Origin: Allorhodopirellula solitaria
Lineage (GTDB): Bacteria; Planctomycetota; Planctomycetia; Pirellulales; Pirellulaceae
DNA length: 64,000 nucleotides
Direction of reading: 5' to 3'
NCBI RefSeq assembly: GCF_007859855.1
Contig: NZ_SJPK01000001.1
Span: 62,001 to 126,000 of the forward strand
Position numbers and translations under genes: made by a program. The notes under the pieces are model-generated. The model did not search any database, was not told the origin of the DNA, and saw nothing but the letters and a program-made list of their open reading frames with translations. Positions 1-64,000 of the stretch are shown here, one piece after another. Position 1 is the stretch's first letter; each line of letters opens with the position of its first letter.

Positions 1-385
1 TTCATGACCTAGATTCCTCGATTGCTTTGCTAACGATGAAGAAAAGGGGTTGGGGTTGAATGAGCAAAACGCGACCGGCCCATTCGGGACACCGTTACCA
101 ACGACAGTCCCGTCAGGGACGATAGCCCCATGCCGGGGATGCCAATCCCCGGAGGCGATTCCACTTGCCTGACAGGAATCCCCGTTTTGCGATTAGAACA
201 ATGGTGCATTCACCTCGCTCCCATGTGGGCTTGCTCCGCATGACAGCAAAGTCTGTCCACCGAACACGGTGGCTGACACCACCGGCAGTTCATGTGCCGC
301 CCGCTGGGTTGGAGACGCCGGGTTTTGTCGCGTGGATCTGACGGCCAACCCTACCGGTCAACCGGTCTCCGCGAGAGCTCTTTCA
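1..385. other. Intergenic DNA with a degenerate repeat
   Basis: No convincing gene is visible. Short open frames here lack family resemblance and start context. The stretch is rich in short palindromes such as the GGGGAT/ATCCCC pairs near 137-150. Positions 168-252 match, in reverse orientation, the core of the inverted-repeat element found intact at 54900-55176; that remnant is listed separately. Confidence 0.6.
168..252 (-). repeat. Degenerate copy of inverted-repeat element family A
   Basis: Read on the minus strand this runs from ACTTTGCTGTCATGCGG through GGGCTTGC-like, GGGAGCG-like and GTGAATGC-like blocks to a CCTGTCAGGC-type end. It follows the same order as the interior of the family A copies at 54900-55176 and 57518-57790. 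The terminal arms are missing and many bases differ, so this is an old or truncated copy. Confidence 0.7.
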
Positions 386-925
386 TCACCAGAACACCCG
401 GCTCAGCGGTTCGGGTGCAGCAGATAGTTTCGTTCCCGTCTTCTGTTGGGCACCGGATTGGCGTGGGCGCACGATGATGTAGATCAATGCTCCAAACCCA
501 GCAATCAATGCCGGTGAGAGTGCGTAGTAAGTTGCATAGTACCCGGCAATGACAATGCCGCCGCGCATGAACCCAAATCCGAGCATGCTGAAGTAGATTG
601 AGTAGAGCAATAAAATCGTCACGACTGGAATTGTCCTCTGGTGACGCGAGAGAATGCGCACCAAAGGTTGCGGCAGAAGGATCGAGCAGCCGATCGCCAG
701 AATCACGCAAAGCAACGCGAGCGGTACCATTCGCGTCAGCATTTCCCAAATCGTCGTGGTAAAAGGGATCTTCAGGATCAAATCACAGTACGTTGCATTG
801 CACAATGGCGCGATCAAGGACATGCCCGCACCGACGAGAGCCGCTTCTACGAATGTGCGAGATGTCCTGCACGCAGGCCATGCAATCGTGTCGTCATCAA
901 AACGCGTCGGGTGGTACGGGTTCAT
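386..925 (-). CDS. Hypothetical four-helix membrane protein
   Basis: I do not recognise the family. The protein has about 179 residues if it starts at the ATG at 925 (MNPYHPTRFDDD). A longer frame to 1081 exists, but its extra 52 residues look non-coding. Four hydrophobic segments are visible, at roughly residues 28-48, 62-85, 98-128 and 135-155, and the C-terminal tail is basic (VRPRQSGAQQKTGTK). It is probably an inner-membrane protein with a cytoplasmic tail. It stands alone, with more than 1 kb of non-coding DNA before the gene cluster that begins at 2217. No catalytic motif or partner gene suggests a role. Confidence 0.55.
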   Translation of the reverse strand: MNPYHPTRFDDDTIAWPACRTSRTFVEAALVGAGMSLIAPLCNATYCDLILKIPFTTTIWEMLTRMVPLALLCVILAIGCSILLPQPLVRILSRHQRTIPVVTILLLYSIYFSMLGFGFMRGGIVIAGYYATYYALSPALIAGFGALIYIIVRPRQSGAQQKTGTKLSAAPEPLSRVFW

Positions 926-2216
926 TTCTTTTGTCGACGAACGCCAGCGATTAGAGGGAACAGGGAGACGATTGTCCATTGCGACGAGACGGGATGGCGG
1001 TTCTCTGTTGGATCGCATTGCTCTGGAGCATCGATCCGGCCACAGATTGGACAACGCGATGCGGTTGATCCGCCCTATCATACCAGATGCTTCGCACCTG
1101 CGATTTCATTTCGGGCGTGCCGAGCGCACCCCCACCACGAACGCACCATCGGCCCCGCGCCGGCCGAACATCGCGTTTGAGCGGTTTGGATCGAGCGACT
1201 GACTGGCATGCATGCAGTGCCGATTAAAACGCAAGGACGCCAATCCGCAAAGTCGCAATGCATCTCCAGGCTCTTCGCGTCTCTGCGTCTACTTCCTCCG
1301 GTGAGCCGGCCATCAACACCGTGAGTCGAGGGACGACGAAAGTGTGCAACGATCAGAACAGTGTGTTCCGCTCCCAGAACGCAGAGACCACGGGGCAACG
1401 TAGTACAGCCGCGGAGGTGGAAAGACGGCCATGCCCACCAACGCAGTGGAAGTCAAACGCTCCTCCAACGCAGCCGTTTGTTTATTATCAATCTGTTGCT
1501 AATGGGATGGACTGGGTGCGATCCGCTTGGTGCGCTCGACGAGTCCTGCATCACGCTGTTTCCAAATTGATAAGGTCGCCGACGGTCGGTTTTGACTGGA
1601 GCCAGTTCTCATAGACAGCATCCCACACTCCACTGAGCAGCAGACAACGAAGTGTCATCGTTTGTTGACCGCCTTCCTTCTTCCAACGCATCCCCGACAG
1701 CTTCATCCGTTCGCTTCGGCCAGCGCTGTTACTCTGTCCATGCGGAAACTCCGTTCTCCGAGGTGACGAGGTTGTAATTCAAGTCACTTTATGAACGGTT
1801 TTCCGCTTTTTTTATAGATCAATCCTTAACTTGATGCCTATGAGGTGGCGCGGCGCTGACCTACGACTGTTTTCTATTTCCCCTTCGGGATACCAGTTGA
1901 TTACCCACAAGTTGGCTCCCCCGTGTGCTTGTCACACGGGAAGCGACGTTTTGAATTTAGAAAACCTCGCCATCGACACGCGTTCCCCTGTCAGCTTGTC
2001 TGACAGGAAACCAAGTCGATCAACTTTGCTGTCATGCGGGGTGATTGCTCCATCTTGATCTAATCACAAAACGGAGATTCCTGTCAGACAAGCTGACAGG
2101 AGATCTGGTTTTGTGGGTAATGACCAGCTCGTCGCCCCGTTCACTACGACTTTTATTGGAAGGACTCGTCGCCTCGTCCAATACGGCATTTATTGTCGAT
2201 TCAATCGACATCCCGT
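926..2216. other. Long intergenic region with repeats
   Basis: No supported gene. Open frames on both strands between 640 and 1614 are short, overlap one another and have the composition of translated non-coding DNA. Around 1225-1300 there is a CGCAAGGACGCC...CTTCGCGTCTCTGCGTC stretch resembling a short repeat often seen in bacterial intergenic DNA. A family A inverted-repeat element occupies 1893-2147 and a further related arm lies at about 2160-2182. Nothing else was recognised. Confidence 0.6.
1893..2147 (+). repeat. Family A inverted-repeat element, copy 1
   Basis: This is a MITE-like element. The left inner arm reads GTTGATTACCCACAA and the right arm reads TTGTGGGTAATGACCAGC followed by TCGTCGCCCCGTTCACTAC. 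The right arm is the reverse complement of the 37-bp arm seen at the left end of the copies at 54900 and 57518. The interior holds two hairpins, CCTGTCAG-cttgt-CTGACAGG and its reverse complement, plus a TGTGCTTGTCACA palindrome. The outer part of the left arm is lost. No transposase is encoded, so mobilisation in trans is an inference. Confidence 0.8.
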
Positions 2217-3725
2217 TCAGGAACGTGGAGCATCCGCTTCGTCCGCTTTTGGGATTTCATTGAGCGTGTAGTGGGCATCGGAATGCAGCAAGCTCTCGCC
2301 CTCTGCCGATTCCATTTCCGGCAAATGGAAGCTGTGAACGTGACCCTGCACAAGGCCGTCCACCTCGATCGCGACGCTCAGTCCGTCGGGCGCGACCACT
2401 GCATTGGTAACCGCAGGGGTCGTTTGATCGACTTCCGGGCTCCCATAGCCCTGACGATAAAGGTGCGTGAACGTATCGAGTTGATAAACACGGGGCTGAC
2501 TCGCGAGATCAGGATCGACCGGCTTCGTGAAGCTCAATTCGAACCCGTTGGGACGGGCGGTGATTTCTTTGATCTCAAAAGGCACCAGACCGGTCCAATC
2601 CAGCCGCTCGATGGAATAGGCCTGTGGGCCACGCACCGGCCAACCTCGGTTGGTCCCACCGGCGATCAGGTTTCCATCAGGCGTGAATTGGCACGCCATC
2701 AGGCCGGTGCCAAAGCCTTCGCGGAACGGGTAGCAGGCGCCTTGCCAGACTCCGTTGACCTGTTCCGTGGTCGCTCGCATCATCACGCCAAGACTGAAAT
2801 CACCGATAAAAATCTGGTTTTCGAAGGGACCGAACTTGCCGCCGGTACGATCGACGACGAACCCCGAGATCGAACGTCCCATGCGGATGTATGGAAAAAC
2901 GACCGCGTAGGGGACCAATTCTTCGACGCGTTTTCGTTCGATCTCGAGTCGCGAAGGAGTATTCGGTTGCACCGGAGGGTCACCCATCTCCGGCGCGAGT
3001 TCGTACCAATTGAAACTCGCAGGGTGCCCCATGAAACCTCCCGGCTGGAGCACCTTCAGACTGCACGATCCGTTCCACGGCCCCTGGCTCTCGGCGTAAA
3101 ACATGACGCCATGTTCGTTGGGGCCGACGCCGCCTGGACTGCGGATGCCGCTACAAATCGGGATCGCTTCTCCGCTCGGCGTGATCTTCAAACACCAACC
3201 GCGAAAGGGGACTTTCGAATTGTACGATTCCGATAGACACAATGCGATCCAGATATTGCCTTCCGGGTCGGGTTTGGATGCGAACGCGAATTCGTGATAG
3301 TTGCGAAATCCCCACACATCGCTGATCGTTTCGAATCGGTCGGCCCGCCCATCGTCATCGTCGTCCGTGATGCGAGTCAACTCGGTTTGCTGATTGACCA
3401 GGAACGAGCCGTCGCGATAAGCCAGGCCGAAGATCTCGTCGAGCCCTGAGGCATATTTGGTGAACTTCGGATTCGGATACTTCTGAAAGATGTCCTCGGC
3501 GATCAGGATATCACCGCGACGAGTTCCGATGGCCAACCTTTTCTGATCCGGCATCACTTCAAAACTGCAGGCTTCCACCGCCATCGCATCAGGCAGGGGC
3601 ACGTCGACGAGTTGGTAATACTTCGATTCCTCTTCGGCCGTACCCCACGATCCTCCCAAGGGATCCTGCGGTGGGGCACAGAGCATCACAACGGTTGCAA
3701 AGGCTTGAAGGAGCGAGGCGAACAT
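2217..3725 (-). CDS. Secreted propeller-type dehydrogenase-like protein
   Basis: The 502-residue protein opens with a signal-peptide-like segment (MFASLLQAFATVVMLCAPP). The rest reads as a beta-propeller related to the glucose/sorbosone dehydrogenase-like domain that planctomycetes attach to or pair with haem proteins. Visible blades include GLAYRDGSFLVNQ, GNIWIALCLSES and CQFTPDGNLIAGGTNRGW. An acidic run, TDDDDDGRADRFE (about residues 118-130), resembles a calcium-binding loop. It has no CxxCH motif, so haem must come from a partner. It lies 98 bp downstream of the six-haem protein in the same direction, suggesting an operon encoding a periplasmic oxidation system. The substrate is unknown. 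Confidence 0.8.
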   Translation of the reverse strand: MFASLLQAFATVVMLCAPPQDPLGGSWGTAEEESKYYQLVDVPLPDAMAVEACSFEVMPDQKRLAIGTRRGDILIAEDIFQKYPNPKFTKYASGLDEIFGLAYRDGSFLVNQQTELTRITDDDDDGRADRFETISDVWGFRNYHEFAFASKPDPEGNIWIALCLSESYNSKVPFRGWCLKITPSGEAIPICSGIRSPGGVGPNEHGVMFYAESQGPWNGSCSLKVLQPGGFMGHPASFNWYELAPEMGDPPVQPNTPSRLEIERKRVEELVPYAVVFPYIRMGRSISGFVVDRTGGKFGPFENQIFIGDFSLGVMMRATTEQVNGVWQGACYPFREGFGTGLMACQFTPDGNLIAGGTNRGWPVRGPQAYSIERLDWTGLVPFEIKEITARPNGFELSFTKPVDPDLASQPRVYQLDTFTHLYRQGYGSPEVDQTTPAVTNAVVAPDGLSVAIEVDGLVQGHVHSFHLPEMESAEGESLLHSDAHYTLNEIPKADEADAPRS

Positions 3726-3823
3726 ACGGAATCAACTGCTAGTGAAGTGGTATCGACGGATAGGAAAACGGGCTGCATGCTCCCCTACTGGGGCAGCAGC
3801 CAAGGGGCCAGCGGGCGAGTCGC

Positions 3824-6652
3824 TCAGGGCTCTGCATCCCATTGGTATTCCAGGATCAGTTCAGTGGTATCACCTTGATCGAGCGAGATCGGCACAATGA
3901 CCTGCACGCCGGTTGAGTGATCGACCAGCTCGGCGGTGTGTTCCGATGCGATCCGAATTCGCAATCGCCCATCAACAACTTCCTTGCCATCGGCATGAAT
4001 CGCTGCGGACTCACCCGCTGCCAAACGAAATCTCAGTGGCTGGGCCGTCCCGGACGATGTCAATTTGACCTGCCGAAGCAAGCTCAACGGCTCCGTTGGA
4101 TTATCGCGGGACTGAGTGAAATAGTCTTCTACATCCACGTTTCCAAACGAATAGAGAAACGTCGGACGCTCCTCATCATCGAATACATAGCCTTTGAATT
4201 GATGCTGTGGCGGGCGTCCCTCATCGACAGTCCATGGCGACTCGAGACTATCCAGCTCCGGACCTTTCGGTAGCACGATGGTGCTTCCCATCGGACGCAC
4301 GTTGCCATGCCCCTGTCCGTACCAAACGCCGCTGGGGTCGATAAAGCGTCCCTTCCAGAGAAGCGCCAACCGAGCTTGCTCAGCGTCGTAGGCCAAATTG
4401 ATGCCTCCAGCATAGCCCACGCCGATGCCCCGTTTGCCGATCTCGGGATAGCTACGCCGTAGCAATCGAGCCTGACCATCGACAACAATTTCCAACGGTT
4501 CGCGGATGACTCCACGCGGCGGCCTGGCCTGGCGGCCATCCTTGAGGTACTGCCACAACGCCTCGACTTGGTCCTGGGGTGACCCCTCGATATCGGTGCG
4601 AATCGACTTTCCATTGGGCCAAAACGAAGGCATCACCGTGTGAGGGCTGAACGCTTGAGGGGCCAGCATGTATTGATAGAACCAATCCTTCTTCAACCGA
4701 GCCGCCATCTCGGTCAGATCGACCGCGGGCATCGTATCGGACGTCTTGTATTGATAGGTATGGCAGGCCACGCAGTTGAGACCTTGATTTCCGGCCAACT
4801 TCAACCCCTGGGCTCGCAACTCTTTTAAATCATGCAGCTCAGCAAACTCGGTCTCCTCGAGATGATCGGTCGCTTGGAACAAGTCGATGAGATGACCGAT
4901 GTTCTGCTCGCCGAACTTTGGCATCCGCGTCTTCATATAGGGACGCGTTGAACGGCCGTGGACGAGCACATCCCGCATCCAGTTCTCATTCAACTTGGCA
5001 CCAACCCCGCTCAGCGTCGGCGGGATCCTGCCTTGATCGCCGAGGTTCAGATTCGTGGTCTGGAAGTGGAAGTTGCGATCCTCCGGGACACCCCCGAGAT
5101 CATCGCGATGGTGACAGGCGGTACAGTTGAAATAGGTCAGATCGAAATCAATTCGCTGGTTATCGGTCAATCCTTGCTCCGGTTTCGCGATTGCAGCTTG
5201 TATCTGCATACGCTCCGCGTCGGTCAAGTCGAACAGCGGCCATTCCTCGCTCTCCGCTCCCGAAAGGCAGCCATCTTCAGCGTCCCAGTTCGCCATTGCC
5301 ATCGATGCGGGCTCCGGTGGCTCCACACCCTCTAACCCCGTGTGGCACGCTGCACAATTCATCGACGCGAACAGCGACTTGCCCATTTGAATCAACTCAG
5401 CATCGGGTCCTTCCGCACCGGGCTGATGCGTTTTCGTGTTCTCGTTGGCCTGCAACAGATAGCCCGCCACGTCGACCGCTTCGTGATGGGTCAATTGCAT
5501 GTCCGGCATCCGGCCCTCGGGCCGGACGAGGTGCGGGTGCTCGAGAAAGTCAACGAGTGCTGACAGCGAATATTTCCCGCGAAGGTCGCCCAAGGGGACG
5601 GAATCAGGAAGCGGTTGTTCAACCGCCGCGTCGCTTCGGGGCGAATGGCAGGCAACACAACCGACCGAATGAAAGAGTGCGAATCCACTTTGGATCGCGG
5701 CAGGATCGTCCGCTGGTAGGACCGACTCGTTGAAGTCGTTGCCGCCGAGTGAAACGAGATACGACACGATCGCTGCGGCAGCTTCCGACCGGGCTGCCTC
5801 GTCGAGTTGCGGCATCAACTGCGGCATCGCCGTCCCCGGTTTCATCTCGTGGGGGTCGGCAATGAAGTCCGCGAGGTAGGCCGGATTCAAGCGTTTTGCC
5901 GACCAAAGCAAATCCGGGGCTGAGCTGCGCAGCAGGTCCGCGTCGAGGTCGCGGGGTTGGTGGCAGGCTGCACAGTTGTGCTCTCGCAGCAACGCCAAAC
6001 CGGCGATCTCGGGGCTGAGTTCTCGTTGAGCGACACGGTCCGCCACCTCGTTCCCGGCGACGGGGCCTCGCTCTTTCATGTCGATGACGTAGCGCAGCAG
6101 ATCCAAAAACTGCTGGCGGCCGGTTAACTCATCGGCCAATGAAGCTGGCATGATCGACGTCGTCCCCTGCACAGCCTCCTCGATGCGATCTCGTTCAATC
6201 GTAATCAGTTGCAACACGTCCTTGGCGTCTCGCAACACGATCGCGTCCTCATCCTGCCGCGCTACCACACCGCTGAAGACAAGTCCGTCGATGTCTACGA
6301 TCGTTGTCGTTTGGAACTTCTCTGCAATGACCTTGGACGGGTCGAGAATCGACTCAACGATCGATTCATTGGTCACCTCATCGCCGAGCCGGCTGAGGTC
6401 GGGGCCGATACTGCCATCCTCATCGCTCTGGCGGTGGCATTTCGCACAAGCGATATTCCCCTGGTGAAACAAAATCGCGCCCCGCACCACGTCGCCCTGA
6501 CTGAGCGCGTCCTTGGTGATTTTGGCAGGGTCTTCGTTGAGCAGTTCCTGGCTGAGCGATTGCGCCGAGGTGGGCCGCACCGCCAACAGCAAGATGATCA
6601 AGACTACGAAATGGCAGCTGCAACGATTCGTCAACATTCTATCGACACTCAT
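3824..6652 (-). CDS. Six-CxxCH multihaem c-type cytochrome
   Basis: The protein has about 942 residues from the ATG at 6652 (MSVDRMLTNRC); an ATG at 6637 and a longer frame to 6700 are also possible. The N-terminus is a signal peptide (FVVLIILLLAVRPTSAQS). Six haem-binding motifs are present in order: CAKCH, CAACH, CVACH, CAACH, CTACH and CVACH. They occupy roughly the first two thirds and each has downstream Met-containing axial-ligand candidates. The C-terminal 250 residues (GGINLAYDAEQARLALLWKG onward) form a haem-free beta-rich domain found with planctomycete cytochromes. The protein should be exported and pass electrons between haems. The propeller gene follows at 98 bp. Confidence 0.85.
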   Translation of the reverse strand: MSVDRMLTNRCSCHFVVLIILLLAVRPTSAQSLSQELLNEDPAKITKDALSQGDVVRGAILFHQGNIACAKCHRQSDEDGSIGPDLSRLGDEVTNESIVESILDPSKVIAEKFQTTTIVDIDGLVFSGVVARQDEDAIVLRDAKDVLQLITIERDRIEEAVQGTTSIMPASLADELTGRQQFLDLLRYVIDMKERGPVAGNEVADRVAQRELSPEIAGLALLREHNCAACHQPRDLDADLLRSSAPDLLWSAKRLNPAYLADFIADPHEMKPGTAMPQLMPQLDEAARSEAAAAIVSYLVSLGGNDFNESVLPADDPAAIQSGFALFHSVGCVACHSPRSDAAVEQPLPDSVPLGDLRGKYSLSALVDFLEHPHLVRPEGRMPDMQLTHHEAVDVAGYLLQANENTKTHQPGAEGPDAELIQMGKSLFASMNCAACHTGLEGVEPPEPASMAMANWDAEDGCLSGAESEEWPLFDLTDAERMQIQAAIAKPEQGLTDNQRIDFDLTYFNCTACHHRDDLGGVPEDRNFHFQTTNLNLGDQGRIPPTLSGVGAKLNENWMRDVLVHGRSTRPYMKTRMPKFGEQNIGHLIDLFQATDHLEETEFAELHDLKELRAQGLKLAGNQGLNCVACHTYQYKTSDTMPAVDLTEMAARLKKDWFYQYMLAPQAFSPHTVMPSFWPNGKSIRTDIEGSPQDQVEALWQYLKDGRQARPPRGVIREPLEIVVDGQARLLRRSYPEIGKRGIGVGYAGGINLAYDAEQARLALLWKGRFIDPSGVWYGQGHGNVRPMGSTIVLPKGPELDSLESPWTVDEGRPPQHQFKGYVFDDEERPTFLYSFGNVDVEDYFTQSRDNPTEPLSLLRQVKLTSSGTAQPLRFRLAAGESAAIHADGKEVVDGRLRIRIASEHTAELVDHSTGVQVIVPISLDQGDTTELILEYQWDAEP

Positions 6653-6775
6653 TTGTCTACAGTTCTCAAAAGCTCGATCATCACCGCCGCCTGACACCAT
6701 GCTAATTCAGATGGTTGGGCAAGTTTATCCAATTCGGTAGCTATTGGCAAAACGGCCCCCCCATCGTCGCGCAGC

Positions 6776-8368
6776 TCACCGTTCCAGGAATCCCATCTCG
6801 GCGAGGTTCTTCAGGTTGGCTGGCACCTTTTCGGCGACGAGTGTCCGCAACAAGTTGGGATCGGTCACAGGCTGCCCTTCATGCTGCAGCGAGACCCCCT
6901 CACGGGAGACAAATTGCATCATGCCGGTGATGATCTCCTCGAGACCGTTCTCCCCGTTGCAGAGCCCGATCATTGTCCGCGTGGCTTCATCCAACCGGAT
7001 CGCTTGATGGAGTCGTGAGGTAACGACGTTGTCGCGGGCAGCCTGCCACTGAGCCAATTGGCTCGCCTGAGGCTTCGCCGAGACGGCGTGAGTGAGCGGC
7101 AGCGGCCCTGTGTGAAACCGCACCATGCTGACCTGGGCGAGTTGCAACAGATCTTCACGCAGCACCGTGCGAACGGCATTGGAGTCCTCGCAGCCAGCAA
7201 CCGTTGCGAGCACATGCTGCCAAAGCTGCTCGAATGATTCCGCGGCTGGACGAATCTGAGACAGCCGCAACATTACAGCCATCGTCGATCGACCGCGGAG
7301 CGTGGCGGAGGCTCCGTCAGGATTGGCAATCCGCATCTCACCCTCGGGGAGTGAGTCGACAAGCGGCACGTCGTCGACATCAAAACAACTCACCTCACTC
7401 GACAGAAAGAGTTCACTGATGGCATCGGAGTCAGCCTCCCGGCCCCGTTGGGCACCGGAATCCGATCGGACGATCAGCGATTGACGGAACGTTCGGTTGC
7501 ACAGGAAATCGATCGTCTGCTCGCGTTCGAGCAGCGGCGCGGACTGCATTCGGCGCTGAATTCCGGCGCTTTGGGAAGGCACGAATGCGAAACTTGATTC
7601 GCAAACGAACTGCAAATCCACCGCTTCGATCTCCGAGATGAACTGGTGGAAATAGCGTGGCTCGTTAACCGCTTCGAACTGCTCGTGAAAGAGATATGCC
7701 TCATCAGACTGACAAAGAGCCTGGAACTGCTCTCGTAGCATCTTGCCGTATCCCGTCGAGTCAGGAACCGATTCGGCGAGATCGGCGAGAAACCGCTTGG
7801 CCTCACGAACTGTTTGCAGCGGCTCGCCGGGATGAACCGAACCATGGTACTGGATGATTTCACGGACCAATCCCTTGGCCTGCCATCCCGGCAGGGTGTT
7901 GTAGCTGATCAATGCCACGCCACGCCGCGACAGATGGTCGCGGCAAATCCGCAAGATGTGCTGGCGAGCCTCTTCGGGAACCCAGGAATAAACGCCATGG
8001 ACGAGCACGTAGTCAAACTTCGCTCGCTCATCATCGCCGGGCCCCGGCGTGGGAAAATCGGCAAGGTCGCCCTGTCGCAGTTCAATGTTCGTCATCCCGA
8101 GCTCGTCAATCGCAAGCTGGCCTGCGGCGATATGCCCCGGGCTCAAATCGACCCCCAAGAACTGGGACTCGGGAAAGAGCGACGCTAGTGAAATGAGATT
8201 CCCCGCCTGACCGCACCCCAGCTCCAACACGCGGCAGGGCTCCCCGAGCGGGCAGGCGGCCGAAACGCCAAACAATCGCACCATCGCCGCAATACTTTCG
8301 GGATTCGTGCGTGGATGAACAAAGTCGGGATAAGGGACGGCTTCGTAGGATGATGGGAGGGCGGTCAT
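6776..8368 (-). CDS. SAM methyltransferase with regulatory domain
   Basis: A class I methyltransferase of about 530 residues. The start is taken as the ATG at 8368 (MTALPSSYEAVPYPDF), because the 52 residues upstream look non-coding and include the clpC terminator. Motif I is VLELGCGQAG (about residues 46-56), then FLGVDLSPGHIAAGQ with the acidic ribose-binding residue, then FDYVLVHGVYSWVP. After the catalytic fold comes the methyltransferase regulatory domain type (GKMLREQFQAL...YLFHEQFEAVNEPRYFHQFI), followed by a C-terminal winged-helix-like stretch. This architecture is widespread in planctomycetes and proteobacteria, but its substrate is unknown. It lies downstream of clpC beyond a terminator, so it is probably transcribed separately. 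Confidence 0.85.
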   Translation of the reverse strand: MTALPSSYEAVPYPDFVHPRTNPESIAAMVRLFGVSAACPLGEPCRVLELGCGQAGNLISLASLFPESQFLGVDLSPGHIAAGQLAIDELGMTNIELRQGDLADFPTPGPGDDERAKFDYVLVHGVYSWVPEEARQHILRICRDHLSRRGVALISYNTLPGWQAKGLVREIIQYHGSVHPGEPLQTVREAKRFLADLAESVPDSTGYGKMLREQFQALCQSDEAYLFHEQFEAVNEPRYFHQFISEIEAVDLQFVCESSFAFVPSQSAGIQRRMQSAPLLEREQTIDFLCNRTFRQSLIVRSDSGAQRGREADSDAISELFLSSEVSCFDVDDVPLVDSLPEGEMRIANPDGASATLRGRSTMAVMLRLSQIRPAAESFEQLWQHVLATVAGCEDSNAVRTVLREDLLQLAQVSMVRFHTGPLPLTHAVSAKPQASQLAQWQAARDNVVTSRLHQAIRLDEATRTMIGLCNGENGLEEIITGMMQFVSREGVSLQHEGQPVTDPNLLRTLVAEKVPANLKNLAEMGFLER

Positions 8369-8483
8369 CGGAGCGGTGGCATGAAAACGGAAAGTGCGGA
8401 ATGAGTTGGGTAGGGGGGATCCGGCGGTGCAACCGAAGCGGAAAGTGGACGATCTCGGCCAAGACGTCGCTGCCGCCGGTAAC

Positions 8484-8514
8484 AAAAAAAGCGTCTGATC
8501 GCTCAGACGCTTTT
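8484..8514 (-). terminator. Rho-independent terminator of clpC
   Basis: A perfect 8-bp stem, GCGTCTGA/TCAGACGC, with a four-base loop. On the minus strand it is followed by seven T residues; on the plus strand only by TTTT. It sits 30 bp downstream of the clpC stop codon, so the minus strand is the working orientation. Confidence 0.9.
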
Positions 8515-8543
8515 CGCATATCAATCGGACCCCGAGGGGCTAC

Positions 8544-11141
<2,598 letters not shown>

Positions 11142-11331
11142 GTTTTTCGTCCTTAAATCAAAAACTTCAAATATTGGTTCCGAACCCCTCACGGCAGCAG
11201 ACAGAGTCGCCTGCTTCGGTAAATACCGCTGACTGTCAAATTGGCGAATCTTTCGCTGCACGGTTAGTTTTAACGCAAACCGTACGCCACAACGCACACT
11301 CTACCGTCGAATCCGCGTCCATCCTACCGCT

Positions 11332-12594
11332 TTACGCAGGTTTGGGGGATAGGAGTTCGGATACAGCGGCAACACCGAGCAAATCGCCGTGATCGAAGCA
11401 GAATTGTTCCAATTCCCCCGCAATTTTCGCGTCTCCGGCCGCTGCGGCTCGGCCCGCCATCTCGATCATCTCGGGCAAAACGCGGCCGATTGGGACTTCG
11501 GCAGGAAATAATTCCATCGCGGCCCGCAATGCCTCGCTGGGCCGGCCGATCCGATCGAGCAAGTCGATATACGTCTCCACCGCGCCACTGCCATGGAGTC
11601 CCGCGTCGACCGTGCGAGCTTTCTGCTCGAAAAGACGCAGAGCCGCGTCAACGTCCTTACCGAGCAACGCGGAGAAGAAGGCGATGTGGGCAGGGTAAAA
11701 GTCCACAAACGGCTCCTGACCAGGATACTGGAAGTCGGCCGGCAGTCGCCGGCCATACTGACACAACTCCAATGCCTTGGCGATCAGCTCCGGATCATCG
11801 AGAACGACAGCGAATCGGACCACCGATGATAAATGCGTGGTATCGAGGTGGTACCCGCCTCCGCCTAGAATCCATTTGTGAGTGGCGACCAGCTCGCCGA
11901 AGGGCAGTTTTTCGAGATCCGACTCCGCTTTCTCTTTGGCCACGCCATTTTCGCTGCTGCGTTGTTCAAAGTCCTCTCGGACTCGGGTGTCGAGTTCTTC
12001 GTAGAGGTGCCCGAGCAAGCAGGCCGCCGCGATCTTTCGATCCGACCGCGAGCGATCTGCGATCACACTGTCAAAGAGCGTGATCGAATTGCAGGTGCCC
12101 TGTCGCTCGAGGGCGGCGTCGAAACCACGCTGCAAATCCACGCCCTCGTGGAGCAGCACGTGCAACATCTCGTCATAGTTGTCGTCATTGATTTCGACCT
12201 TCGAGAGCAGTCGCCGCGCCAACGAGGGGTCACCGAGCGGCCGCAGATACATCCACCCCTCACCGATCTTGCCGCTCTCGATCAGCATCGCTCCGGCCTG
12301 GCGGCAGGCATCGAGCAGCCCGTTCTCAAGACCCCGCTGGACCGCGGAATCGTCCTCCGACGACATCGAGATCGACTCATCAGGTGGCGCGATCATTGGC
12401 AGCCCATACTGCAACCGGCTCTTCATTTTAAGCGATTCAAATAACTCCACCGGACGGCGTTGGCGTCGGTAGAAGGCGATGACTTCGTCGATGCGAGCAG
12501 CGGGATCGCGAGACAATCGAGCGAGCAATTCAGGCTCAAGGGCGGGCTCAGCAGGGGTGACGGCGGGGGAAGCAGCGGTCATGGAGTGCGGCAC
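11332..12594 (-). CDS. Conserved hypothetical protein, helical repeat-like
   Basis: A soluble protein of 420 residues with no signal peptide or membrane segment; a second ATG at 12582 would shorten it by four residues. The sequence is mostly helical, with TPR-like pairs such as HIAFFSALLGKDVDAALRLF and AVETYIDLLDRIGRPSEALRAA. There is a distinctive GGGGYHLDTTHLSSVVRFA block near residue 247. I recognise no catalytic motif. It lies about 190 bp upstream of clpC in the same direction, but nothing links the two functionally. Codon use and length suggest a real gene; the function is unknown. Confidence 0.75.
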   Translation of the reverse strand: MPHSMTAASPAVTPAEPALEPELLARLSRDPAARIDEVIAFYRRQRRPVELFESLKMKSRLQYGLPMIAPPDESISMSSEDDSAVQRGLENGLLDACRQAGAMLIESGKIGEGWMYLRPLGDPSLARRLLSKVEINDDNYDEMLHVLLHEGVDLQRGFDAALERQGTCNSITLFDSVIADRSRSDRKIAAACLLGHLYEELDTRVREDFEQRSSENGVAKEKAESDLEKLPFGELVATHKWILGGGGYHLDTTHLSSVVRFAVVLDDPELIAKALELCQYGRRLPADFQYPGQEPFVDFYPAHIAFFSALLGKDVDAALRLFEQKARTVDAGLHGSGAVETYIDLLDRIGRPSEALRAAMELFPAEVPIGRVLPEMIEMAGRAAAAGDAKIAGELEQFCFDHGDLLGVAAVSELLSPKPA

Positions 12595-13071
12595 ATGGAA
12601 CAGGGGGGAGACGGAGCGGGAGTTGCCTCCATCCTACACAAATCGGCATTTTAACCGAAGGAGAATGCCCTGCCTGTCGAACGAAATGGCTGGTGGGTTC
12701 GTCTTTGACGATGCCAACTCCCTACAAATGCATTGGACAGATCGCCCCCCAACGTATACAATCAAGGCCGTTGGCGTGCCGAAACGGGCACGAAACACCC
12801 CACCCACCCAGTCGACATTGCTGATCCAGCCGCCTGCGGTGGACACGGACAGCAAATCGCCTGTCCCACCCCATCACTCCCCTCCGGCCGAATAGGCGGA
12901 GGAGATTCGAATCGGTTATCGCGACCAAGTCCGCCGATTTTCTTTCGCACCTTCACTATTAGCCTTGGTAAACCGCGTTGAACGCTTGTTCGGCCTCTGA
13001 CTGATCTGGGCCGCCTGGCAGTTCGCAACGGTTCCCTAGCCTCAAACTTGCAACTGGAGATTCCCAACAAG
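12595..13071. other. Intergenic region, no gene seen
   Basis: This separates a divergent pair, the minus-strand gene ending its upstream side at 12594 and the cupredoxin gene starting at 13072, so promoters for both should lie here. No clear -35/-10 pair could be assigned. Short open frames on both strands lack support. Confidence 0.5.
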
Positions 13072-13869
13072 ATGAAAATTCAATCCACTCTACGACGGGC
13101 CCTTTGTGCCGCAGTCGCTGGCGGTGTCGCATCGATTGCACTGACGAGCGTTGCTGTGGCCCAGGACGCGACTCTCAAGCTGCGTTTCGTCTACGACGGC
13201 ACGCCGCCCCAAGTTGGTAACATTACACCCAACAAGGACGAACAATTCTGCGGTGCGCACACAATCCCGAATGAAAAATTGATCGTCAATCCAGAGAACA
13301 AAGGGATCAAGAACGTCATTGTGCACGTGTACAGTCGCTCGAGCGGCAAAGATCTGCCAGAGACGACGCATTCGCCGAAAAAACACGTGTTGGCCAACGA
13401 CCAGTGCCGCTTCGATCCGCACATTGTTTTGGCACACACCGGTGACACACTCGAAATCACCAACCCCGACGCGGTCGGCCACAACGCGAACTTGAACTTC
13501 ATCCGTAACACGGCGCAGAACCTGATGATTCCATCGGGCCAATCCAAAGAGATTGAGCTGACCGATGAAGAGCCCGCTCCCATTCCAGTCGACTGCAACA
13601 TTCACCCTTGGATGCGTGCCTACGTCGTCGTCCTGGACAACCCGTTTGCCGACGTCAGCAACGACAATGGCGAAATCGTGATCGAAGGCTTGCCAGCTGG
13701 CAAAGAGATCGAGTTTGCTGTTCGGTACGAGGGTGGCAAATTGGACGAAGTCAAGGTCGACGGCAAGGATACCGATTGGAGACGCCAGCGTTTCGAGGTT
13801 GACCTGAAAGCAGGCGACAACGACATGGGCGATATCCTCGTCCCTGCCGCAGCCCTGTCGGCTGACTGA
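13072..13869 (+). CDS. Secreted type-1 copper (cupredoxin) protein
   Basis: The protein has 265 residues from the ATG at 13072 (MKIQSTLRRALCAAVAGG); a TTG eight codons upstream is less likely. A signal peptide ends near AVAQDATL. The copper-site pattern is visible: a His in DAVGHNANLNF, then Cys, His and Met in VDCNIHPWMRAYV. That is the H...C..H..M set of a type-1 site, as in plastocyanin-like proteins. A C-terminal domain (DNGEIVIEGLPAGKEIEFAVRYE) has a carboxypeptidase-regulatory-like beta-sandwich pattern. It should be a periplasmic electron carrier. It precedes the DUF1592-type cytochrome by 172 bp, which suggests but does not prove a shared redox role. Confidence 0.82.
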   Translation: MKIQSTLRRALCAAVAGGVASIALTSVAVAQDATLKLRFVYDGTPPQVGNITPNKDEQFCGAHTIPNEKLIVNPENKGIKNVIVHVYSRSSGKDLPETTHSPKKHVLANDQCRFDPHIVLAHTGDTLEITNPDAVGHNANLNFIRNTAQNLMIPSGQSKEIELTDEEPAPIPVDCNIHPWMRAYVVVLDNPFADVSNDNGEIVIEGLPAGKEIEFAVRYEGGKLDEVKVDGKDTDWRRQRFEVDLKAGDNDMGDILVPAAALSAD

Positions 13870-13931
13870 TCAGACTGCGGACTCGCTCCACCCATAGCGG
13901 CGCTGCCGCCGCTACGATAGACAATAGTAAT

Positions 13932-13960
13932 GTCGTCGCCGAGAACTGATAGGCGACGAC
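13932..13960. other. Perfect hairpin between cupredoxin and cytochrome genes
   Basis: GTCGTCGCC and GGCGACGAC form a 9-bp stem with an 11-nt loop. There is no T-tract after it on either strand, so it is not a standard terminator. It may affect read-through from the cupredoxin gene or be a repeat remnant. Confidence 0.5.
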
Positions 13961-14041
13961 AATCACGGTGCCCCGCCACCCCCTCAACCTCGCGTGCATT
14001 CGCGTTCAGGTTGACTCCCGCCTCCCACCTCCCCCCCCACC

Positions 14042-16633
14042 ATGATCGAATTCGAGCCTCCACGTCGTGACGCTCATCGGTTCGCCCTACCCACTTGGGT
14101 AACGCGTCTTCGGGCGCTGTCCGTCACCGCTTTTTGCCTCATGCCGCTCGCGACCGCGGGGGCATCGGACGTGAAATCGGCCGACAGCAAAACCCCTACT
14201 GAGATTGCCGAGGAGAACTGGGCGACGACAGGGTGGCCGCTCCTGCAAGCGTACTGCGTCGATTGCCACAACACAGACTATCCTGAAGCTGAGGTGGATC
14301 TCTCGCTACTGGAAACACTCCAAGGGGTGCAGGCCAACAGCGAACTGGCTGCCCACGCGATCAAAATGATCGAGTTTTCGGCGATGCCGCCGGAAGACGC
14401 GGAGCTGCCGAGCCTGGAAGAACGCCGCCAACTCGGCGACCAACTCGACGCCTTGGTTTATCACGCGGCCTGCGACCTGCGCCCTCGGCCTGGACACACG
14501 ACTGCTCGCCGGCTCAATCGCGCCGAATACAACAACGCGATCCGTGATCTCTTCTCGATCGATTTCCAGCCGGCTGATTCGTTTCCCTCAGACGAAGTGG
14601 GCGGTGGATTCGACAACAATGCCGACGTGTTGTCGCTGTCGACCATGTTGATGGACAAATACCTGACTGCGGCGGAGGACGTCACGTCTAAAATCATCGC
14701 GGATCCAGCGGAACTGCCCCAACTCAACGAGACCTTCGCTGGCGACACTTTGTACATTCTCGGTGAGTCGAAAACCGGATCCTTTGGTCAGCGATACATC
14801 ACCGAAGATGGGATGGCGTGGTTTGAACTCGACATCCCCGTTGGGGGAGAATACACGATTGATATCGTCGCTTCGCCGCAACGCGAGTCGCTCGGCCGCG
14901 TGGTCTCGACGATGCACGCGGTGGACGGCACGTTGCTGGGGATCTTCGAACATGAACACCGCGATGGCGGCAGTGATGATAACGAGTCCATCCGCATGAA
15001 GCTCGATCCCGGCACCCACCGGTTTTTCTTCCGAATGTCGGGACTGGCTGCGAGCGAGCGTGAACAGCACAAGGACGACCCTGACTGGCAGATCGGTGAG
15101 TCGGTATTCGAGCCCATTGGCAAGATCGACGACGAGAAGCTCGAGGAAACACGGCTCGCCAAGGGCACGACGCTGAACCACGACCGCGATATCGACACCG
15201 ACAAGTTCCCAATGCGGTTCAACCGGTTCCTGGTCAAAGGGCCGAGCACCTCGACACGTGAGGACCTGCCACCGGGCCAGCGGCAACTACTGAAGAAAAT
15301 TCCGGAGCGCCGCGGGGAGCAGTACCGGAACGTCAAACCAGCAGCGAAGGAGAGCTTGAAGCCGCTGCTGCGGCAAGCCTTCCGCTGCGAAATCGGTGAC
15401 GAAGACCTTGCCCCCTACGTGAACCTTGTCGAGCGGATGTGCGACCGCGGGGACTCGTACTACGAGGCCATGCAAGTTGCCATCTCGGCAGCCCTGGTTT
15501 CGCCACGGTTCTTGTTCCGAGTCGAAGTCCCCGAGTCGGAAGCATCCCGCCAGCTCGCCGAAGCAGGAGAGCCCGCCCCGCTCTCCTCAACGCAGCTTGC
15601 CTCTCGACTGTCCTTTTTCCTCTGGAGCAGCCTGCCGGACAACGAGCTTCTCGACGCTGCCAAGCGAAACGAACTCGTCAAGCCAGACAAACGAGCCGAG
15701 CAGGTGAGACGCATGCTCGCCGACCCCAAATCCGATTCGCTGGGGGCCCAGTTCGCCCGCCAGTGGTTTGCGTTGGGAAACCTGGACGGTCGCGACCTCA
15801 GCGATCTCGCCGCCAGTGACGGCGAGAAAAAGGCTGCAGGAACGCTCACCGCAGAGATGCTCTCTTCGGAAACGGAACAGTTGTTTTTGCATCTGTTGCG
15901 AGAGAATCGCCCCATCGAGGAGCTGCTGACGTCGGAAACAACGTACATCGGACCGGAACTCGCCGCGTGGTACGGGGTTGAATACCCCTCGGACCAAGGC
16001 GACAAAGAATTCGCAGCGATTCATGTCGGTGACCGCGGCCGCAAGGGTGTCTTGGGGCATGCAGGCGTGCTGATGATCACGAGTTATCCAACGCGAAATT
16101 CGCCTGTCCTGCGTGGCAAGTGGATCCTTGAGAACATCATGGGCACCCCGCCGCCGGATCCTCCACCGGGAGTCCCAACCCTCGAAGAGACAGAGACGGC
16201 TTCCGCCAATGCCTCCTTGCGAGAACAACTCGAACTGCACCGCGCCGATCCCGGTTGCGCCTCATGCCACCGCGTGATGGACCAGCTCGGGTTCGGTCTG
16301 GAAGACTTTGACCATCTCGGCCGCATGCGAGCGGCCGACGATCCTGCTCGCCGAGATGCGACGGGCGAACTGCCGGGCGGCCACTCCTTCGAGGGTGCTG
16401 CCGAGCTGACCATGTTGCTAGCCGATACCGAACGGCAACGTTTAGCCGAAACGACGGTTCGCCGCATGTTGACCTTTGCGATTGGTCGTGAGTTGCGACC
16501 AAGCGACCGATGCTTTGTCGACGCCATTTTGGCGAAGACAGAGGATCAAAATTACCGGGTGCGTGACTTGCTCGAACAAGTCATTCTCAGCCCACCGTTT
16601 TTGAACCATCAAGCGGAGTTACCATCGCCATGA
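14042..16633 (+). CDS. DUF1592/DUF1588-family cytochrome-like protein
   Basis: A large exported planctomycete-type protein of 863 residues with an N-terminal signal region (LSVTAFCLMPLATAGASD). A single c-type haem motif, CVDCH, occurs near residue 76. The family domain order follows: DUF1587 (RRLNRAEYNNAIRDLFSID), DUF1595 (YYEAMQVAISAALVSPRFLF), DUF1592 (LASRLSFFLWSSLPDNELLD), DUF1588 (GHAGVLMITSYPTRNSPVLR) and DUF1585 (ETTVRRMLTFAIGRELRPSD). A second Cys pair, CASCH, sits in the DUF1588 region near residue 739. The reaction is unknown for the family. The DUF1552 gene overlaps its stop codon by 4 bp, so the two are translationally coupled. Confidence 0.93.
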   Translation: MIEFEPPRRDAHRFALPTWVTRLRALSVTAFCLMPLATAGASDVKSADSKTPTEIAEENWATTGWPLLQAYCVDCHNTDYPEAEVDLSLLETLQGVQANSELAAHAIKMIEFSAMPPEDAELPSLEERRQLGDQLDALVYHAACDLRPRPGHTTARRLNRAEYNNAIRDLFSIDFQPADSFPSDEVGGGFDNNADVLSLSTMLMDKYLTAAEDVTSKIIADPAELPQLNETFAGDTLYILGESKTGSFGQRYITEDGMAWFELDIPVGGEYTIDIVASPQRESLGRVVSTMHAVDGTLLGIFEHEHRDGGSDDNESIRMKLDPGTHRFFFRMSGLAASEREQHKDDPDWQIGESVFEPIGKIDDEKLEETRLAKGTTLNHDRDIDTDKFPMRFNRFLVKGPSTSTREDLPPGQRQLLKKIPERRGEQYRNVKPAAKESLKPLLRQAFRCEIGDEDLAPYVNLVERMCDRGDSYYEAMQVAISAALVSPRFLFRVEVPESEASRQLAEAGEPAPLSSTQLASRLSFFLWSSLPDNELLDAAKRNELVKPDKRAEQVRRMLADPKSDSLGAQFARQWFALGNLDGRDLSDLAASDGEKKAAGTLTAEMLSSETEQLFLHLLRENRPIEELLTSETTYIGPELAAWYGVEYPSDQGDKEFAAIHVGDRGRKGVLGHAGVLMITSYPTRNSPVLRGKWILENIMGTPPPDPPPGVPTLEETETASANASLREQLELHRADPGCASCHRVMDQLGFGLEDFDHLGRMRAADDPARRDATGELPGGHSFEGAAELTMLLADTERQRLAETTVRRMLTFAIGRELRPSDRCFVDAILAKTEDQNYRVRDLLEQVILSPPFLNHQAELPSP

Positions 16634-18084
16634 CAACGAACGATTCGAAGATGTCATCCAAACACATCCCATCGTGCCCTCGAGGCGGTCAGCGATTGCC
16701 CCGGCGGACCCTGTTGCGCGCTGCCGGCATGTCGCTCGGCCTGCCGTTGCTTGAGTCGATGACGCCCGCCGCCCGCAGCGCCTTCTCGGCGGCCAAGCAA
16801 GATGGTGTGGCCTCGCCGGTACGAATGGCCTGCGTCTTTGTTCCCAACGGCGTGATCCAGCCCGAATGGCGGCCCACCGTCGATGGATACACTCGCGGTA
16901 GCCACGGCGAACTCGAGTCCGAAGGCCAAACCGGCAACGTGGTCTCACGCGATTGGCAACTCGGCGCCACACTCGATCCGCTCGCGGCGATGAAGTCGAA
17001 GATCAACCTGATCGAGAACTTGGCCTTGGATACCGGACGAGCCAAGAAAGACGGTGCGGGCGACCACGCTCGCGGCGGGTCCACGTTCTTGACGGCCGCA
17101 CGGCCTGTGAAAACCAGCAGCGCCATTCGGCTAGGCATTTCCGTCGACCAGGTCGCCGCCACTGCTCTCGCCGGGCAGACGACACTTCCCTCGCTCGAAC
17201 TCGGACTCAAGGGCAGCCGGAACGCAGGCAGTTGCGATTCGGGCTACAGCTGCGCCTATTCGTCGAATATTTCATGGAGAAACGAAACCCAACCGATGCC
17301 GAAGGAAACCATCCCCAGGCTCGCTTTTGAGCGAATGTTTGGAGCCGGCGATGCGGCAGTCCAACGCGAACGTCGCGAGACGCGTAGCAGCATTCTCGAC
17401 ATTGTCCGCGGTGACGCTGAGAAGCTGATTCGGCAGGTTGGCGAAACGGACAAACGAAAACTTGACGAGTACTTCACGAGCATCCGCGAAATTGAACAGC
17501 GCATCGAACGCACCGAAGAGGAAGACCGGGCATCGTTGCCGGACCTGGAAGTGCCCTACGGTCGCATCTCCGCATTCCGCGAGCACGCCCGGCTGATGTT
17601 CGATCTGATGGTCGTGGGTTTTCAAACCGACACCACCCGAGTCGCGACGCTGATGCTCGACAGTGCGGGCGGCAACCGCACCTACGGTGAAATTGGCGTC
17701 AACGATGCCCACCATGGGCTCAGCCACCACCGCAACAAGGAAGACAGTGTCGCGAAACTGGCGAAGATCGATCACTACTTGATCGAGCAGTTCGGCTACT
17801 TCCTCGAGAAGCTCGACGCGGCCAGTGACGCTCACGGCACCCTGTTGGATCAATCGATGGTGCTCTACGGCAGCGGACTCGGTGATGGAAACCGCCATAC
17901 CCACCACGACCTCCCACTCGTGCTCGCAGGCGGTGCCGGTGGCAAAATCGAGACCGGTCGGGTGATGCGGTATGAAAATGAGCAGCCGATGGCCAACCTC
18001 TTCCTCTCGATGCTCGATTGCATGGGCACTCCTGCGGAATCGGTCGGCGACAGCACCGGAATGCTCGATGGCTTGGTGAGCTAA
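16630..18084 (+). CDS. DUF1552 family exported protein
   Basis: A 484-residue DUF1552 protein, the usual partner of DUF1592-type cytochromes in planctomycetes. Its ATG overlaps the upstream stop as ATGA. The N-terminus has a twin-arginine-like signal (LPRRTLLRAAGMSLGLPLLE), implying export after folding. Typical family blocks include CVFVPNGVIQPEW, DHARGGSTFLTAARPVKT, LDEYFTSIREIEQRIE and GSGLGDGNRHTHHDLPLVLA. The conserved His and Asp residues suggest a metal site similar to the related DUF1501/sulfatase-like fold, which is an inference. Function and substrate are unknown. Confidence 0.92.
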   Translation: MTTNDSKMSSKHIPSCPRGGQRLPRRTLLRAAGMSLGLPLLESMTPAARSAFSAAKQDGVASPVRMACVFVPNGVIQPEWRPTVDGYTRGSHGELESEGQTGNVVSRDWQLGATLDPLAAMKSKINLIENLALDTGRAKKDGAGDHARGGSTFLTAARPVKTSSAIRLGISVDQVAATALAGQTTLPSLELGLKGSRNAGSCDSGYSCAYSSNISWRNETQPMPKETIPRLAFERMFGAGDAAVQRERRETRSSILDIVRGDAEKLIRQVGETDKRKLDEYFTSIREIEQRIERTEEEDRASLPDLEVPYGRISAFREHARLMFDLMVVGFQTDTTRVATLMLDSAGGNRTYGEIGVNDAHHGLSHHRNKEDSVAKLAKIDHYLIEQFGYFLEKLDAASDAHGTLLDQSMVLYGSGLGDGNRHTHHDLPLVLAGGAGGKIETGRVMRYENEQPMANLFLSMLDCMGTPAESVGDSTGMLDGLVS

Positions 18085-18943
18085 TACCACGGTTCAAGCA
18101 ATCGCAATCAGCGGCGGGAATCCCCCCGCCCACCACGCACAGCACGTCGTCGGCTTGAGCACCTCCCCACTCCCGACGGGCGGAGCCGTCGGTCGACAAA
18201 ATCACCAAACCAATACGTCACTCCCGGCTGACTCAAGCTCAGCCCAATCACAGCAAGCAGATTTCGCCCCCCACCACGCGCAGCACGTCGTCGGCTCGAG
18301 CACCTCTCCACTCCCGACGGGCGGAGCCGTCGGTCGACATTGTAGCCAGACGGCTCCGCCCGTCTGAGCTGACACGCGCTAATCCGGCAAAGGCATCGGT
18401 CGACAAACTCACCAAACCAACGCGTCACTCCCGGCTGACTCAAGCTCAGCCCAATCACAGCAAGCAGACTTCGCCCCCCGCCCACCACGCACAACACGCA
18501 CAGCACGCCGTCGGCTTGAGCACCTCTCCCCACTCCCGACGGGCGGAGCCGTCGGTCGACATTGTAGCCAGACGGCTCCGCCCGTCTGAGCTGACACGCG
18601 CTAATCCGGCAAAGGCATCGGTCGACAAATTCACCAAACCAACGCGTCACTCTCGACTGACTCAAGCTCAGCCCAATCACAGAATGCAGACTTCGCCCCC
18701 CCACCACGCACAGCTCGCCATCGGCTCGAGCACCTCCCCACTCCCGACGGGCGGAGCCGTCGGTCGACATTGTAGCCAGACGGCTCCGCCCGTCTGAGCT
18801 GACACGCGCCCCGTCGATGCGCTACAGGCAGAGCTATCGGTCAACGATTGGGGGCCTCGCAAGGGACGGCAATGATCCGTAGAGTATCCAGTGCTCCCCA
18901 CATGCATTTACTCGTTTCTCCTGCATTTGATAGCTCGGTTTCT
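18085..18943. other. Intergenic region filled by a repeat array
   Basis: The region between the DUF1552 gene and zwf is almost entirely an array of four related palindromic units (18127-18810), described separately. Only about 130 bp before the zwf start is free of repeats and would hold its promoter. Open frames across the array on both strands are products of its repetitive composition. Confidence 0.75.
18127..18810 (+). repeat. Array of four palindromic units sharing a 23-bp core
   Basis: The core starts GACGGGCGGAGCCGTC and continues GGTCGAC. It occurs at 18175-18197, 18316-18338, 18538-18560 and 18746-18768. In units 2-4 it is followed by GACGGCTCCGCCCGTC at 18349, 18571 and 18779, giving a perfect 16-bp stem with a 17-nt loop. 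Around the cores are conserved blocks (CACCACGCACAGCACG, CTGACTCAAGCTCAGCCCAA, GCTAATCCGGCAAAGGCATC). Unit length is about 210-220 bp; unit 1 is shorter. The same core recurs in a coding region at 60330-60622. Confidence 0.92.
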
Positions 18944-20398
18944 ATGTCCAACACGATCGTCATCTTTGGCGCGAGCGGTGATCTAACCAGCCGCAAGCTT
19001 ATCCCCGCTCTCTACCAGCTCCATGCCAAAGGCCGGTTGCCGAAACAGACTCGGATCGTGGGGGTTTCGCGCAGTGAGTTTGAGCACGACGAGTGGCGAA
19101 AGAGCCTGCGGGAAACCACGGCCAAGTTCGCAGGCAAGGTGTTTGACAGCAAGAAGTGGGACTCTTTTGCGCCGAACATCTATTACCAACCCGGTGATAT
19201 CAAAGACGCGGCATCGTTCCAGAGCCTCGCATCCTTTCTCAGTGAGATCGAAGAAGGGCAATCGACGGGGCGCGTGTACTATCTCTCGACCATGCCCCAG
19301 CTCTACCAGACCGCGATTGAACAACTCGGCGCCGCCGGTTTGGCGTGCGAGGACAACGGCACGCGGCGAGTCATCATCGAGAAACCGTTCGGAACCGATT
19401 TGAAGACCGCCAAGGAACTCAATCGCTCCATCCACCACGTCTTTGACGAGGACCAGATCTACCGGATTGATCACTACCTCGGCAAGGAAACGGTCCAGAA
19501 TATTTTTGCCCTGCGGTTCGCCAATAGCATCTTCGAACCCTTGTGGAATCGCAATTTTGTGGACCACATCCAAATCACCGTTGCCGAAGAGGTCGTCATC
19601 GGTCGGCGGGCAGGATACTACGACACGAGTGGTATTTTGCGGGACATGTTCCAAAACCACCTCCTGCAATTGATGATGATCACGGCGATGGAGCCGCCCG
19701 CTCGCTTCGATGCCAACATGGTCCGTGGCGAAAAGGTCAAGGTTTTGCACGCGGTTCGCAAGATGTCGGGAGGCGATTTTGCTACCCAAACCGTCCGCGG
19801 ACAGTATGCCGGCTATCTCCAGGAAGAGGGAGTTCCCCCTGGCAGTCAAACAGCGACGTTCGCGGCGTTGAAGCTGTACTGTGACAATTGGCGTTGGCAG
19901 GGCGTCCCCTTCTACTTGCGTTCGGGCAAAGGCATGTCGTGCCGGACGACGCAGATCGTGATCCAGTTCAAAGATGTGCCGCATATGCTATTCGGCGACA
20001 AGAACCACACCTCCATTGGCAATCGTCTAGTGATCCAGGTGCAACCGGCCGAAGGGATCCAAATGCACTTTGAAACGAAGGTCCCCGACGCAGGGATGAA
20101 GACGCGAACGAGTCATTTGGATTTCAACTTTCAAGATACCGTGGGCGGCGGTGCGATGCCGGACGCCTACCAACGGTTGCTGCTCGATGCAGTGCAAGGG
20201 GACGCGAGTCTGTTCTCACGTGGTGACGAAGTCGAGTTGGCCTGGGGGATCATCGATCCTATCCTGGAAGCTTGGCGGAGCCCCGCCGCCCCGCCGTTGC
20301 TACAATACCAAACGGGCTTGTGGGGGCCACCCGAAGCGAACGAGTGGATGCTGAATCAGAAACGCGAATGGTTCGATGTCTGCCCGGTATTAAAATAA
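18944..20398 (+). CDS. zwf: Glucose-6-phosphate 1-dehydrogenase
   Basis: Oxidises glucose 6-phosphate to 6-phosphogluconolactone with NADP+, the entry to the oxidative pentose phosphate and Entner-Doudoroff routes. The start is the ATG at 18944 (MSNTIVIFGASGDL); frame upstream to 18848 is not conserved. It has 484 residues, the normal length. The nucleotide-binding GASGDLTSRKL is at residues 7-17 and the active-site signature RIDHYLGKE at about 174-182. The C-terminal sheet region (KVPDAGMKTRTSHLDFNF) is complete. It is cytoplasmic. No pgl or gnd gene is adjacent; pgi is 10 kb away. Confidence 0.97.
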   Translation: MSNTIVIFGASGDLTSRKLIPALYQLHAKGRLPKQTRIVGVSRSEFEHDEWRKSLRETTAKFAGKVFDSKKWDSFAPNIYYQPGDIKDAASFQSLASFLSEIEEGQSTGRVYYLSTMPQLYQTAIEQLGAAGLACEDNGTRRVIIEKPFGTDLKTAKELNRSIHHVFDEDQIYRIDHYLGKETVQNIFALRFANSIFEPLWNRNFVDHIQITVAEEVVIGRRAGYYDTSGILRDMFQNHLLQLMMITAMEPPARFDANMVRGEKVKVLHAVRKMSGGDFATQTVRGQYAGYLQEEGVPPGSQTATFAALKLYCDNWRWQGVPFYLRSGKGMSCRTTQIVIQFKDVPHMLFGDKNHTSIGNRLVIQVQPAEGIQMHFETKVPDAGMKTRTSHLDFNFQDTVGGGAMPDAYQRLLLDAVQGDASLFSRGDEVELAWGIIDPILEAWRSPAAPPLLQYQTGLWGPPEANEWMLNQKREWFDVCPVLK

Positions 20399-20835
20399 GA
20401 GCCTATCCGAAAAGGGGGCTGCCCCTTCGGAGGCGAGTCATTTGACATCTTTTGTTGGCTCATCCGACGGAAGCGTGGGCCCGAGGTTTTCAAGGCATGG
20501 CTCCCGTATCGAAGGATTTATTTGTGGGATGTGATTATCAATGTTAGACTGGCACTGCCGGGAGAAACGGAGCCGAGCTCTGCAGAGCTGCTGGCTTGGC
20601 AAGGGATATCTCGGTCGCCAGCGTTTCCCTGCAAAAGCGGTACGCCAATGGCGTTGTCGGTCCCTGGCGAGCGTTTGTTCGTCAGGGACGCATTTTTGAA
20701 CAATCATTGGATACGAGAGCCATGCCTCAAAAAACCTTCCGCGGTGCTCTGCGCACGCTTCCGTCGGATGAACCCTTTTTTAACGGCCTCACCGGAAAGG
20801 GTAAGCCCCTTTCGGACAGGCTTTGAGGAGCAGCG
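20399..20835. repeat. Family D long inverted-repeat element
   Basis: The 437 bp between zwf and the panE-like gene have the form of one large imperfect inverted repeat. The left end has AGCCTATCCGAAAAGGGGGC and the right end GCCCCTTTCGGACAGGCT. A second nested pair is GGCTCATCCGACGGAAGCGT (about 20457) with ACGCTTCCGTCGGATGAACC (about 20755). A third is CAAGGCATGGCTC...GTATCGAA with GATACGAGAGCCATGCCT. The left-end block GGAGGCGAGTCATTT also occurs, reversed, at 25250-25263. No gene is supported inside. It looks like a non-autonomous element. Confidence 0.65.
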
Positions 20836-21852
20836 ATGCGTTACGCGATTCTAGGCAGCGGTGCGGTCGGCGGTTTGTATGGAAGCATGCTGGCCCGGGC
20901 CGGACACGAGGTGCATTTCCTGCTGCACTCCGACTTGGAACATGTGGCGAAACACGGCATCCGCGTGGACTCCGTGCTCGGCGATTTCGTTGTCCCGAGC
21001 CCGAATATCTATCGAGATGCCAGCGACATGCCACCCTGTGATGTGGCCATCGTGGCCTTGAAATCAACAAACAATCAGCTTCTCGCCCGCATGCTTCCGC
21101 ATGTCGTGTCCGATCGAGGAGCTGTGCTCTCGCTACAGAATGGGCTCGACGTGGAGTCGGCTTCGGCGGACGCCGTGCCCGGCCGTGGTGTTCTCGGCGG
21201 CTGCTGCTTTCTGTGCAGCAACAAAGTCGGCCCCGGACACATCCGGCACTTGGATTATGGCCGGATCGTCTTTGGTGTTTACCAACGCAGCGGCGAGAGC
21301 TCCGGCGGTCAGTCCGGCGAAGACTCTGCGGTGACCCGGTCGGCCTACGAACTCGGCCAGCGCATCCTGGCCGACATGACCGGCTCGGGAATTGACGCCC
21401 AGTGGACCGATGATCTCGCCGCCGCCCGATGGCGGAAATTGATGTGGAACATCCCCTTCAATGGATTGTCGGTTGCTCTCGACGCGGCGACTGATGAGAT
21501 CATGGCCTCCGCGGCTGCCAAGTCTCTCGCCGGCACACTCATTGACGAGGTCCATCGCGGGGCCGCTTGCTGCGGGGTTTCGATCGATGCTGCAGCGATC
21601 GAAGCGACGATGCAGCACACCGAGACGATGGTCCCCTACGACAGCAGCATGAGGCTCGATTTCCTTCATGGGCGGGCGATGGAGGTCGACGCCATCTTCG
21701 GCAGTCCACTGCGGGCGGTTGAGCGGGCCAGAGCGGCGAGGGGCGAAACGGTTGAAAATTCGTCGCATCCCATGCCTTCGGTCGCGATGCTGCATCAACA
21801 GTTGCAATTTTTGGACTCCCGGTCTGGCAAAGCGTCGAATCCGACCCACTGA
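20836..21852 (+). CDS. panE: 2-dehydropantoate 2-reductase (ketopantoate reductase family)
   Basis: Reduces 2-dehydropantoate to pantoate with NADPH in pantothenate and coenzyme A synthesis. It has 338 residues. A GAGGAG ribosome site lies 6 bp before the ATG. The Rossmann motif GSGAVGG is at residues 6-12, followed by VAIVALKSTNNQ, LSLQNGLDVE and the C-terminal catalytic region RWRKLMWNIPFNGLSVALDA with the family Lys. MRLDFLHGRAMEVDAIFGSP is the usual late motif. The ApbA/PanE family has paralogues that act on other keto acids, so the exact substrate is inferred. The gene seems to be transcribed alone. Confidence 0.85.
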   Translation: MRYAILGSGAVGGLYGSMLARAGHEVHFLLHSDLEHVAKHGIRVDSVLGDFVVPSPNIYRDASDMPPCDVAIVALKSTNNQLLARMLPHVVSDRGAVLSLQNGLDVESASADAVPGRGVLGGCCFLCSNKVGPGHIRHLDYGRIVFGVYQRSGESSGGQSGEDSAVTRSAYELGQRILADMTGSGIDAQWTDDLAAARWRKLMWNIPFNGLSVALDAATDEIMASAAAKSLAGTLIDEVHRGAACCGVSIDAAAIEATMQHTETMVPYDSSMRLDFLHGRAMEVDAIFGSPLRAVERARAARGETVENSSHPMPSVAMLHQQLQFLDSRSGKASNPTH

Positions 21853-21899
21853 ATGACTATGTTAGGGAAGGTCGCACCACTGCTAAAAACACCTCCCGC

Positions 21900-23867
21900 A
21901 TGATTGAAACTGACATGCCTGACGCCTTCAGCCAACCCGGATCTGCACGAACGGACATCTATCAAGAACTGGCATCGTTGCGGTTGACCGACCCCCACAC
22001 ACACATCAACCCGCATGCCCCGGCGTCGACCACACTCGCCGACCTGCTCGGATATCACTACTACACCGAACTGGCGCACTCAGCAGGGATGCCCAAGGCG
22101 CAGATTGAAGGGGGGTCGATCGCCCCGAAAGAGCTCGTCGAGCGACTCGTCGGACGTCTCAGCCCGCTCGAGAACACCGTCCAATACAGCTGGCTGATCG
22201 AAATCTGTCAAATGTTCTTCGGTTTTGAAGACGACCGGCTGCATGCGGGGAATTGGGAACGGCTCTACGATCACAGCGAGTCGGTCATGTCGTCGGCGCA
22301 GTGGCCGGACATGGTGCTCGACCAATCGAACGTCGAAGCCGTGTTCTTGACGAACGATTTCGATGACGATCTCGCGGGATTCGACAGCGACCGTTACATC
22401 CCCTGCCTGCGCACCGACGACCTCGTATTCCATCTCGCTGATAAAAATGTCCGCGAGCGCCTCGCCGCATGCACGGGCATCGAACTCGATGGATCTCTGC
22501 AAAGCCTGCGAGCGAGTCTGCGGGCATTGTTCGAACACTTTGTCAGTCGTGGGGCGCGGGCCTGCGCCATTTCACTGCCGCCTTCTTTCACACCGACCTC
22601 CGTTCCAGACGGGCGAGCCCAGACGGCCCTTGACGCAGTCCTGCGGGGCGGCTTGACGTCCGACGAAAGCCATCGGGACGCTTTGTCACGACGCGTTTTC
22701 TGGACGCTCGCGGAATTGTGCGACGAGTTTCAACTCCCCTTCGATCTGATGATTGGGGTGAACCGGAAAGTCTACCCGGCCGGAGTCTTTCAGGGCCAGG
22801 ATCTATTCGATTCACGGGTTTCCCTGATCCAGTACCGAGATCTATTCAATACGTTTCCCGATGTGACGTTCCCCGTCTCGGTACTCGCAAGTGTCACGAA
22901 CCAGGAACTCGTCAGCTACGCGTGGATCTTCCCCAACGTGATTCCCAACGGGCACTGGTGGTACAGCAACACGCCTTCGACAATTTCTCATGACCTGGCA
23001 GCTCGACTCGAGGCCGTCCCGCAAACGAAAATGATCGGCTACTACAGCGACGCCTACAAATTGGAATTCGTTTGGCCGAAGTTCAATATGTATCGCAAGG
23101 TACTCGCCGGTGTGCTCGCCGATCAGTTCGTCGGTGACCGGGGCTGGAGTATCCAGCGGGCTGTGGATCTCGGCCGCACGGTGCTGCAGAGCAACACCGA
23201 CGCGATCTTCCCGAAACGCACCGCCGCGGCGCCGCAACCTGCCGATTCCTCCGCATCGGCAGTACAGACTCACCCCGTCGACACGCCCGTTGAAACGATC
23301 TCGCTCGCAGACGAGAATGTTTCCCAAGAACGCTACGACGAAGCCGTGGGAGACGAACAGATCTCGGAACTCGAGAATGAGTCACGTGGCTTTTCCGACG
23401 ATGTGGAAGGCGACGCGGCGCCGACCGCGACTGCTGTGGATCCGCTGCCGGTCGACGACGAGATTGAAGAGCTCGGACTCGATGACGTGGAGCTTGTGGA
23501 CCCGACAAAGGAGCCGACACTCGATTCAGACTCGATCGCACTCGGGCTCGACGAAGAAATCCTCGATGTCGGTGATCTCACCCTCGAGGGCGATGGCGAC
23601 GAAAACCTCCCGTCAGATCAGCAGACCCCGCATATCGAGCAGCTCCGCGGTGAAACCTCTTTCTCACCCGACGATGACTCACTGCAATTGAAATCGGATC
23701 CATTGACGGGCGAGTTCCGCTTCGATTCCGGCGAGGACTCCAGCGACGAGAAGATTGAGACGACGGGAAAAAGCAGTGACTCGGACAAATCTCAGCCGGA
23801 GGATGCTGAGGCGGCGGACTTCTCGCTGGATTGGCTCGAAGAGGATAACGATAGCGAGAAGAAGTGA
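21900..23867 (+). CDS. Uronate-isomerase-like protein with long acidic tail
   Basis: The 655-residue protein has two parts. Residues 1 to about 440 read as an amidohydrolase-fold protein of the glucuronate isomerase (UxaC) type: metal-binding DPHTHIN near residue 31, then a long helical region, SYAWIFPNVIPNGHWWYSN and GYYSDAYKLEFVWPKFNMYR, a block characteristic of this group. Residues from about 440 are a highly acidic, low-complexity tail rich in Asp, Glu and Ser with no predicted fold. A start at the ATG at 21915 is also possible. No other uronate catabolism gene is nearby, so isomerase activity on glucuronate is uncertain. Confidence 0.8.
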   Translation: MIETDMPDAFSQPGSARTDIYQELASLRLTDPHTHINPHAPASTTLADLLGYHYYTELAHSAGMPKAQIEGGSIAPKELVERLVGRLSPLENTVQYSWLIEICQMFFGFEDDRLHAGNWERLYDHSESVMSSAQWPDMVLDQSNVEAVFLTNDFDDDLAGFDSDRYIPCLRTDDLVFHLADKNVRERLAACTGIELDGSLQSLRASLRALFEHFVSRGARACAISLPPSFTPTSVPDGRAQTALDAVLRGGLTSDESHRDALSRRVFWTLAELCDEFQLPFDLMIGVNRKVYPAGVFQGQDLFDSRVSLIQYRDLFNTFPDVTFPVSVLASVTNQELVSYAWIFPNVIPNGHWWYSNTPSTISHDLAARLEAVPQTKMIGYYSDAYKLEFVWPKFNMYRKVLAGVLADQFVGDRGWSIQRAVDLGRTVLQSNTDAIFPKRTAAAPQPADSSASAVQTHPVDTPVETISLADENVSQERYDEAVGDEQISELENESRGFSDDVEGDAAPTATAVDPLPVDDEIEELGLDDVELVDPTKEPTLDSDSIALGLDEEILDVGDLTLEGDGDENLPSDQQTPHIEQLRGETSFSPDDDSLQLKSDPLTGEFRFDSGEDSSDEKIETTGKSSDSDKSQPEDAEAADFSLDWLEEDNDSEKK

Positions 23868-23907
23868 GTGAGCGGTAGCACGGCGACCTGACGTGCACCG
23901 AAACTGC

Positions 23908-24615
23908 TCAAGCAGCCCGATAACGGACCCCCAACTTGTCACGGGACGTCGACTCGATCGCTCCAGCGTGCCGCATCACGTAAGCAATCCGCTGGGCGAT
24001 CCAGCGTGGACAGCCGATCGAGGCGGCCAGGTCTTGCGTGTTGAACTCGTCTCCGCCGAGTTGTCGGTCGCGTTCGGGACCGCGGTCGGGGTCAGGCCCG
24101 GCGCCGCCGGGGAGCAACCGCCAGAGATCTGCCGCGTCACGAAGCTCGATCGATTCGTGTACCTGGCTCAACTCAGTGTCTTCAACCACGTAGCCGGGAT
24201 CACGGCGACGCCGCGTTTTGCCTTTTCGCACCCAGCGATGCTGATCGACATCAACGATAGGTATCTCGAGCGTCAAACGAGGATGCGGGAAGACATCTCG
24301 CAGATAAATTAACTCTTCGAAGAGCTCGTGAGGTTGACCTCGCCGCGGGCTGAGACGTCGCGAGAGCGTCGGCCCGCCGGTGACATCGCGGCGACAGATC
24401 CGCGTGCGATGGATCGACGGTTTGACAATCCTGACGTCGTGTCGCTGCAGCAGATCGAGTGTTTTCCGGCGAATCGCCGACAGCGATGCGCATTGGATCT
24501 CGATCAGCTCCTCACCGCGCACCACGTCGATTCGGTAGGCGCCGACGGCCACCTCGATTTGATCGGGCGACGCGGCGTAGTGCGATTTCAACTGATGATG
24601 GAGCGAGGTTTCCAC
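23908..24615 (-). CDS. Conserved protein, possible PD-(D/E)XK nuclease fold
   Basis: About 235 residues from a GTG at 24615 (VETSLHHQLKSHYA); an upstream TTG at 24735 would add 40 residues. The N-terminal half has the order Glu (ETSLH), RIDVV, then ELIEIQ, which fits the E...D...ExQ pattern of restriction-endonuclease-fold proteins, with Gln in place of the usual Lys. Then come VRIVKPSI, SRRLSPRRG, FPHPRLTLEIPIVD and a C-terminal winged-helix-like segment (TQDLAASIGCPRWIAQRIAYVM). I recall similar stand-alone proteins in planctomycetes but no tested function. It is convergent with the uronate-isomerase-like gene, 40 bp apart. Confidence 0.7.
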   Translation of the reverse strand: METSLHHQLKSHYAASPDQIEVAVGAYRIDVVRGEELIEIQCASLSAIRRKTLDLLQRHDVRIVKPSIHRTRICRRDVTGGPTLSRRLSPRRGQPHELFEELIYLRDVFPHPRLTLEIPIVDVDQHRWVRKGKTRRRRDPGYVVEDTELSQVHESIELRDAADLWRLLPGGAGPDPDRGPERDRQLGGDEFNTQDLAASIGCPRWIAQRIAYVMRHAGAIESTSRDKLGVRYRAA

Positions 24616-24938
24616 GGCCAGATCGAGTCGGTGAGCGGGGGGGACCACCGGCGGTCTCGAACCTCCAAATGTTGCTTCTCGTGTGCCGAGCACACCAGCA
24701 AGCGAACGGAGGAGGGAACTCACTGGTTCTTGCAAGCTCCACTACCGCCAGGCGGCTTTGATAGCTGCCAAACAACTAGCTACCAAAATCCACCTAGAAA
24801 GCCCAGGTCGGTTGGAACCACCGTAGGTGGCGCCGGGCCGACCTACGTCTATTTCCTGACTCCCCTGTCGGGACACTCGTGGGCAATCAACCCGATGAGG
24901 GCCCTCGGCATTGCACCGAAAACTAGTATCCGACGCGG

Positions 24939-25169
24939 CTACTCGGCCGCTGCCGGTTCCTGGCCAGCAGTCTTCGCGGACTCCGCGATCTGCTTCTTGC
25001 CAGCACGGCTGGAGGCCTGCGCCTCCTTCATTGCCGCCCGCATTTCCTCAGGCGTCTGGCGGTACTGAGCCATTTCATCTTCATTAAACACACTTTCCGT
25101 CCCGCCGTTGTCACAGCCAACGGAGGCGGAAACCAAACAAATCGATAGAACAAAGGTTGCAAATTTCAT
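24939..25169 (-). CDS. Small lipoprotein
   Basis: A 76-residue protein from the ATG at 25169 (MKFATFVLSICLVSASVGC). The hydrophobic stretch ending in SVGC is a lipobox, so it should be lipid-anchored after cleavage before the Cys. The mature part is short, charged and Ala/Glu-rich (TPEEMRAAMKEAQASSRAGKK). Small lipoproteins of this kind often follow DUF1559 pseudopilin genes in planctomycetes, as here on the minus strand. A terminator-like hairpin and a family D repeat lie between the two, so co-transcription is uncertain. Function is unknown. Confidence 0.75.
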   Translation of the reverse strand: MKFATFVLSICLVSASVGCDNGGTESVFNEDEMAQYRQTPEEMRAAMKEAQASSRAGKKQIAESAKTAGQEPAAAE

Positions 25170-25196
25170 CAGCAAAATCTCGTCACATAACTAGCC

Positions 25197-25283
25197 GCCC
25201 ATCCGAAAAGGTGTCTGACCCTTGCCGGCGAGGCCGCTAAGAAATTATTTGAAATGACTCGCCTCCCCAGGGTCAGACCCCGT
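25197..25283. repeat. Short family D repeat
   Basis: The stretch CATCCGAAAAGGTGTCTGACCC at the left pairs imperfectly with GGGTCAGACCCC at the right (TCTGACCC/GGGTCAGA). The interior AAATGACTCGCCTCC is the reverse complement of GGAGGCGAGTCATTT in the larger element at 20399. It is a compact hairpin-forming version of the same family. Confidence 0.65.
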
Positions 25284-25315
25284 TTAAGTGAGGCTCTTCG
25301 AAAAAGAGTGCTAAA

Positions 25316-25352
25316 GAACAGACCGAGTCGCTAGCAAGAACTCGATCTGTTC
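25316..25352 (-). terminator. Probable terminator of the DUF1559 gene
   Basis: On the minus strand GAACAGATCGAGT and ACTCGGTCTGTTC form a 13-bp stem with one G:T pair and an 11-nt loop. It is followed by TTT and, 8 bp on, TTTTT. It begins 18 bp after the DUF1559 stop codon, so it should end that transcript before the lipoprotein gene. Confidence 0.7.
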
Positions 25353-25370
25353 GATGGATCGCGTGGCCGT

Positions 25371-26609
25371 TTAGATGCCAGTCATATCAGGCGTTTCTCG
25401 ACTGGCCCGGGTGCCCATCGCGCCCCAAATTCCATAGGGGCTCGCTCGTCCGGATCCCCACCATGGATTGACATTCCCGTGAGCACTGTTGCCTGACTCG
25501 ATGGAATCCGTGATGAACTTAACGGCACCGTCACCCATCAGCACGTGCACGCCGCCTTGGTGGCGGCTGGAGGCGGTGTAATTCCCACGACCATCGAGAA
25601 TCCCAGCCCACTGGCCGGCGGTGGTGTCGGCACAGATTTCTTTGTTGGGCGGCAGGACGGTGTGGAAGCCGCCCATGATATCGAACGCGCTGGCCCATTG
25701 GAAACCGCGACGAATTCTCGGGTCGCCTTGCCAGGTACAGAACGTCGTGCCTGCTTTCCAGAACTGCGGCCGGAGCGGGTCGAGACCGCTGCGACAGGAC
25801 AATGGATTGTTGTCCAGATTGCCTGCCCCATCGATCGCGTGTACGGCAGCCCGCGTGCGGACGTCATTGTCGCCAAGATCAGTGGCGATTTCGCCGCCCA
25901 TGATGGTGTTGGACAAACCATCGAGGCAATCGCGAAATTTCGTTGCCCGGCGGGCGAAAAAGAGACCACGATCAGCAGCCGTTTCGCTCGTCCCAGCCCA
26001 TACCTGGCCGACACGCTGCGTGTTATCCCACCAGACCCACGATCCATTGGGTTGGGCGTAGCTATCACCCAAACACGCGGCGTAGTTCGTCCGCCCGTAG
26101 GCCGGTGCCCCGCTACCGGGGTCGCTGGGGCAGCGATACGTTTTGACTTCCGTTGTCCATGGAATGTATCGGTCGTTGCCGTCGACCGTCGGTCCCATCG
26201 CAGGCCACGGATCGGATACCGCCCGGGTCGATCCGTCCGCATTCTGAATACTGGGATTGGAGATCTGCTGCCACAACGCCTGCTGCTCAATAAAAGGCAG
26301 AATCCCCACCAAAGGACTGAGGTTGTAGATGTTACTGTTGTCAGAATAACCGGGGGGCCAGTTCGTACTGGGGTCGTTGCTGCCGCCGCGATAGCTCGGC
26401 AACTGGTTATACGCCGAGTGGTAGTTGTGATAACCGAGTCCGAGTTGTTTGACGTTGTTTCCGCAGCTCATTCGCCGAGCGGCTTCCCGGGCGGCCTGCA
26501 CGGCGGGCAGTAGCAAGCCCACCAACACACCGATGATGGCGATAACCACCAACAGCTCAACAAGCGTAAAACCGGCGCGACGCGGACGTCGATCTTGAAA
26601 TATCTTCAT
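25371..26609 (-). CDS. DUF1559 pseudopilin-like protein
   Basis: A 412-residue planctomycete protein with a type IV pilin N-terminus. The ATG at 26609 gives MKIFQDRRPRRAG followed by FTLVELLVVIAIIGVLVGLL. The prepilin peptidase would cut after Gly13, leaving Phe at +1 and the conserved Glu at +5. The body is a DUF1559 domain: AREAARRMSCGNNVKQLGLG, YRCPSDPGSG, TNYAACLGDSY, and the C-terminal HVLMGDGAVKFITDSI. It should be inserted in the inner membrane and assembled or displayed on the cell surface. Planctomycete genomes carry many paralogues of unknown role. Confidence 0.95.
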   Translation of the reverse strand: MKIFQDRRPRRAGFTLVELLVVIAIIGVLVGLLLPAVQAAREAARRMSCGNNVKQLGLGYHNYHSAYNQLPSYRGGSNDPSTNWPPGYSDNSNIYNLSPLVGILPFIEQQALWQQISNPSIQNADGSTRAVSDPWPAMGPTVDGNDRYIPWTTEVKTYRCPSDPGSGAPAYGRTNYAACLGDSYAQPNGSWVWWDNTQRVGQVWAGTSETAADRGLFFARRATKFRDCLDGLSNTIMGGEIATDLGDNDVRTRAAVHAIDGAGNLDNNPLSCRSGLDPLRPQFWKAGTTFCTWQGDPRIRRGFQWASAFDIMGGFHTVLPPNKEICADTTAGQWAGILDGRGNYTASSRHQGGVHVLMGDGAVKFITDSIESGNSAHGNVNPWWGSGRASPYGIWGAMGTRASRETPDMTGI

Positions 26610-27117
26610 AACCTTCAATCTTGAAAATAGCCAAAAGTATTAAAACGGCGGCAGACCCACATACGGTCTACACCTCGATCGCTACACAACGCTGCCGAGG
26701 AGCCGCCTCTCTTCGACACCCTAAACGATCGATACGGGAAGATGTACGCATATAATTTTGTCCTGGATCCTAAGAAATTGCTGTCGCGATCGAGTACGAA
26801 CCTCTCCGCAACACTTTCTGGCCGCAGCGGGAAACCGACCACCCTTACGCGAACTCACGTTCTCGCGACTGGGTCGCGAATATCCTCGTTTTGTCGATTT
26901 AATCACCCAACGCGTCCGCGAGGGACTCGATGCGATCCCTTGCTCAGGCGTCGGGAGACGATTTCCAGGCTATTTCGCTGGCAACAAATAAGTCGACGGC
27001 ACGTCCAGGGGCCGGGGGGAGGTGGACTTAACCCGGGCGAGAGAACAAAATGTCCAGCCATACGTACCGGCATCGGCTTGCCCCTCTTCGTCTCCTCTCA
27101 CTCGCTGCCAATTCCTT
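26610..27117. other. Divergent intergenic region
   Basis: This separates the minus-strand DUF1559 gene from the plus-strand glycan gene and should contain both promoters. I could not assign a convincing promoter. Frames across the region lack family signal. A GGGGCCGGGGGGAGG run lies near 27010-27023. No repeat family was recognised. Confidence 0.5.
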
Positions 27118-28290
27118 ATGTCTGATACCGTCGTGCTCGTATTGGCGGTCGCAGGAGTGGCGGGCATCATCAGCGGGCTGGCTCTGTTCCCCGTGCGGCG
27201 ATTTGCCGAGGAACTGGGGCTGCTTGACCGGCCCGGTGGACACAGCAGCCATACCGTGCCAACACCGCTGGGCGGCGGGATTGGCATCTACTGCGGAGTC
27301 GCGGGGACCGTCGGGCTGGCCATCCTGGCGGCGTGGTGGCTGCAGGATCCGTCGCACGTGGCTGGCGGAGTGCCGGGCGAGACCGATTCACTATTGGCGA
27401 GGTTGTGGTCGGCCGCCGACACGCACGCCTCGGGGGTCTGGTCACGCGCGGCCGACGTAATCTGGCTGCTCGTTGGAGGTACGATCTTACTACTGCTAGG
27501 ACTGTGGGACGATCGGCATGGACTCTCGGTCGTCGTGCGGCTGGGGGTACAGTTTGGAATCGCGGCAGCGGTGGTATTCGGTTTGGGGATTGAGCTGACG
27601 GCGTTCTTTCAGCCGGGCTGGATGACCAAGCTGCTGTCGGTGCTGTGGATCGTGGCGGTGATTAATTCGTTCAACATGCTCGACAATATGGACGCGTTGT
27701 CCGGCGGCATTGCCGCGATCATTGCGGGCGCGATGGCGGTCGTGATGTTGACGACGCCCGACCCGGATACCGACCACCCGCAATTGCTTGTCGCGGCATT
27801 GCTCGCGGTCGTCGCGGGGTCTCTGGTCGGCTTCCTCTTTCACAACCGGCCGCCGGCTAAGATTTTCATGGGCGATGGGGGCAGCTACTTCGTCGGATTC
27901 TTGATCGCGGTCTCGATGTTGATGGCCACGTTTGTCGGTGGGCAGTCGGCCGATGGCACGTTGCGACCGCACGCCGTGCTTGCCCCCTTATGTGCGATGG
28001 CGGTACCGCTCTACGACATGACAACGGTATTGTGGATTCGAATACGCGAGGGTCGCAGCCCGTTTCAAGGCGATCACAGTCACCTGTCGCACCGACTCGT
28101 CGAACTAGGCCTTTCGCGCACCGCAGCTGTCGCGACGATCCATCTGATCACAGCCACCTGTGGATTGTCGGCGGTCCTGATGACGCATGTCGACACACTG
28201 CAAGCGATCATGGTGTTGGGAATTGTGTGTTGCATGTTGACCCTCCTGGCGATTCTCGAATCGACACGCAGCCGGCGGCCGAAATCGTGA
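27118..28290 (+). CDS. Polyprenyl-phosphate GlcNAc-1-phosphate transferase, WecA/MraY type
   Basis: An integral membrane enzyme of 390 residues that would transfer a sugar phosphate from a UDP-sugar to undecaprenyl phosphate, starting a surface glycan. The ATG at 27118 (MSDTVVLVLAVAG) is chosen because it opens with the first membrane helix. Family motifs are clear: LLDRPGGHSSHTVPTPLGGG, NMLDNMDALSGG with the catalytic Asp residues, PAKIFMGDGGSYFVGF, and the GDHSHLSHRL loop that separates WecA-like enzymes from MraY. About ten hydrophobic helices are visible. The O-antigen ligase gene begins within its stop codon, so the pair is one operon. Confidence 0.9.
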   Translation: MSDTVVLVLAVAGVAGIISGLALFPVRRFAEELGLLDRPGGHSSHTVPTPLGGGIGIYCGVAGTVGLAILAAWWLQDPSHVAGGVPGETDSLLARLWSAADTHASGVWSRAADVIWLLVGGTILLLLGLWDDRHGLSVVVRLGVQFGIAAAVVFGLGIELTAFFQPGWMTKLLSVLWIVAVINSFNMLDNMDALSGGIAAIIAGAMAVVMLTTPDPDTDHPQLLVAALLAVVAGSLVGFLFHNRPPAKIFMGDGGSYFVGFLIAVSMLMATFVGGQSADGTLRPHAVLAPLCAMAVPLYDMTTVLWIRIREGRSPFQGDHSHLSHRLVELGLSRTAAVATIHLITATCGLSAVLMTHVDTLQAIMVLGIVCCMLTLLAILESTRSRRPKS

Positions 28291-30779
28291 GTCGCAAAAG
28301 TCCTCTCAAGACTCCGGAAAACAGACGGGATGACGACCGGGACAACGCGGGAACACGACGCAACGCCTACGCCATCGTAGGCTTGGGCGCCGCCGCAGCG
28401 ATCACGGTTTGGACGGTGTACTATCCCGCCGATTCCACTGCCCTCGAGCAGGGACATGCCATGGGAGCGACGTGCATGTTGATGGCGTGGGGGTTGGTCG
28501 CGGCCATGGCCATGCACCTCCGTCCCCGACTCGACGCGAGGCGGGCGTCGTGGTGGCTCGACAGTTCAGTGTTGCTGCTGGCCGGCTGGATCCTTCTCGC
28601 CGCGTGGGTCACCGGCGGCGTCTTTTCTTCGTCGGTGCCGACTCTCGGTGGCGACCTGCGTGCCGGGACGAATGAAGCATGGTGGTGGATTGCCGCAGCG
28701 GGTTTCTTGGTGACGATTCGCCGAGTGACGACGAATGTGGTGCGAATTCGCGCGGTGTTCGGGTTGTTACTTGGCCTGGGGACTCTCCTGGCGGTCCATA
28801 CCCTGCACCAACACTATATTTCTCTCCCCGAGACGTTGCGGGAATACCTTGCCGATCCAGACGCAGCGTTCGCGAGCCTGGGATTGAACGCGCCCCCAGG
28901 ATCGGCGGCCCGAATGGTCTATGAAAATCGAATGCGAGACGGCGGCCCCACGGCAACGTTTGCATTGGCCAATTCGTTGGCAGGACCATTGGCGATGATC
29001 GCGACCCTCGGCGGCGGGTGCTTGGTATCAATCCTGGCTTCCTTTCGCCGCCACGATGACGAAATAACTGTCACGCAACCACAGCGGACCCTGCCGGCCG
29101 CGATCGCGGCGGTGGCAGTCCTCACGGCTGTGTTCATCCTGACGATGGTGGCATTGTTCGCCACGGGCAGTCGCAGTGGCGCGCTGTCGGTGATCGTCGT
29201 CGCGGTGGCGGCCACCGTACTATCGGTTTGGCCGCGGAGTCGACGATCCGTCCGCATCATCCTCGCCAGTTCAGTCGGATTGGGTGTGATTGTCGTGATG
29301 GTGTGGTGGTTCGCAGGAGCCGATTCGAGGTTGGGACAATTTGCTGCGGGAGCTCGAGAGACCATCGAACTGCGGCTGCAGTACTGGCTATCGACGCTCG
29401 TGTTGCTGAGCGACCATCCCTGGTTCGGGGCCGGGCCCGGCAACTTTCAACTCGTCTACCAAAAGTATCGTGACGTGGCAGCCCACGAAATGATCGCCGA
29501 ACCACACAACTTCATCGTCGAGACTTTGGCGTGCGGAGGTTGGATCGCAGGTCTGCTGGTGACGGCTAGCCTGGCCGCGGGCCTGTGGTTTTGCTGCCGC
29601 AAGATTCTCTCTTACGCGGTTCCAGGTGAGGACGTTTCTCCGTCGCTTGCTCAGAACGGCGGCTGCACGGCGGACAATTCATTCCCTGAACATCGCACCG
29701 AGACTTTGTTAGCTGCCGCTATCGCCTCTGGTGCGTTTTTCGGCTTGGTCGTGGTCTGGTATTACGGGATCTCCCATGACGCACTACCCGATTTCGAGGC
29801 CCACCAATACGCGATTCCCGCCGCGATGATCGTGATGGGAGCATGGTGGATGATCACCCCAATCTTGGCAGCGGCTCTCGGTCCGAGCCAGTGCGTGAAA
29901 GTGGCTGCGGCGGCGACCGCGTGTGGCTTGGTTCACCTCTGCTTCTCAGGCGGCTGGACGGTTCCAGGCGTGATTCTGATTGGGATCTGGTTCGCCGGGA
30001 TCGCGACGAGTGTGCCCACCGCTCGCGTCAGTCCCGGGAGCACGACCACAGCGTCTCACGCTGCAGCGCAGAGGCAGTTGCCGAGCTGGAGCGTTGGCGT
30101 CGTCGGAGGCGTGTTGTTTCTCGGGTTCCTGTTCTTCTCCCTTCGCCCCATCCTGCAGACTCGCGCTGCGATGGCAGTGGCCACCGAGCAATTCCGCACG
30201 AATCGAATCAACCAAGCCGAGTCAACACTTCGCTCTGCGATCCAGAACGACCCGCTCGCTCAGGACGCACCCGTTTGGTTGGCGAGCATCGAGAACCGCA
30301 AGCTGATGCAATCGCTCATCGAATCACCAGCGACTTCCGCTCGCCACCAGCAGGACGCGGCAACAGCGATGGAGATCGCGGTCGCGCGAGCTGGCAACGA
30401 TCCCGCTGTGTTGCGAGCGATTGGCGATCTGTTGCTGCAGCGTTACCAGGTAGCCGGGCGAATCGATGATCTCGTCCAGGCCGAGCAGATTTATGGCAAG
30501 GCCATGGAGCTGTCCCCGACCCAAGAAGCGATCGTTGCCCAAGTATCCGAGATTGTCCGCGAGCTCACCCGCCGCGGCCTCACACCGAGCGGTGACTCCG
30601 CGGAGCAACTCGCCACGCGAGCAGAAACATTGGGGGACTCGGGCGACATGGTCACCCGCAAGCTGGAATTGCAGCCGATCCTGCCCGCTCGAAAGATCGG
30701 ACCGATCGCCTTGCATTCGCCCGTCCAAGAGTCAGCCGAGGAGCTGCTGCGAGGGCAGCCGGATAGTCTCACGCAGTAA
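28287..30779 (+). CDS. O-antigen ligase/polymerase-type membrane protein with TPR-like tail
   Basis: The GTG at 28287 overlaps the TGA of the upstream gene (GTGA), giving an 830-residue protein; the longer in-frame stretch from 27990 lies inside the upstream gene. The N-terminal 540 residues hold ten or more membrane helices. The Wzy_C signature is WFGAGPGNFQLVYQKY...AEPHNFIVETLACGGW. After the last helix (FLFFSLRP) comes a soluble helical region with TPR-like repeats (ATEQFRTNRINQAESTLRSA, AEQIYGKAMELSPTQEAIVA). It should join or polymerise lipid-linked glycan units on the outer face of the inner membrane. Coupling to the WecA-like enzyme supports that role. Confidence 0.87.
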   Translation: MSRKSPLKTPENRRDDDRDNAGTRRNAYAIVGLGAAAAITVWTVYYPADSTALEQGHAMGATCMLMAWGLVAAMAMHLRPRLDARRASWWLDSSVLLLAGWILLAAWVTGGVFSSSVPTLGGDLRAGTNEAWWWIAAAGFLVTIRRVTTNVVRIRAVFGLLLGLGTLLAVHTLHQHYISLPETLREYLADPDAAFASLGLNAPPGSAARMVYENRMRDGGPTATFALANSLAGPLAMIATLGGGCLVSILASFRRHDDEITVTQPQRTLPAAIAAVAVLTAVFILTMVALFATGSRSGALSVIVVAVAATVLSVWPRSRRSVRIILASSVGLGVIVVMVWWFAGADSRLGQFAAGARETIELRLQYWLSTLVLLSDHPWFGAGPGNFQLVYQKYRDVAAHEMIAEPHNFIVETLACGGWIAGLLVTASLAAGLWFCCRKILSYAVPGEDVSPSLAQNGGCTADNSFPEHRTETLLAAAIASGAFFGLVVVWYYGISHDALPDFEAHQYAIPAAMIVMGAWWMITPILAAALGPSQCVKVAAAATACGLVHLCFSGGWTVPGVILIGIWFAGIATSVPTARVSPGSTTTASHAAAQRQLPSWSVGVVGGVLFLGFLFFSLRPILQTRAAMAVATEQFRTNRINQAESTLRSAIQNDPLAQDAPVWLASIENRKLMQSLIESPATSARHQQDAATAMEIAVARAGNDPAVLRAIGDLLLQRYQVAGRIDDLVQAEQIYGKAMELSPTQEAIVAQVSEIVRELTRRGLTPSGDSAEQLATRAETLGDSGDMVTRKLELQPILPARKIGPIALHSPVQESAEELLRGQPDSLTQ

Positions 30780-30842
30780 AATCGCGCAGAATGGCGGCGG
30801 CAGCCTACTTCCTACTCGCCTCCTCTCGCATTGAAGCCAACC

Positions 30843-32468
30843 ATGACGGATACCCTCAAAAATCTGCCTCAGTACAAGGCCCTCGAAGAGCACTACGAGG
30901 CGATCAAAGACAAGCATCTGCGTGACCTGTTCGCCGATGAGACCGAACGTGGGAAACAACTTGCCATGGAAGCGGTTGGGTTGTATTTGGACTACTCCAA
31001 AAACCGCATCACGGGCGAGACGATGGAACTGCTGCTCGATTTGGCCCGTGGCTGTGAACTGCCCGAAGCGATCGAGGCGATGTTTTCGGGAGACAAAATT
31101 AACTTGACCGAGGGTCGCGCGGTACTCCATACCGCTCTCCGCGCCCCAGCAGGAACCTCCGTCGTCGTCGATGGTGAAGACGTCGTCCCGGATGTCCAAG
31201 CGGTGCTCGACAAGATGTCCGCCTTCTGCGATGCCGTCCGCGGCGGCGAGTGGGTGGGTCACTCGGGATTGCCGATTCGCAACATCGTCAACATCGGTAT
31301 CGGTGGTTCCGATCTCGGTCCCGTGATGGCCTACGAAGCACTCAAGTACTTCAGCGCCCGCGAGCTGACCTTCCGCTTCGTCAGCAATGTCGACGCAACG
31401 GATTTTGCTGAAGCGGTTGCCGATCTTGATCCCACGGAGACCATGTTCATCGTCGCCTCGAAAACATTCACGACGATCGAGACGATGACCAATGCGAACA
31501 CGGCTCGCCAATGGCTCTTGCACCACGTCGGTGGCGATGAATCCGCCGTCGCCAAACACTTTGTGGCGTTATCGACCAATGCCGAAAAAGTCAGCGAGTT
31601 CGGTATCGATACCGCCAACATGTTTGAGTTCTGGGACTGGGTAGGTGGTCGCTATTCCATGGACTCTGCGATCGGGCTGTCGACGATGTTGGCGGTCGGC
31701 CCGGCTGGATTCCGCGAGATGCTCGCTGGGTTCCACGAGATGGACGAGCATTTCCGCAACGCGCCGCTGGAGAAAAACCTGCCCGTGTTGATGGGTATGC
31801 TCGCCGTGTGGTACTCCAACTTCTTCGGTGTCGAAACCACCGCCGTGCTGCCCTATGAACAATACCTCAAACGCTTCCCCGCCTACCTGCAACAACTCAC
31901 GATGGAGAGCAACGGGAAGTCCACGACAGTCGATGGCGAACGCGTTGACTACGAAACCGGATTGATCTACTGGGGCGAGCCCGGCACCAACGGCCAACAT
32001 TCGTTCTATCAACTGATCCACCAGGGCACGCGGTTGATCCCGTGCGACTTCATCGCCTTTGCCAAATCGCTCAACCCGATCGATGATCATCACGATATTT
32101 TGATCGCCAACGTTTTGGCTCAGAGCGAGGCGCTCGCGTTCGGAAAGACCGATGCTGAAGTCCGCAGCGAAGGCACCCAGGACTGGCTGGTGCCGCACCG
32201 CGTGTTTGAAGGCAATCGTCCCTCGAACACACTCATTGGCGAGCGGATGTCACCCGCAATGCTCGGAAAGCTCGTCGCCCTTTACGAACACAGCGTCTAC
32301 GTGCAAAGTGTGATCTGGAACATCGACGCCTTTGACCAGTGGGGCGTCGAACTCGGCAAGGTACTCGCCAAAGCGATCATTCCCGAACTCGCTGCCGACG
32401 CCGACTCGGTGCTCGATCACGACAGTTCGACCAACGCCCTGATCGAGCGATATCGCAAGATGAAGTAA
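30843..32468 (+). CDS. pgi: Glucose-6-phosphate isomerase
   Basis: Interconverts glucose 6-phosphate and fructose 6-phosphate in the cytoplasm. The ATG at 30843 gives 541 residues, the usual length; a TTG four codons earlier is possible but less likely. Sugar-phosphate-binding blocks are complete: [30 protein letters not shown], the signature [34 protein letters not shown] with the catalytic His, and the C-terminal [13 protein letters not shown]. It starts 63 bp after the O-antigen ligase gene on the same strand, so it may be read from the same transcript. Confidence 0.97.
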
Positions 32469-32723
32469 GGCGAGCTGCCCCCGTTCGAGGACAACAATTG
32501 TGCGGGTGCCGGGTGGGGGGCAACGCTGCCATGAACTTACCCTGCGTGTCTTCAACGGACCGCAAGATCTGGTAGATTGATTTACATCGTCCGTTCCAAG
32601 TGAGATTTCTGGCTTCTGATCAGAACCCCTCATTGGGACTCGGACGCCACCTTCCCCCATTAGCAATCTGGGATTTTCAGATTTCAGATGCCGCTACCTA
32701 ACCGTCTGCCCCCTAGGACGACT

Positions 32724-33884
32724 ATGTTGACCAAGCCGCTTGTTTTGCGAATCGCCGTGTTCCTTTTTTTCCTTGGCCCGATCACGGCTGCCAATCCACT
32801 CAGTGCGCAAGAGGCCACCGGTCGCTGGTCAGTTGAGAAGGCGAATTCCTGGCATGAAGAAACACCGTGGCTGGTCGGGGCGAACTTCACGCCCGCCTAT
32901 GCCATCAACCAACTCGAAATGTTTCAGGCCGACACGTTCGACGTCGAAGCCATCGATCGGGAATTGGCGTGGGCAGAAGACCTCGGCTTCACCAGCATCC
33001 GCGTCTACTTGCACCACTTGCTCTGGGAGCAAGACGCCGAGGGGTTTGTCAAGCGAATCGATCAGTTGCTCACCATCGCTGAGAAACACGATATCGGAGT
33101 CATGTTGGTTCTGTTCGATAGCGTCTGGGATCCGAATCCTGAACTCGGTAAGCAGCGTAAACCGCAGCAAGGCCTACACAACTCGGGCTGGGTCCAGAGT
33201 CCGGGAGCGAAAGATCTGCGTGACCGATCGCGACACGGCTTGCTAGAAGACTATGTCAAAGGCGTCGTGGGTGCCTTCAAAGACGACCCCCGCGTGCAGG
33301 TTTGGGACGTCTGGAACGAACCCGATAACACCAACGGTAACAGCTACGGCGAGAACCACCTGAAACAGGAACCCGAAGACAAACTAGCTTTCGTTCTCGA
33401 ACTGCTCCCCCAAACGTTCGCGTGGGCCCGCGAAGCCGGTGCCACCCAGCCGCTGACCGCAGGCGTTTGGCTGGGTGGCCACAAAGCGGATCCCAATCGG
33501 CTCAATGACATCGAGAAAGTCCAGCTCGAAGAGTCCGATGTGATCAGCTTTCACTGCTACGGTGGCCTCAAGCAACTCAAGACGTGGGTAGAAAACCTGC
33601 GTCCGCTCAACCGGCCGTTGATCTGCACCGAATACATGGCACGCCCCAACGGCAGCGAGTTCGACCCGATCCTCGGCTACTTCGCCGACCAGCAAATTGG
33701 TGCCTACAACTGGGGATTTGTCGCCGGCAAATCAAACACCATCTACCCCTGGGATTCATGGCAGAAACCCTATGCGGAGGAACCTCCCGTTTGGTTCCAC
33801 GATATCTTCCGAGAAGATGGCACGCCGTATCGGCAAGCAGAGGTCGATTACATTCGCAGCGTGACGGAAGCCAAAACCGAGTAG
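32724..33884 (+). CDS. Secreted glycoside hydrolase, clan A TIM barrel
   Basis: A 386-residue protein. The ATG at 32724 (MLTKPLVLRIAVFLFF) is preferred over one at 32688 because AGGA precedes it at good spacing and the signal peptide (to NPLSAQ) begins there. The fold resembles glycoside hydrolase family 5-like TIM barrels. The acid/base Glu is in VWDVWNEPDN and the nucleophile candidate is Glu in PLICTEYMARP, with FTSIRVYLHHLLWEQD and VISFHCYGG in the expected order. It should hydrolyse a beta-linked polysaccharide or oligosaccharide outside the cytoplasm. The substrate cannot be read from the sequence. Confidence 0.82.
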   Translation: MLTKPLVLRIAVFLFFLGPITAANPLSAQEATGRWSVEKANSWHEETPWLVGANFTPAYAINQLEMFQADTFDVEAIDRELAWAEDLGFTSIRVYLHHLLWEQDAEGFVKRIDQLLTIAEKHDIGVMLVLFDSVWDPNPELGKQRKPQQGLHNSGWVQSPGAKDLRDRSRHGLLEDYVKGVVGAFKDDPRVQVWDVWNEPDNTNGNSYGENHLKQEPEDKLAFVLELLPQTFAWAREAGATQPLTAGVWLGGHKADPNRLNDIEKVQLEESDVISFHCYGGLKQLKTWVENLRPLNRPLICTEYMARPNGSEFDPILGYFADQQIGAYNWGFVAGKSNTIYPWDSWQKPYAEEPPVWFHDIFREDGTPYRQAEVDYIRSVTEAKTE

Positions 33885-33904
33885 TCACAGCCTGGTCGGC
33901 CGCG

Positions 33905-35134
33905 TCAATTCTGTAGGTCGAGCTGATTCCACGCACGCAGTACGGCCCAGCCGTATGCGTCCAGGGAGGGCTGGTCCATGCTCGCCTTGCTCGGTGCGAA
34001 GGGGATTTCCAATGTTGATGCGGTCAAGCAACCCGGGCGGCTGGCAAAGTAGCCGCTGTTCATCGTCCGCTTCTCATCGTCGATCGGCTTGAGCCATACC
34101 AGGGGTCCGAACGGAGCCCCGTCGGGTAGTTCTTCTTTGATCGCCTTGGCAAATCGATCCACGATGGCGGCGTTGTTCGTTGGGACATCCGATGGCCCGA
34201 CGAAATACATCAATTGATGATCATCCATGACGAGCGTCGGGCAGTGCAGGTCCAACGATGCGCCAATCTGCTGCTCTTCACCCAGCTCCATGATTGCTTG
34301 CACTTCCGGATAGATGGATTTCTCGCCATAGTCGCGATTGTGATCGTGCGGCGTCCGACCTTTGCCCTGGTCGCCTCGTTCGACGCCGTCTTTGTCGACG
34401 AACGGCACAGCGTACAGAACAAATCGCTGGCGGAATTCAACACCGACCGGATCGTCCGACATCGCCGCCGCCAGCATACCCTCGAGCACAAAGCTGGCAA
34501 TGGTCTCCGTGGCATGATGTCGTGCCGTGACCAGCATCGCGATTTTCCCGGGGCCAGCTCTACCGATCTGCACCAATTCAACGTCCCGGCCCTGCCGGCT
34601 CTGGGTCAATACACGGGTTTGAAGATGCCGATTGGCCTGGTGATCTTGAAGGAACGCTTGCCAATTTGATTCGGTGTAGGGGAGTGTTACAGCGAATCGG
34701 ACTCGCTCTCCAGGATCGCTGAATGTGTAGGTAAAAGAACGGCCTCGGACGAGCGCGGTATTATTGCCCATCCAACGCCAGCTCACGCCTTGGTCGGTGC
34801 TGATCGCGGGACCTTGAAAACCGACGGCTCCGTTTTCAAACCCAGCTACTTTTTCGGGAAAGACAAAGGCAACTTCTCCGGCTCGCTCCGCGATCGCTTC
34901 GAAATTCCAGTAGAACCAATTTCTTCCGCCATCGAGCCGAGGTGACAAATCAACCGTTTTCCCGTCGTTGCTCTCGACGTTGATATTGCCTCCGGGATAG
35001 TCAGCCTGAATGTCGACGATCCTCGCGGGCTCAGACAAATCCTGTTTCGACTGAGCATCGTTGGGCTGCTTCGTCTGCCCAAGACAATTCACACAAACAA
35101 TGGCTGTGGCGAAAATGAGAGTAGGAACTCGCAT
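33905..35134 (-). CDS. Secreted M14-type zinc carboxypeptidase-like protein
   Basis: A 409-residue protein from the ATG at 35134 (MRVPTLIFATAIVCVNCLG), which begins a signal peptide. Its frame extends upstream to 35263 without conserved sequence. An N-terminal beta-sandwich region (WFYWNFEAIAERAGEVAFVF, YTFSDPGERVRFAVTLPYTE) precedes the peptidase domain. Zinc ligands fit the M14 pattern HxxE...H: HATE in TARHHATETIASFVLEGML and His in ASLDLHCPTL. This arrangement resembles the cytosolic carboxypeptidase-like subgroup. A Glu near the C-terminus (STLEIPF) is a good catalytic base candidate. It lies 130 bp downstream of the esterase gene. Confidence 0.82.
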   Translation of the reverse strand: MRVPTLIFATAIVCVNCLGQTKQPNDAQSKQDLSEPARIVDIQADYPGGNINVESNDGKTVDLSPRLDGGRNWFYWNFEAIAERAGEVAFVFPEKVAGFENGAVGFQGPAISTDQGVSWRWMGNNTALVRGRSFTYTFSDPGERVRFAVTLPYTESNWQAFLQDHQANRHLQTRVLTQSRQGRDVELVQIGRAGPGKIAMLVTARHHATETIASFVLEGMLAAAMSDDPVGVEFRQRFVLYAVPFVDKDGVERGDQGKGRTPHDHNRDYGEKSIYPEVQAIMELGEEQQIGASLDLHCPTLVMDDHQLMYFVGPSDVPTNNAAIVDRFAKAIKEELPDGAPFGPLVWLKPIDDEKRTMNSGYFASRPGCLTASTLEIPFAPSKASMDQPSLDAYGWAVLRAWNQLDLQN

Positions 35135-35264
35135 GGGCCCCTCGAGGGAAATGAGAGAGAAGATTGCGCGCCGACACGAGGCTGCCCTGCCACCGCAATA
35201 CCAAGTATAGACGTTCCACTGCACAGGAACGGCGTGGTTCTCAACAGCATCTCCGATTCGCAAT

Positions 35265-36491
35265 CTATTCCCGTAGCGAGGTTGCCGGCATCAGCTCCAA
35301 CATCGCCTCGGCGAACGCGTTTCCCATCAGCCCAAACGTTTTGGCGCAGCCGAGATAATGATAGCCCGCATTGGAAGCCCCCCGTGCTCGCAAGGCGGCC
35401 TCTTCCGGAGAGATCAACTCCGCCTCGAAGGCTGCCACTTCTGCCTGCATCTCTGCTTCGGTCATCTCGCCTCGAGCGACCTCGTTTCTATTTAGCTGAT
35501 AGCGTTTCTGCGCAACCTGTTGCACCTTCTCTTGAATGGCCGCTAGAGGTTCGTCCCAAAACTCACCGGTTTGTATCGCCGTGACGTTCGCTCGGAATTC
35601 CGAATAGGACGCCGGTGCCGCCATCGCCGCTCGAAACTGCCGGTTTCCGTCGTTGAGCTTCTCCACTTTCATTCCATCCACGCCCATCACCCCAATCACA
35701 AACGGCAACTCCGGCGCATCGAGATCCTTGCGAACATCTCGGATCAAGTTGGCCAACCACTCACTGTATTTGTCGAAACGATTGACATCGCTGTCGCGCC
35801 GCGGCACTGGGTAGACATCACGGTTGACCATATCGTTGAATCCCTGGAACCACACGAATCCCGATATCTCATAGCCTTGCTGGGGATCGTAGCCGGTGAC
35901 AACGCGCTCGATATCGCCGAGCACGTTCTCGACGTGCTGGATCATCAATCGATAGTAGTGCCCGCTGCCCTCGACGGGGTTTCGATCCCGCTCCAGATCG
36001 CGTTGGGATCGCACGTAAACTCCCGAACTGGGTGAACGGAAGTCATAGAAAAGTGACTTGCCCCCCCATGCTGTCTTGATGATCAAGACAGGGGCTTCCA
36101 ATGCCGCGTCCATCGCGAGGCCAAAGGTAAACTCTGGTCCAATCTTGCCACCATCGACGGCCGGGTTCCGGCGGGAACCGTAGCCTGCAGTGAGCTTGCC
36201 ATGCCCTTCGCCATTCTCATCGCCCCGTCCGGTGAAGTACGAGATCCATGCATCCTCAGCGACCCTGGGGGAGCCATCGGAATCAATCATCTGATGATAG
36301 AGTTCCTTGGTCTCGGGGTCATCGGCGATGTATTCGATGGTGGAGACCTTCGCATGCCCTTCCATATTGGACTGCCCCGCCAAGATAAACACCTGGATCG
36401 GCTGCGGCTCGGCAGCCACGGACGCGGGCGTCGACAACGCGGTTGTGAGTAGTCCGATGAGAGCAAAGGTGATAACGCGGCGTTGAGGCAT
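35265..36491 (-). CDS. Secreted SASA-type carbohydrate acetylesterase
   Basis: A 408-residue protein from the ATG at 36491 (MPQRRVITFALIGLLTT). The signal peptide ends near PASVAAEPQ. The SGNH-type block I is FILAGQSNMEGH with the Ser nucleophile, about residue 41. GGKSLFYDFRS and FVWFQGFNDMVN supply the Gly and Asn oxyanion-hole residues. The family is the sialate O-acetylesterase-like (SASA) group, which removes acetyl groups from sugars. The expected Asp/His pair lies late in the protein. The tail (EVARGEMTEAEMQAEVAAFEAE) is helical. With the glycosidase at 32.7 kb and the peptidase it fits extracellular polymer use. Confidence 0.85.
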   Translation of the reverse strand: MPQRRVITFALIGLLTTALSTPASVAAEPQPIQVFILAGQSNMEGHAKVSTIEYIADDPETKELYHQMIDSDGSPRVAEDAWISYFTGRGDENGEGHGKLTAGYGSRRNPAVDGGKIGPEFTFGLAMDAALEAPVLIIKTAWGGKSLFYDFRSPSSGVYVRSQRDLERDRNPVEGSGHYYRLMIQHVENVLGDIERVVTGYDPQQGYEISGFVWFQGFNDMVNRDVYPVPRRDSDVNRFDKYSEWLANLIRDVRKDLDAPELPFVIGVMGVDGMKVEKLNDGNRQFRAAMAAPASYSEFRANVTAIQTGEFWDEPLAAIQEKVQQVAQKRYQLNRNEVARGEMTEAEMQAEVAAFEAELISPEEAALRARGASNAGYHYLGCAKTFGLMGNAFAEAMLELMPATSLRE

Positions 36492-36684
36492 TCTTAAGGT
36501 TCCAGCGGAGACAACGACGATCAGGGAGCACGACACTCCACTGCATCATGCCGCTTACCTTAGCAGTTGGTATACCGGAGATGTGCCGGCTCCCATCTCG
36601 CGCTAATTGCTCGGCTGCCTTTCGATTGAGCCATTTTTCGCCACTTCAGTAAACACGCGACGGTGCCGAGTCGCGGCGGCGCCG

Positions 36685-37323
36685 CTATCGCGGCAGCAGT
36701 GTCTCGCGGCGGGGACGGCTGTGTAAGCGTGCCAATCCACTGACGTAGCGATTCCCGTCGACGAAGAACCGCAACGGTAGCTCGGCGGCCTGACGGATAC
36801 CAATCCGTGGTGACGATCGAATCCTCTCCCGCACATCCTGCCCCGCCATCACCCGCCATTGGCGTGAAGAAAGTGCATCGACTCCATCGCAGTCGCGTTG
36901 GACGCCCATCGCTTGACAGAGCATGCCTGGCCCCGACGTGATTCGCCGGTCATCGACCGTACCGCGAACGCGCTGCATTTGCCGGAGGCCCCACACCGGC
37001 TCGACCGCGCGGATCAACACTGCCGATCCGATCGCCTCGCTCTCGGTAACGAAATTCAAGCAGTGCTTGGCATGAATCGGATAAACGTAGAGTCTCCCCG
37101 GCTCAGCAAACATCGACGCATTACCAGGCGTGCGGCCTCGAGCACTGTGGCTGGCAGGGTCACCCTGTGATAAATACGCTTCCGTTTCAACGATCCATCC
37201 GCCTCGCCAGACACCGCCGACCCGGTGCGCCAACGTACAGCCGAGCAGGTCGCGGGCGACGAGCAGGGGATCCCGCTGAAAGAATCCACGCGTCAGACGG
37301 TCTGCGTCGGGCAGGGAGCTCAT
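36685..37323 (-). CDS. 3-methyladenine DNA glycosylase (AAG/MPG family)
   Basis: Excises alkylated purines in base excision repair. The ATG at 37323 (MSSLPDADRLTRGFFQRD) gives 212 residues; upstream frame to 37446 is not conserved. The family blocks are clear: VARDLLGCTLAH, GWIVETEAYLSQGDPASHSARG with the catalytic Glu and general-base region, GRLYVYPIHAKHCLNFVTE, VLIRAVEPVWGL and the late SGPGMLCQAMGV. It is cytoplasmic, acts alone and is divergent from the Cys-rich lipoprotein gene. Confidence 0.93.
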   Translation of the reverse strand: MSSLPDADRLTRGFFQRDPLLVARDLLGCTLAHRVGGVWRGGWIVETEAYLSQGDPASHSARGRTPGNASMFAEPGRLYVYPIHAKHCLNFVTESEAIGSAVLIRAVEPVWGLRQMQRVRGTVDDRRITSGPGMLCQAMGVQRDCDGVDALSSRQWRVMAGQDVRERIRSSPRIGIRQAAELPLRFFVDGNRYVSGLARLHSRPRRETLLPR

Positions 37324-37510
37324 GGAAATCGATCCGACCGCAGGGATGTTGAGAATGGGATTTGGGTAAAGTTTACCGGCTGTGCGGACGATAACGATTG
37401 TGACGCCGGATTCTCGACCCTGAGATTCGGTGGAGGATTGCGTCAACCAAGGTTTCCCGACGCAACCTTGCGCTACCTCAAAAACCGCCCACGTGACACG
37501 GACGTCTGTG

Positions 37511-38125
37511 ATGATTCATGCCGCTCAAACTCTTTTGCTCGCAGTTTGCTTGACCCTGACAGTAGGCTGTTGTGGTCCGATGTGGCAACACGGCTCCTGT
37601 GCGGGAGGTGGCGTGGGAGGCTGCAGCGACGGCTGTGGAGCCTGTGACGGTTGCGGCGAACTCTATGTCGATCCCTGGATCAACCACCCCGCGGATCGCT
37701 GCGACCCATGCGATTCGTGCGGCAATTATAACGGCCAGTCCTGCGGAAAATGCCGCCCGGTCTTTGCAGGCGTCAAGAGTCTCTGGGGATATCGCTGCGA
37801 TGATGGGTGCGGCGGAGCCTGTGGTGGCGGCTGCGGAGGTGCGTGCGATAGCGGTTGCGATACCGGCAGCTGTGGCGGCGATTGTGGATGTGGATCCCAC
37901 CACGGGGAAGGCGAATTCATGGGCGGCTATGCGAACGGCCAACCGACGCTGGCACTGCAGGAAGGTGAAACCATCGTGGGCTCGCACATGTCGGGTGATC
38001 CGATGCCAACGCACTCAAGTAGCATGGGAAATAGCTACCCGACTCACGTGACACAGCAAGGCGGCACCACCAGCCAAATCTTCCGCCCCCGACAGGTCAA
38101 CCAACCACGACCACTGGCGTACTAA
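37511..38125 (+). CDS. Cys- and Gly-rich lipoprotein-like protein
   Basis: A 204-residue protein of no recognised family. The ATG at 37511 gives MIHAAQTLLLAVCLTLTVGC, a signal peptide ending in a lipobox (LTVGC), so it is probably lipid-anchored. The mature part is extremely rich in Cys, Gly and Asp, with CxxC and GCGG-type runs at about residues 25-120 (CDGCGELYVDP, CGGACGGGCGGACDSGC). A low-complexity tail rich in Ser, Thr, Gln and Pro follows. Similar Cys-rich secreted proteins are common in planctomycetes. Roles such as disulfide-linked wall or surface structure, or metal binding, are guesses. Confidence 0.75.
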   Translation: MIHAAQTLLLAVCLTLTVGCCGPMWQHGSCAGGGVGGCSDGCGACDGCGELYVDPWINHPADRCDPCDSCGNYNGQSCGKCRPVFAGVKSLWGYRCDDGCGGACGGGCGGACDSGCDTGSCGGDCGCGSHHGEGEFMGGYANGQPTLALQEGETIVGSHMSGDPMPTHSSSMGNSYPTHVTQQGGTTSQIFRPRQVNQPRPLAY

Positions 38126-38167
38126 GCAACGCACGATCAATTTCTGTCGTAGTGGACGAGTTCTGTC

Positions 38168-38222
38168 GTAGTGGACGAGGCGACGAGTCCAAAGCCGCAG
38201 GACTCGTCGTCTCGTCCACTAC
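38168..38222. repeat. Hairpin made of two family A outer arms
   Basis: GTAGTGGACGAGGCGACGAG continuing TCC (38168-38190) faces its reverse complement at 38200-38222 with one mismatch, around a 9-nt loop. The arm sequence equals the outer arm of the family A elements at 54900 and 57518, and a partial copy (GTCGTAGTGGACGAG) precedes it at 38146-38160. It lies between two convergent genes and might also act as a bidirectional terminator. Confidence 0.85.
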
Positions 38223-38284
38223 TAAAACCGATACATATTCATGGCTCACCCTGTGTTGGTAAGCAACCGATCCGAGTAAACTGG

Positions 38285-38860
38285 CTAGATGCTCGGCCCG
38301 GGCTCGCGATTTTGAATACTTAACTCGGCCTCACCATCGTCGCCGCTGTATTTCAACACGCTGTGAACGTGATAGGGCTCTAGTCTCGCTTCGCCACCGA
38401 ACGCCTCGAGGTGTAGCAGGAACGAGCAGCCCACGACGTCGGCGTCACATTTCTCTAGCAAACGTAGACAGGCTTCCACTGTCCCGCCGGTAGCGAGCAG
38501 GTCGTCGACGACTAACACACGTTGGCCGGGCTGAATCCCGTCGACGTGAATCTGCAGCTCATCGGTGCCGTACTCGAGCTGGTAAGCAAACGAGTGCAGA
38601 TCGAACGGCAACTTGCCAGGTTTACGAATTGGCACAAATCCAGCCCCAAGCCGCATGGCCAGCGGCGTGCCAAAGATAAATCCGCGTGCTTCAGCGGCTG
38701 CCACCACGTCTACCCCTGCATCGAGGAACGGAGCTGCCATCTGATCAACGGCTTCGTGCAACGCGTCGGCATCGGCCAACAGCGGGGTGATGTCCCGATA
38801 TAGGATCCCTGGTTTGGGATAGTCGGGAATATCTCGAATCAGCGAGCGGAGGTTTGCCAT
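38285..38860 (-). CDS. apt: Adenine phosphoribosyltransferase
   Basis: Salvages adenine to AMP using PRPP in the cytoplasm. The 191-residue protein starts at the ATG at 38860 (MANLRSLIRDIPDYPKPG). It shows the family N-terminus with IPDYPKPGILYRDITPLL, the AAAEARGFIFGTPLA block, and the PRPP loop RVLVVDDLLATGGT near residues 117-130. The C-terminal 25 residues (HVHSVLKYSGDDGEAELSIQ) differ from the short ends of most Apt proteins. It is transcribed toward the Cys-rich gene. The TraR/DksA-like gene lies 122 bp upstream. Confidence 0.95.
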   Translation of the reverse strand: MANLRSLIRDIPDYPKPGILYRDITPLLADADALHEAVDQMAAPFLDAGVDVVAAAEARGFIFGTPLAMRLGAGFVPIRKPGKLPFDLHSFAYQLEYGTDELQIHVDGIQPGQRVLVVDDLLATGGTVEACLRLLEKCDADVVGCSFLLHLEAFGGEARLEPYHVHSVLKYSGDDGEAELSIQNREPGPSI

Positions 38861-38982
38861 GTTGTGATCTCGGGGATGCTCGGGAAAGGGACTTTAACTC
38901 CATGCCCCATGACCATAACCGCTGACGGGGCGTCACCGAAAGCACCAACCCGCCAGAATTCAGTGTGTCGAGAAGCGAGGGA

Positions 38983-39405
38983 TTACCCCTCCACCTTATC
39001 CGCGTCAGCCATATCAAAGATCCGGTTCCACGGCACCGCAGCGGCGGATCCGTCGCTGTCACTTTCCGCCTTCCGGCGACACTCGATGCAGTCGCTCGCG
39101 TAAGGGATCGCGCGCAGCCGGTTAAGTGGAATGGGTTTTCCACAGTCCTCACAATCACCAAAATTCCCTTGCTGGAACTTGGCAATCGCCTCTTCAATCT
39201 CCACCAATTCTTGGCTCTCAACCTCGACCAATTGGCTATTGAGCTCATCTTGGACAGTATCAGCGGCGGCATCGAGCGCATCGCCGGTTCTTTGCTGGTG
39301 GAGCTCGCTCAGTAAACTCAGGTCTCCCGCTAACGCCTTTCTCAAGGCATCACGACGACGAATTAACGTAACTCGCAATTTCTGCAGAGATTCTTTTCTG
39401 GACAT
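38983..39405 (-). CDS. TraR/DksA-family zinc-finger protein
   Basis: A 140-residue protein with an N-terminal helical hairpin (KLRVTLIRRRDALRKALAGD) and a C-terminal zinc finger, CEDCGKPIP...CIEC, giving a four-Cys site. The family binds RNA polymerase through the secondary channel in DksA itself. Many short members have no tested role. The spacing from coiled coil to finger and the motif GNFGDCEDCGKPIPLNRLRAIPYA match the DksA/TraR pattern. The acidic tip residues needed for classical DksA activity cannot be judged reliably here. The gene seems to stand alone before apt. Confidence 0.87.
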   Translation of the reverse strand: MSRKESLQKLRVTLIRRRDALRKALAGDLSLLSELHQQRTGDALDAAADTVQDELNSQLVEVESQELVEIEEAIAKFQQGNFGDCEDCGKPIPLNRLRAIPYASDCIECRRKAESDSDGSAAAVPWNRIFDMADADKVEG

Positions 39406-39763
39406 GGGAAAACCTTTCTTTCAGACGAGGACGTCCTCGCGAACCGAATCAATCGAGGTCGCGGCAACCATTCAGACGTTTGTCGACGTCGGAAAGTTCG
39501 CCAAACCCGTTTCAACTCGCCGCTAAGGCTCCCTCGCAGGTCTGCGATCAGGACTCAAAGCTGCATGACACGCTCACGCGACGTGATTGCCTCACGTCGT
39601 CAACAATATCCGTTGGGACGGAAATGCAACCCTAAAAACGCTTTGGCCGGATCAGTATTCCTCCACCAAGCAACGATCATGCCGAAAACGCTACTTCGGT
39701 AGACAAAAGAAAGTTTTGTGAAATCCCGTCGCTGACCGCGACAGTTCCATGATCTTGCCAGAG
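39406..39763. other. Intergenic region with one hairpin
   Basis: No gene seen between the TraR/DksA-like gene and the ATP-grasp gene. CGACGTGA and TCACGTCG (39579-39599) form a perfect 8-bp stem with a 5-nt loop. No T-tract follows, so its role, perhaps an operator-like site or weak terminator, is open. The region should hold the promoter of the 38983-39405 gene. Confidence 0.45.
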
Positions 39764-40978
39764 TCAGTTGCTGGAGATCTCTTGCTGGATCTGCTGAGCC
39801 GATGCAGGCAGCGCCTTGATCTTGGGACGACGCTTTTTGCGAGCTTTATCAGGCACCATCCCCCGCATTGCCTCGAGTTTTCCAAAGCACAGCAGGCGAT
39901 CATTGGGCTCGAGCGTCCGCTTCAGACGCGGATTGGGGATCACGGTCGTGCCGCGGTACAGCGTCAAGACGTTGATATCTCGTTCGGCCAATCCGGATTC
40001 GTCGATCGTCTTGCCGACAAATTCGGAGCCGTCGCGGACGTGCAGTTCGGTCACACCGTACCCGCGACTGACCGTCAACCGCTGCCGCACGTCGACTTCG
40101 GGGAAGTCAACCTGAGCCGCCATGTAGTCAATGATCGCGCCAGCAATATCGAGGTTCGTGCAGCTTTCGATGCCTTCGAGTCCCGGCGAGGAATTGACCT
40201 CCATGACCTGCGGCCCGTCCTTGCCCTCGAGCATGTCGACACCGGCGACCCGCAATCCCATGATCTGAGCGGCGCGGACGGCCGTCTCGGCGTACACGGG
40301 GTCCAGATCCACCGCTTCGGTTTGCCCGCCTCGATGCACGTTGCTGCGGAACTCGGTCCCCACGGCCACTCGCCGCATCGCTGCGACTATCCGGTCACCG
40401 ACAACGAAGGCGCGGATGTCGCGGCCCTTGCTCTCAGCGACAAATCGCTGCACCAGAACGTTCTGCCGGGTGCTCTGCAAAGTCTCAATGATCGCTTCGG
40501 CAACCTTGACCGACTCGGCCAAAATCACTCCCACACCCTGGGTACCCTCTAGCAATTTAATGATCACGGGGGCCCCACCGACGCGCTCAATTGCAGGCAA
40601 GATATCCTTGCGGTCGCGAACGAAAGTCGTTTGCGGGATGCCGATCTGATGGCTGCTGAGAATCTGTAGACTGCGGAGCTTGTCGCGAGAGTTGGTGATA
40701 CCAGCCGACGAACATGCACTGAACACGTCCATCTGTTCGAACTGACGTACCACGGCTGTCCCAAAGTACGTGATCGACGCTCCGATCCGTGGCAGGATCG
40801 CGTCGTAATCACTCAATCGCTTGCTGCGATAATACAGATCGGGCTCGCCCTGCTCCAAATCAATCGCAAACTTCAGAGTGTTGAGCACCTTGGCGGTCGC
40901 TCCACGGTGCCGGGCCGCTTCCAGCAGCCGCCGAGTCGAGTAGCACTTCGGGCTGCAGGAGAGGATGGCTAACTTCAT
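39764..40978 (-). CDS. RimK-type ATP-grasp ligase fused to an RCK_C domain
   Basis: A 404-residue protein from the ATG at 40978 (MKLAILSCSPKCYSTRRLLE). Residues 1-285 match the RimK alpha-L-glutamate ligase family: NSRDKLRSLQILSSHQIGIP, the ATP-binding VIIKLLEGTQGVGVILAE, and metal-binding VMEVNSSPGLEGIE. Residues about 305-375 look like an RCK_C/TrkA-C ligand-binding domain (GKTIDESGLAERDINVLTLYR...PNDRLLCFG). RimK enzymes add Glu to a protein or small-molecule acceptor. RCK_C domains bind regulators in potassium channels. The fusion suggests ligand control of the ligase, which is inference. A basic tail (KARKKRRPKIKAL) closes the protein. Confidence 0.87.
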   Translation of the reverse strand: MKLAILSCSPKCYSTRRLLEAARHRGATAKVLNTLKFAIDLEQGEPDLYYRSKRLSDYDAILPRIGASITYFGTAVVRQFEQMDVFSACSSAGITNSRDKLRSLQILSSHQIGIPQTTFVRDRKDILPAIERVGGAPVIIKLLEGTQGVGVILAESVKVAEAIIETLQSTRQNVLVQRFVAESKGRDIRAFVVGDRIVAAMRRVAVGTEFRSNVHRGGQTEAVDLDPVYAETAVRAAQIMGLRVAGVDMLEGKDGPQVMEVNSSPGLEGIESCTNLDIAGAIIDYMAAQVDFPEVDVRQRLTVSRGYGVTELHVRDGSEFVGKTIDESGLAERDINVLTLYRGTTVIPNPRLKRTLEPNDRLLCFGKLEAMRGMVPDKARKKRRPKIKALPASAQQIQQEISSN

Positions 40979-41084
40979 GCGATTACTCTTTGAGAGCGTG
41001 GATGGATGGGGTTGAAACAGGAAAGAACTGCCATGGGCTTGGCAACCCGACATTCATCTCCTGAGTGATCCGATGCGATTCATA

Positions 41085-42512
41085 TTACAGGATGTCACCG
41101 GGACGATAGGCCGCTGCCTCCGGATTCTTATTGACCAACTGCTCGATTCGCGCGTTGACTTTATTGATTTGAGCCGCCGCGTTGCCAACAAACTCGATCG
41201 GTGCCCCGATCGCTGCGTGTAACTCTTCACGGCTGAACGGTATCCGATCATCGCCTGCGAGTCGATCGATCAGATCGTTGTCATCACGGCCCGACTCCCG
41301 CATCGCCAGAGCCGCCGCCACGGCGTGTTCCTTGATCGCTTCGTGCGCCGTTTCACGGCCCACGCCAGCTTTGACGGCAGCGACCAAGATTTTTGTCGTC
41401 GCCAGGAACGGCAGGTAGCGGCGGAGCTCACGATCGATCACCGCCGGGTAGGCTCCGTAATCACTCAAGACAGTGAGAAACGTTTCCATCTGCCCGTCGA
41501 TTGCTAAAAATGAGTCGGGCATGGCCACCCGCCGCACCACACTGCAACTGACGTCTCCTTCATTCCATTGGTCACCAAGTAAGCCGCCGACCATCGCCAA
41601 ATATCCACGCAACAGAACGCAGAACCCGTCAATCCGCTCAGCCGATCGCGCGTTCATCTTGTGCGGCATCGCCGAAGAACCGACCTGGCCCGGCCGAAAA
41701 CCTTCCGTAGCAAGTTCCGCGCCCGCCATCAGCCGCAGCGTCCGGGCAAAGTTCGCCGGGGCCGATGAGACCTGAGTGAGCGCCGAGACGACGTCAAAAT
41801 CCAGTGAGCGTGCATACACCTGCCCGACGCTGTCAAACACCGACGTGAAACCAAGCCGTTCAGCAATTCGCACGTCCAGCTGGTCGAGCTTCTCAGCATC
41901 GTTTTGGAACAGATCGAGCATATCCTGCTGAGTGCCGACAGGCCCCTTGATCCCTCGCAGCGGATAGCGGGCGATCAGTTCGTCGACTCTTTGATAAGCC
42001 GTCAACATCTCTTCGGCCACGTTGGCAAAACGCTTGCCCACCGTCGTGACCTGAGCGGGCACGTTGTGACTGCGGCCCGCGATCGCCAGTTCCGCGTACT
42101 CCGCCGAACGTTCAGCCAACATCGAGAGCGATGTGACGATCCGGTCGCGAACGAGCAACAGCGCGGAGCGAATTTGCAACTGCTCGACGTTCTCGGTCAA
42201 ATCCCGACTCGTCATCCCTTTGTGGATGTGCTCGTGACCGGCCAACTCATTGAACTCTTCGATCCGGGCTTTGACATCGTGGCGTGTGACGCGTTCGCGA
42301 TCGTCAATCGACTGCAAATCGACCTGATCGATCACCTTCTCGTAAGCCTCGACCACGCCCTCGGGAATCGGCACCCCCAAGTCGGACTGCGTTTCCATGA
42401 CCGCGATCCACAACCGACGTTCCTGGACGACTTTTGACTCCGGTGACCAAATCGCCACCATGGCCTCGCTGGCGTATCGAGATGCAAGGACATTGGGGAG
42501 GGATTGAGACAC
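41085..42512 (-). CDS. purB: Adenylosuccinate lyase
   Basis: Acts twice in purine synthesis, cleaving succinylaminoimidazole carboxamide ribotide and adenylosuccinate with release of fumarate. The start is set at a GTG at 42512 (VSQSLPNVLASRYASEAM). Conserved sequence begins there, and the 36 residues further upstream look non-coding. It has 475 residues. Fumarase-superfamily signatures are present: HEHIHKGMTSRDLTENVEQ, IAGRSHNVPAQVTTVGKR, and the loop GQVGSSAMPHKMNARSAERI with the catalytic Ser. It is cytoplasmic and a tetramer in the family. The RimK-type gene lies 106 bp downstream. Confidence 0.95.
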   Translation of the reverse strand: MSQSLPNVLASRYASEAMVAIWSPESKVVQERRLWIAVMETQSDLGVPIPEGVVEAYEKVIDQVDLQSIDDRERVTRHDVKARIEEFNELAGHEHIHKGMTSRDLTENVEQLQIRSALLLVRDRIVTSLSMLAERSAEYAELAIAGRSHNVPAQVTTVGKRFANVAEEMLTAYQRVDELIARYPLRGIKGPVGTQQDMLDLFQNDAEKLDQLDVRIAERLGFTSVFDSVGQVYARSLDFDVVSALTQVSSAPANFARTLRLMAGAELATEGFRPGQVGSSAMPHKMNARSAERIDGFCVLLRGYLAMVGGLLGDQWNEGDVSCSVVRRVAMPDSFLAIDGQMETFLTVLSDYGAYPAVIDRELRRYLPFLATTKILVAAVKAGVGRETAHEAIKEHAVAAALAMRESGRDDNDLIDRLAGDDRIPFSREELHAAIGAPIEFVGNAAAQINKVNARIEQLVNKNPEAAAYRPGDIL

Positions 42513-42910
42513 GGAAATCTCCGAGGGAAGGACTGTATTGTCTATACGTGGGGCATGATCATAACCGCTCGCCGCGGTTGTCCAAGGGTGGCGTGCGACT
42601 CTCTCAAACTTGTCTCTCACGCTGGGGCCCGACGGTCTTTCCGAACTGTCGATTCAATCGACGTTGGTCCCGCAATAATGAGCCGAGGGCCGTCAGGCAC
42701 AGAGTAACGCCGCCCACCCGGCCGCTTGGGAACGTGGGAGCAATAAGTGTCGAGAACTTCACCCTCCCTTCGGGAGGGTCGGCCCGCTGCGGGCCGGGGA
42801 GGGCGAGCACGGAAATCCAGCATAACCCTCCCCTCGCTTCGCTCGACCCTCCCACAGGGAGGGTGAATTAGAATGCGTCACTTATTCTTTCCGCGTTTCT
42901 TACCGATCGC
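42513..42910. other. Intergenic region with hairpin-rich repeats
   Basis: No gene is seen. Positions 42761-42867 hold a repeat made of nested palindromes (CCCTCCC...GGGAGGG, GGCCCGC...GCGGGCC) of the type also present at 55281-55340. The remaining DNA upstream of purB should contain its promoter. Confidence 0.55.
42761..42867. repeat. Family E palindromic repeat (GGGAGGGTCGG type)
   Basis: ACCCTCCCTTCGGGAGGGTC is a self-complementary hairpin. It is followed by GGCCCGCTGCGGGCC, another hairpin, then GGGGAGGGCGAGC, and after about 20 bp a partial second copy (ACCCTCCCCTCGCTTCGCTC...CCACAGGGAGGGT). It ends at the stop side of the AI-2E-type permease gene and could help end that transcript. A related unit lies at 55281-55340. 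Confidence 0.7.
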
Positions 42911-44710
42911 TCACGCGTCTTGGATCTCATGGTTGAGTATCTCCAACAGCGTTTGCAAAAACACCACCACCATGGGCCCGACCAGGATTCCGATCGGCCC
43001 GAAGACGGAAACGCCCCCGATCACGCTCAGCAGAGCAAAGAGCGGGTGCAATTGGCTACGGCCTTGCAGAACGTAAACCTTGATCACGTTGTCAATCGAG
43101 GAAACCACCGCAGCGCCCCACAACGCCAGCAATCCAGCGGCGATCCAGCGTTGTTCGACGAATCCAAGCCACAGAGCACAGGGCACCCAAACCGAGGCGG
43201 CACCGAGAAACGGCACCAAGGCCATCAGACTCGTCAGGAACAGGAACAGGACAATCTGATCGAACCCGGTCAACCAAAACCCGATCGTCGCTAAAATCCC
43301 CTGCACCACCGCACTGGCCACGCTCGCTATCACCACCGCGCGACTGGTCTGATCAAACTGCGTCAATAACTGGCGCTCGTAGGAATCGTCCAGCGGTGAA
43401 AGACGCATCAACGTGCTGGTCATCTTGGGACCGTCGATCAAAAAGAAGTAAATCGAGATAACGAGGATCATCAAGCCGAACAGGACCTTGGCCAGCATGC
43501 TGCCCGTGGCACTCGTCAATTTGACGAACCGCGGCTGCAGCGATTCACGAGCTCCCCGAATCAACCGGGAGAAATCCGCTTCGTCTGGATTCGCCAACAG
43601 TTTCATCTGGCTCTGCAGTGCACCGCCGAGCTTGAGGTGCATCCAAGTTCGAACCGAGGCCGCGGCGTGCACGGACACCTGCTCGAATTCTTCCGAGACG
43701 TTCAACCTCAACAGCGGGTTGATCTCGCCCGCCGAATTCGCCGCGAGTTCCTGCTCAGCAGCCTCACGGAGGGAATCCGAATAGTCATTGAGCGTTTCCA
43801 CCGCCTGCTCTGCTGCTTCGACGGAAGATTCCGGCCCCTCCACGTTGGCCTGGAGGAACTTCACAATCGCAGCAGCTTTGTCCAACTGCTTGGCTTTGAC
43901 CACCAATCCGCCTGGATGATTCGCCACACTTTCGCTGTCTGCAGTGGCCTGCGGCAGCCCCTTGACTCCCATCGAATTGGTAATCTGATCGAGCTCGCGG
44001 AAGTACTCGGCATGCGGCAGGCTAAGGCCAACCTGATCGCGAATGCGGTCCAAGGCAACCGATGCACTGCCATTCATCCGCGACAGCAACACAGTGAACT
44101 GGCTAGTCGCTACCGAAATCACCACCCCCAACGGCAATAAGACAATGAACAGGATCAGTGCCGTCGTCAGCCCTGCCGAGAGCCGCCGCCGCTGGTGCGT
44201 TCGCGCTAAGAGAGACAGATATACCGGGCGAAAGATGACGACCAACAGTGCCGCCAGGAACAACGGCACAAAGAACCCAGCCATCACCTGATAAAACAGC
44301 ACACCGATGCCCAGAATCCCCACGACCAGCATCACGACGGACATCACCCGCGCCAGCGAGGGCAGTTGAGGGAGGAGATTCGGTTTGCCCCCAACGAAAT
44401 TCTCGACGAAGTTCTCGCCTCCCCATTTCCCTGCCGTCGCTTTCGCTCCGACGGGGCGCCCTTCGACTGCCCCTCCCTGCGTCGCCTGGCCATCCGCACC
44501 GGAATCACGCACGGAGTCATCGCCTCCCGGGGGTTTATCAGCACCCGAGGACTCAAGGCTCACAGGGCGAACCGACTCGGCGGCCTTGCCAGCACCGCCT
44601 GCTTCGTTGGTGTCTGCCGACGGACCGCTGCCACCGGCGCCGGGCTCGGTTTCACGCCCCATTGTTTCACGCTGCGGATTGGTTTTTCCTCGTCTTCGTC
44701 GCTTGCTCAT
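42911..44710 (-). CDS. AI-2E family permease-like membrane protein
   Basis: A 599-residue protein from the ATG at 44710 (MSKRRRRGKTNPQRET). The first 125 residues are a low-complexity, Gly-, Glu- and Pro-rich cytoplasmic region not usual in the family. The family body follows: paired N-terminal helices (VMLVVGILGIGVLFYQVMAGFF, LFLAALLVVIF), a long extracytoplasmic insert of about 200 residues, and the C-terminal helices with FVKLTSATGSMLAKVLFGLM and VPFLGAASVWVPCALWLG. The AI-2E/TqsA/PerM family is linked to small-molecule or ion export. No substrate can be assigned. It is divergent from the TolC-type gene. Confidence 0.88.
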   Translation of the reverse strand: MSKRRRRGKTNPQRETMGRETEPGAGGSGPSADTNEAGGAGKAAESVRPVSLESSGADKPPGGDDSVRDSGADGQATQGGAVEGRPVGAKATAGKWGGENFVENFVGGKPNLLPQLPSLARVMSVVMLVVGILGIGVLFYQVMAGFFVPLFLAALLVVIFRPVYLSLLARTHQRRRLSAGLTTALILFIVLLPLGVVISVATSQFTVLLSRMNGSASVALDRIRDQVGLSLPHAEYFRELDQITNSMGVKGLPQATADSESVANHPGGLVVKAKQLDKAAAIVKFLQANVEGPESSVEAAEQAVETLNDYSDSLREAAEQELAANSAGEINPLLRLNVSEEFEQVSVHAAASVRTWMHLKLGGALQSQMKLLANPDEADFSRLIRGARESLQPRFVKLTSATGSMLAKVLFGLMILVISIYFFLIDGPKMTSTLMRLSPLDDSYERQLLTQFDQTSRAVVIASVASAVVQGILATIGFWLTGFDQIVLFLFLTSLMALVPFLGAASVWVPCALWLGFVEQRWIAAGLLALWGAAVVSSIDNVIKVYVLQGRSQLHPLFALLSVIGGVSVFGPIGILVGPMVVVFLQTLLEILNHEIQDA

Positions 44711-44813
44711 CAATCGCTCGGGTTGAGTTCGTCGGTGTTTTCTACTTTTTCGTCAAAATCTGCAGAATCGTCAAAGGTTATCTATCTCGATGGTCGATAG
44801 CACTTTCGGACAG

Positions 44814-44853
44814 AGGTCTCACGTCGCCCGGTGGAGCGTACGGCGTGAGACCT
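44814..44853. promoter_or_regulatory. Large hairpin in the divergent intergenic region
   Basis: AGGTCTCACG(t)CG and CG(g)CGTGAGACCT form a stem of 10 perfect pairs plus two more beyond a mismatch, with a 14-nt loop. It sits about 110 bp before the TolC-type start and about 100 bp before the permease start. No T-tract follows. It may be an operator for the divergent pair or a leader RNA structure. Confidence 0.5.
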
Positions 44854-44890
44854 TTGTAGGGGGGCTTTCCAATTCAACGGTTTACGGGAG

Positions 44891-44929
44891 CCCATGACAC
44901 GGCCGCTTTGTGGCGGCCGCAATCATGGG
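44891..44929 (+). promoter_or_regulatory. Nested hairpin in the TolC-type gene leader
   Basis: The outer stem is CCCATGA/TCATGGG (44891-44897 with 44923-44929) and the inner stem CGGCCGC/GCGGCCG (44900-44906 with 44913-44919). It ends 36 bp before the chosen start codon at 44966, so in the mRNA it would lie just upstream of the ribosome site. An alternative in-frame ATG at 44894 is buried in the stem, which argues against its use. Confidence 0.5.
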
Positions 44930-44965
44930 TTTACCGGTGACCGCCGATCCAGGGAAGTCCAGGGC

Positions 44966-47428
44966 ATGAATCGCTCGCTGCTATACCGCTACACTGCCTA
45001 CCTGCAACTCGGGCTCTCGCTCTTGATTGCCTGCGGTTGTGCACCCACTCAGCCATTCTTTCTGAATGAATCGCCGGACTTGAAGTACTACCTTCAAGCG
45101 GCGACGCAGATCGAATATCCCGATGTGGATGTGGAGAGTCTACCTGATACGACGCAAACGTTGCGGCCGCTAACGATCGGCAATCACGATTATCAGTTCT
45201 GGAACCTGCCACTCGAAGAAGCCGTCTCGATCGCGTTGGGCAATGCCAAGTTCTTCATCACGACCGGTGGGATCCTGGAGAACCGTCAAAATGTGGCTGA
45301 CCAATTCATCAGCGGCACCGCAGACCAGTTCGGCAGCATCTACGACGTCGCCATCAGCCAATCGACGACCCAATCCGTACCGCTGACCATCGACGGCAAT
45401 GGCAACCGTGTGCTGCCACGAGGCGTCCTGCGAGCAAACCAGGTCGGTGGTGTGGAAGACGCCCTGGCCGAGTTCGATGCTCAAGCCAGCGGATTTTTGA
45501 GCTACAGCAATACCGACCGCCCGCGAAACTCCGGCGACAGCATCGTGTCGCGATCCGACTTCCAATCCGACGACGTCACCGCACAAGGCGCCATCAGCAA
45601 ACGCCTGGCCACCGGCGGCGTGGCCACCATCCGCAACCAGCTCGTCTACGGCAATAACAACCTGCCATTGGGTCCGATCAACTCGGCCTCACGCCAAGTC
45701 CACAGCGACTACACCGCCACCATGGAAGCTCAGGTGCAACAACCCCTGATGCGAAACCGAGGCACGCTGATCAACCGCATCCCTGTCGTGCTGGCGAGTT
45801 TGAACGAAGACATTTCCATCGCCCAGTACGAAGTCCAAGTGCGTAACCTCGTCCGCGACGTCGAAGTCGCTTACTGGGACCTGTACGTCGCCTACCGCAA
45901 CGTCTCGACGGCAATCATCGGACGTAACAGTGCCATCGCAACGGCTCAGTTCGCCCGCTTGGCTCTCGAAAACGGTACCGGTACGCGGCAAGAACTCGCC
46001 CAGGCTGTGGAACAGTACTACCAATTCCGTGGCCTGCTCGAATCCGCGATCGCTGGATCAAACCTGCCCGGCTCGGACCGCCAAGGCGTCTACGGTGCTG
46101 AACGCCGCCTGCGTGAACTGCTCGGCATTTCACCGACCGACGGTCGCTTGGTGCGGCCCATCGATGAACCCACGATCGCCCGGGTTGAGTTTGACTGGAA
46201 CGAATCCGTTGCCCAGGCACTCTACCTGTCGCCGGAACTGCGTCAAACCAAGACTCGCATCAAACAACAAGAACTCGAACTCGTCTCGGCCAAGAACCAA
46301 ATCCTGCCCGACGTGAACCTGTCCCTGCTCTATCGCTATGTCGGCGTGGGCGACACGCTCGGCCCACCATCGGGGTCCGATGTCGACTTCCCCGCTGCCG
46401 GCAGCAGTGCCCTGGGTAGCTTGACCGGCGGCAACTACCAAGAAGGTGCCGTGCGTTTGGAAATCACACCGCCCGCCATCGGTGCCCGCCGAGAACTGAC
46501 CCGGATCCGTGGCAGCAAACTGCGACTCGTCCGCGAGAAGGCTAACTTGCAAGAGAAGGAACGATTGCTCGTCAGCCGATTGTCCGACGCCGAAGCGAAA
46601 GCCGCTACCCACTACCAACTCATTCAAACCAATGCCCAGCGGTGGCAAGCCGCCGAGCAAGAAGTGGAAGCTCGCTTGGCCGAGTTCAAAAACGGACGCA
46701 GCCCCGTCAACGTGGTCCTGCAGAGCCAACAACGAAAAGCTCAAGCCCAAATCGAGTACTACCGGGCACTGGGCGAATACAACAAATCACTCAACTACGT
46801 CGACTTTCTCAAAGGCACCCTGTTGGCCAACAACAATATCGTCTTGCGAGAAGGTGCCTGGAACAAAAAGGCCTACTGGGATGCCCTCGAACGGGCTCGC
46901 GAACGCAGTGCCGGACGTGAACTGGTCTACGGCGTCAGTCGCCCGAACGTCGTCCGCACCGGACCACTGCGTGATGCCGAATCCGCTTCACAGATCATTG
47001 GCAGCGGCACGATGACTCCCGGTCAAACCATGACCCCGGAATCCATGATGCTCAGCGAACCTGGCCTCAACGGCAACAGCGGTAACACCGACCCATTGGG
47101 AATCAACCTGAACCCCTATCGCAATCCCGTTGACGTCAACGATCAACCGCTGTCCGAAATGGGCGATACCCCTGGCGAATTGCTCGCCCCCGAAGCACCG
47201 ACAGGCATCCCCACGCCAGCACCAACTTTGAACCAACCGGTTCGTGCGACCACCCCACCGAGCGTGCTCGACACGACATCATCGGCACGGCCGACCCAAG
47301 CGTGGCAGTCGGCTCAGCACGTCACCGACTCAGGGGCTGCCAACGCGGTCGTCCCAGCTTCCTATCAAGGATCGGCCAGCGACCAGAACGCACCGCAACC
47401 TGTCCGCAGAATGGCGATCCCCCGCTGA
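44966..47428 (+). CDS. TolC-type outer-membrane efflux protein
   Basis: An 820-residue protein from the ATG at 44966 (MNRSLLYRYTAYLQLG). The signal sequence ends in LLIACGC, a lipobox, so it may be lipid-anchored as are many TolC-like proteins. Two OEP-type repeats are visible: the first around PLEEAVSIALGNAKF and VRDVEVAYWDLYVAYRNV, the second around VAQALYLSPELRQTKTRIKQ and EAKAATHYQLIQTNAQRWQA. A long C-terminal tail of about 150 residues, rich in Pro, Asn and Thr and predicted disordered, is unusual for TolC. It should form a trimeric channel through the outer membrane. No pump or membrane-fusion gene is adjacent, only the divergent permease. Confidence 0.88.
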   Translation: MNRSLLYRYTAYLQLGLSLLIACGCAPTQPFFLNESPDLKYYLQAATQIEYPDVDVESLPDTTQTLRPLTIGNHDYQFWNLPLEEAVSIALGNAKFFITTGGILENRQNVADQFISGTADQFGSIYDVAISQSTTQSVPLTIDGNGNRVLPRGVLRANQVGGVEDALAEFDAQASGFLSYSNTDRPRNSGDSIVSRSDFQSDDVTAQGAISKRLATGGVATIRNQLVYGNNNLPLGPINSASRQVHSDYTATMEAQVQQPLMRNRGTLINRIPVVLASLNEDISIAQYEVQVRNLVRDVEVAYWDLYVAYRNVSTAIIGRNSAIATAQFARLALENGTGTRQELAQAVEQYYQFRGLLESAIAGSNLPGSDRQGVYGAERRLRELLGISPTDGRLVRPIDEPTIARVEFDWNESVAQALYLSPELRQTKTRIKQQELELVSAKNQILPDVNLSLLYRYVGVGDTLGPPSGSDVDFPAAGSSALGSLTGGNYQEGAVRLEITPPAIGARRELTRIRGSKLRLVREKANLQEKERLLVSRLSDAEAKAATHYQLIQTNAQRWQAAEQEVEARLAEFKNGRSPVNVVLQSQQRKAQAQIEYYRALGEYNKSLNYVDFLKGTLLANNNIVLREGAWNKKAYWDALERARERSAGRELVYGVSRPNVVRTGPLRDAESASQIIGSGTMTPGQTMTPESMMLSEPGLNGNSGNTDPLGINLNPYRNPVDVNDQPLSEMGDTPGELLAPEAPTGIPTPAPTLNQPVRATTPPSVLDTTSSARPTQAWQSAQHVTDSGAANAVVPASYQGSASDQNAPQPVRRMAIPR

Positions 47429-48020
47429 GTTTTCCGCTGGCCTCCCTGAGCCAAAACAAACCATACAATTGATTTTCCGTGTAGGGGCGGAGGCTTGAGT
47501 CGTTGTCGCCGGGTACGCGCCCGGACTGACGGCAACACTCCCACGACTAGCTCGATCGGCCCGCTTCGGCAGGCCCTTCGGGCTTTTCGTCGTTACACCA
47601 CCACATCCCAAAGCCCCAGCGAGGCAACCCGATGACAGCCCCAGGCAACGCCTGGGGATCCCAACGCCAAAACATCCCAAAGCCCCAACGGGGCAACCCT
47701 ATGACAGCCCCAGGCAACGCCTGGGGACCCAAACGCCAACACAACCCAAAGCCCCAACGGGGCATCCCTACGACAGCCGCGGCAACGCCTGGGGATCCCA
47801 AACGCCAACACATCCCAAAGCCCCAACGGGGCATCCCTATGACAGCCCCAGGCAACGCCTGGGGATCCCAACGCCAAAACATCCCAAAGCCCCAACGGGG
47901 CAACCCTATGACAGCCCCAGGCAACGCCTGGGGATCCCAACGCCAACACAACCCAAAGCCCCAACGGGGCGGCCCTATTTCTGCGCCGCTAAACCAACAA
48001 TCCTCTAGAGATCGGTAACC
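47429..48020. other. Intergenic region with terminator-like hairpin and repeat array
   Basis: Behind the TolC-type gene, GGCCC-ttc-GGGC followed by TTTT (about 47572-47585) could be a weak terminator. The rest, 47606-47983, is a tandem repeat array listed separately, which ends 37 bp before the folP start. Open frames across it on both strands are a consequence of the 69-bp repeat length. Confidence 0.6.
47606..47983. repeat. 69-bp tandem repeat array, family C
   Basis: About five and a half copies of a 68-69 bp unit with start points near 47606, 47674, 47743, 47812, 47881 and 47950. Each contains two palindromes: GCCCCAACGGGGC and CCCCAGGCAACGCCTGGGG. Copies differ at a few positions; the first has AGCGAGGC and the third has CGCGGCAACGCC. 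Because the unit is a multiple of three and lacks stops in several frames, both strands show long open frames without being coding. A single diverged copy is at 51233-51330. Confidence 0.93.
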
Positions 48021-48908
48021 ATGTCACTGATTTGGCAAACATCGGGTCGAACGATCACCATCGGACACCGCCCCCTTGTGATGGGGATTCTCAATCTCAC
48101 GCCGGACAGTTTCTCCGACGGCGGGCGTTTGTATGACAAAGCGTCCTCACTCCAGCTCGACGCCGCCCTTGCCGCCGGACTCCAGATGGCGGCCGACGGC
48201 GCGGACATGATCGATATCGGCGGTGAGAGCACACGTCCTTACAGCGAACCGGTCGACGCGTCCGTCGAACGGGATCGCGTCGTCCCTCTGATCGAACGAC
48301 TGGCACCACGCGTCGACATCCCGATCAGCATCGACACGAGTAAATCCAGCGTGGCGGAGGCGGCGATCGATGCAGGGGCAGAGATCGTTAACGACGTCAC
48401 GGGGCTCGAAAGCGACCCGGCCATGGCCGATCTCGTCCGCAAACGCGAGGTGGGTGTTTGTGTGATGCACATGCAAGGCACACCGCAAACCATGCAAGAT
48501 GCCCCGCAATATGAGGACGTGGTCGCCGACATCCGTCGCTATCTCATCGCCCGCCGTGACGCTTGCTTGGCCGCCGGCATCGAACAGTCGCGAATCTGTC
48601 TCGATCCCGGTATCGGGTTTGGCAAAACGCACCGACACAACATCGATCTGGTCCGCGGGATCGATCAGTTTACCGACCTCGGCTGCGTTTGCCTGATCGG
48701 GCATTCTCGCAAAGGGTTCATTCGTAAACGGCTGCAGTCGATCGTGTCCGCCTCGGGCCGAGAGCTCGATCCGATGGCTGGTACCCTGGGCGTCTCGCTG
48801 GCCGCAGCCGCGGCGGGCGCTCACATCCTCCGCGTCCACGACGTCGCCGAAACGGTCCAGGCCCTGACGCTATTCGAAGCCTGTGGCGGAATCAATCATC
48901 GTCGGTGA
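48021..48908 (+). CDS. folP: Dihydropteroate synthase
   Basis: Condenses 6-hydroxymethyl-dihydropterin pyrophosphate with p-aminobenzoate in folate synthesis; the target of sulfonamides. It has 295 residues. Family signatures are complete: MGILNLTPDSFSDGG at about residues 21-35, ADMIDIGGESTRP at 59-71, NDVTGLESDPAMA, CLDPGIGFGKT, CLIGHSRKGFIRK and the final RVHDV. It is cytoplasmic. The gene runs into the convergent S4-domain gene, overlapping its 3' end by 17 bp. A repeat array ends 37 bp upstream, so the promoter must lie in or before the array. Confidence 0.97.
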   Translation: MSLIWQTSGRTITIGHRPLVMGILNLTPDSFSDGGRLYDKASSLQLDAALAAGLQMAADGADMIDIGGESTRPYSEPVDASVERDRVVPLIERLAPRVDIPISIDTSKSSVAEAAIDAGAEIVNDVTGLESDPAMADLVRKREVGVCVMHMQGTPQTMQDAPQYEDVVADIRRYLIARRDACLAAGIEQSRICLDPGIGFGKTHRHNIDLVRGIDQFTDLGCVCLIGHSRKGFIRKRLQSIVSASGRELDPMAGTLGVSLAAAAAGAHILRVHDVAETVQALTLFEACGGINHRR

Positions 48909-49104
48909 CCTCGACCACCCACACCTCGCTGTTCCAATTGACCTCATCGCCAGTCCGAAGTTGCCGCCGACGACGCGTCTCCACCTCGTCGTTGACCAAC
49001 ACCTCGCCGGCTTGAATGCGGACCTTCGCTTCACCACCGGTACCGACGATACCTGCCGCTTTGAGGAAATCATCCAAGCGGATCATGGGTTGTGTTTCAC
49101 TCAT
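48892..49104 (-). CDS. Small S4-domain RNA-binding protein
   Basis: A 70-residue protein consisting of one S4 RNA-binding domain of the YbcJ/YaaA type: MIRLDDFLKAAGIVGTGGEAKVRIQAGEVLVNDEVETRRR, split here across two motifs, IRLDDFLKAAG and EVLVNDEVETRRRRQLRTGD. It would bind structured RNA, perhaps rRNA. Its ATG overlaps the stop codon of the upstream nuclease-fold gene (ATGA), so it is translationally coupled. Its 3' end overlaps folP by 17 bp on the other strand. Confidence 0.9.
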   Translation of the reverse strand: MSETQPMIRLDDFLKAAGIVGTGGEAKVRIQAGEVLVNDEVETRRRRQLRTGDEVNWNSEVWVVEVTDDD

Positions 49105-50114
49105 CGAATCTCAAACTCCGCTACCAAAGGATAATGATCACTGAGGTCACGGTTCGCCGCATCGATCTCCCAGTAGTGGTTCCAGTGCTCATCGAGAAGA
49201 TCAGCGCCGCCGCGAATCGACAGATCAGGGCGGACGTCGACGCTCCGTAAACAGAGGTCCGGGCGGCCCGGTTCGTCTCCGATGAGCGATCGGCTGACGA
49301 TTATCCGATCAAACTGTTTGCCAGATAATAGGTGTGTCTGCCGCCGAGCGACAGGCACCTGCTCGATCAGATCCACGAGATCGTCTTGGGGGTCGGCGGT
49401 GCGACGTCCCATCAATATCGCCATCTCGCTGCCGCCGGCAACCTCGCCCGCCAATTCTTGCGTATTGAAATCTCCGACGACCATCACGTGCGTGGAGCTC
49501 CGCTGCCAAACCTGCATCCAACGCAGCAAACTCGCCGCCTGTTTCTGCCGCAAACGCTCGGCTGCCACACCACTCCTCAAATGCACATTGACGACGAGAA
49601 TCGTTTCGATTTGCCCAGCGACGGGAATTTCGATCAACGCCGCGAGATGTTTCGTGACACCGGCATAGGTCTCCTGCCGCTGCATCGACCCGGTCACCTC
49701 ACCACGCATCAACGTCAACACTTCGGTGGGCCGGGTCGTCAGAATGCCAACGTCCTGTTCGGTGGCATGATCTTCACCCTCGATGGCATTATCCTGGTAC
49801 TTCAGACCATGCTCGCGATCGAGTGCTCGCGCCAGGTACCACAACACGCGCGGCCCCTCCACTTCTTGCAATGCAACAATCGACGGCTGAACCTCGGCGA
49901 TGGACGCTGCGACCGCATCCCGTCGCCAATTCCACAAGCCGCGAGTCGGGGCCGATTTTTCCCGGGCGAGAGCGCTATAATTCCCCTGCTTGGAGTCGTC
50001 AAAAAACCACTCGAGATTCCAGCACATCACTGAAAACCCGGGCTCCGCTGCCGAAACCACCGGGGGCCTCCACCCTGCGATCGCAATCACCACCAACAGC
50101 CAGCAAGTTCTCAT
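49101..50114 (-). CDS. Secreted endonuclease/exonuclease/phosphatase-fold protein
   Basis: A 337-residue protein from the ATG at 50114 (MRTCWLLVVIAIAGWRPPVV), chosen because it opens a signal peptide ending near VVSAAEPG. A longer frame runs to 50573 but crosses the divergent pseudopilin gene. The fold motifs are there: SVMCWNLEWFFDD, IVALQEVEGP with the metal-binding Glu, NVHLRSG, MVVGDFNTQ and LSDHYPLVAEF with the terminal Asp-His pair. It should be a metal-dependent phosphoesterase acting outside the cytoplasm, on DNA, RNA, lipid or another phosphodiester; the substrate is unknown. Coupled to the S4-domain gene by a 4-bp overlap. Confidence 0.85.
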   Translation of the reverse strand: MRTCWLLVVIAIAGWRPPVVSAAEPGFSVMCWNLEWFFDDSKQGNYSALAREKSAPTRGLWNWRRDAVAASIAEVQPSIVALQEVEGPRVLWYLARALDREHGLKYQDNAIEGEDHATEQDVGILTTRPTEVLTLMRGEVTGSMQRQETYAGVTKHLAALIEIPVAGQIETILVVNVHLRSGVAAERLRQKQAASLLRWMQVWQRSSTHVMVVGDFNTQELAGEVAGGSEMAILMGRRTADPQDDLVDLIEQVPVARRQTHLLSGKQFDRIIVSRSLIGDEPGRPDLCLRSVDVRPDLSIRGGADLLDEHWNHYWEIDAANRDLSDHYPLVAEFEIR

Positions 50115-50261
50115 CCGGAAAGCTCCCCAATCCAATCCAACCCATTTCGAAAACAGCCGTAGAGAAAGACACAGTTGCCTACGCCCATCCCTTCCCAACC
50201 GAGATGCGATAGCATGCGTTCTCACGTAGCCAGCCATCCGATTACCACCATAGAGTATTTC

Positions 50262-51119
50262 ATGAATCCGCGACCGGTCCCCAGGAACGCATTCTCGCTG
50301 CTCGAGCTGATCGTCATCATCACCATCGTGGCCATCCTGCTGGCGATTTCGATTCCCGTCGTTCGCGACATGCGTTCGCTTTCTCGGCGCAGCAACTGTG
50401 ACCAGAACTTGAGCCGCTTGGTAATGGCGTGCCAGGCCTATGCGGATAACTTCAAGCACTTGCCCAGCGGCACGTTGACGACGTCCGCGCAGGTTTTTCA
50501 AAACGGCAACCTCGCTGACACCAGCCCTGCAGAGACACTCAGCATCCTGAGCTTGCCCGAAGGCTATCACCACAACTGGATCTCGTCGCTACTGCGCTAC
50601 CTCGACCGCGAGGCTCTCTACGATTCGATCGATTTCGAGGTGGGCGTTTCCGCACCGGCGAACGACGCTGTGCGGGAGACAAGCCTCGCGTTCCTGCGCT
50701 GCCCCGCTTCCATCGGCGAACAGATCCCCAACACGACGAGCTACGCGGGAATGCACGCGAGCCAAGCGGAGCCTATCGGTGTCAACAACGATGGACTGTT
50801 GATGCTCAATCGCTGGATCGCCCTCAGCGACATTGCCGACGGCACCGCCTACACGATTTTATTGGGCGAAAAACTATCGCCGCCCGAACACGACTTGGGC
50901 TGGATGAGCGGCACCCGCAGCAGCCTCCGCAACGCGGGCACCGCGATCAATGAAAGCGTATCATCCGACGTCTTCGAGGACCCGCATTACGTGGGTGGCC
51001 TCGGTAGCCTGCATGCCGGCGGTGCCTCCGTCGGGATGGCCGATGGCGCCGTGAAATTCCTGCAAGACTCGATCGACCCGGCCGTTTTCCAAGCCATGGT
51101 CAACCGCGAAGACAATTAG
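50262..51119 (+). CDS. DUF1559-type pseudopilin-like protein, second copy
   Basis: A 285-residue protein from the ATG at 50262 (MNPRPVPRNAFSLLELIVII). The pilin-like N-terminus has Ala rather than the usual Gly before the processing site, followed by FSLLE with Glu at +5; alanine is tolerated by some prepilin peptidases. The body has the DUF1559 pattern (SNCDQNLSRLVMACQAYADNF, TSYAGMHASQ, ASVGMADGAVKFLQDSI) but is shorter than the copy at 25.4 kb. Divergent from the nuclease-fold gene, sharing a 147-bp promoter region. Confidence 0.9.
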   Translation: MNPRPVPRNAFSLLELIVIITIVAILLAISIPVVRDMRSLSRRSNCDQNLSRLVMACQAYADNFKHLPSGTLTTSAQVFQNGNLADTSPAETLSILSLPEGYHHNWISSLLRYLDREALYDSIDFEVGVSAPANDAVRETSLAFLRCPASIGEQIPNTTSYAGMHASQAEPIGVNNDGLLMLNRWIALSDIADGTAYTILLGEKLSPPEHDLGWMSGTRSSLRNAGTAINESVSSDVFEDPHYVGGLGSLHAGGASVGMADGAVKFLQDSIDPAVFQAMVNREDN

Positions 51120-51158
51120 ATCCAGCATCGCGCGATCAATCAGTAGCGAATTTTGTCT

Positions 51159-51196
51159 GTAGTGGACGAGGCGACGAGCTGTTGATTACCCACAAG
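51159..51196 (+). repeat. Family A left arm, solitary
   Basis: GTAGTGGACGAGGCGACGAG followed by CTGTTGATTACCCACAAG, identical in form to the left arm of the copy at 57518 and at 54900. No interior family A sequence follows it. A second partial inner arm lies 208 bp on, at 51404. Confidence 0.85.
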
Positions 51197-51232
51197 TGCA
51201 GCATTCTATCGATTGCTGAAGAAAGCTCATGA

Positions 51233-51330
51233 CAACGCCCCAACGGGGCAGTTCTATGAAAGCCCCAGGCAACGCCTGGGGTTTCAGACGCCACCACCTC
51301 GCGTTAGCCCCAACGGGGCGGCTCTATTTG
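51233..51330. repeat. Single family C repeat unit
   Basis: GCCCCAACGGGGC appears at both ends with CCCCAGGCAACGCCTGGGG between, as in the 69-bp array at 47606-47983. The spacing is longer after the second palindrome (TTTCAGACGCCACC). Confidence 0.85.
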
Positions 51331-51424
51331 CACATACCATCCGAACGGCAGGATTGCGGCGAACACAGTCGATCATGCAGTGCAAAAAAACTCGTTGCCT
51401 CCTGCCAGTTACCCACAAGTTTCC

Positions 51425-51481
51425 TACGCCGGAGGCGTTGAAGAAAATAGCCGGTGGTCGAGCGCAGCGAACACCACCGGA
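51425..51481. repeat. Family B hairpin repeat
   Basis: TACGCCGGAGGCGTTGAAG then AAAATAGCCGGTGGT and ACCACCGGA; the last two form an 8-bp stem. A second copy with small changes is at 55207-55265. Both sit next to family A sequence. Confidence 0.8.
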
Positions 51482-51491
51482 TACGCTCCCC

Positions 51492-53927
51492 TTAAAACAA
51501 CGGCACCGCGTCGCCCTCGGGGGTCATCTGCCATGGCGTCCACACGATCCTTGGATCGCTGACTTTCATATCACCTTTGCGCGGTCGGATCACGATCGTT
51601 TCCAGTTCGAGATTCTCAATCGCAAACGATTCGGTGAGATCGCTGAGCTCGGCCTCCAATCTCGCACTCATGTCGTCCATGTCCATCCGGTACTCTTCGA
51701 GCTGCCGCTCTGCCCGTTCCACATCGCCATGCTGCTGTGCCGTGCGACTGGCGCTACGAGCCGCCGTAGAGACCTTCGAAACGTTCGTCTTACTAAAGAT
51801 CTTCCGGCCCATGAACGCACTGAGCACGGATGTTCCAAGCGATACCAGCGAGCCTACTTTGGCGTTGTCGTACTGCGCCGATTCACGCGACACTCGGTCC
51901 TCGGCGGTGCGAATCTTACTCTTGATCGACTCCATTTTCTTCAAGTATTTCTGCCGTAACTTGTCCGTCTCCAAATCCCGTTGCTCGCGCGCAGCCTGTT
52001 GGAAATGCAGTCGCGATTCGCTCTCTGAGAGACCTGCCGGTGCATACTCATCCAAAACCTCACTCTTGTAGAGCTCCATCGGCTGATGACGATAGAGATA
52101 GTCCTTGAGATCCTTGAAGATGGACTTCACCGAGGCCTTGCCACGCAGCTCATCGGGCAGGGGCGAGAACGAAAAACTGGAATCTGGTTTCGCCTCCAAC
52201 TCCGCATCAGGAGCGAGCGGTTCACTCGACTCCCAACCGTCCTGGAGCACGCCCTTGCCACAGAGGAGTATCTGTTGCACGTCGACCCACGAATCGACTC
52301 CCGCGGAACTGCGAACGAAATGCAGCGTCCCTTCACCCAACAGGGCGGCCCGGTAGAGCCGCTCGCCCTCTCCACGCACAAACTGATGGGGCAACAGGAA
52401 GGATTCGTCAATTCCCGCTGGCAACACCGGCCGCGTTGGTGTGATGGTGCGTTTCGCGACGGGAACGTTTTTGGCTTTGCTTAACTTGGCGAGCTGCGCC
52501 TTGCGGTCTGCCATCAAGGTCTGGATCTGGTCGCGCGCCAACGGTCCGGCCAGAAACGACATCGCCCAGCGTGTTTGAAACACTGTCGGTGCGTCGTCGT
52601 GAACATTATTCATCAGGAAAACGCGTTTCCCCAAAGACGCGAGCAGTTGTTCCATCTCGCCGCGGTCGAACGGTTTCCCCGACTGGGCCGCCGCACCCTC
52701 GAGACCCTCAAGCACGCGAGCCTTGTCGCGTTCGGTCTGCAATCGCCCCAGGAACCAGGTCCCGATGTTAGACAGCCCCTTGTAATCGAGATCGACTGGG
52801 TTCTGCGTCGCCAGTGTCACGCCCAGCCCATAGGCTCGGGCCTGTTTGAGCAAAGTCAGCATGGGCGGTTTCGAAGGCGGATTGGCAACCGGAGGGAAGT
52901 ACCCCGCCACCTCATCCATGTAGAGAATCGCGCGGAGCGAGCTCGTGCCGCTCTGCGTCCGCATCCATGCCACGACCTCGTTGAGCAGGATCGTCACAAA
53001 AAACATCCGTTCCTTCTCGCTCAAGTGTGCGATCGAGAGGATGGAGATCCGCGGCTTGCCCTCATCGGTGTGCAGCAGCTTTTTGATCGACAATGGCTCG
53101 CCTTCGAGCCAAGAGGAAAATGCCGGTGACGCCAACACGTTGTTGAGCATCATGGCCAGCTTGCCCCGCTCGCTCGCCGGCATGAACGATTCCAGATCCA
53201 ACACACCCACGCGGGTGATCGGCGGCGCGTTGACCAGGCCAATCAAATCGCCCACCGAAACGTTGCGTTTCTCACGCCAACAGTGATCGAGTATCGAGCT
53301 GATCAGAATATGTTCGCGCGATAACAGCGGATCGGCATCGATGCCGAGAAGCGTCAACAGTCCCGACGCCGCGCCGGTGACGCGTTCCCGCATCGCGTCG
53401 GCGTCCTCGAGCACTTCGGAAGGCGGGCAATCAAAACTTTTCAAAACAGTCAGCGGCAACCCAATGTTACTACCGGGCGTGTAGATCGCAACATCCGCCG
53501 CCGCCTTGTACTTGCCCACCCGCTCGGCCGACTCACCCCATGACTCGAGCCCCTCTTTCCAGTCCTTGGCTGTCGACGCCGCCAACTCATCGAGCGTAAG
53601 CCCCTTGCGACTGGCGTCGCCCGCTTCCAGCCACGGCCGGAAATCGTCAGCCCGCATGTCCGGAAACGCCAACATCAAGTTGGCCAGATCGCCTTTCGGG
53701 TCGATACAGATCGCGGGAATCCCATCCATCGCCGCCTCCTCCAACAGCGAGATGCACAGCCCCGTCTTCCCGCTGCCGGTCATCCCCACGCACATCGCAT
53801 GCGTGCAGAGATCCTTGGCGTCGTAGAGCATCAGATCATCGAGCAGCTTGGCATCGGCGAGGTCGTAATGACGCCCCAAATAGAACGTGGCGAGCTTCTC
53901 AAATACGTCAGGCGATGGAACGGCCAT
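51492..53927 (-). CDS. HerA/VirB4-like ATPase with C-terminal coiled-coil region
   Basis: An 811-residue protein from the ATG at 53927 (MAVPSPDVFEKLATFYLG). The ATPase core has Walker A CVGMTGSGKTGL at residues 48-55, ICIDPKGDLANLM, Walker B RAILYMDEVAGYFPP, and the sensor-like TLATQNPVDLDYKGLSNIGTW plus an arginine in GRLQTERDKARVL. That matches DUF87/HerA-type hexameric ATPases. From about residue 590 a charged helical region with coiled-coil pattern follows (EQRDLETDKLRQKYLKKMES), then a small hydrophobic patch (VSLGTSVLSAFMGRKIF) and a beta-rich end. No nurA-like nuclease is adjacent. It may move DNA or protein; its partner is unknown. Confidence 0.85.
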   Translation of the reverse strand: MAVPSPDVFEKLATFYLGRHYDLADAKLLDDLMLYDAKDLCTHAMCVGMTGSGKTGLCISLLEEAAMDGIPAICIDPKGDLANLMLAFPDMRADDFRPWLEAGDASRKGLTLDELAASTAKDWKEGLESWGESAERVGKYKAAADVAIYTPGSNIGLPLTVLKSFDCPPSEVLEDADAMRERVTGAASGLLTLLGIDADPLLSREHILISSILDHCWREKRNVSVGDLIGLVNAPPITRVGVLDLESFMPASERGKLAMMLNNVLASPAFSSWLEGEPLSIKKLLHTDEGKPRISILSIAHLSEKERMFFVTILLNEVVAWMRTQSGTSSLRAILYMDEVAGYFPPVANPPSKPPMLTLLKQARAYGLGVTLATQNPVDLDYKGLSNIGTWFLGRLQTERDKARVLEGLEGAAAQSGKPFDRGEMEQLLASLGKRVFLMNNVHDDAPTVFQTRWAMSFLAGPLARDQIQTLMADRKAQLAKLSKAKNVPVAKRTITPTRPVLPAGIDESFLLPHQFVRGEGERLYRAALLGEGTLHFVRSSAGVDSWVDVQQILLCGKGVLQDGWESSEPLAPDAELEAKPDSSFSFSPLPDELRGKASVKSIFKDLKDYLYRHQPMELYKSEVLDEYAPAGLSESESRLHFQQAAREQRDLETDKLRQKYLKKMESIKSKIRTAEDRVSRESAQYDNAKVGSLVSLGTSVLSAFMGRKIFSKTNVSKVSTAARSASRTAQQHGDVERAERQLEEYRMDMDDMSARLEAELSDLTESFAIENLELETIVIRPRKGDMKVSDPRIVWTPWQMTPEGDAVPLF

Positions 53928-54060
53928 GGCAGAATCATTCTTCAGAGGCAATGCAAATATTCAGCTTGGCTGATAACATACCCCATCGCACGTCCGCCGC
54001 GAAACTCGCCCCGGGTTTCAGCCCATTCACTATCCGCCTCCACGACTCCGCACTGCTTTC

Positions 54061-54888
54061 ATGCTTCATCTCCACGACAAGATCCAAGAAACCTGTGCCT
54101 TCATCCGACAACACACCAAGCAAACGCCACGTGTCGGCATCATCCTCGGCACAGGACTCGGCGGACTCGTCGACGACATCGACGTCGAAGCCACCCTGGA
54201 GTATGCCGACATCCCCAACTTCCTCAGCTCCACGGCGACCGGCCACGCCGGCCGGCTCGTGATCGGAACCCTCGCCGGCGTCCCGATCATGGCGATGGAA
54301 GGTCGCTTCCATTTCTACGAAGGCTACTCGCTGCAAGACATCACGTTGCCCGTGCGTGTCTTCAAAGAACTCGGCGCAGAACTCTTGATCGTCAGTAACG
54401 CCTGCGGTGGTCTCAATCCGTACTATCAAAATGGCGACATCATGGTCATCGAGGACCAAATGAACCTGATGGGGGGCAATCCGTTGATCGGAATCAACGA
54501 CGACCGGCTCGGACCACGCTTCCCCGATATGTGCGAACCCTACAGCCACGAGTGGATCGAGCGGACGATGAACGTCGCCCATCGCGAAGGGCTCTATCCT
54601 CACAAAGGCGTGTTCGTCGCCGTCGCCGGCCCCTGCCTCGAAACACGCGCCGAGTACCGCTTCCTACGCAGCGCCGGTGCCGATGTCGTGGGCATGAGCA
54701 CCGTTCCCGAAACAATCGTCGCAATCCACTGCGGGTTGAAAGTCGTCGGCCTGAGTGTGATCACCGACATGTGCTTGCCCGATGCAATCGAGCCCGCCAA
54801 CGTCGCCGAAATCATCGCCACCGCCAACGCCGCCGAACCCCGCCTCCGCGCCATCGTCCGCGGCGTCGTCAGCGAACTGAGCAGCTAA
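54061..54888 (+). CDS. punA: Purine nucleoside phosphorylase
   Basis: Phosphorolyses purine nucleosides to base and ribose 1-phosphate. It has 275 residues and matches the trimeric PNP (PNP/MTAP type) family: GIILGTGLGGLVDDI, TGHAGRLVIGTL, MEGRFHFYEGYS, SNACGGLNPYYQNGDIMVI, AGPCLETRAEYRFLRSAGADVVGMSTVPE and VITDMCLPD. The conserved Asn replacement determining 6-oxopurine preference (VITDMC) is present. It is cytoplasmic. Divergent from the HerA-like gene, 133 bp apart. Together with apt and purB it serves purine recycling. Confidence 0.96.
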   Translation: MLHLHDKIQETCAFIRQHTKQTPRVGIILGTGLGGLVDDIDVEATLEYADIPNFLSSTATGHAGRLVIGTLAGVPIMAMEGRFHFYEGYSLQDITLPVRVFKELGAELLIVSNACGGLNPYYQNGDIMVIEDQMNLMGGNPLIGINDDRLGPRFPDMCEPYSHEWIERTMNVAHREGLYPHKGVFVAVAGPCLETRAEYRFLRSAGADVVGMSTVPETIVAIHCGLKVVGLSVITDMCLPDAIEPANVAEIIATANAAEPRLRAIVRGVVSELSS

Positions 54889-54899
54889 GCCCCGAATTG

Positions 54900-55176
54900 G
54901 TAGTGGACGAGGCGACGAGCTGTTGATTACCCGCAAGTTTGCTCCCCCGTGTGCTTGTCACACGCCGAAGCGACGTTTTCAAATTAGAAAACCACGGTAT
55001 CGACACAAGTTCCCCTGTCAGCTTGTCTGACAGGAAACCAAGTCGATCAACTTTGCTGTCATGCGGGGCAAGCCCGCATGGGAGCGGGGTGAATGCTCCA
55101 TCTTGATCTAATCACAAAACGGAGATTCCTGTCAGACAAGCTGACAGGGGATCCGGTTTTGTGGGTAATCAACAGC
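54900..55176 (+). repeat. Family A inverted-repeat element, copy 2
   Basis: The best preserved inner ends: GCTGTTGATTACCCGCAA at 54919 and TTGTGGGTAATCAACAGC ending at 55176 are near-perfect inverted repeats (18 bp). The left outer arm GTAGTGGACGAGGCGACGAG is kept, the right one is replaced. The interior contains TGTGCTTGTCACA, two CCTGTCAG/CTGACAGG hairpins in opposite order, and CATGCGGGGCAAGCCCGCATG, another palindrome. Nearly identical to copy 3 over about 230 bp. Confidence 0.9.
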
Positions 55177-55206
55177 AGGCCACGAGTCCTCCACCCGCAA
55201 GTCTTC

Positions 55207-55265
55207 GTACGCTGGAGGCGTGTAAGAAAATAGCCGGTGGTTTGAGCAAAGCGAACACCCCCGGA
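55207..55265. repeat. Family B hairpin repeat, copy 2
   Basis: TACGCTGGAGGCGTGTAAG then AAAATAGCCGGTGGTTTGAG and ending in ACCCCCGGA. Compared with 51425-51481 it has several substitutions that weaken the terminal stem. Confidence 0.75.
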
Positions 55266-55280
55266 TCCATCATCACCCGC

Positions 55281-55340
55281 CCAGCGAAGTCGGGAGGGTC
55301 GGAAGACGAGCCTTTCGCGAGTCTTCCGGGGAGGGCCGAC
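55281..55340. repeat. Family E palindromic repeat, copy 2
   Basis: GTCGGGAGGGTCGGAAGACG followed by AGCCTTTCGCGAGTCTTCC and GGGGAGGGCCGAC. The GGAAGAC/GTCTTCC pair forms the stem here, in the place of GGCCCGC/GCGGGCC in the unit at 42761. The GGGAGGGTCGG and GGGGAGGG frames are shared. Confidence 0.6.
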
Positions 55341-55532
55341 AGCGCAACGGAACGTCCTGAACCAGCGTGCCCGCCGTCCCCGAGCCTCGCGGCCTTTCTG
55401 TTTTGCCGAGATGGAACGCGCCCAGTCCGATTCACCCCCGCACTCATTCTGCTAAACTACGGGCCTCGTTCTGAGGCAGTCCCTTGTTCCCGATCTGCCA
55501 CGCTTCCTCGATTCTCGAAGTACCCTGCTCCC

Positions 55533-55928
55533 ATGAGCGACCCAGACTACACCGATCGTCAGCGTCATCTTCGCAATATCGTCGTCATGGCATTGGCCGA
55601 TGGATCGATCGGCCAACGGGAAGTCGAATGGGTAGCCGATCGTTGCGTGGAACTGGGTCTCGGCCAAGACGACCTGCAAGACGCACTGGCTTATGGACTC
55701 GCTGACGACGCCGCCCTCGAATTGCCGCCTGACGATATCTCTCGGGAAGCCCTGCTCGCCGATTTAATCTCGATGATGGCCGCCGACGGACACCTGGCGG
55801 AATCCGAAAAACGCCTCTTTGCCCTCGCTGCCGCCCGCATGAATATCGTCGGCGAACGACTCGATCAAATCATCACCTCGGTCATCAGCGAAAGTGATTC
55901 CCCCGGATCCAAAGACGACTCAGAGTGA
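55533..55928 (+). CDS. TerB-like small helical protein
   Basis: A 131-residue soluble protein from the ATG at 55533 (MSDPDYTDRQRHLRNIVVMA). Sequence upstream of it in the same frame belongs to repeats. It has the two-repeat helical pattern of TerB-like domains: MALADGSIGQREVEWVADRC and LISMMAADGHLAESEKRLFA, each with the acidic, metal-binding-like ADG motif. TerB domains occur in stress and membrane-linked systems, but many members have no known function. The coaB gene begins inside its stop codon, so it is the first gene of a three-gene operon with coaB and pyrD. Confidence 0.82.
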   Translation: MSDPDYTDRQRHLRNIVVMALADGSIGQREVEWVADRCVELGLGQDDLQDALAYGLADDAALELPPDDISREALLADLISMMAADGHLAESEKRLFALAAARMNIVGERLDQIITSVISESDSPGSKDDSE

Positions 55929-56584
55929 GCGACGCCCCCCATCGCCGTGCCAAAATCCTGATCACCTCCGGCCCCACTCGGCAATACCTCGATCCCGTCC
56001 GCTATCTCACCAACGCGTCGAGCGGCCGGATGGGCGCTGCCCTCGCCGCCGCCGTTCTGCAACGCGGCCACGACGCTGTGATCGTGTCGGGCCCGGTCAC
56101 CGTTGACTACCCGCCCGGCGCACACGTCATCGACGTCCTCACCACCGACGAGATGCTCCATGCCGCCGGTGAACTCTTCCCCGAGTGCGATGGCGCCATC
56201 GGGGCGGCGGCTCCCTGTGACTACAAACCGCTCCAAGTCTCCGATCAAAAACTCTCCAAAACCGGCCAACCTCTCGTCTTGGAGCTGATCGAAACGCCCG
56301 ATGTCATTGCGGTCCTCGGCCAGAGCAAACGCAGCGACCAATGGGTCGTCGGCTTCGCACTGGAGACCGACGATCGCCACTTTCGAGCCACCGTTAAACA
56401 GCAAAAAAAATGCTGTGACCTGATGGTTAGCAACGGCCCCGAAGCGATCGATGCTGCTGATAACAATGTGGAACTGCTCGACCGCGACGGCAGCATCATC
56501 GAAACGATCTCGGGTAGCAAACAACACGTCGCCGATCGACTCATCCACCAAATCCACCACCGCCTTATCCTGCCATGCCCGTAA
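55925..56584 (+). CDS. coaB: Phosphopantothenate-cysteine ligase domain protein (CoaB type)
   Basis: Joins 4'-phosphopantothenate and cysteine in coenzyme A synthesis. It starts with a GTG at 55925 that overlaps the upstream TGA (GTGA). It has 219 residues and only the CoaB half of the usual CoaBC fusion. The motifs are [27 protein letters not shown], the [10 protein letters not shown] block corresponding to the family AAVAD region, [11 protein letters not shown] and the late [10 protein letters not shown]. It lacks the flavin-binding CoaC domain, which must be encoded elsewhere. The next gene, pyrD, overlaps its end by 10 bp. Confidence 0.9.
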
Positions 56585-57504
56585 TCCCCGACGTGACCGC
56601 CCCCACGCTGCAAACAACCCTCGGCAGACTCACGCTGCCCAATCCGATCATGGTCGCGTCGGGCACCTTTGGCTATGCCCGGGAGATGCAGTCCATTGTT
56701 GATCTGAACCGCCTCGGCGGAATCCTGCCCAAGACCATCACGGCGGAACCCCGCATCGGCAACGCCCCCTGGCGAACCGTGGAAACCTCGGCCGGACTGC
56801 TCAATGCAATCGGCCTCGATAATGACGGTGTGGATGCGTTTATCGAACATCACCTGCCCTATCTCACCTCGCTCACCGCACCGATCGTCGTCAGCGTTGC
56901 CGGCCGCACCGTGGAGGACTTCACTGAACTCGCCGCGCGCGTCGGGGCGTGCCCGGGTGTTGCCGCCATCGAACTGAACCTGTCCTGCCCCAATGTCAGC
57001 GGCGGAGTCGACTTTGGGACCAACGCGGAATCCTGCCGCAGCGTCGTCGCCTCCGCCCGCAACGCTACCAGCGTTCCCATCCTGGCCAAACTCACTCCGA
57101 ACGTCACCAGCATCGCGGACATTGCACGCGGTGCCGCCGACGGGGGCGCTGACGCGGTCTGCCTCACCAACACCGTACTCGGCATCGCCGTCGATTGGCG
57201 CAAACGACGTGCGATTCTGGGCAATGGCATGGGCGGCTTGAGCGGCCCAGCAATCAAACCCATCGCCCTCCGCTGCGTCCACCAAGTCCGCCGCGCTGTC
57301 GAAATCCCCATCATCGGGATCGGTGGCATCGCCAGCCTCGATGATGTGATGCAGTTCCTCGTCACGGGCGCTTCGGCTGTCCAAATCGGAACCGCGAACT
57401 ACTACGATCCCACACTCTCGATGCGTCTGATCGACCAGCTTCCCGCTGCCCTCGGCGAACTCGGAGCCGGATCGGTAGCCGAAATCGTCGGCACGCTCGA
57501 GTAA
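56575..57504 (+). CDS. pyrD: Dihydroorotate dehydrogenase, class 1B type
   Basis: Oxidises dihydroorotate to orotate in pyrimidine synthesis with FMN as cofactor. It has 309 residues from the ATG at 56575. Motifs are [63 protein letters not shown] with the catalytic Cys characteristic of the cytosolic class 1, [33 protein letters not shown] and [13 protein letters not shown]. Class 1B enzymes work with an iron-sulfur flavoprotein (PyrK), not seen in this window. Overlap with coaB by 10 bp implies translational coupling. Confidence 0.95.
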
Positions 57505-57823
57505 CAAAAGTTTTTCCGTAGTGGACGAGGCGACGAGCTGTCAGTTACCCACAAGTTTGCTCCCCCGTGTGCTTGTCACACGGGAAGCAGCGTTTTTAAA
57601 TTAGAAAACCGCGGTATCGATACACGTTCCCCTGTCAGCTTGTCTGACAGGAAACCAAGTCGATCAACTTTGCTGTCATGCGGGGCAAGCCCGCATGGGA
57701 GCGGGGTGAATGCTCCATCGTTATCTAATCACAAAACGGAGATTCCTGTCAGACAAGCTGACAGGAGATCCGGTTTTATGGTTAAAGACAAGGAGGCGAC
57801 GAGTCCCTTCAAGCCAATCGACC
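57505..57823. other. Intergenic region, mostly family A element
   Basis: Nearly all of the gap between pyrD and the hydrolase gene is the family A copy at 57518-57790. Frames open across it on the plus strand (from 57640 and 57710) reflect the element, not a gene. The hydrolase promoter may lie within the element. Confidence 0.7.
57518..57790 (+). repeat. Family A inverted-repeat element, copy 3
   Basis: The left end GTAGTGGACGAGGCGACGAG then CTGTCAGTTACCCACAAG matches copy 2 with two changes. The interior is nearly identical to copy 2, including CATGCGGGGCAAGCCCGCATG and both CCTGTCAG hairpins. The right inner arm is degraded (TTATGGTTAAAGAC), followed by AGGCGACGAGTCC, a fragment of an outer arm in direct orientation. 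Confidence 0.88.
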
Positions 57824-58813
57824 ATGCCTATCCTCCGCTCACTGGCGTCCCTACGAAACCTCTTTCTCGATCGATGCGTCCTGCGCCCCACGCGTCAAGC
57901 GATCGATCCAGGCGACCTGAGACGCTGCGAGCTATCGCTCGCCCCCTCCGCTACAGGCCCCGCGAGAACCATCGAATGCTACGTGGCAACAGACTTGGCA
58001 ACAAAGATGGCAACCGATCCGGCCGCGAACGAGCTGCCACAGGAATCGCCGCTGCAGGGCGCCACCACGCTCGCTGACTGGGACGACGCCCCCGCTCCCA
58101 AGACACTCCTGATCAAGTTCCCAGGAACCGCCGGGCGCGCCGAACGCTCATCGCCCTTTCCGCTCAACCTTGTTGCTGACCAAGATGGGCAAACCGACCC
58201 GAGCCGAGCAGAGTCCCCCGGCAACCCTGCTGGGCACTATGAAGCCTGGACGTGGAATCCACCGGGGTACGGGCAGAGCACGGGTCGCGCCAGTCTCGTG
58301 GATCTCGTACCGGCCGCAGAAGCTTTCGCAACCGCAGTCGTGCGATCTCGCTGCGGGCCCGACACGCAAATCTGGCTTTGCGGCAACAGCCTCGGCTGCC
58401 TGTCCGCTCTCTCACTCGCGGCCCGCCCAGCCGATTGGTTGCCACCCGAGTCCACTGCCGATCGCTGCGTGCTCTGGCTGCGAAACCCACCCGATCTCGC
58501 CAACACGATTCTCCGCGTCGCCGACCGCTACGCGTCCCGTCCCTGGATGAGACGTCTGGTCGCCCACCTACCCGCTGACCTCAGCTCGATCGACAATGCC
58601 GCCCATTGCCACCTGCCCGCTGTATTCCTGATGTCTGAGTTCGATGAACTAGTACCTCCCTCGATCCAGCAAAAAATTCACGACGCCTACGCGGGCGAGC
58701 ACAGTGTCGTCACTCTCACCGACCTCGGCCACGGCGGCCTCATCGAAGAACAACACTACCCCGACATCCAAGCCGCACTCAGTTGGCTCATGGAAGCCGC
58801 CACTAGCCATTAG
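57824..58813 (+). CDS. Alpha/beta hydrolase-fold protein
   Basis: A 329-residue protein from the ATG at 57824 (MPILRSLASLRNLFLDRCVL). The frame extends upstream to 57710, but that part lies in a repeat. The catalytic triad candidates are Ser in IWLCGNSLGCLSAL (GxSxG elbow, about residue 188), Asp in MSEFDELVPPSIQQ and His in TDLGHGGLIEEQHY. The oxyanion region is WNPPGYGQSTGR. A poorly conserved N-terminal 90 residues precedes the fold. No signal peptide or membrane helix, so it is probably cytoplasmic. Substrate unknown. Convergent with the prenyltransferase-repeat gene, 13 bp apart. Confidence 0.82.
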   Translation: MPILRSLASLRNLFLDRCVLRPTRQAIDPGDLRRCELSLAPSATGPARTIECYVATDLATKMATDPAANELPQESPLQGATTLADWDDAPAPKTLLIKFPGTAGRAERSSPFPLNLVADQDGQTDPSRAESPGNPAGHYEAWTWNPPGYGQSTGRASLVDLVPAAEAFATAVVRSRCGPDTQIWLCGNSLGCLSALSLAARPADWLPPESTADRCVLWLRNPPDLANTILRVADRYASRPWMRRLVAHLPADLSSIDNAAHCHLPAVFLMSEFDELVPPSIQQKIHDAYAGEHSVVTLTDLGHGGLIEEQHYPDIQAALSWLMEAATSH

Positions 58814-58826
58814 CTAGAAGCCAGCC

Positions 58827-60845
58827 TCACTCTTTGCCGAGCTTATACAGCGGGAGATGGCGGTAATAGACTTCCAGGCAATAGATACTGAAGCACGTCG
58901 TATACAACCGACCCGATGCGTTGCCGTACTGGTCCGCTTGCGGCGACCAGCTGCCCGCTTCACTGCCCCGCTTGACCTGCATCGCGGGCAACACCTGTTT
59001 CATGTTGTCGTTCCAAATCCGCCATGCCGATCCACCGAAATGGTGCAGGGCCTGGGTTGCGTAGTACCAGTAATAAACGTTCATAGCCTCGCGTTCGATC
59101 GGCCAATCTTGGACCAGCGTATTGAGTCCGATCGCCATCGCTTCCCGCTCACGAGGCCAGCCCAGGTATTGGCGGCAGAGCAGCCCTTCGGCTGTCATGG
59201 TCTGACTCGCCGGCCGACCCTCTTGATAGCAGTACCCGGCGCCCCCTTCGACCGACACCCGGTCCAAATAACCCTGCACGGCCGCCAAAGTGGAATGCTC
59301 GACATGGATGCCCGCTGACTTGGCACTGATCAACGCCATCACGTACCACCCGGTCACCGACAAGTCCGAACCGCTACGGGGTTGATATCTCCAACCACCC
59401 TCCTGCGATTGAGCTCGCACCGAGAACTGCACGGCGGCTTCAGCTGATTGCCGCAACAACGAGTCTTGCGTCATACCGTATAGTTCGCAAATCGCGATCG
59501 TCGCTTGAGCATGCGCGTACGACTGCTGACGGTCGGGCTCATTGCCAGCGAAGAATCCGTTTCGCTTCGATTGCTTGTTCATCAGATACCGCAATCCCCG
59601 TTCGACGTTTTTCGCATAGGGACCATCGATGTGCGTGTTGCCATCACCCTGGAAAGCCAGCATCGCCATCGCGGTTGCCGCTGTCGTGTTTTCTTGGTAC
59701 GAGCCGTCGTCGTAGGGCCCCCGCAAGCTCCATGCGCCGTCTTTGCGTTGTTGTCGGGCCAACCACTTCAACCCCAACTCGACAGCTTGCGAGGTTTGCG
59801 GACTACCATCCATCGCCAACAACGCCGCTTTCATCGCGCCGCGGCGCCCGCCAAACATCGGCTTGACCACCATCTCCGACGAGGTCTCCCCCAGCTCCAC
59901 CGGCACCATCTCAGTCGGTTCGGCAATGTCGATCGATTCAATCAGAGACTCAACATCCATCTCGACTGGATCCTCGGTCACCTGATCCGCATCCTCCTGC
60001 TGTACATCCGAGTCAGAGCTTTCGAGCGTGTATTCCTTGAGATCAACGGACTCACTTTCCGTCGCTTCGCCGAGCTCCAGCACCATCGTGCGCAGACCGC
60101 TGGTCACCGGCAACGTCCACAGGGCCAGTGCCAGCAACAAGATAATGTGAACGATCATGCTCACCAGCCAAGCGGGGATCGACTTCCGCACCGGCAGGAG
60201 CAGTTCGTCATCCTCCTCGTCCTCAGCCGGCCTCGCCTCCCGCCCCGCCGCGAACGTCGCCGCCGTCGCCGCCGTCTTCACAGGCTGCTCACCCGGCACC
60301 TCCCCCCGCCACCGCGACCTCCGCCCATAGTCGACCGACGGCTCCGCCCGTCGCGAGCTACCCTCACCAGCACTACCCTCCAACCGCTCCGCCCGTCGCA
60401 AGCCCCCAGCCGCCACATTGTCGACCGACGGCTCCGCCCGTCGCGAGCTACCCCCACCAACACTACCATCCAACCGCTCCGCCCGTCGCAAGCCACCAGC
60501 CGCCACATTGTCGACCGACGGCTCCGCCCGTCGCGAGCCACCCCCACCAACACTACCATCCAACCGCTCCGCCCGTCGTGAGCCCCCAGCCGCCACATTG
60601 TCGACCGACGGCTCCGCCCGTCGCGAGCTACCTCCACCCCCATCACCAGGCGCAGCAACCGGTGGCAGCGTCGCACGTGGAGGAGGCGGCGGCGGCTGCT
60701 GCCGAGCCGGCTCAGACGCATTCGATTGAGGCGGAAGTGGCGGCGGAGGAGGCGGCTGTTGGGGCCCCTCCGGCGCACTTGCCTGAGGAGGGACCGGTGG
60801 CATGTCGCCTGAATCTGCGGTCGATAGAGGATCCGAATGGGACAT
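58827..60845 (-). CDS. Membrane-anchored prenyltransferase/squalene-cyclase repeat protein
   Basis: A 672-residue protein from the ATG at 60845 (MSHSDPLSTADSGDMPPVPP); the frame further upstream to 61307 runs antisense across a tRNA gene and is rejected. The first 60 residues are Pro-rich, then follow about 105 residues of a 30-residue tandem repeat (SRRAEPSVDNVAAGG and LRRAERLDGSVGGG). One membrane helix (AWLVSMIVHIILLLALALW) follows near residue 235. An acidic linker leads to a domain of alpha-alpha repeats like squalene-hopene cyclase or protein prenyltransferase beta subunits (GLKWLARQQRKDGAWSLRG, AVQFSVRAQSQEGGWRYQP). The DxDD-type acid motif of real cyclases was not seen. The role is unknown. 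Confidence 0.82.
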   Translation of the reverse strand: MSHSDPLSTADSGDMPPVPPQASAPEGPQQPPPPPPLPPQSNASEPARQQPPPPPPRATLPPVAAPGDGGGGSSRRAEPSVDNVAAGGSRRAERLDGSVGGGGSRRAEPSVDNVAAGGLRRAERLDGSVGGGSSRRAEPSVDNVAAGGLRRAERLEGSAGEGSSRRAEPSVDYGRRSRWRGEVPGEQPVKTAATAATFAAGREARPAEDEEDDELLLPVRKSIPAWLVSMIVHIILLLALALWTLPVTSGLRTMVLELGEATESESVDLKEYTLESSDSDVQQEDADQVTEDPVEMDVESLIESIDIAEPTEMVPVELGETSSEMVVKPMFGGRRGAMKAALLAMDGSPQTSQAVELGLKWLARQQRKDGAWSLRGPYDDGSYQENTTAATAMAMLAFQGDGNTHIDGPYAKNVERGLRYLMNKQSKRNGFFAGNEPDRQQSYAHAQATIAICELYGMTQDSLLRQSAEAAVQFSVRAQSQEGGWRYQPRSGSDLSVTGWYVMALISAKSAGIHVEHSTLAAVQGYLDRVSVEGGAGYCYQEGRPASQTMTAEGLLCRQYLGWPREREAMAIGLNTLVQDWPIEREAMNVYYWYYATQALHHFGGSAWRIWNDNMKQVLPAMQVKRGSEAGSWSPQADQYGNASGRLYTTCFSIYCLEVYYRHLPLYKLGKE
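60330..60640 (-). repeat. 90-bp in-frame tandem repeat sharing the intergenic core
   Basis: Core copies at 60330-60352, 60420-60442, 60510-60532 and 60600-60622 are spaced exactly 90 bp. Read on the coding strand the core is GACGGGCGGAGCCGTC then GGTCGAC, the same 23 bases as in the intergenic array at 18127-18810. Each unit also has a shortened second copy (GACGGGCGGAGCGGTT) that encodes the LRRAERL half. The result is a 30-residue protein repeat, about 3.5 copies. Confidence 0.93.
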
Positions 60846-61171
60846 GAAGGAAGCCTGCAAGCCCGCCACCAGCGGGGAGCACACCGTTTCGAGTTCGAGA
60901 AGCAGAAAAGTGAGCGATCGTCTCACTGGAGTCCGTACGTACCAACAGAAACATTCGCAGGCCGTTTCGTCAAGTTTACCCCAGCAAAATGGACGGCGGG
61001 GCGAGGAAACAAAAAACTTTCGCGACAAGCCCTCAACCGCCGTTGACAATCCGAGCTCAATCCGCCATCTTCTGGCCCAGACAAACCGCCTGCGGAACAC
61101 TACGAAACTTTCCTCCAGAAAGATCGAATTTCCAGTGAACCCAGAACAACAACGGGATGTCTCAATCATAC
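60846..61171. other. Divergent intergenic region before the tRNA
   Basis: No gene is supported. It should hold the promoters of the minus-strand prenyltransferase-repeat gene and of the initiator tRNA gene. Frames on both strands (for example a 130-codon plus-strand frame from 60802) lack family signal. No repeat was recognised. Confidence 0.55.
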
Positions 61172-61245
<74 letters not shown>

Positions 61246-61290
61246 CTTCTCTGTTTGGTTAGGAAACTGACCGGCAGGGGTAAACTTCGA

Positions 61291-61327
61291 AAGCCGACGT
61301 TTTGCATCTCGCAGAACGCCGGCTTTT
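61291..61327 (+). terminator. Terminator of the initiator tRNA
   Basis: AAGCCGACGTTTTGC pairs with GCAGAACGCCGGCTT in a 15-bp stem with one A/C mismatch and one T:G pair, around a 5-nt loop (ATCTC), followed by a T run. It lies 45 bp after the tRNA. A very stable rho-independent terminator in plus orientation. Confidence 0.9.
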
Positions 61328-61629
61328 TTCGTGGTTTTCCTGCGTTTTGATGCTCTCTCGGACTCTCTGGTCAGAGACGTTTGGAGAGCCGGATCGAGTG
61401 ATTTTCCGGGGGGGGTGGCGGTTCAGCGGGCCGGGAATCTCTCGCGACTCTCTGGGTGATTGGAGAGAGCTGGGTGAAGAGGGGCTGGGTTATCGCACGT
61501 TGGCCTCGCTCGGGTTGCTCGATTCAATCCTGGTTGGACTCGGGCGAAAATGGCTGCGGCAGAATTTTGACGTTCTGGGTGATGGGGCGCGCGTCGGCGA
61601 GGCGGCATAGATAGTTCCGGGAGGGGCCA
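61328..61629. other. Region between tRNA terminator and recombinase cassette
   Basis: No gene is convincing; a frame from 61302 to 61610 starts inside the terminator. The DNA has recurring CTCTCTCGGACTCTCTGG / TCTCTCGCGACTCTCTGGG motifs (61350-61460), GGAGAGAGCTGGG, and a GGGGGGGG run near 61406. It could contain the cassette's promoter and its end boundary, but no copy of the tRNA 3' end was found. Confidence 0.5.
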
Positions 61630-61959
61630 GTGGTTGGTCGCTCTGGATCTTTCTTTGCGAACGAGGTGCCCGCTATTTCTTTGAATCTCTCTCAATCGTC
61701 CGCGACCCCGGCGGACATTCGCCTGCGATCAGTCGCGGCGATTCTGGCAGTCGGCATCAGGCGACTGCATCTGGCGGCGGTCGAGTCTGACGACCGCGAC
61801 GCGACTTCCGAACCTGTTTCGGGAAATCTCGCGGACTCTTTACCCGAGCGGCTTGATGACGTTGGCCCCGGAGGCCTCTCTGTCACCGACGTCTCCGAAA
61901 CAACGGGTTTCGAGACCGATCGAGAGTCCCCCGAGATGGAGATGAAGCATGCCAGATGA
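61630..61959 (+). CDS. Small hypothetical protein of the recombinase cassette
   Basis: A possible 109-residue protein starting at a GTG at 61630; a TTG further in (before NLSQSSATPADIRLRS) is also possible. The recognisable part is ADIRLRSVAAILAVGIRRLH, a helical segment that recalls small proteins encoded upstream of DUF2924/recombinase pairs. The C-terminal half is acidic (VESDDRDATSEPVSGNLADS). Its end overlaps the next small gene by 11 bp, as expected for a tight operon. The function is unknown. Confidence 0.5.
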   Translation: MVGRSGSFFANEVPAISLNLSQSSATPADIRLRSVAAILAVGIRRLHLAAVESDDRDATSEPVSGNLADSLPERLDDVGPGGLSVTDVSETTGFETDRESPEMEMKHAR

Positions 61960-62122
61960 AAACCATGCCAACGAGCAGCGACAGCGAGAAATCGCAGTTT
62001 TGCTGGCCCGCGGCTTGTCCCGCGCCGCACGGACCTGCGAGCAAACCGTGCCGACGGAACCGAACGTCGATGTTGGTTCGCACGATGACGAACTGGTCGC
62101 GACCGAAGGAGGTGAACGATGA
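61949..62122 (+). CDS. 57-residue small protein of the recombinase cassette
   Basis: The frame ATG at 61949 to TGA at 62122 encodes MPDENHANEQRQREIAVLLA and a polar remainder ending DELVATEGGER. The final codons contain GGAGGTGAACGATG, so this gene's end supplies a strong Shine-Dalgarno site for the DUF2924 gene, whose ATG overlaps its stop (ATGA). It overlaps the upstream gene by 11 bp. Length and overlaps make it a likely real gene, probably in a chain of coupled genes. It has no recognised domain. Confidence 0.6.
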   Translation: MPDENHANEQRQREIAVLLARGLSRAARTCEQTVPTEPNVDVGSHDDELVATEGGER

Positions 62123-62601
62123 GTCCGAAGGTCACCGCCGAGATTGCTCGGCTGCCAGAGATGAAGGTCGCCGATTTGCAAAAACGATACGAACAAGTCT
62201 TCGGCGAAGAATGTCGAAGTCGCAACAAGCAGTACTTGGTCCGCCGCATCGCCTGGCGGTTACAGGCCAACGATGAGGGTGGGCTGTCACGAGAGGCGTT
62301 GATGAAAGCGGGCGAGTTGGCCGTTGATGCCGAATCGCGTGTGACTGCGCCTCGGGAACACGCCAACACCCAGGTCGCCAAACCGAAGCCTGCTGCGTTC
62401 GTGGATTGGGATCCGCGACTGCCGCCGCCCAACAACGTCATCGAGCGTCAATACAAAGGCGAGATGATCCGCGTCGTGGTGCTGCAAGAAGGCTTTGAAT
62501 ACGAAGGCGAACGATTTCGTTCGCTGACGGCGATTGCCAAGAAAGTCACAGGCACGCACACGAATGGATTCCTGTTCTTCAAACTTGGGAGGCGACCATG
62601 A
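62119..62601 (+). CDS. DUF2924 family protein
   Basis: A 160-residue protein of the DUF2924 family, which is found next to large serine recombinases in phages, prophages and planctomycete mobile elements. Recognisable blocks are IARLPEMKVADLQKRYEQVFG with SRNKQYLVRRIAWRLQA near the start, and ERQYKGEMIRVVVLQEGFEYEG followed by FRSLTAIAKKVTGTHTNGFLFF at the end. An ideal GGAGGTG ribosome site lies 9 bp before the ATG. The recombinase ATG overlaps its stop codon. It is thought to assist recombination or element maintenance, but there is no tested role. Confidence 0.92.
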   Translation: MSPKVTAEIARLPEMKVADLQKRYEQVFGEECRSRNKQYLVRRIAWRLQANDEGGLSREALMKAGELAVDAESRVTAPREHANTQVAKPKPAAFVDWDPRLPPPNNVIERQYKGEMIRVVVLQEGFEYEGERFRSLTAIAKKVTGTHTNGFLFFKLGRRP

Positions 62602-64000
62602 ACAAACGCGAAATAGCCACGACGGTGCAAACGATCCGTTGTGCAATCTACACACGGAAGTCGACCGAAGAAGGGCTCGATCAGGAATTCAATTCACTCG
62701 ACGCACAACGCCAATCCGCCGAAGCGTTCATCGCTAGCCAACAACACGAAGGCTGGGTCATCAATCCGGAGATGTACGACGACGGCGGTTTTTCTGGTGG
62801 GAACATTGAGCGGCCAGCACTCAAACGACTGATGGAAGACATCGAAGCGGGAAAGATCGACTGCGTGGTGGTTTACAAGGTCGACCGGCTGAGCCGATCA
62901 CTGTTGGACTTCACCAAAGTCATGGAGACGTTCGACAAGTATGGCGTGTCGTTCGTTTCGGTGACTCAGCAATTCAACACCACGCATTCGATGGGCCGGT
63001 TGACGCTGAATATCCTGCTGTCGTTTGCTCAGTTCGAGCGGGAAATCATTGGCGAACGCATCCGCGACAAGATCGCCGGTCAACGGCGGCGTGGGCAATG
63101 GTGCGGCGGTTATCCGGTGTTGGGCTACGACGTCGATCGAAGCGAACGGACGCCGAAGTTGGTGGTCAACGCGGAAGAAGCGACCAAGGTGCGGCGGATC
63201 TTTCTGTTGTACTTGGAACTGCAATCGCTAACGCCGGTTAGCGATGCGGTGGCCGAGCGGAAATGGATGAACAAACTTTGGACGACGAAGAAAGGACTCG
63301 CCAAAGGTGGCCGACCGTTCGACAAGTGCAGCATCCACGCTTTGCTGACCAACCCGATTTACATCGGCAAGATCAAACACAAAGAGCAATTGTTCAACGG
63401 GCGGCACGAAGCGATCGTCGATGAAGCCATCTTTGACCAGGTTCAGATGCAGTTGCGGGCGAACAACCTGACCCGCGGCAGCCGGTTACCGAGCAAGTAT
63501 GGCGGCCTTTTGAAAGGGCTGATTCGATGCCCGCAATGCAACGTCGCGATGGTTCACACGTCGACCAAGAAGAAGTCCATCGCGTATCGCTACTACACCT
63601 GCGTTCGAGCGATCAAACGCGGTCGAAACTCGTGCGAACATCCATCGCTGCCGGCGGGTGAAATCGAAGAGGCGGTGGTGGACCAAGTGCGTGCGATCGC
63701 CGGCGATGATGGGTTGCGAGATGAGATCATCCGCCAAGCTGACGAGGCATCGCGTCGACGCAAGGAAGAATTCGAGACGCAGCGGATGCAACTGACACGG
63801 CAACTGGCCCGCGACCACGGCGAGGTTCGGAATCTGGTTCTGCTCGAACATGGCAACAGCTCAACCACGGCGCGAATCGCCGACTTGCAGCAACGCATCG
63901 AGTCGGCGGAGCGAAGTCTTGCCGGCGTCCATCGACAGATTGCCGAAGCCGAGAAGCAAGACATGTCGGCCGACTTCATCACCGAAGCCTTCTCCGACTT
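62598..64000 (+). CDS. Large serine recombinase, 3' end beyond the window
   Basis: The ATG at 62598 overlaps the DUF2924 stop (ATGA). 467 codons are visible and the frame is open at the window end, so the gene is partial. Residues 1-150 are the resolvase catalytic domain: CAIYTRKSTEEGLDQEFNSL with the nucleophilic Ser about residue 22, VYKVDRLSRS and LSFAQFEREIIGERIRDK. The recombinase DNA-binding domain follows (GYDVDRSERTPKLVVNAEEA, LTNPIYIGKIKHKEQ), then a zinc ribbon with CPQC...C...C (IRCPQCNVAMVH, YYTCVRAIKRGRNSCEH) and a coiled coil. It should integrate or excise the element by site-specific recombination. Confidence 0.95.
   Translation, partial: MNKREIATTVQTIRCAIYTRKSTEEGLDQEFNSLDAQRQSAEAFIASQQHEGWVINPEMYDDGGFSGGNIERPALKRLMEDIEAGKIDCVVVYKVDRLSRSLLDFTKVMETFDKYGVSFVSVTQQFNTTHSMGRLTLNILLSFAQFEREIIGERIRDKIAGQRRRGQWCGGYPVLGYDVDRSERTPKLVVNAEEATKVRRIFLLYLELQSLTPVSDAVAERKWMNKLWTTKKGLAKGGRPFDKCSIHALLTNPIYIGKIKHKEQLFNGRHEAIVDEAIFDQVQMQLRANNLTRGSRLPSKYGGLLKGLIRCPQCNVAMVHTSTKKKSIAYRYYTCVRAIKRGRNSCEHPSLPAGEIEEAVVDQVRAIAGDDGLRDEIIRQADEASRRRKEEFETQRMQLTRQLARDHGEVRNLVLLEHGNSSTTARIADLQQRIESAERSLAGVHRQIAEAEKQDMSADFITEAFSD

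Follow-up and report, generated by a model that had tools for sequence, protein, structure and literature searches.

How does DNA that recurs through a genome as a short palindromic repeat come to encode part of a protein? The question is raised by the gene for a 672-residue membrane protein (58827 to 60845, minus strand) in the window, i.e., the whole 64,000-nucleotide stretch of Allorhodopirellula solitaria DNA that was analysed. A sequence-only reading had noticed about 3.5 tandem copies of a 90-bp unit within this gene and had proposed that a repeat was inserted and then grew in tandem and in frame. Here, we conclude that insertion of a palindromic REP-type element, tandem growth in place and the survival inside genes of frame-keeping units very probably form the best explanation of this array and of related arrays in other genes.

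The mechanical list of open reading frames gives a longer frame for the host gene, reaching 61307 (826 aa). The ATG at 60845 is the likelier start because the N-terminus it opens (MSHSDP...) aligns with those of orthologues (MNHSEP, MSHSDP), and this start, chosen from the orthologues, is used throughout. The protein consists of a Pro-rich disordered N-terminus, the REP array, one predicted membrane helix (residues 225 to 244; 60114 to 60173, minus strand) and a C-terminal helical domain (residues ~337 to 662; 58860 to 59837, minus strand). The latter is delimited by modelled helices at residues 337 to 662 and matches the squalene-hopene-cyclase-like Pfam domain SQHop_cyclase_C, with the best stretch at residues 341 to 431. 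Hydropathy and an AlphaFold2 model, built from 8 aligned sequences and with a mean pLDDT of only 55.6, agree on the position of the membrane helix. In the model, residues 40 to 223, within which the array occupies residues 71 to 175, have a pLDDT <50 and lack secondary structure. Arg and Lys residues directly precede the membrane helix, in agreement with the cytoplasmic location that the sequence-only reading had proposed for the array. Homologues of the host protein are present in 40 of 40 genomes searched, its own genome counted.

TRF places the array at 60321 to 60638 (minus strand) with a period of 90 bp, 3.5 copies, 94% matches and 0% indels. It is made up of seven half-units in the order A B A B A B A, each exactly 45 bp (15 codons) long and all seven in frame: A1 (60591 to 60635; GGSSRRAEPSVDNVA), B1 (60546 to 60590; AGGSRRAERLDGSVG, a diverged copy of A), A2 (60501 to 60545), B2 (60456 to 60500), A3 (60411 to 60455), B3 (60366 to 60410) and A4 (60321 to 60365), all on the minus strand, with the end of A4 running into the host sequence RSRWRGEVP. 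The two types of half-unit read GGSSRRAEPSVDNVA (A) and AGGLRRAERLDGSVG (B). The first three A half-units are 0.96 to 0.98 identical to each other and 0.87 to 0.89 identical to the last, the B half-units are 0.91 to 0.93 identical to each other, and A and B half-units share an identity of 0.62 to 0.71, while the three 90-mers are 94 to 96% identical. Judged from these identities, the array is a two-level repeat, in which a 45-bp duplication would have been followed by divergence and then by growth of the 90-bp pair. The tandem copies reported by the sequence-only reading are thus borne out by TRF and lie in frame, whereas its description of the second half as shortened is wrong, since both halves measure 45 bp and the second has diverged from the first without losing length. 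Two further parts of that description hold in modified form. The segment, called Arg/Gly-rich, is indeed rich in Arg but nearly balanced in charge, with 18 Arg versus 15 Asp/Glu in 103 residues; and the array is near the membrane helix but not next to it, ending ~50 residues ahead.

The DNA of the array belongs to a family that is abundant in this genome. A 24-mer core (GACGGGCGGAGCCGTCGGTCGACA), searched with ≤3 mismatches and with the reversed pattern as a control, has 329 near-matches in the genome, whereas the control has 0, which excludes chance as the reason for its recurrence. Among 60 genomes searched, this one included, the only other carrier is a sister congener (G007) with 21 matches, every one with 1 to 3 mismatches; the other 58 have zero matches, and the core is absent from all 11 remaining genomes of the same genus. 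An exact 23-mer core has 0 matches in a collection of genome contigs, from which the records of this genome were possibly excluded, and an Rfam scan of the window at gathering thresholds gave nothing except a tRNA. The full element is a doublet of 62 bp, AGCTCGC-GACGGGCGGAGCCGTC-GGTCGACAAT-GTAGCCA-GACGGCTCCGCCCGTC-TGAGCT, with 317 BLAST matches in the genome. Its two arms of ~25 bp each are inverted, and the 62-mer folds as one long hairpin; the right arm has the form GTAGCCA-GACGGC..GCCGTC, with the GTAG tag described for REP elements in PMC3733652, a tag whose place in the left arm is taken by GTCG. It is the left-arm type to which the 45-bp unit of the window gene belongs. Accordingly, the earlier proposal that the intergenic palindromic core encodes the first half of the unit is right about the DNA family, but only one arm, not the whole element, is involved. 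The left arm is open in 6 of 6 frames; we had considered this as a special feature of the arm and rejected it because 27% of shuffled sequences are equally open. The full 62-mer is open in 4 of 6 frames, and at least 4 frames are open in 66% of its shuffles.

Copies of the core are frequently arranged in arrays, which we tabulated for 60 stretches of this genome plus the window; the counts of arrays given below are those of these stretches and, for the genome, lower bounds. The cores alternate in orientation in many arrays and share a single orientation in some, and in periodic arrays the phases with the tag inside and the tag outside look alike. Spacings differ among arrays and range from 36 to >300 bp. 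These varying periods suggest that much of the growth took place separately and in place; at the same time, a period of 77 bp recurs in five arrays, and some arrays may therefore share an origin. The window itself holds another array of the family, at 18174 to 18809 with a period of 222 bp, which lies outside any open reading frame with a coding score and at the matching place of which G007 has a single copy. In four stretches (L126, L139, L148 and L168), a second palindromic stretch of the CCTCGTGCGAAGCGCACATCGGCTG type lies directly ahead of the core. A longer repeated element that bears the REP doublet or an arm, with similar flanks, occurs at L125, L147, L153, L238 and L240 and at G007 L100 and L105.

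If the array arose by insertion, orthologues of the window gene would be expected to lack it or to hold fewer copies. We compared 15 N-terminal regions, i.e., those of this species, 12 relatives of the same genus and two members of other genera. The closest match to the 33-bp arm differs from it at 0 positions in this species, at 5 in G007 and at 13 to 16 in the other 13 regions. Shuffled controls (40 per region) gave a mean of ~15 mismatches and minima of 11 to 14, so that 13 of the 14 orthologues (11 of the same genus and both from other genera) resemble shuffled sequence and have no trace of the element. In G007, the closest relative by the window protein, a lone decayed unit occupies the orthologous site, which corresponds to half-unit A4; G007 reads SSRRAAQSIDNSQRSRWRGEVP where the array here ends with SSRRAEPSVDYGRRSRWRGEVP. 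Thus, the alignment of orthologues that the sequence-only reading had suggested finds the segment absent from the relatives or present as a single decayed copy; the alternative outcome it had named, a repeat with diverged codons shared by all distant orthologues, was looked for and is not what the orthologues display. The insertion with subsequent in-frame growth that it had proposed is supported by this pattern. Because the G007 unit is at the same site, the common ancestor of the two species most likely had a unit already, from which an array was built in this species, unless G007 has lost one.

The comparison with G007 extends to other loci. Fifteen of the 21 places with a match in G007 were fetched, and alignment coordinates were used to judge whether places are the same. 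At six of the 15, the genome studied here has its own element at the same place, although for two of these (L103 and L106) the match is limited to a single flank. One of the shared loci is the window array at 18174 to 18809. At four of the six, the same-strand cores of this species number 2, 4, 7 and 11, versus one core in G007 (≤5 mismatches); at the other two, each species has one core. Six more of the 15 loci yielded no match. Three were left uncounted: L108, for which the array here lies >1 kb off by coordinates, and L100 and L105, which belong to the repeated longer element. Rather than reflecting the ancestral state, a single copy in G007 could be what is left of an array that shrank there, which counts against the history proposed below.

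In the fetched stretches, seven genes, the window gene included, contain in-frame arrays flanked on either side by coding sequence. The gene for TrpE (C3:678320-680335) has four cores with a 45-bp unit between Anth_synt_I_N and Chorismate_bind. Twelve of 12 relatives of the same genus align to it as two pieces that flank the array; in G008 and G003, residues 284 and 357 fall on adjacent bases, i.e., the site is empty, and G007 has a single decayed unit (SSTDDSAPHANQT, 9 of 33 mismatches). In the gene for RecQ (C4:271124-274297), a 36-bp unit is repeated between RQC and HRDC, and G007 has one unit that is read in the same frame and differs at 3 of 23 positions. In a polyketide synthase (PKS; C10:62245-66981, an interval that lies within an open frame of 3248 aa), eight units of 78 bp follow PKS_DH_N; the array of ~208 residues is absent from all seven relatives aligned, among them G007, which has a weak fossil with 10 of 33 mismatches. 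A polyprenyl synthetase (PPS; C9:160130-162040) has ten units of 75 bp before its catalytic domain, and a BSP-type peptidase (C9:146249-147874), for which only two of 12 relatives, G007 and G003, have a match, has four units of 36 bp; the G007 orthologues of these two have no element or fossil at the site. The G007 orthologue of the peptidase (L215), which is free of REPs, has a short tandem repeat of its own, NDHSV x3, near the same place. The seventh gene encodes a WS/DGAT-like protein (C10:59348-61339; six units of 114 bp), an assignment made from the reading frame and from a match to an NCBIfam family that falls below its cut-off. Altogether, five genes besides the window gene have an in-frame array here where the site in relatives is empty or has a single copy, with PKS as the weakest case; the background windows used for the mismatch comparison in G007 include known copies. 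Lone in-frame copies occur at L165 (HrpB-like), L162 (HemN-like) and L154 (a 390-aa protein).

Arrays inside genes follow a rule that most others do not. In the seven genic arrays, 32 of 32 same-strand spacings are divisible by 3, versus 30 of 133 in the 26 arrays unassigned to genes; arrays with only multiple-of-3 spacings number 7 of 7 and 2 of 26, respectively (Fisher 8.4e-6). Six of the genic arrays were classed as such with the support of orthologues; for the rest, the division into genic and non-genic arrays depends in part on open frames. With these six alone, the counts are 6 of 6 versus 2 of 26 (Fisher 3.1e-5). Four arrays for which just one flank has evidence of coding (C2 TPR, C2 503-aa, C7 483-aa and C26) were left out of the genic count; three of the four have only multiple-of-3 spacings, and if all four are placed with the non-genic arrays, the six orthologue-supported genes still differ from the rest (2.4e-4). 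Purifying selection on the reading frame would give this pattern. No one peptide is common to these genes. The arm reads SRRAEPSVD in the window gene, VDRRLRPS in PKS, the BSP-type peptidase and the WS/DGAT-like protein, with a variant VDRRLRSS in RecQ, and STDGSARR in TrpE and STDGSDRR in PPS. That the arm is read in three frames across seven genes argues that the DNA, and not the peptide, is the replicating unit.

We suggest the following history, the order of events being our inference. A palindromic REP-type element would have spread in the common ancestor of this species and G007, and copies would have landed next to genes and, in several cases, in frame within them. In this species, many copies would then have grown in tandem on the spot, the unit length often being particular to the array. 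The disordered N-terminal linker of the window protein would have received one arm, after which a 45-bp unit duplicated, the copies diverged into A and B, and the 90-bp pair grew to 3.5 copies. Within genes, survival would have been limited to units that keep the frame. Slippage or unequal recombination at hairpins would be the simplest route of growth, and the resulting peptides are probably tolerated near-neutrally as flexible linkers.

Other explanations fit parts of these data. The segment could be an old functional protein repeat, e.g., an Arg/Gly-rich binding segment, whose DNA merely resembles, or has seeded, the intergenic repeat. In favour of this, the array keeps the frame and its product is a regular 30-residue repeat rich in Arg, Gly and Ser; however, 13 of 14 orthologues have no repeat, 26 of the 37 tabulated arrays are unassigned to genes, and other proteins read the same DNA in other frames or on the other strand (SRRAEPSVD, VDRRLRPSR, STDGSARRE) with no conserved peptide, making this origin very improbable. 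We give equally little credence to the idea that the arrays are artefacts of assembly. The assembly is a draft of 62 contigs and the repeats exceed the length of short reads, and for this reason array lengths may be wrong; but the array units bear private variants, several arrays adjoin flanks that are collinear with G007, and exact frame is kept in genic arrays and not in most others.

A more serious alternative accepts insertion as proposed and holds that the expansion was then selected, with the repeat number tuning linker length or charge in proteins such as the membrane protein, TrpE and RecQ. The arrays in TrpE, RecQ, PKS, PPS and the window protein lie between domains or in stretches predicted to be disordered, and the linkers of the window-protein orthologues are long and of low complexity. 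Linkers, however, are also the places where neutral insertions survive, unrelated proteins carry different frames and peptides, and tandem growth is equally common in arrays unassigned to genes. We therefore regard selected expansion as unlikely, if less so than the two preceding ideas, and retain the preferred reading of insertion, in-place growth and frame-keeping survival. A bolder extension of that reading, which strikes us as possible but doubtful, is that REP arms have recently been amplified in place across the genome of this lineage, a process that would generate new disordered linkers; one and the same DNA, in different frames, would have lengthened at least seven unrelated proteins. 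If so, a lengthened TrpE and a lengthened RecQ helicase would be among the products, and the alteration of RecQ could affect repeat stability.

The element resembles the GTAG super-family of REPs and REPINs as described in PMC3733652 (Di Nocera 2013) and PMC3116915 (Bertels and Rainey 2011). According to the former, REPs occur inside genes, many of them for DNA synthesis and repair, REP clusters within genes of Thauera and R. conorii encode 43 to 82 residues, and tandem reiteration of REPs takes in flanking DNA; the latter describes tandem REPIN clusters that include flanks. Common to these systems and the family described here are short palindromes in high copy number, inverted doublets, tandem clusters with flanking DNA and occasional in-frame copies within genes; the GTAG tag beside the GACGGC..GCCGTC stem is seen on one arm. 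Unlike in those descriptions, one arm here has GTCG versus GTAG on the other, no associated RAYT was found in the genome, and the arrays reach ~208 to 250 residues, compared to 43 to 82 for the larger REP-encoded regions named in one section of PMC3733652. RAYTs may instead have unrelated TIRs at their flanks according to the same paper, and flanking by a RAYT thus defines RAYT-linked REPINs and not every REP family. Also unlike the described cases, several arrays here are in core enzymes, and lone decayed copies persist in the sister genome.

Rickettsia palindromic elements (RPE) were reportedly described by Ogata in 2000 and 2002. In the accounts of PMC10969869 and PMC2229807, RPE are inserts of ~105 to 150 bp in Rickettsia genes that encode a conserved peptide. 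As with RPE so described, palindromic selfish DNA lies in frame in conserved protein genes, here those for TrpE, RecQ, PKS, PPS, the BSP-type peptidase and the window protein, and is apparently tolerated; by that description, the two differ in that the doublet here is ~62 bp, is read in several frames and is amplified in tandem inside genes. PARCEL repeats, given in PMC2996958 as a widely spread amphipathic motif of 25 residues, are likewise tandem protein repeats from DNA with dyad symmetry, some of them in membrane proteins; by this description they differ from the present peptides, which depend on the frame and are found in one species pair.

Since intragenic REPs and tandem REPs have each been published, both ingredients are known. 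Among the titles and abstract openings listed from one open-licensed library, mostly the top of longer lists, we found no description of the combination of intragenic, in-frame and tandem REPs. What seems to be new is this combination, the size of the arrays (~208 to 250 residues in PKS and PPS, calculated as units x unit length) and the single-copy snapshots in a sister species. The pair of genomes offers a before-and-after view of selfish DNA becoming protein, with one worn copy or none in the sister versus an array here in several unrelated proteins. It allows testing of how far core enzymes tolerate sequence that is non-adaptive and driven by DNA, how REP arrays grow and whether they ever turn into useful linkers.

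With regard to mobilization, the genome has 16 matches to Y1 transposases, and 0 of 16 are flanked by this element; the nearest copy is nearly 4 kb away, at a pair of matches on C1 that is the sole pair with a copy in the fetched flanks. No enzyme for spread or amplification is linked to the element by these matches, which weighs against the proposed history. In G007 (L179), a worn copy at C2:1713464 lies ~1.1 kb from a Y1 match at 1714563, and another Y1 match is at 1716960. Y1 genes at L172 (C4:119206-120349) and L125 (C1:490130) lie near a different GTAG hairpin, GTAGGGCCGGTTCCYACCGGCCAC, which may belong to another REP family served by a transposase of its own. The window also contains, at 47598 to 47978, a different tandem repeat with a 69-bp unit, 5.5 copies, 91% matches and a palindromic look (CCCCAGGCAACGCCTGGGG).
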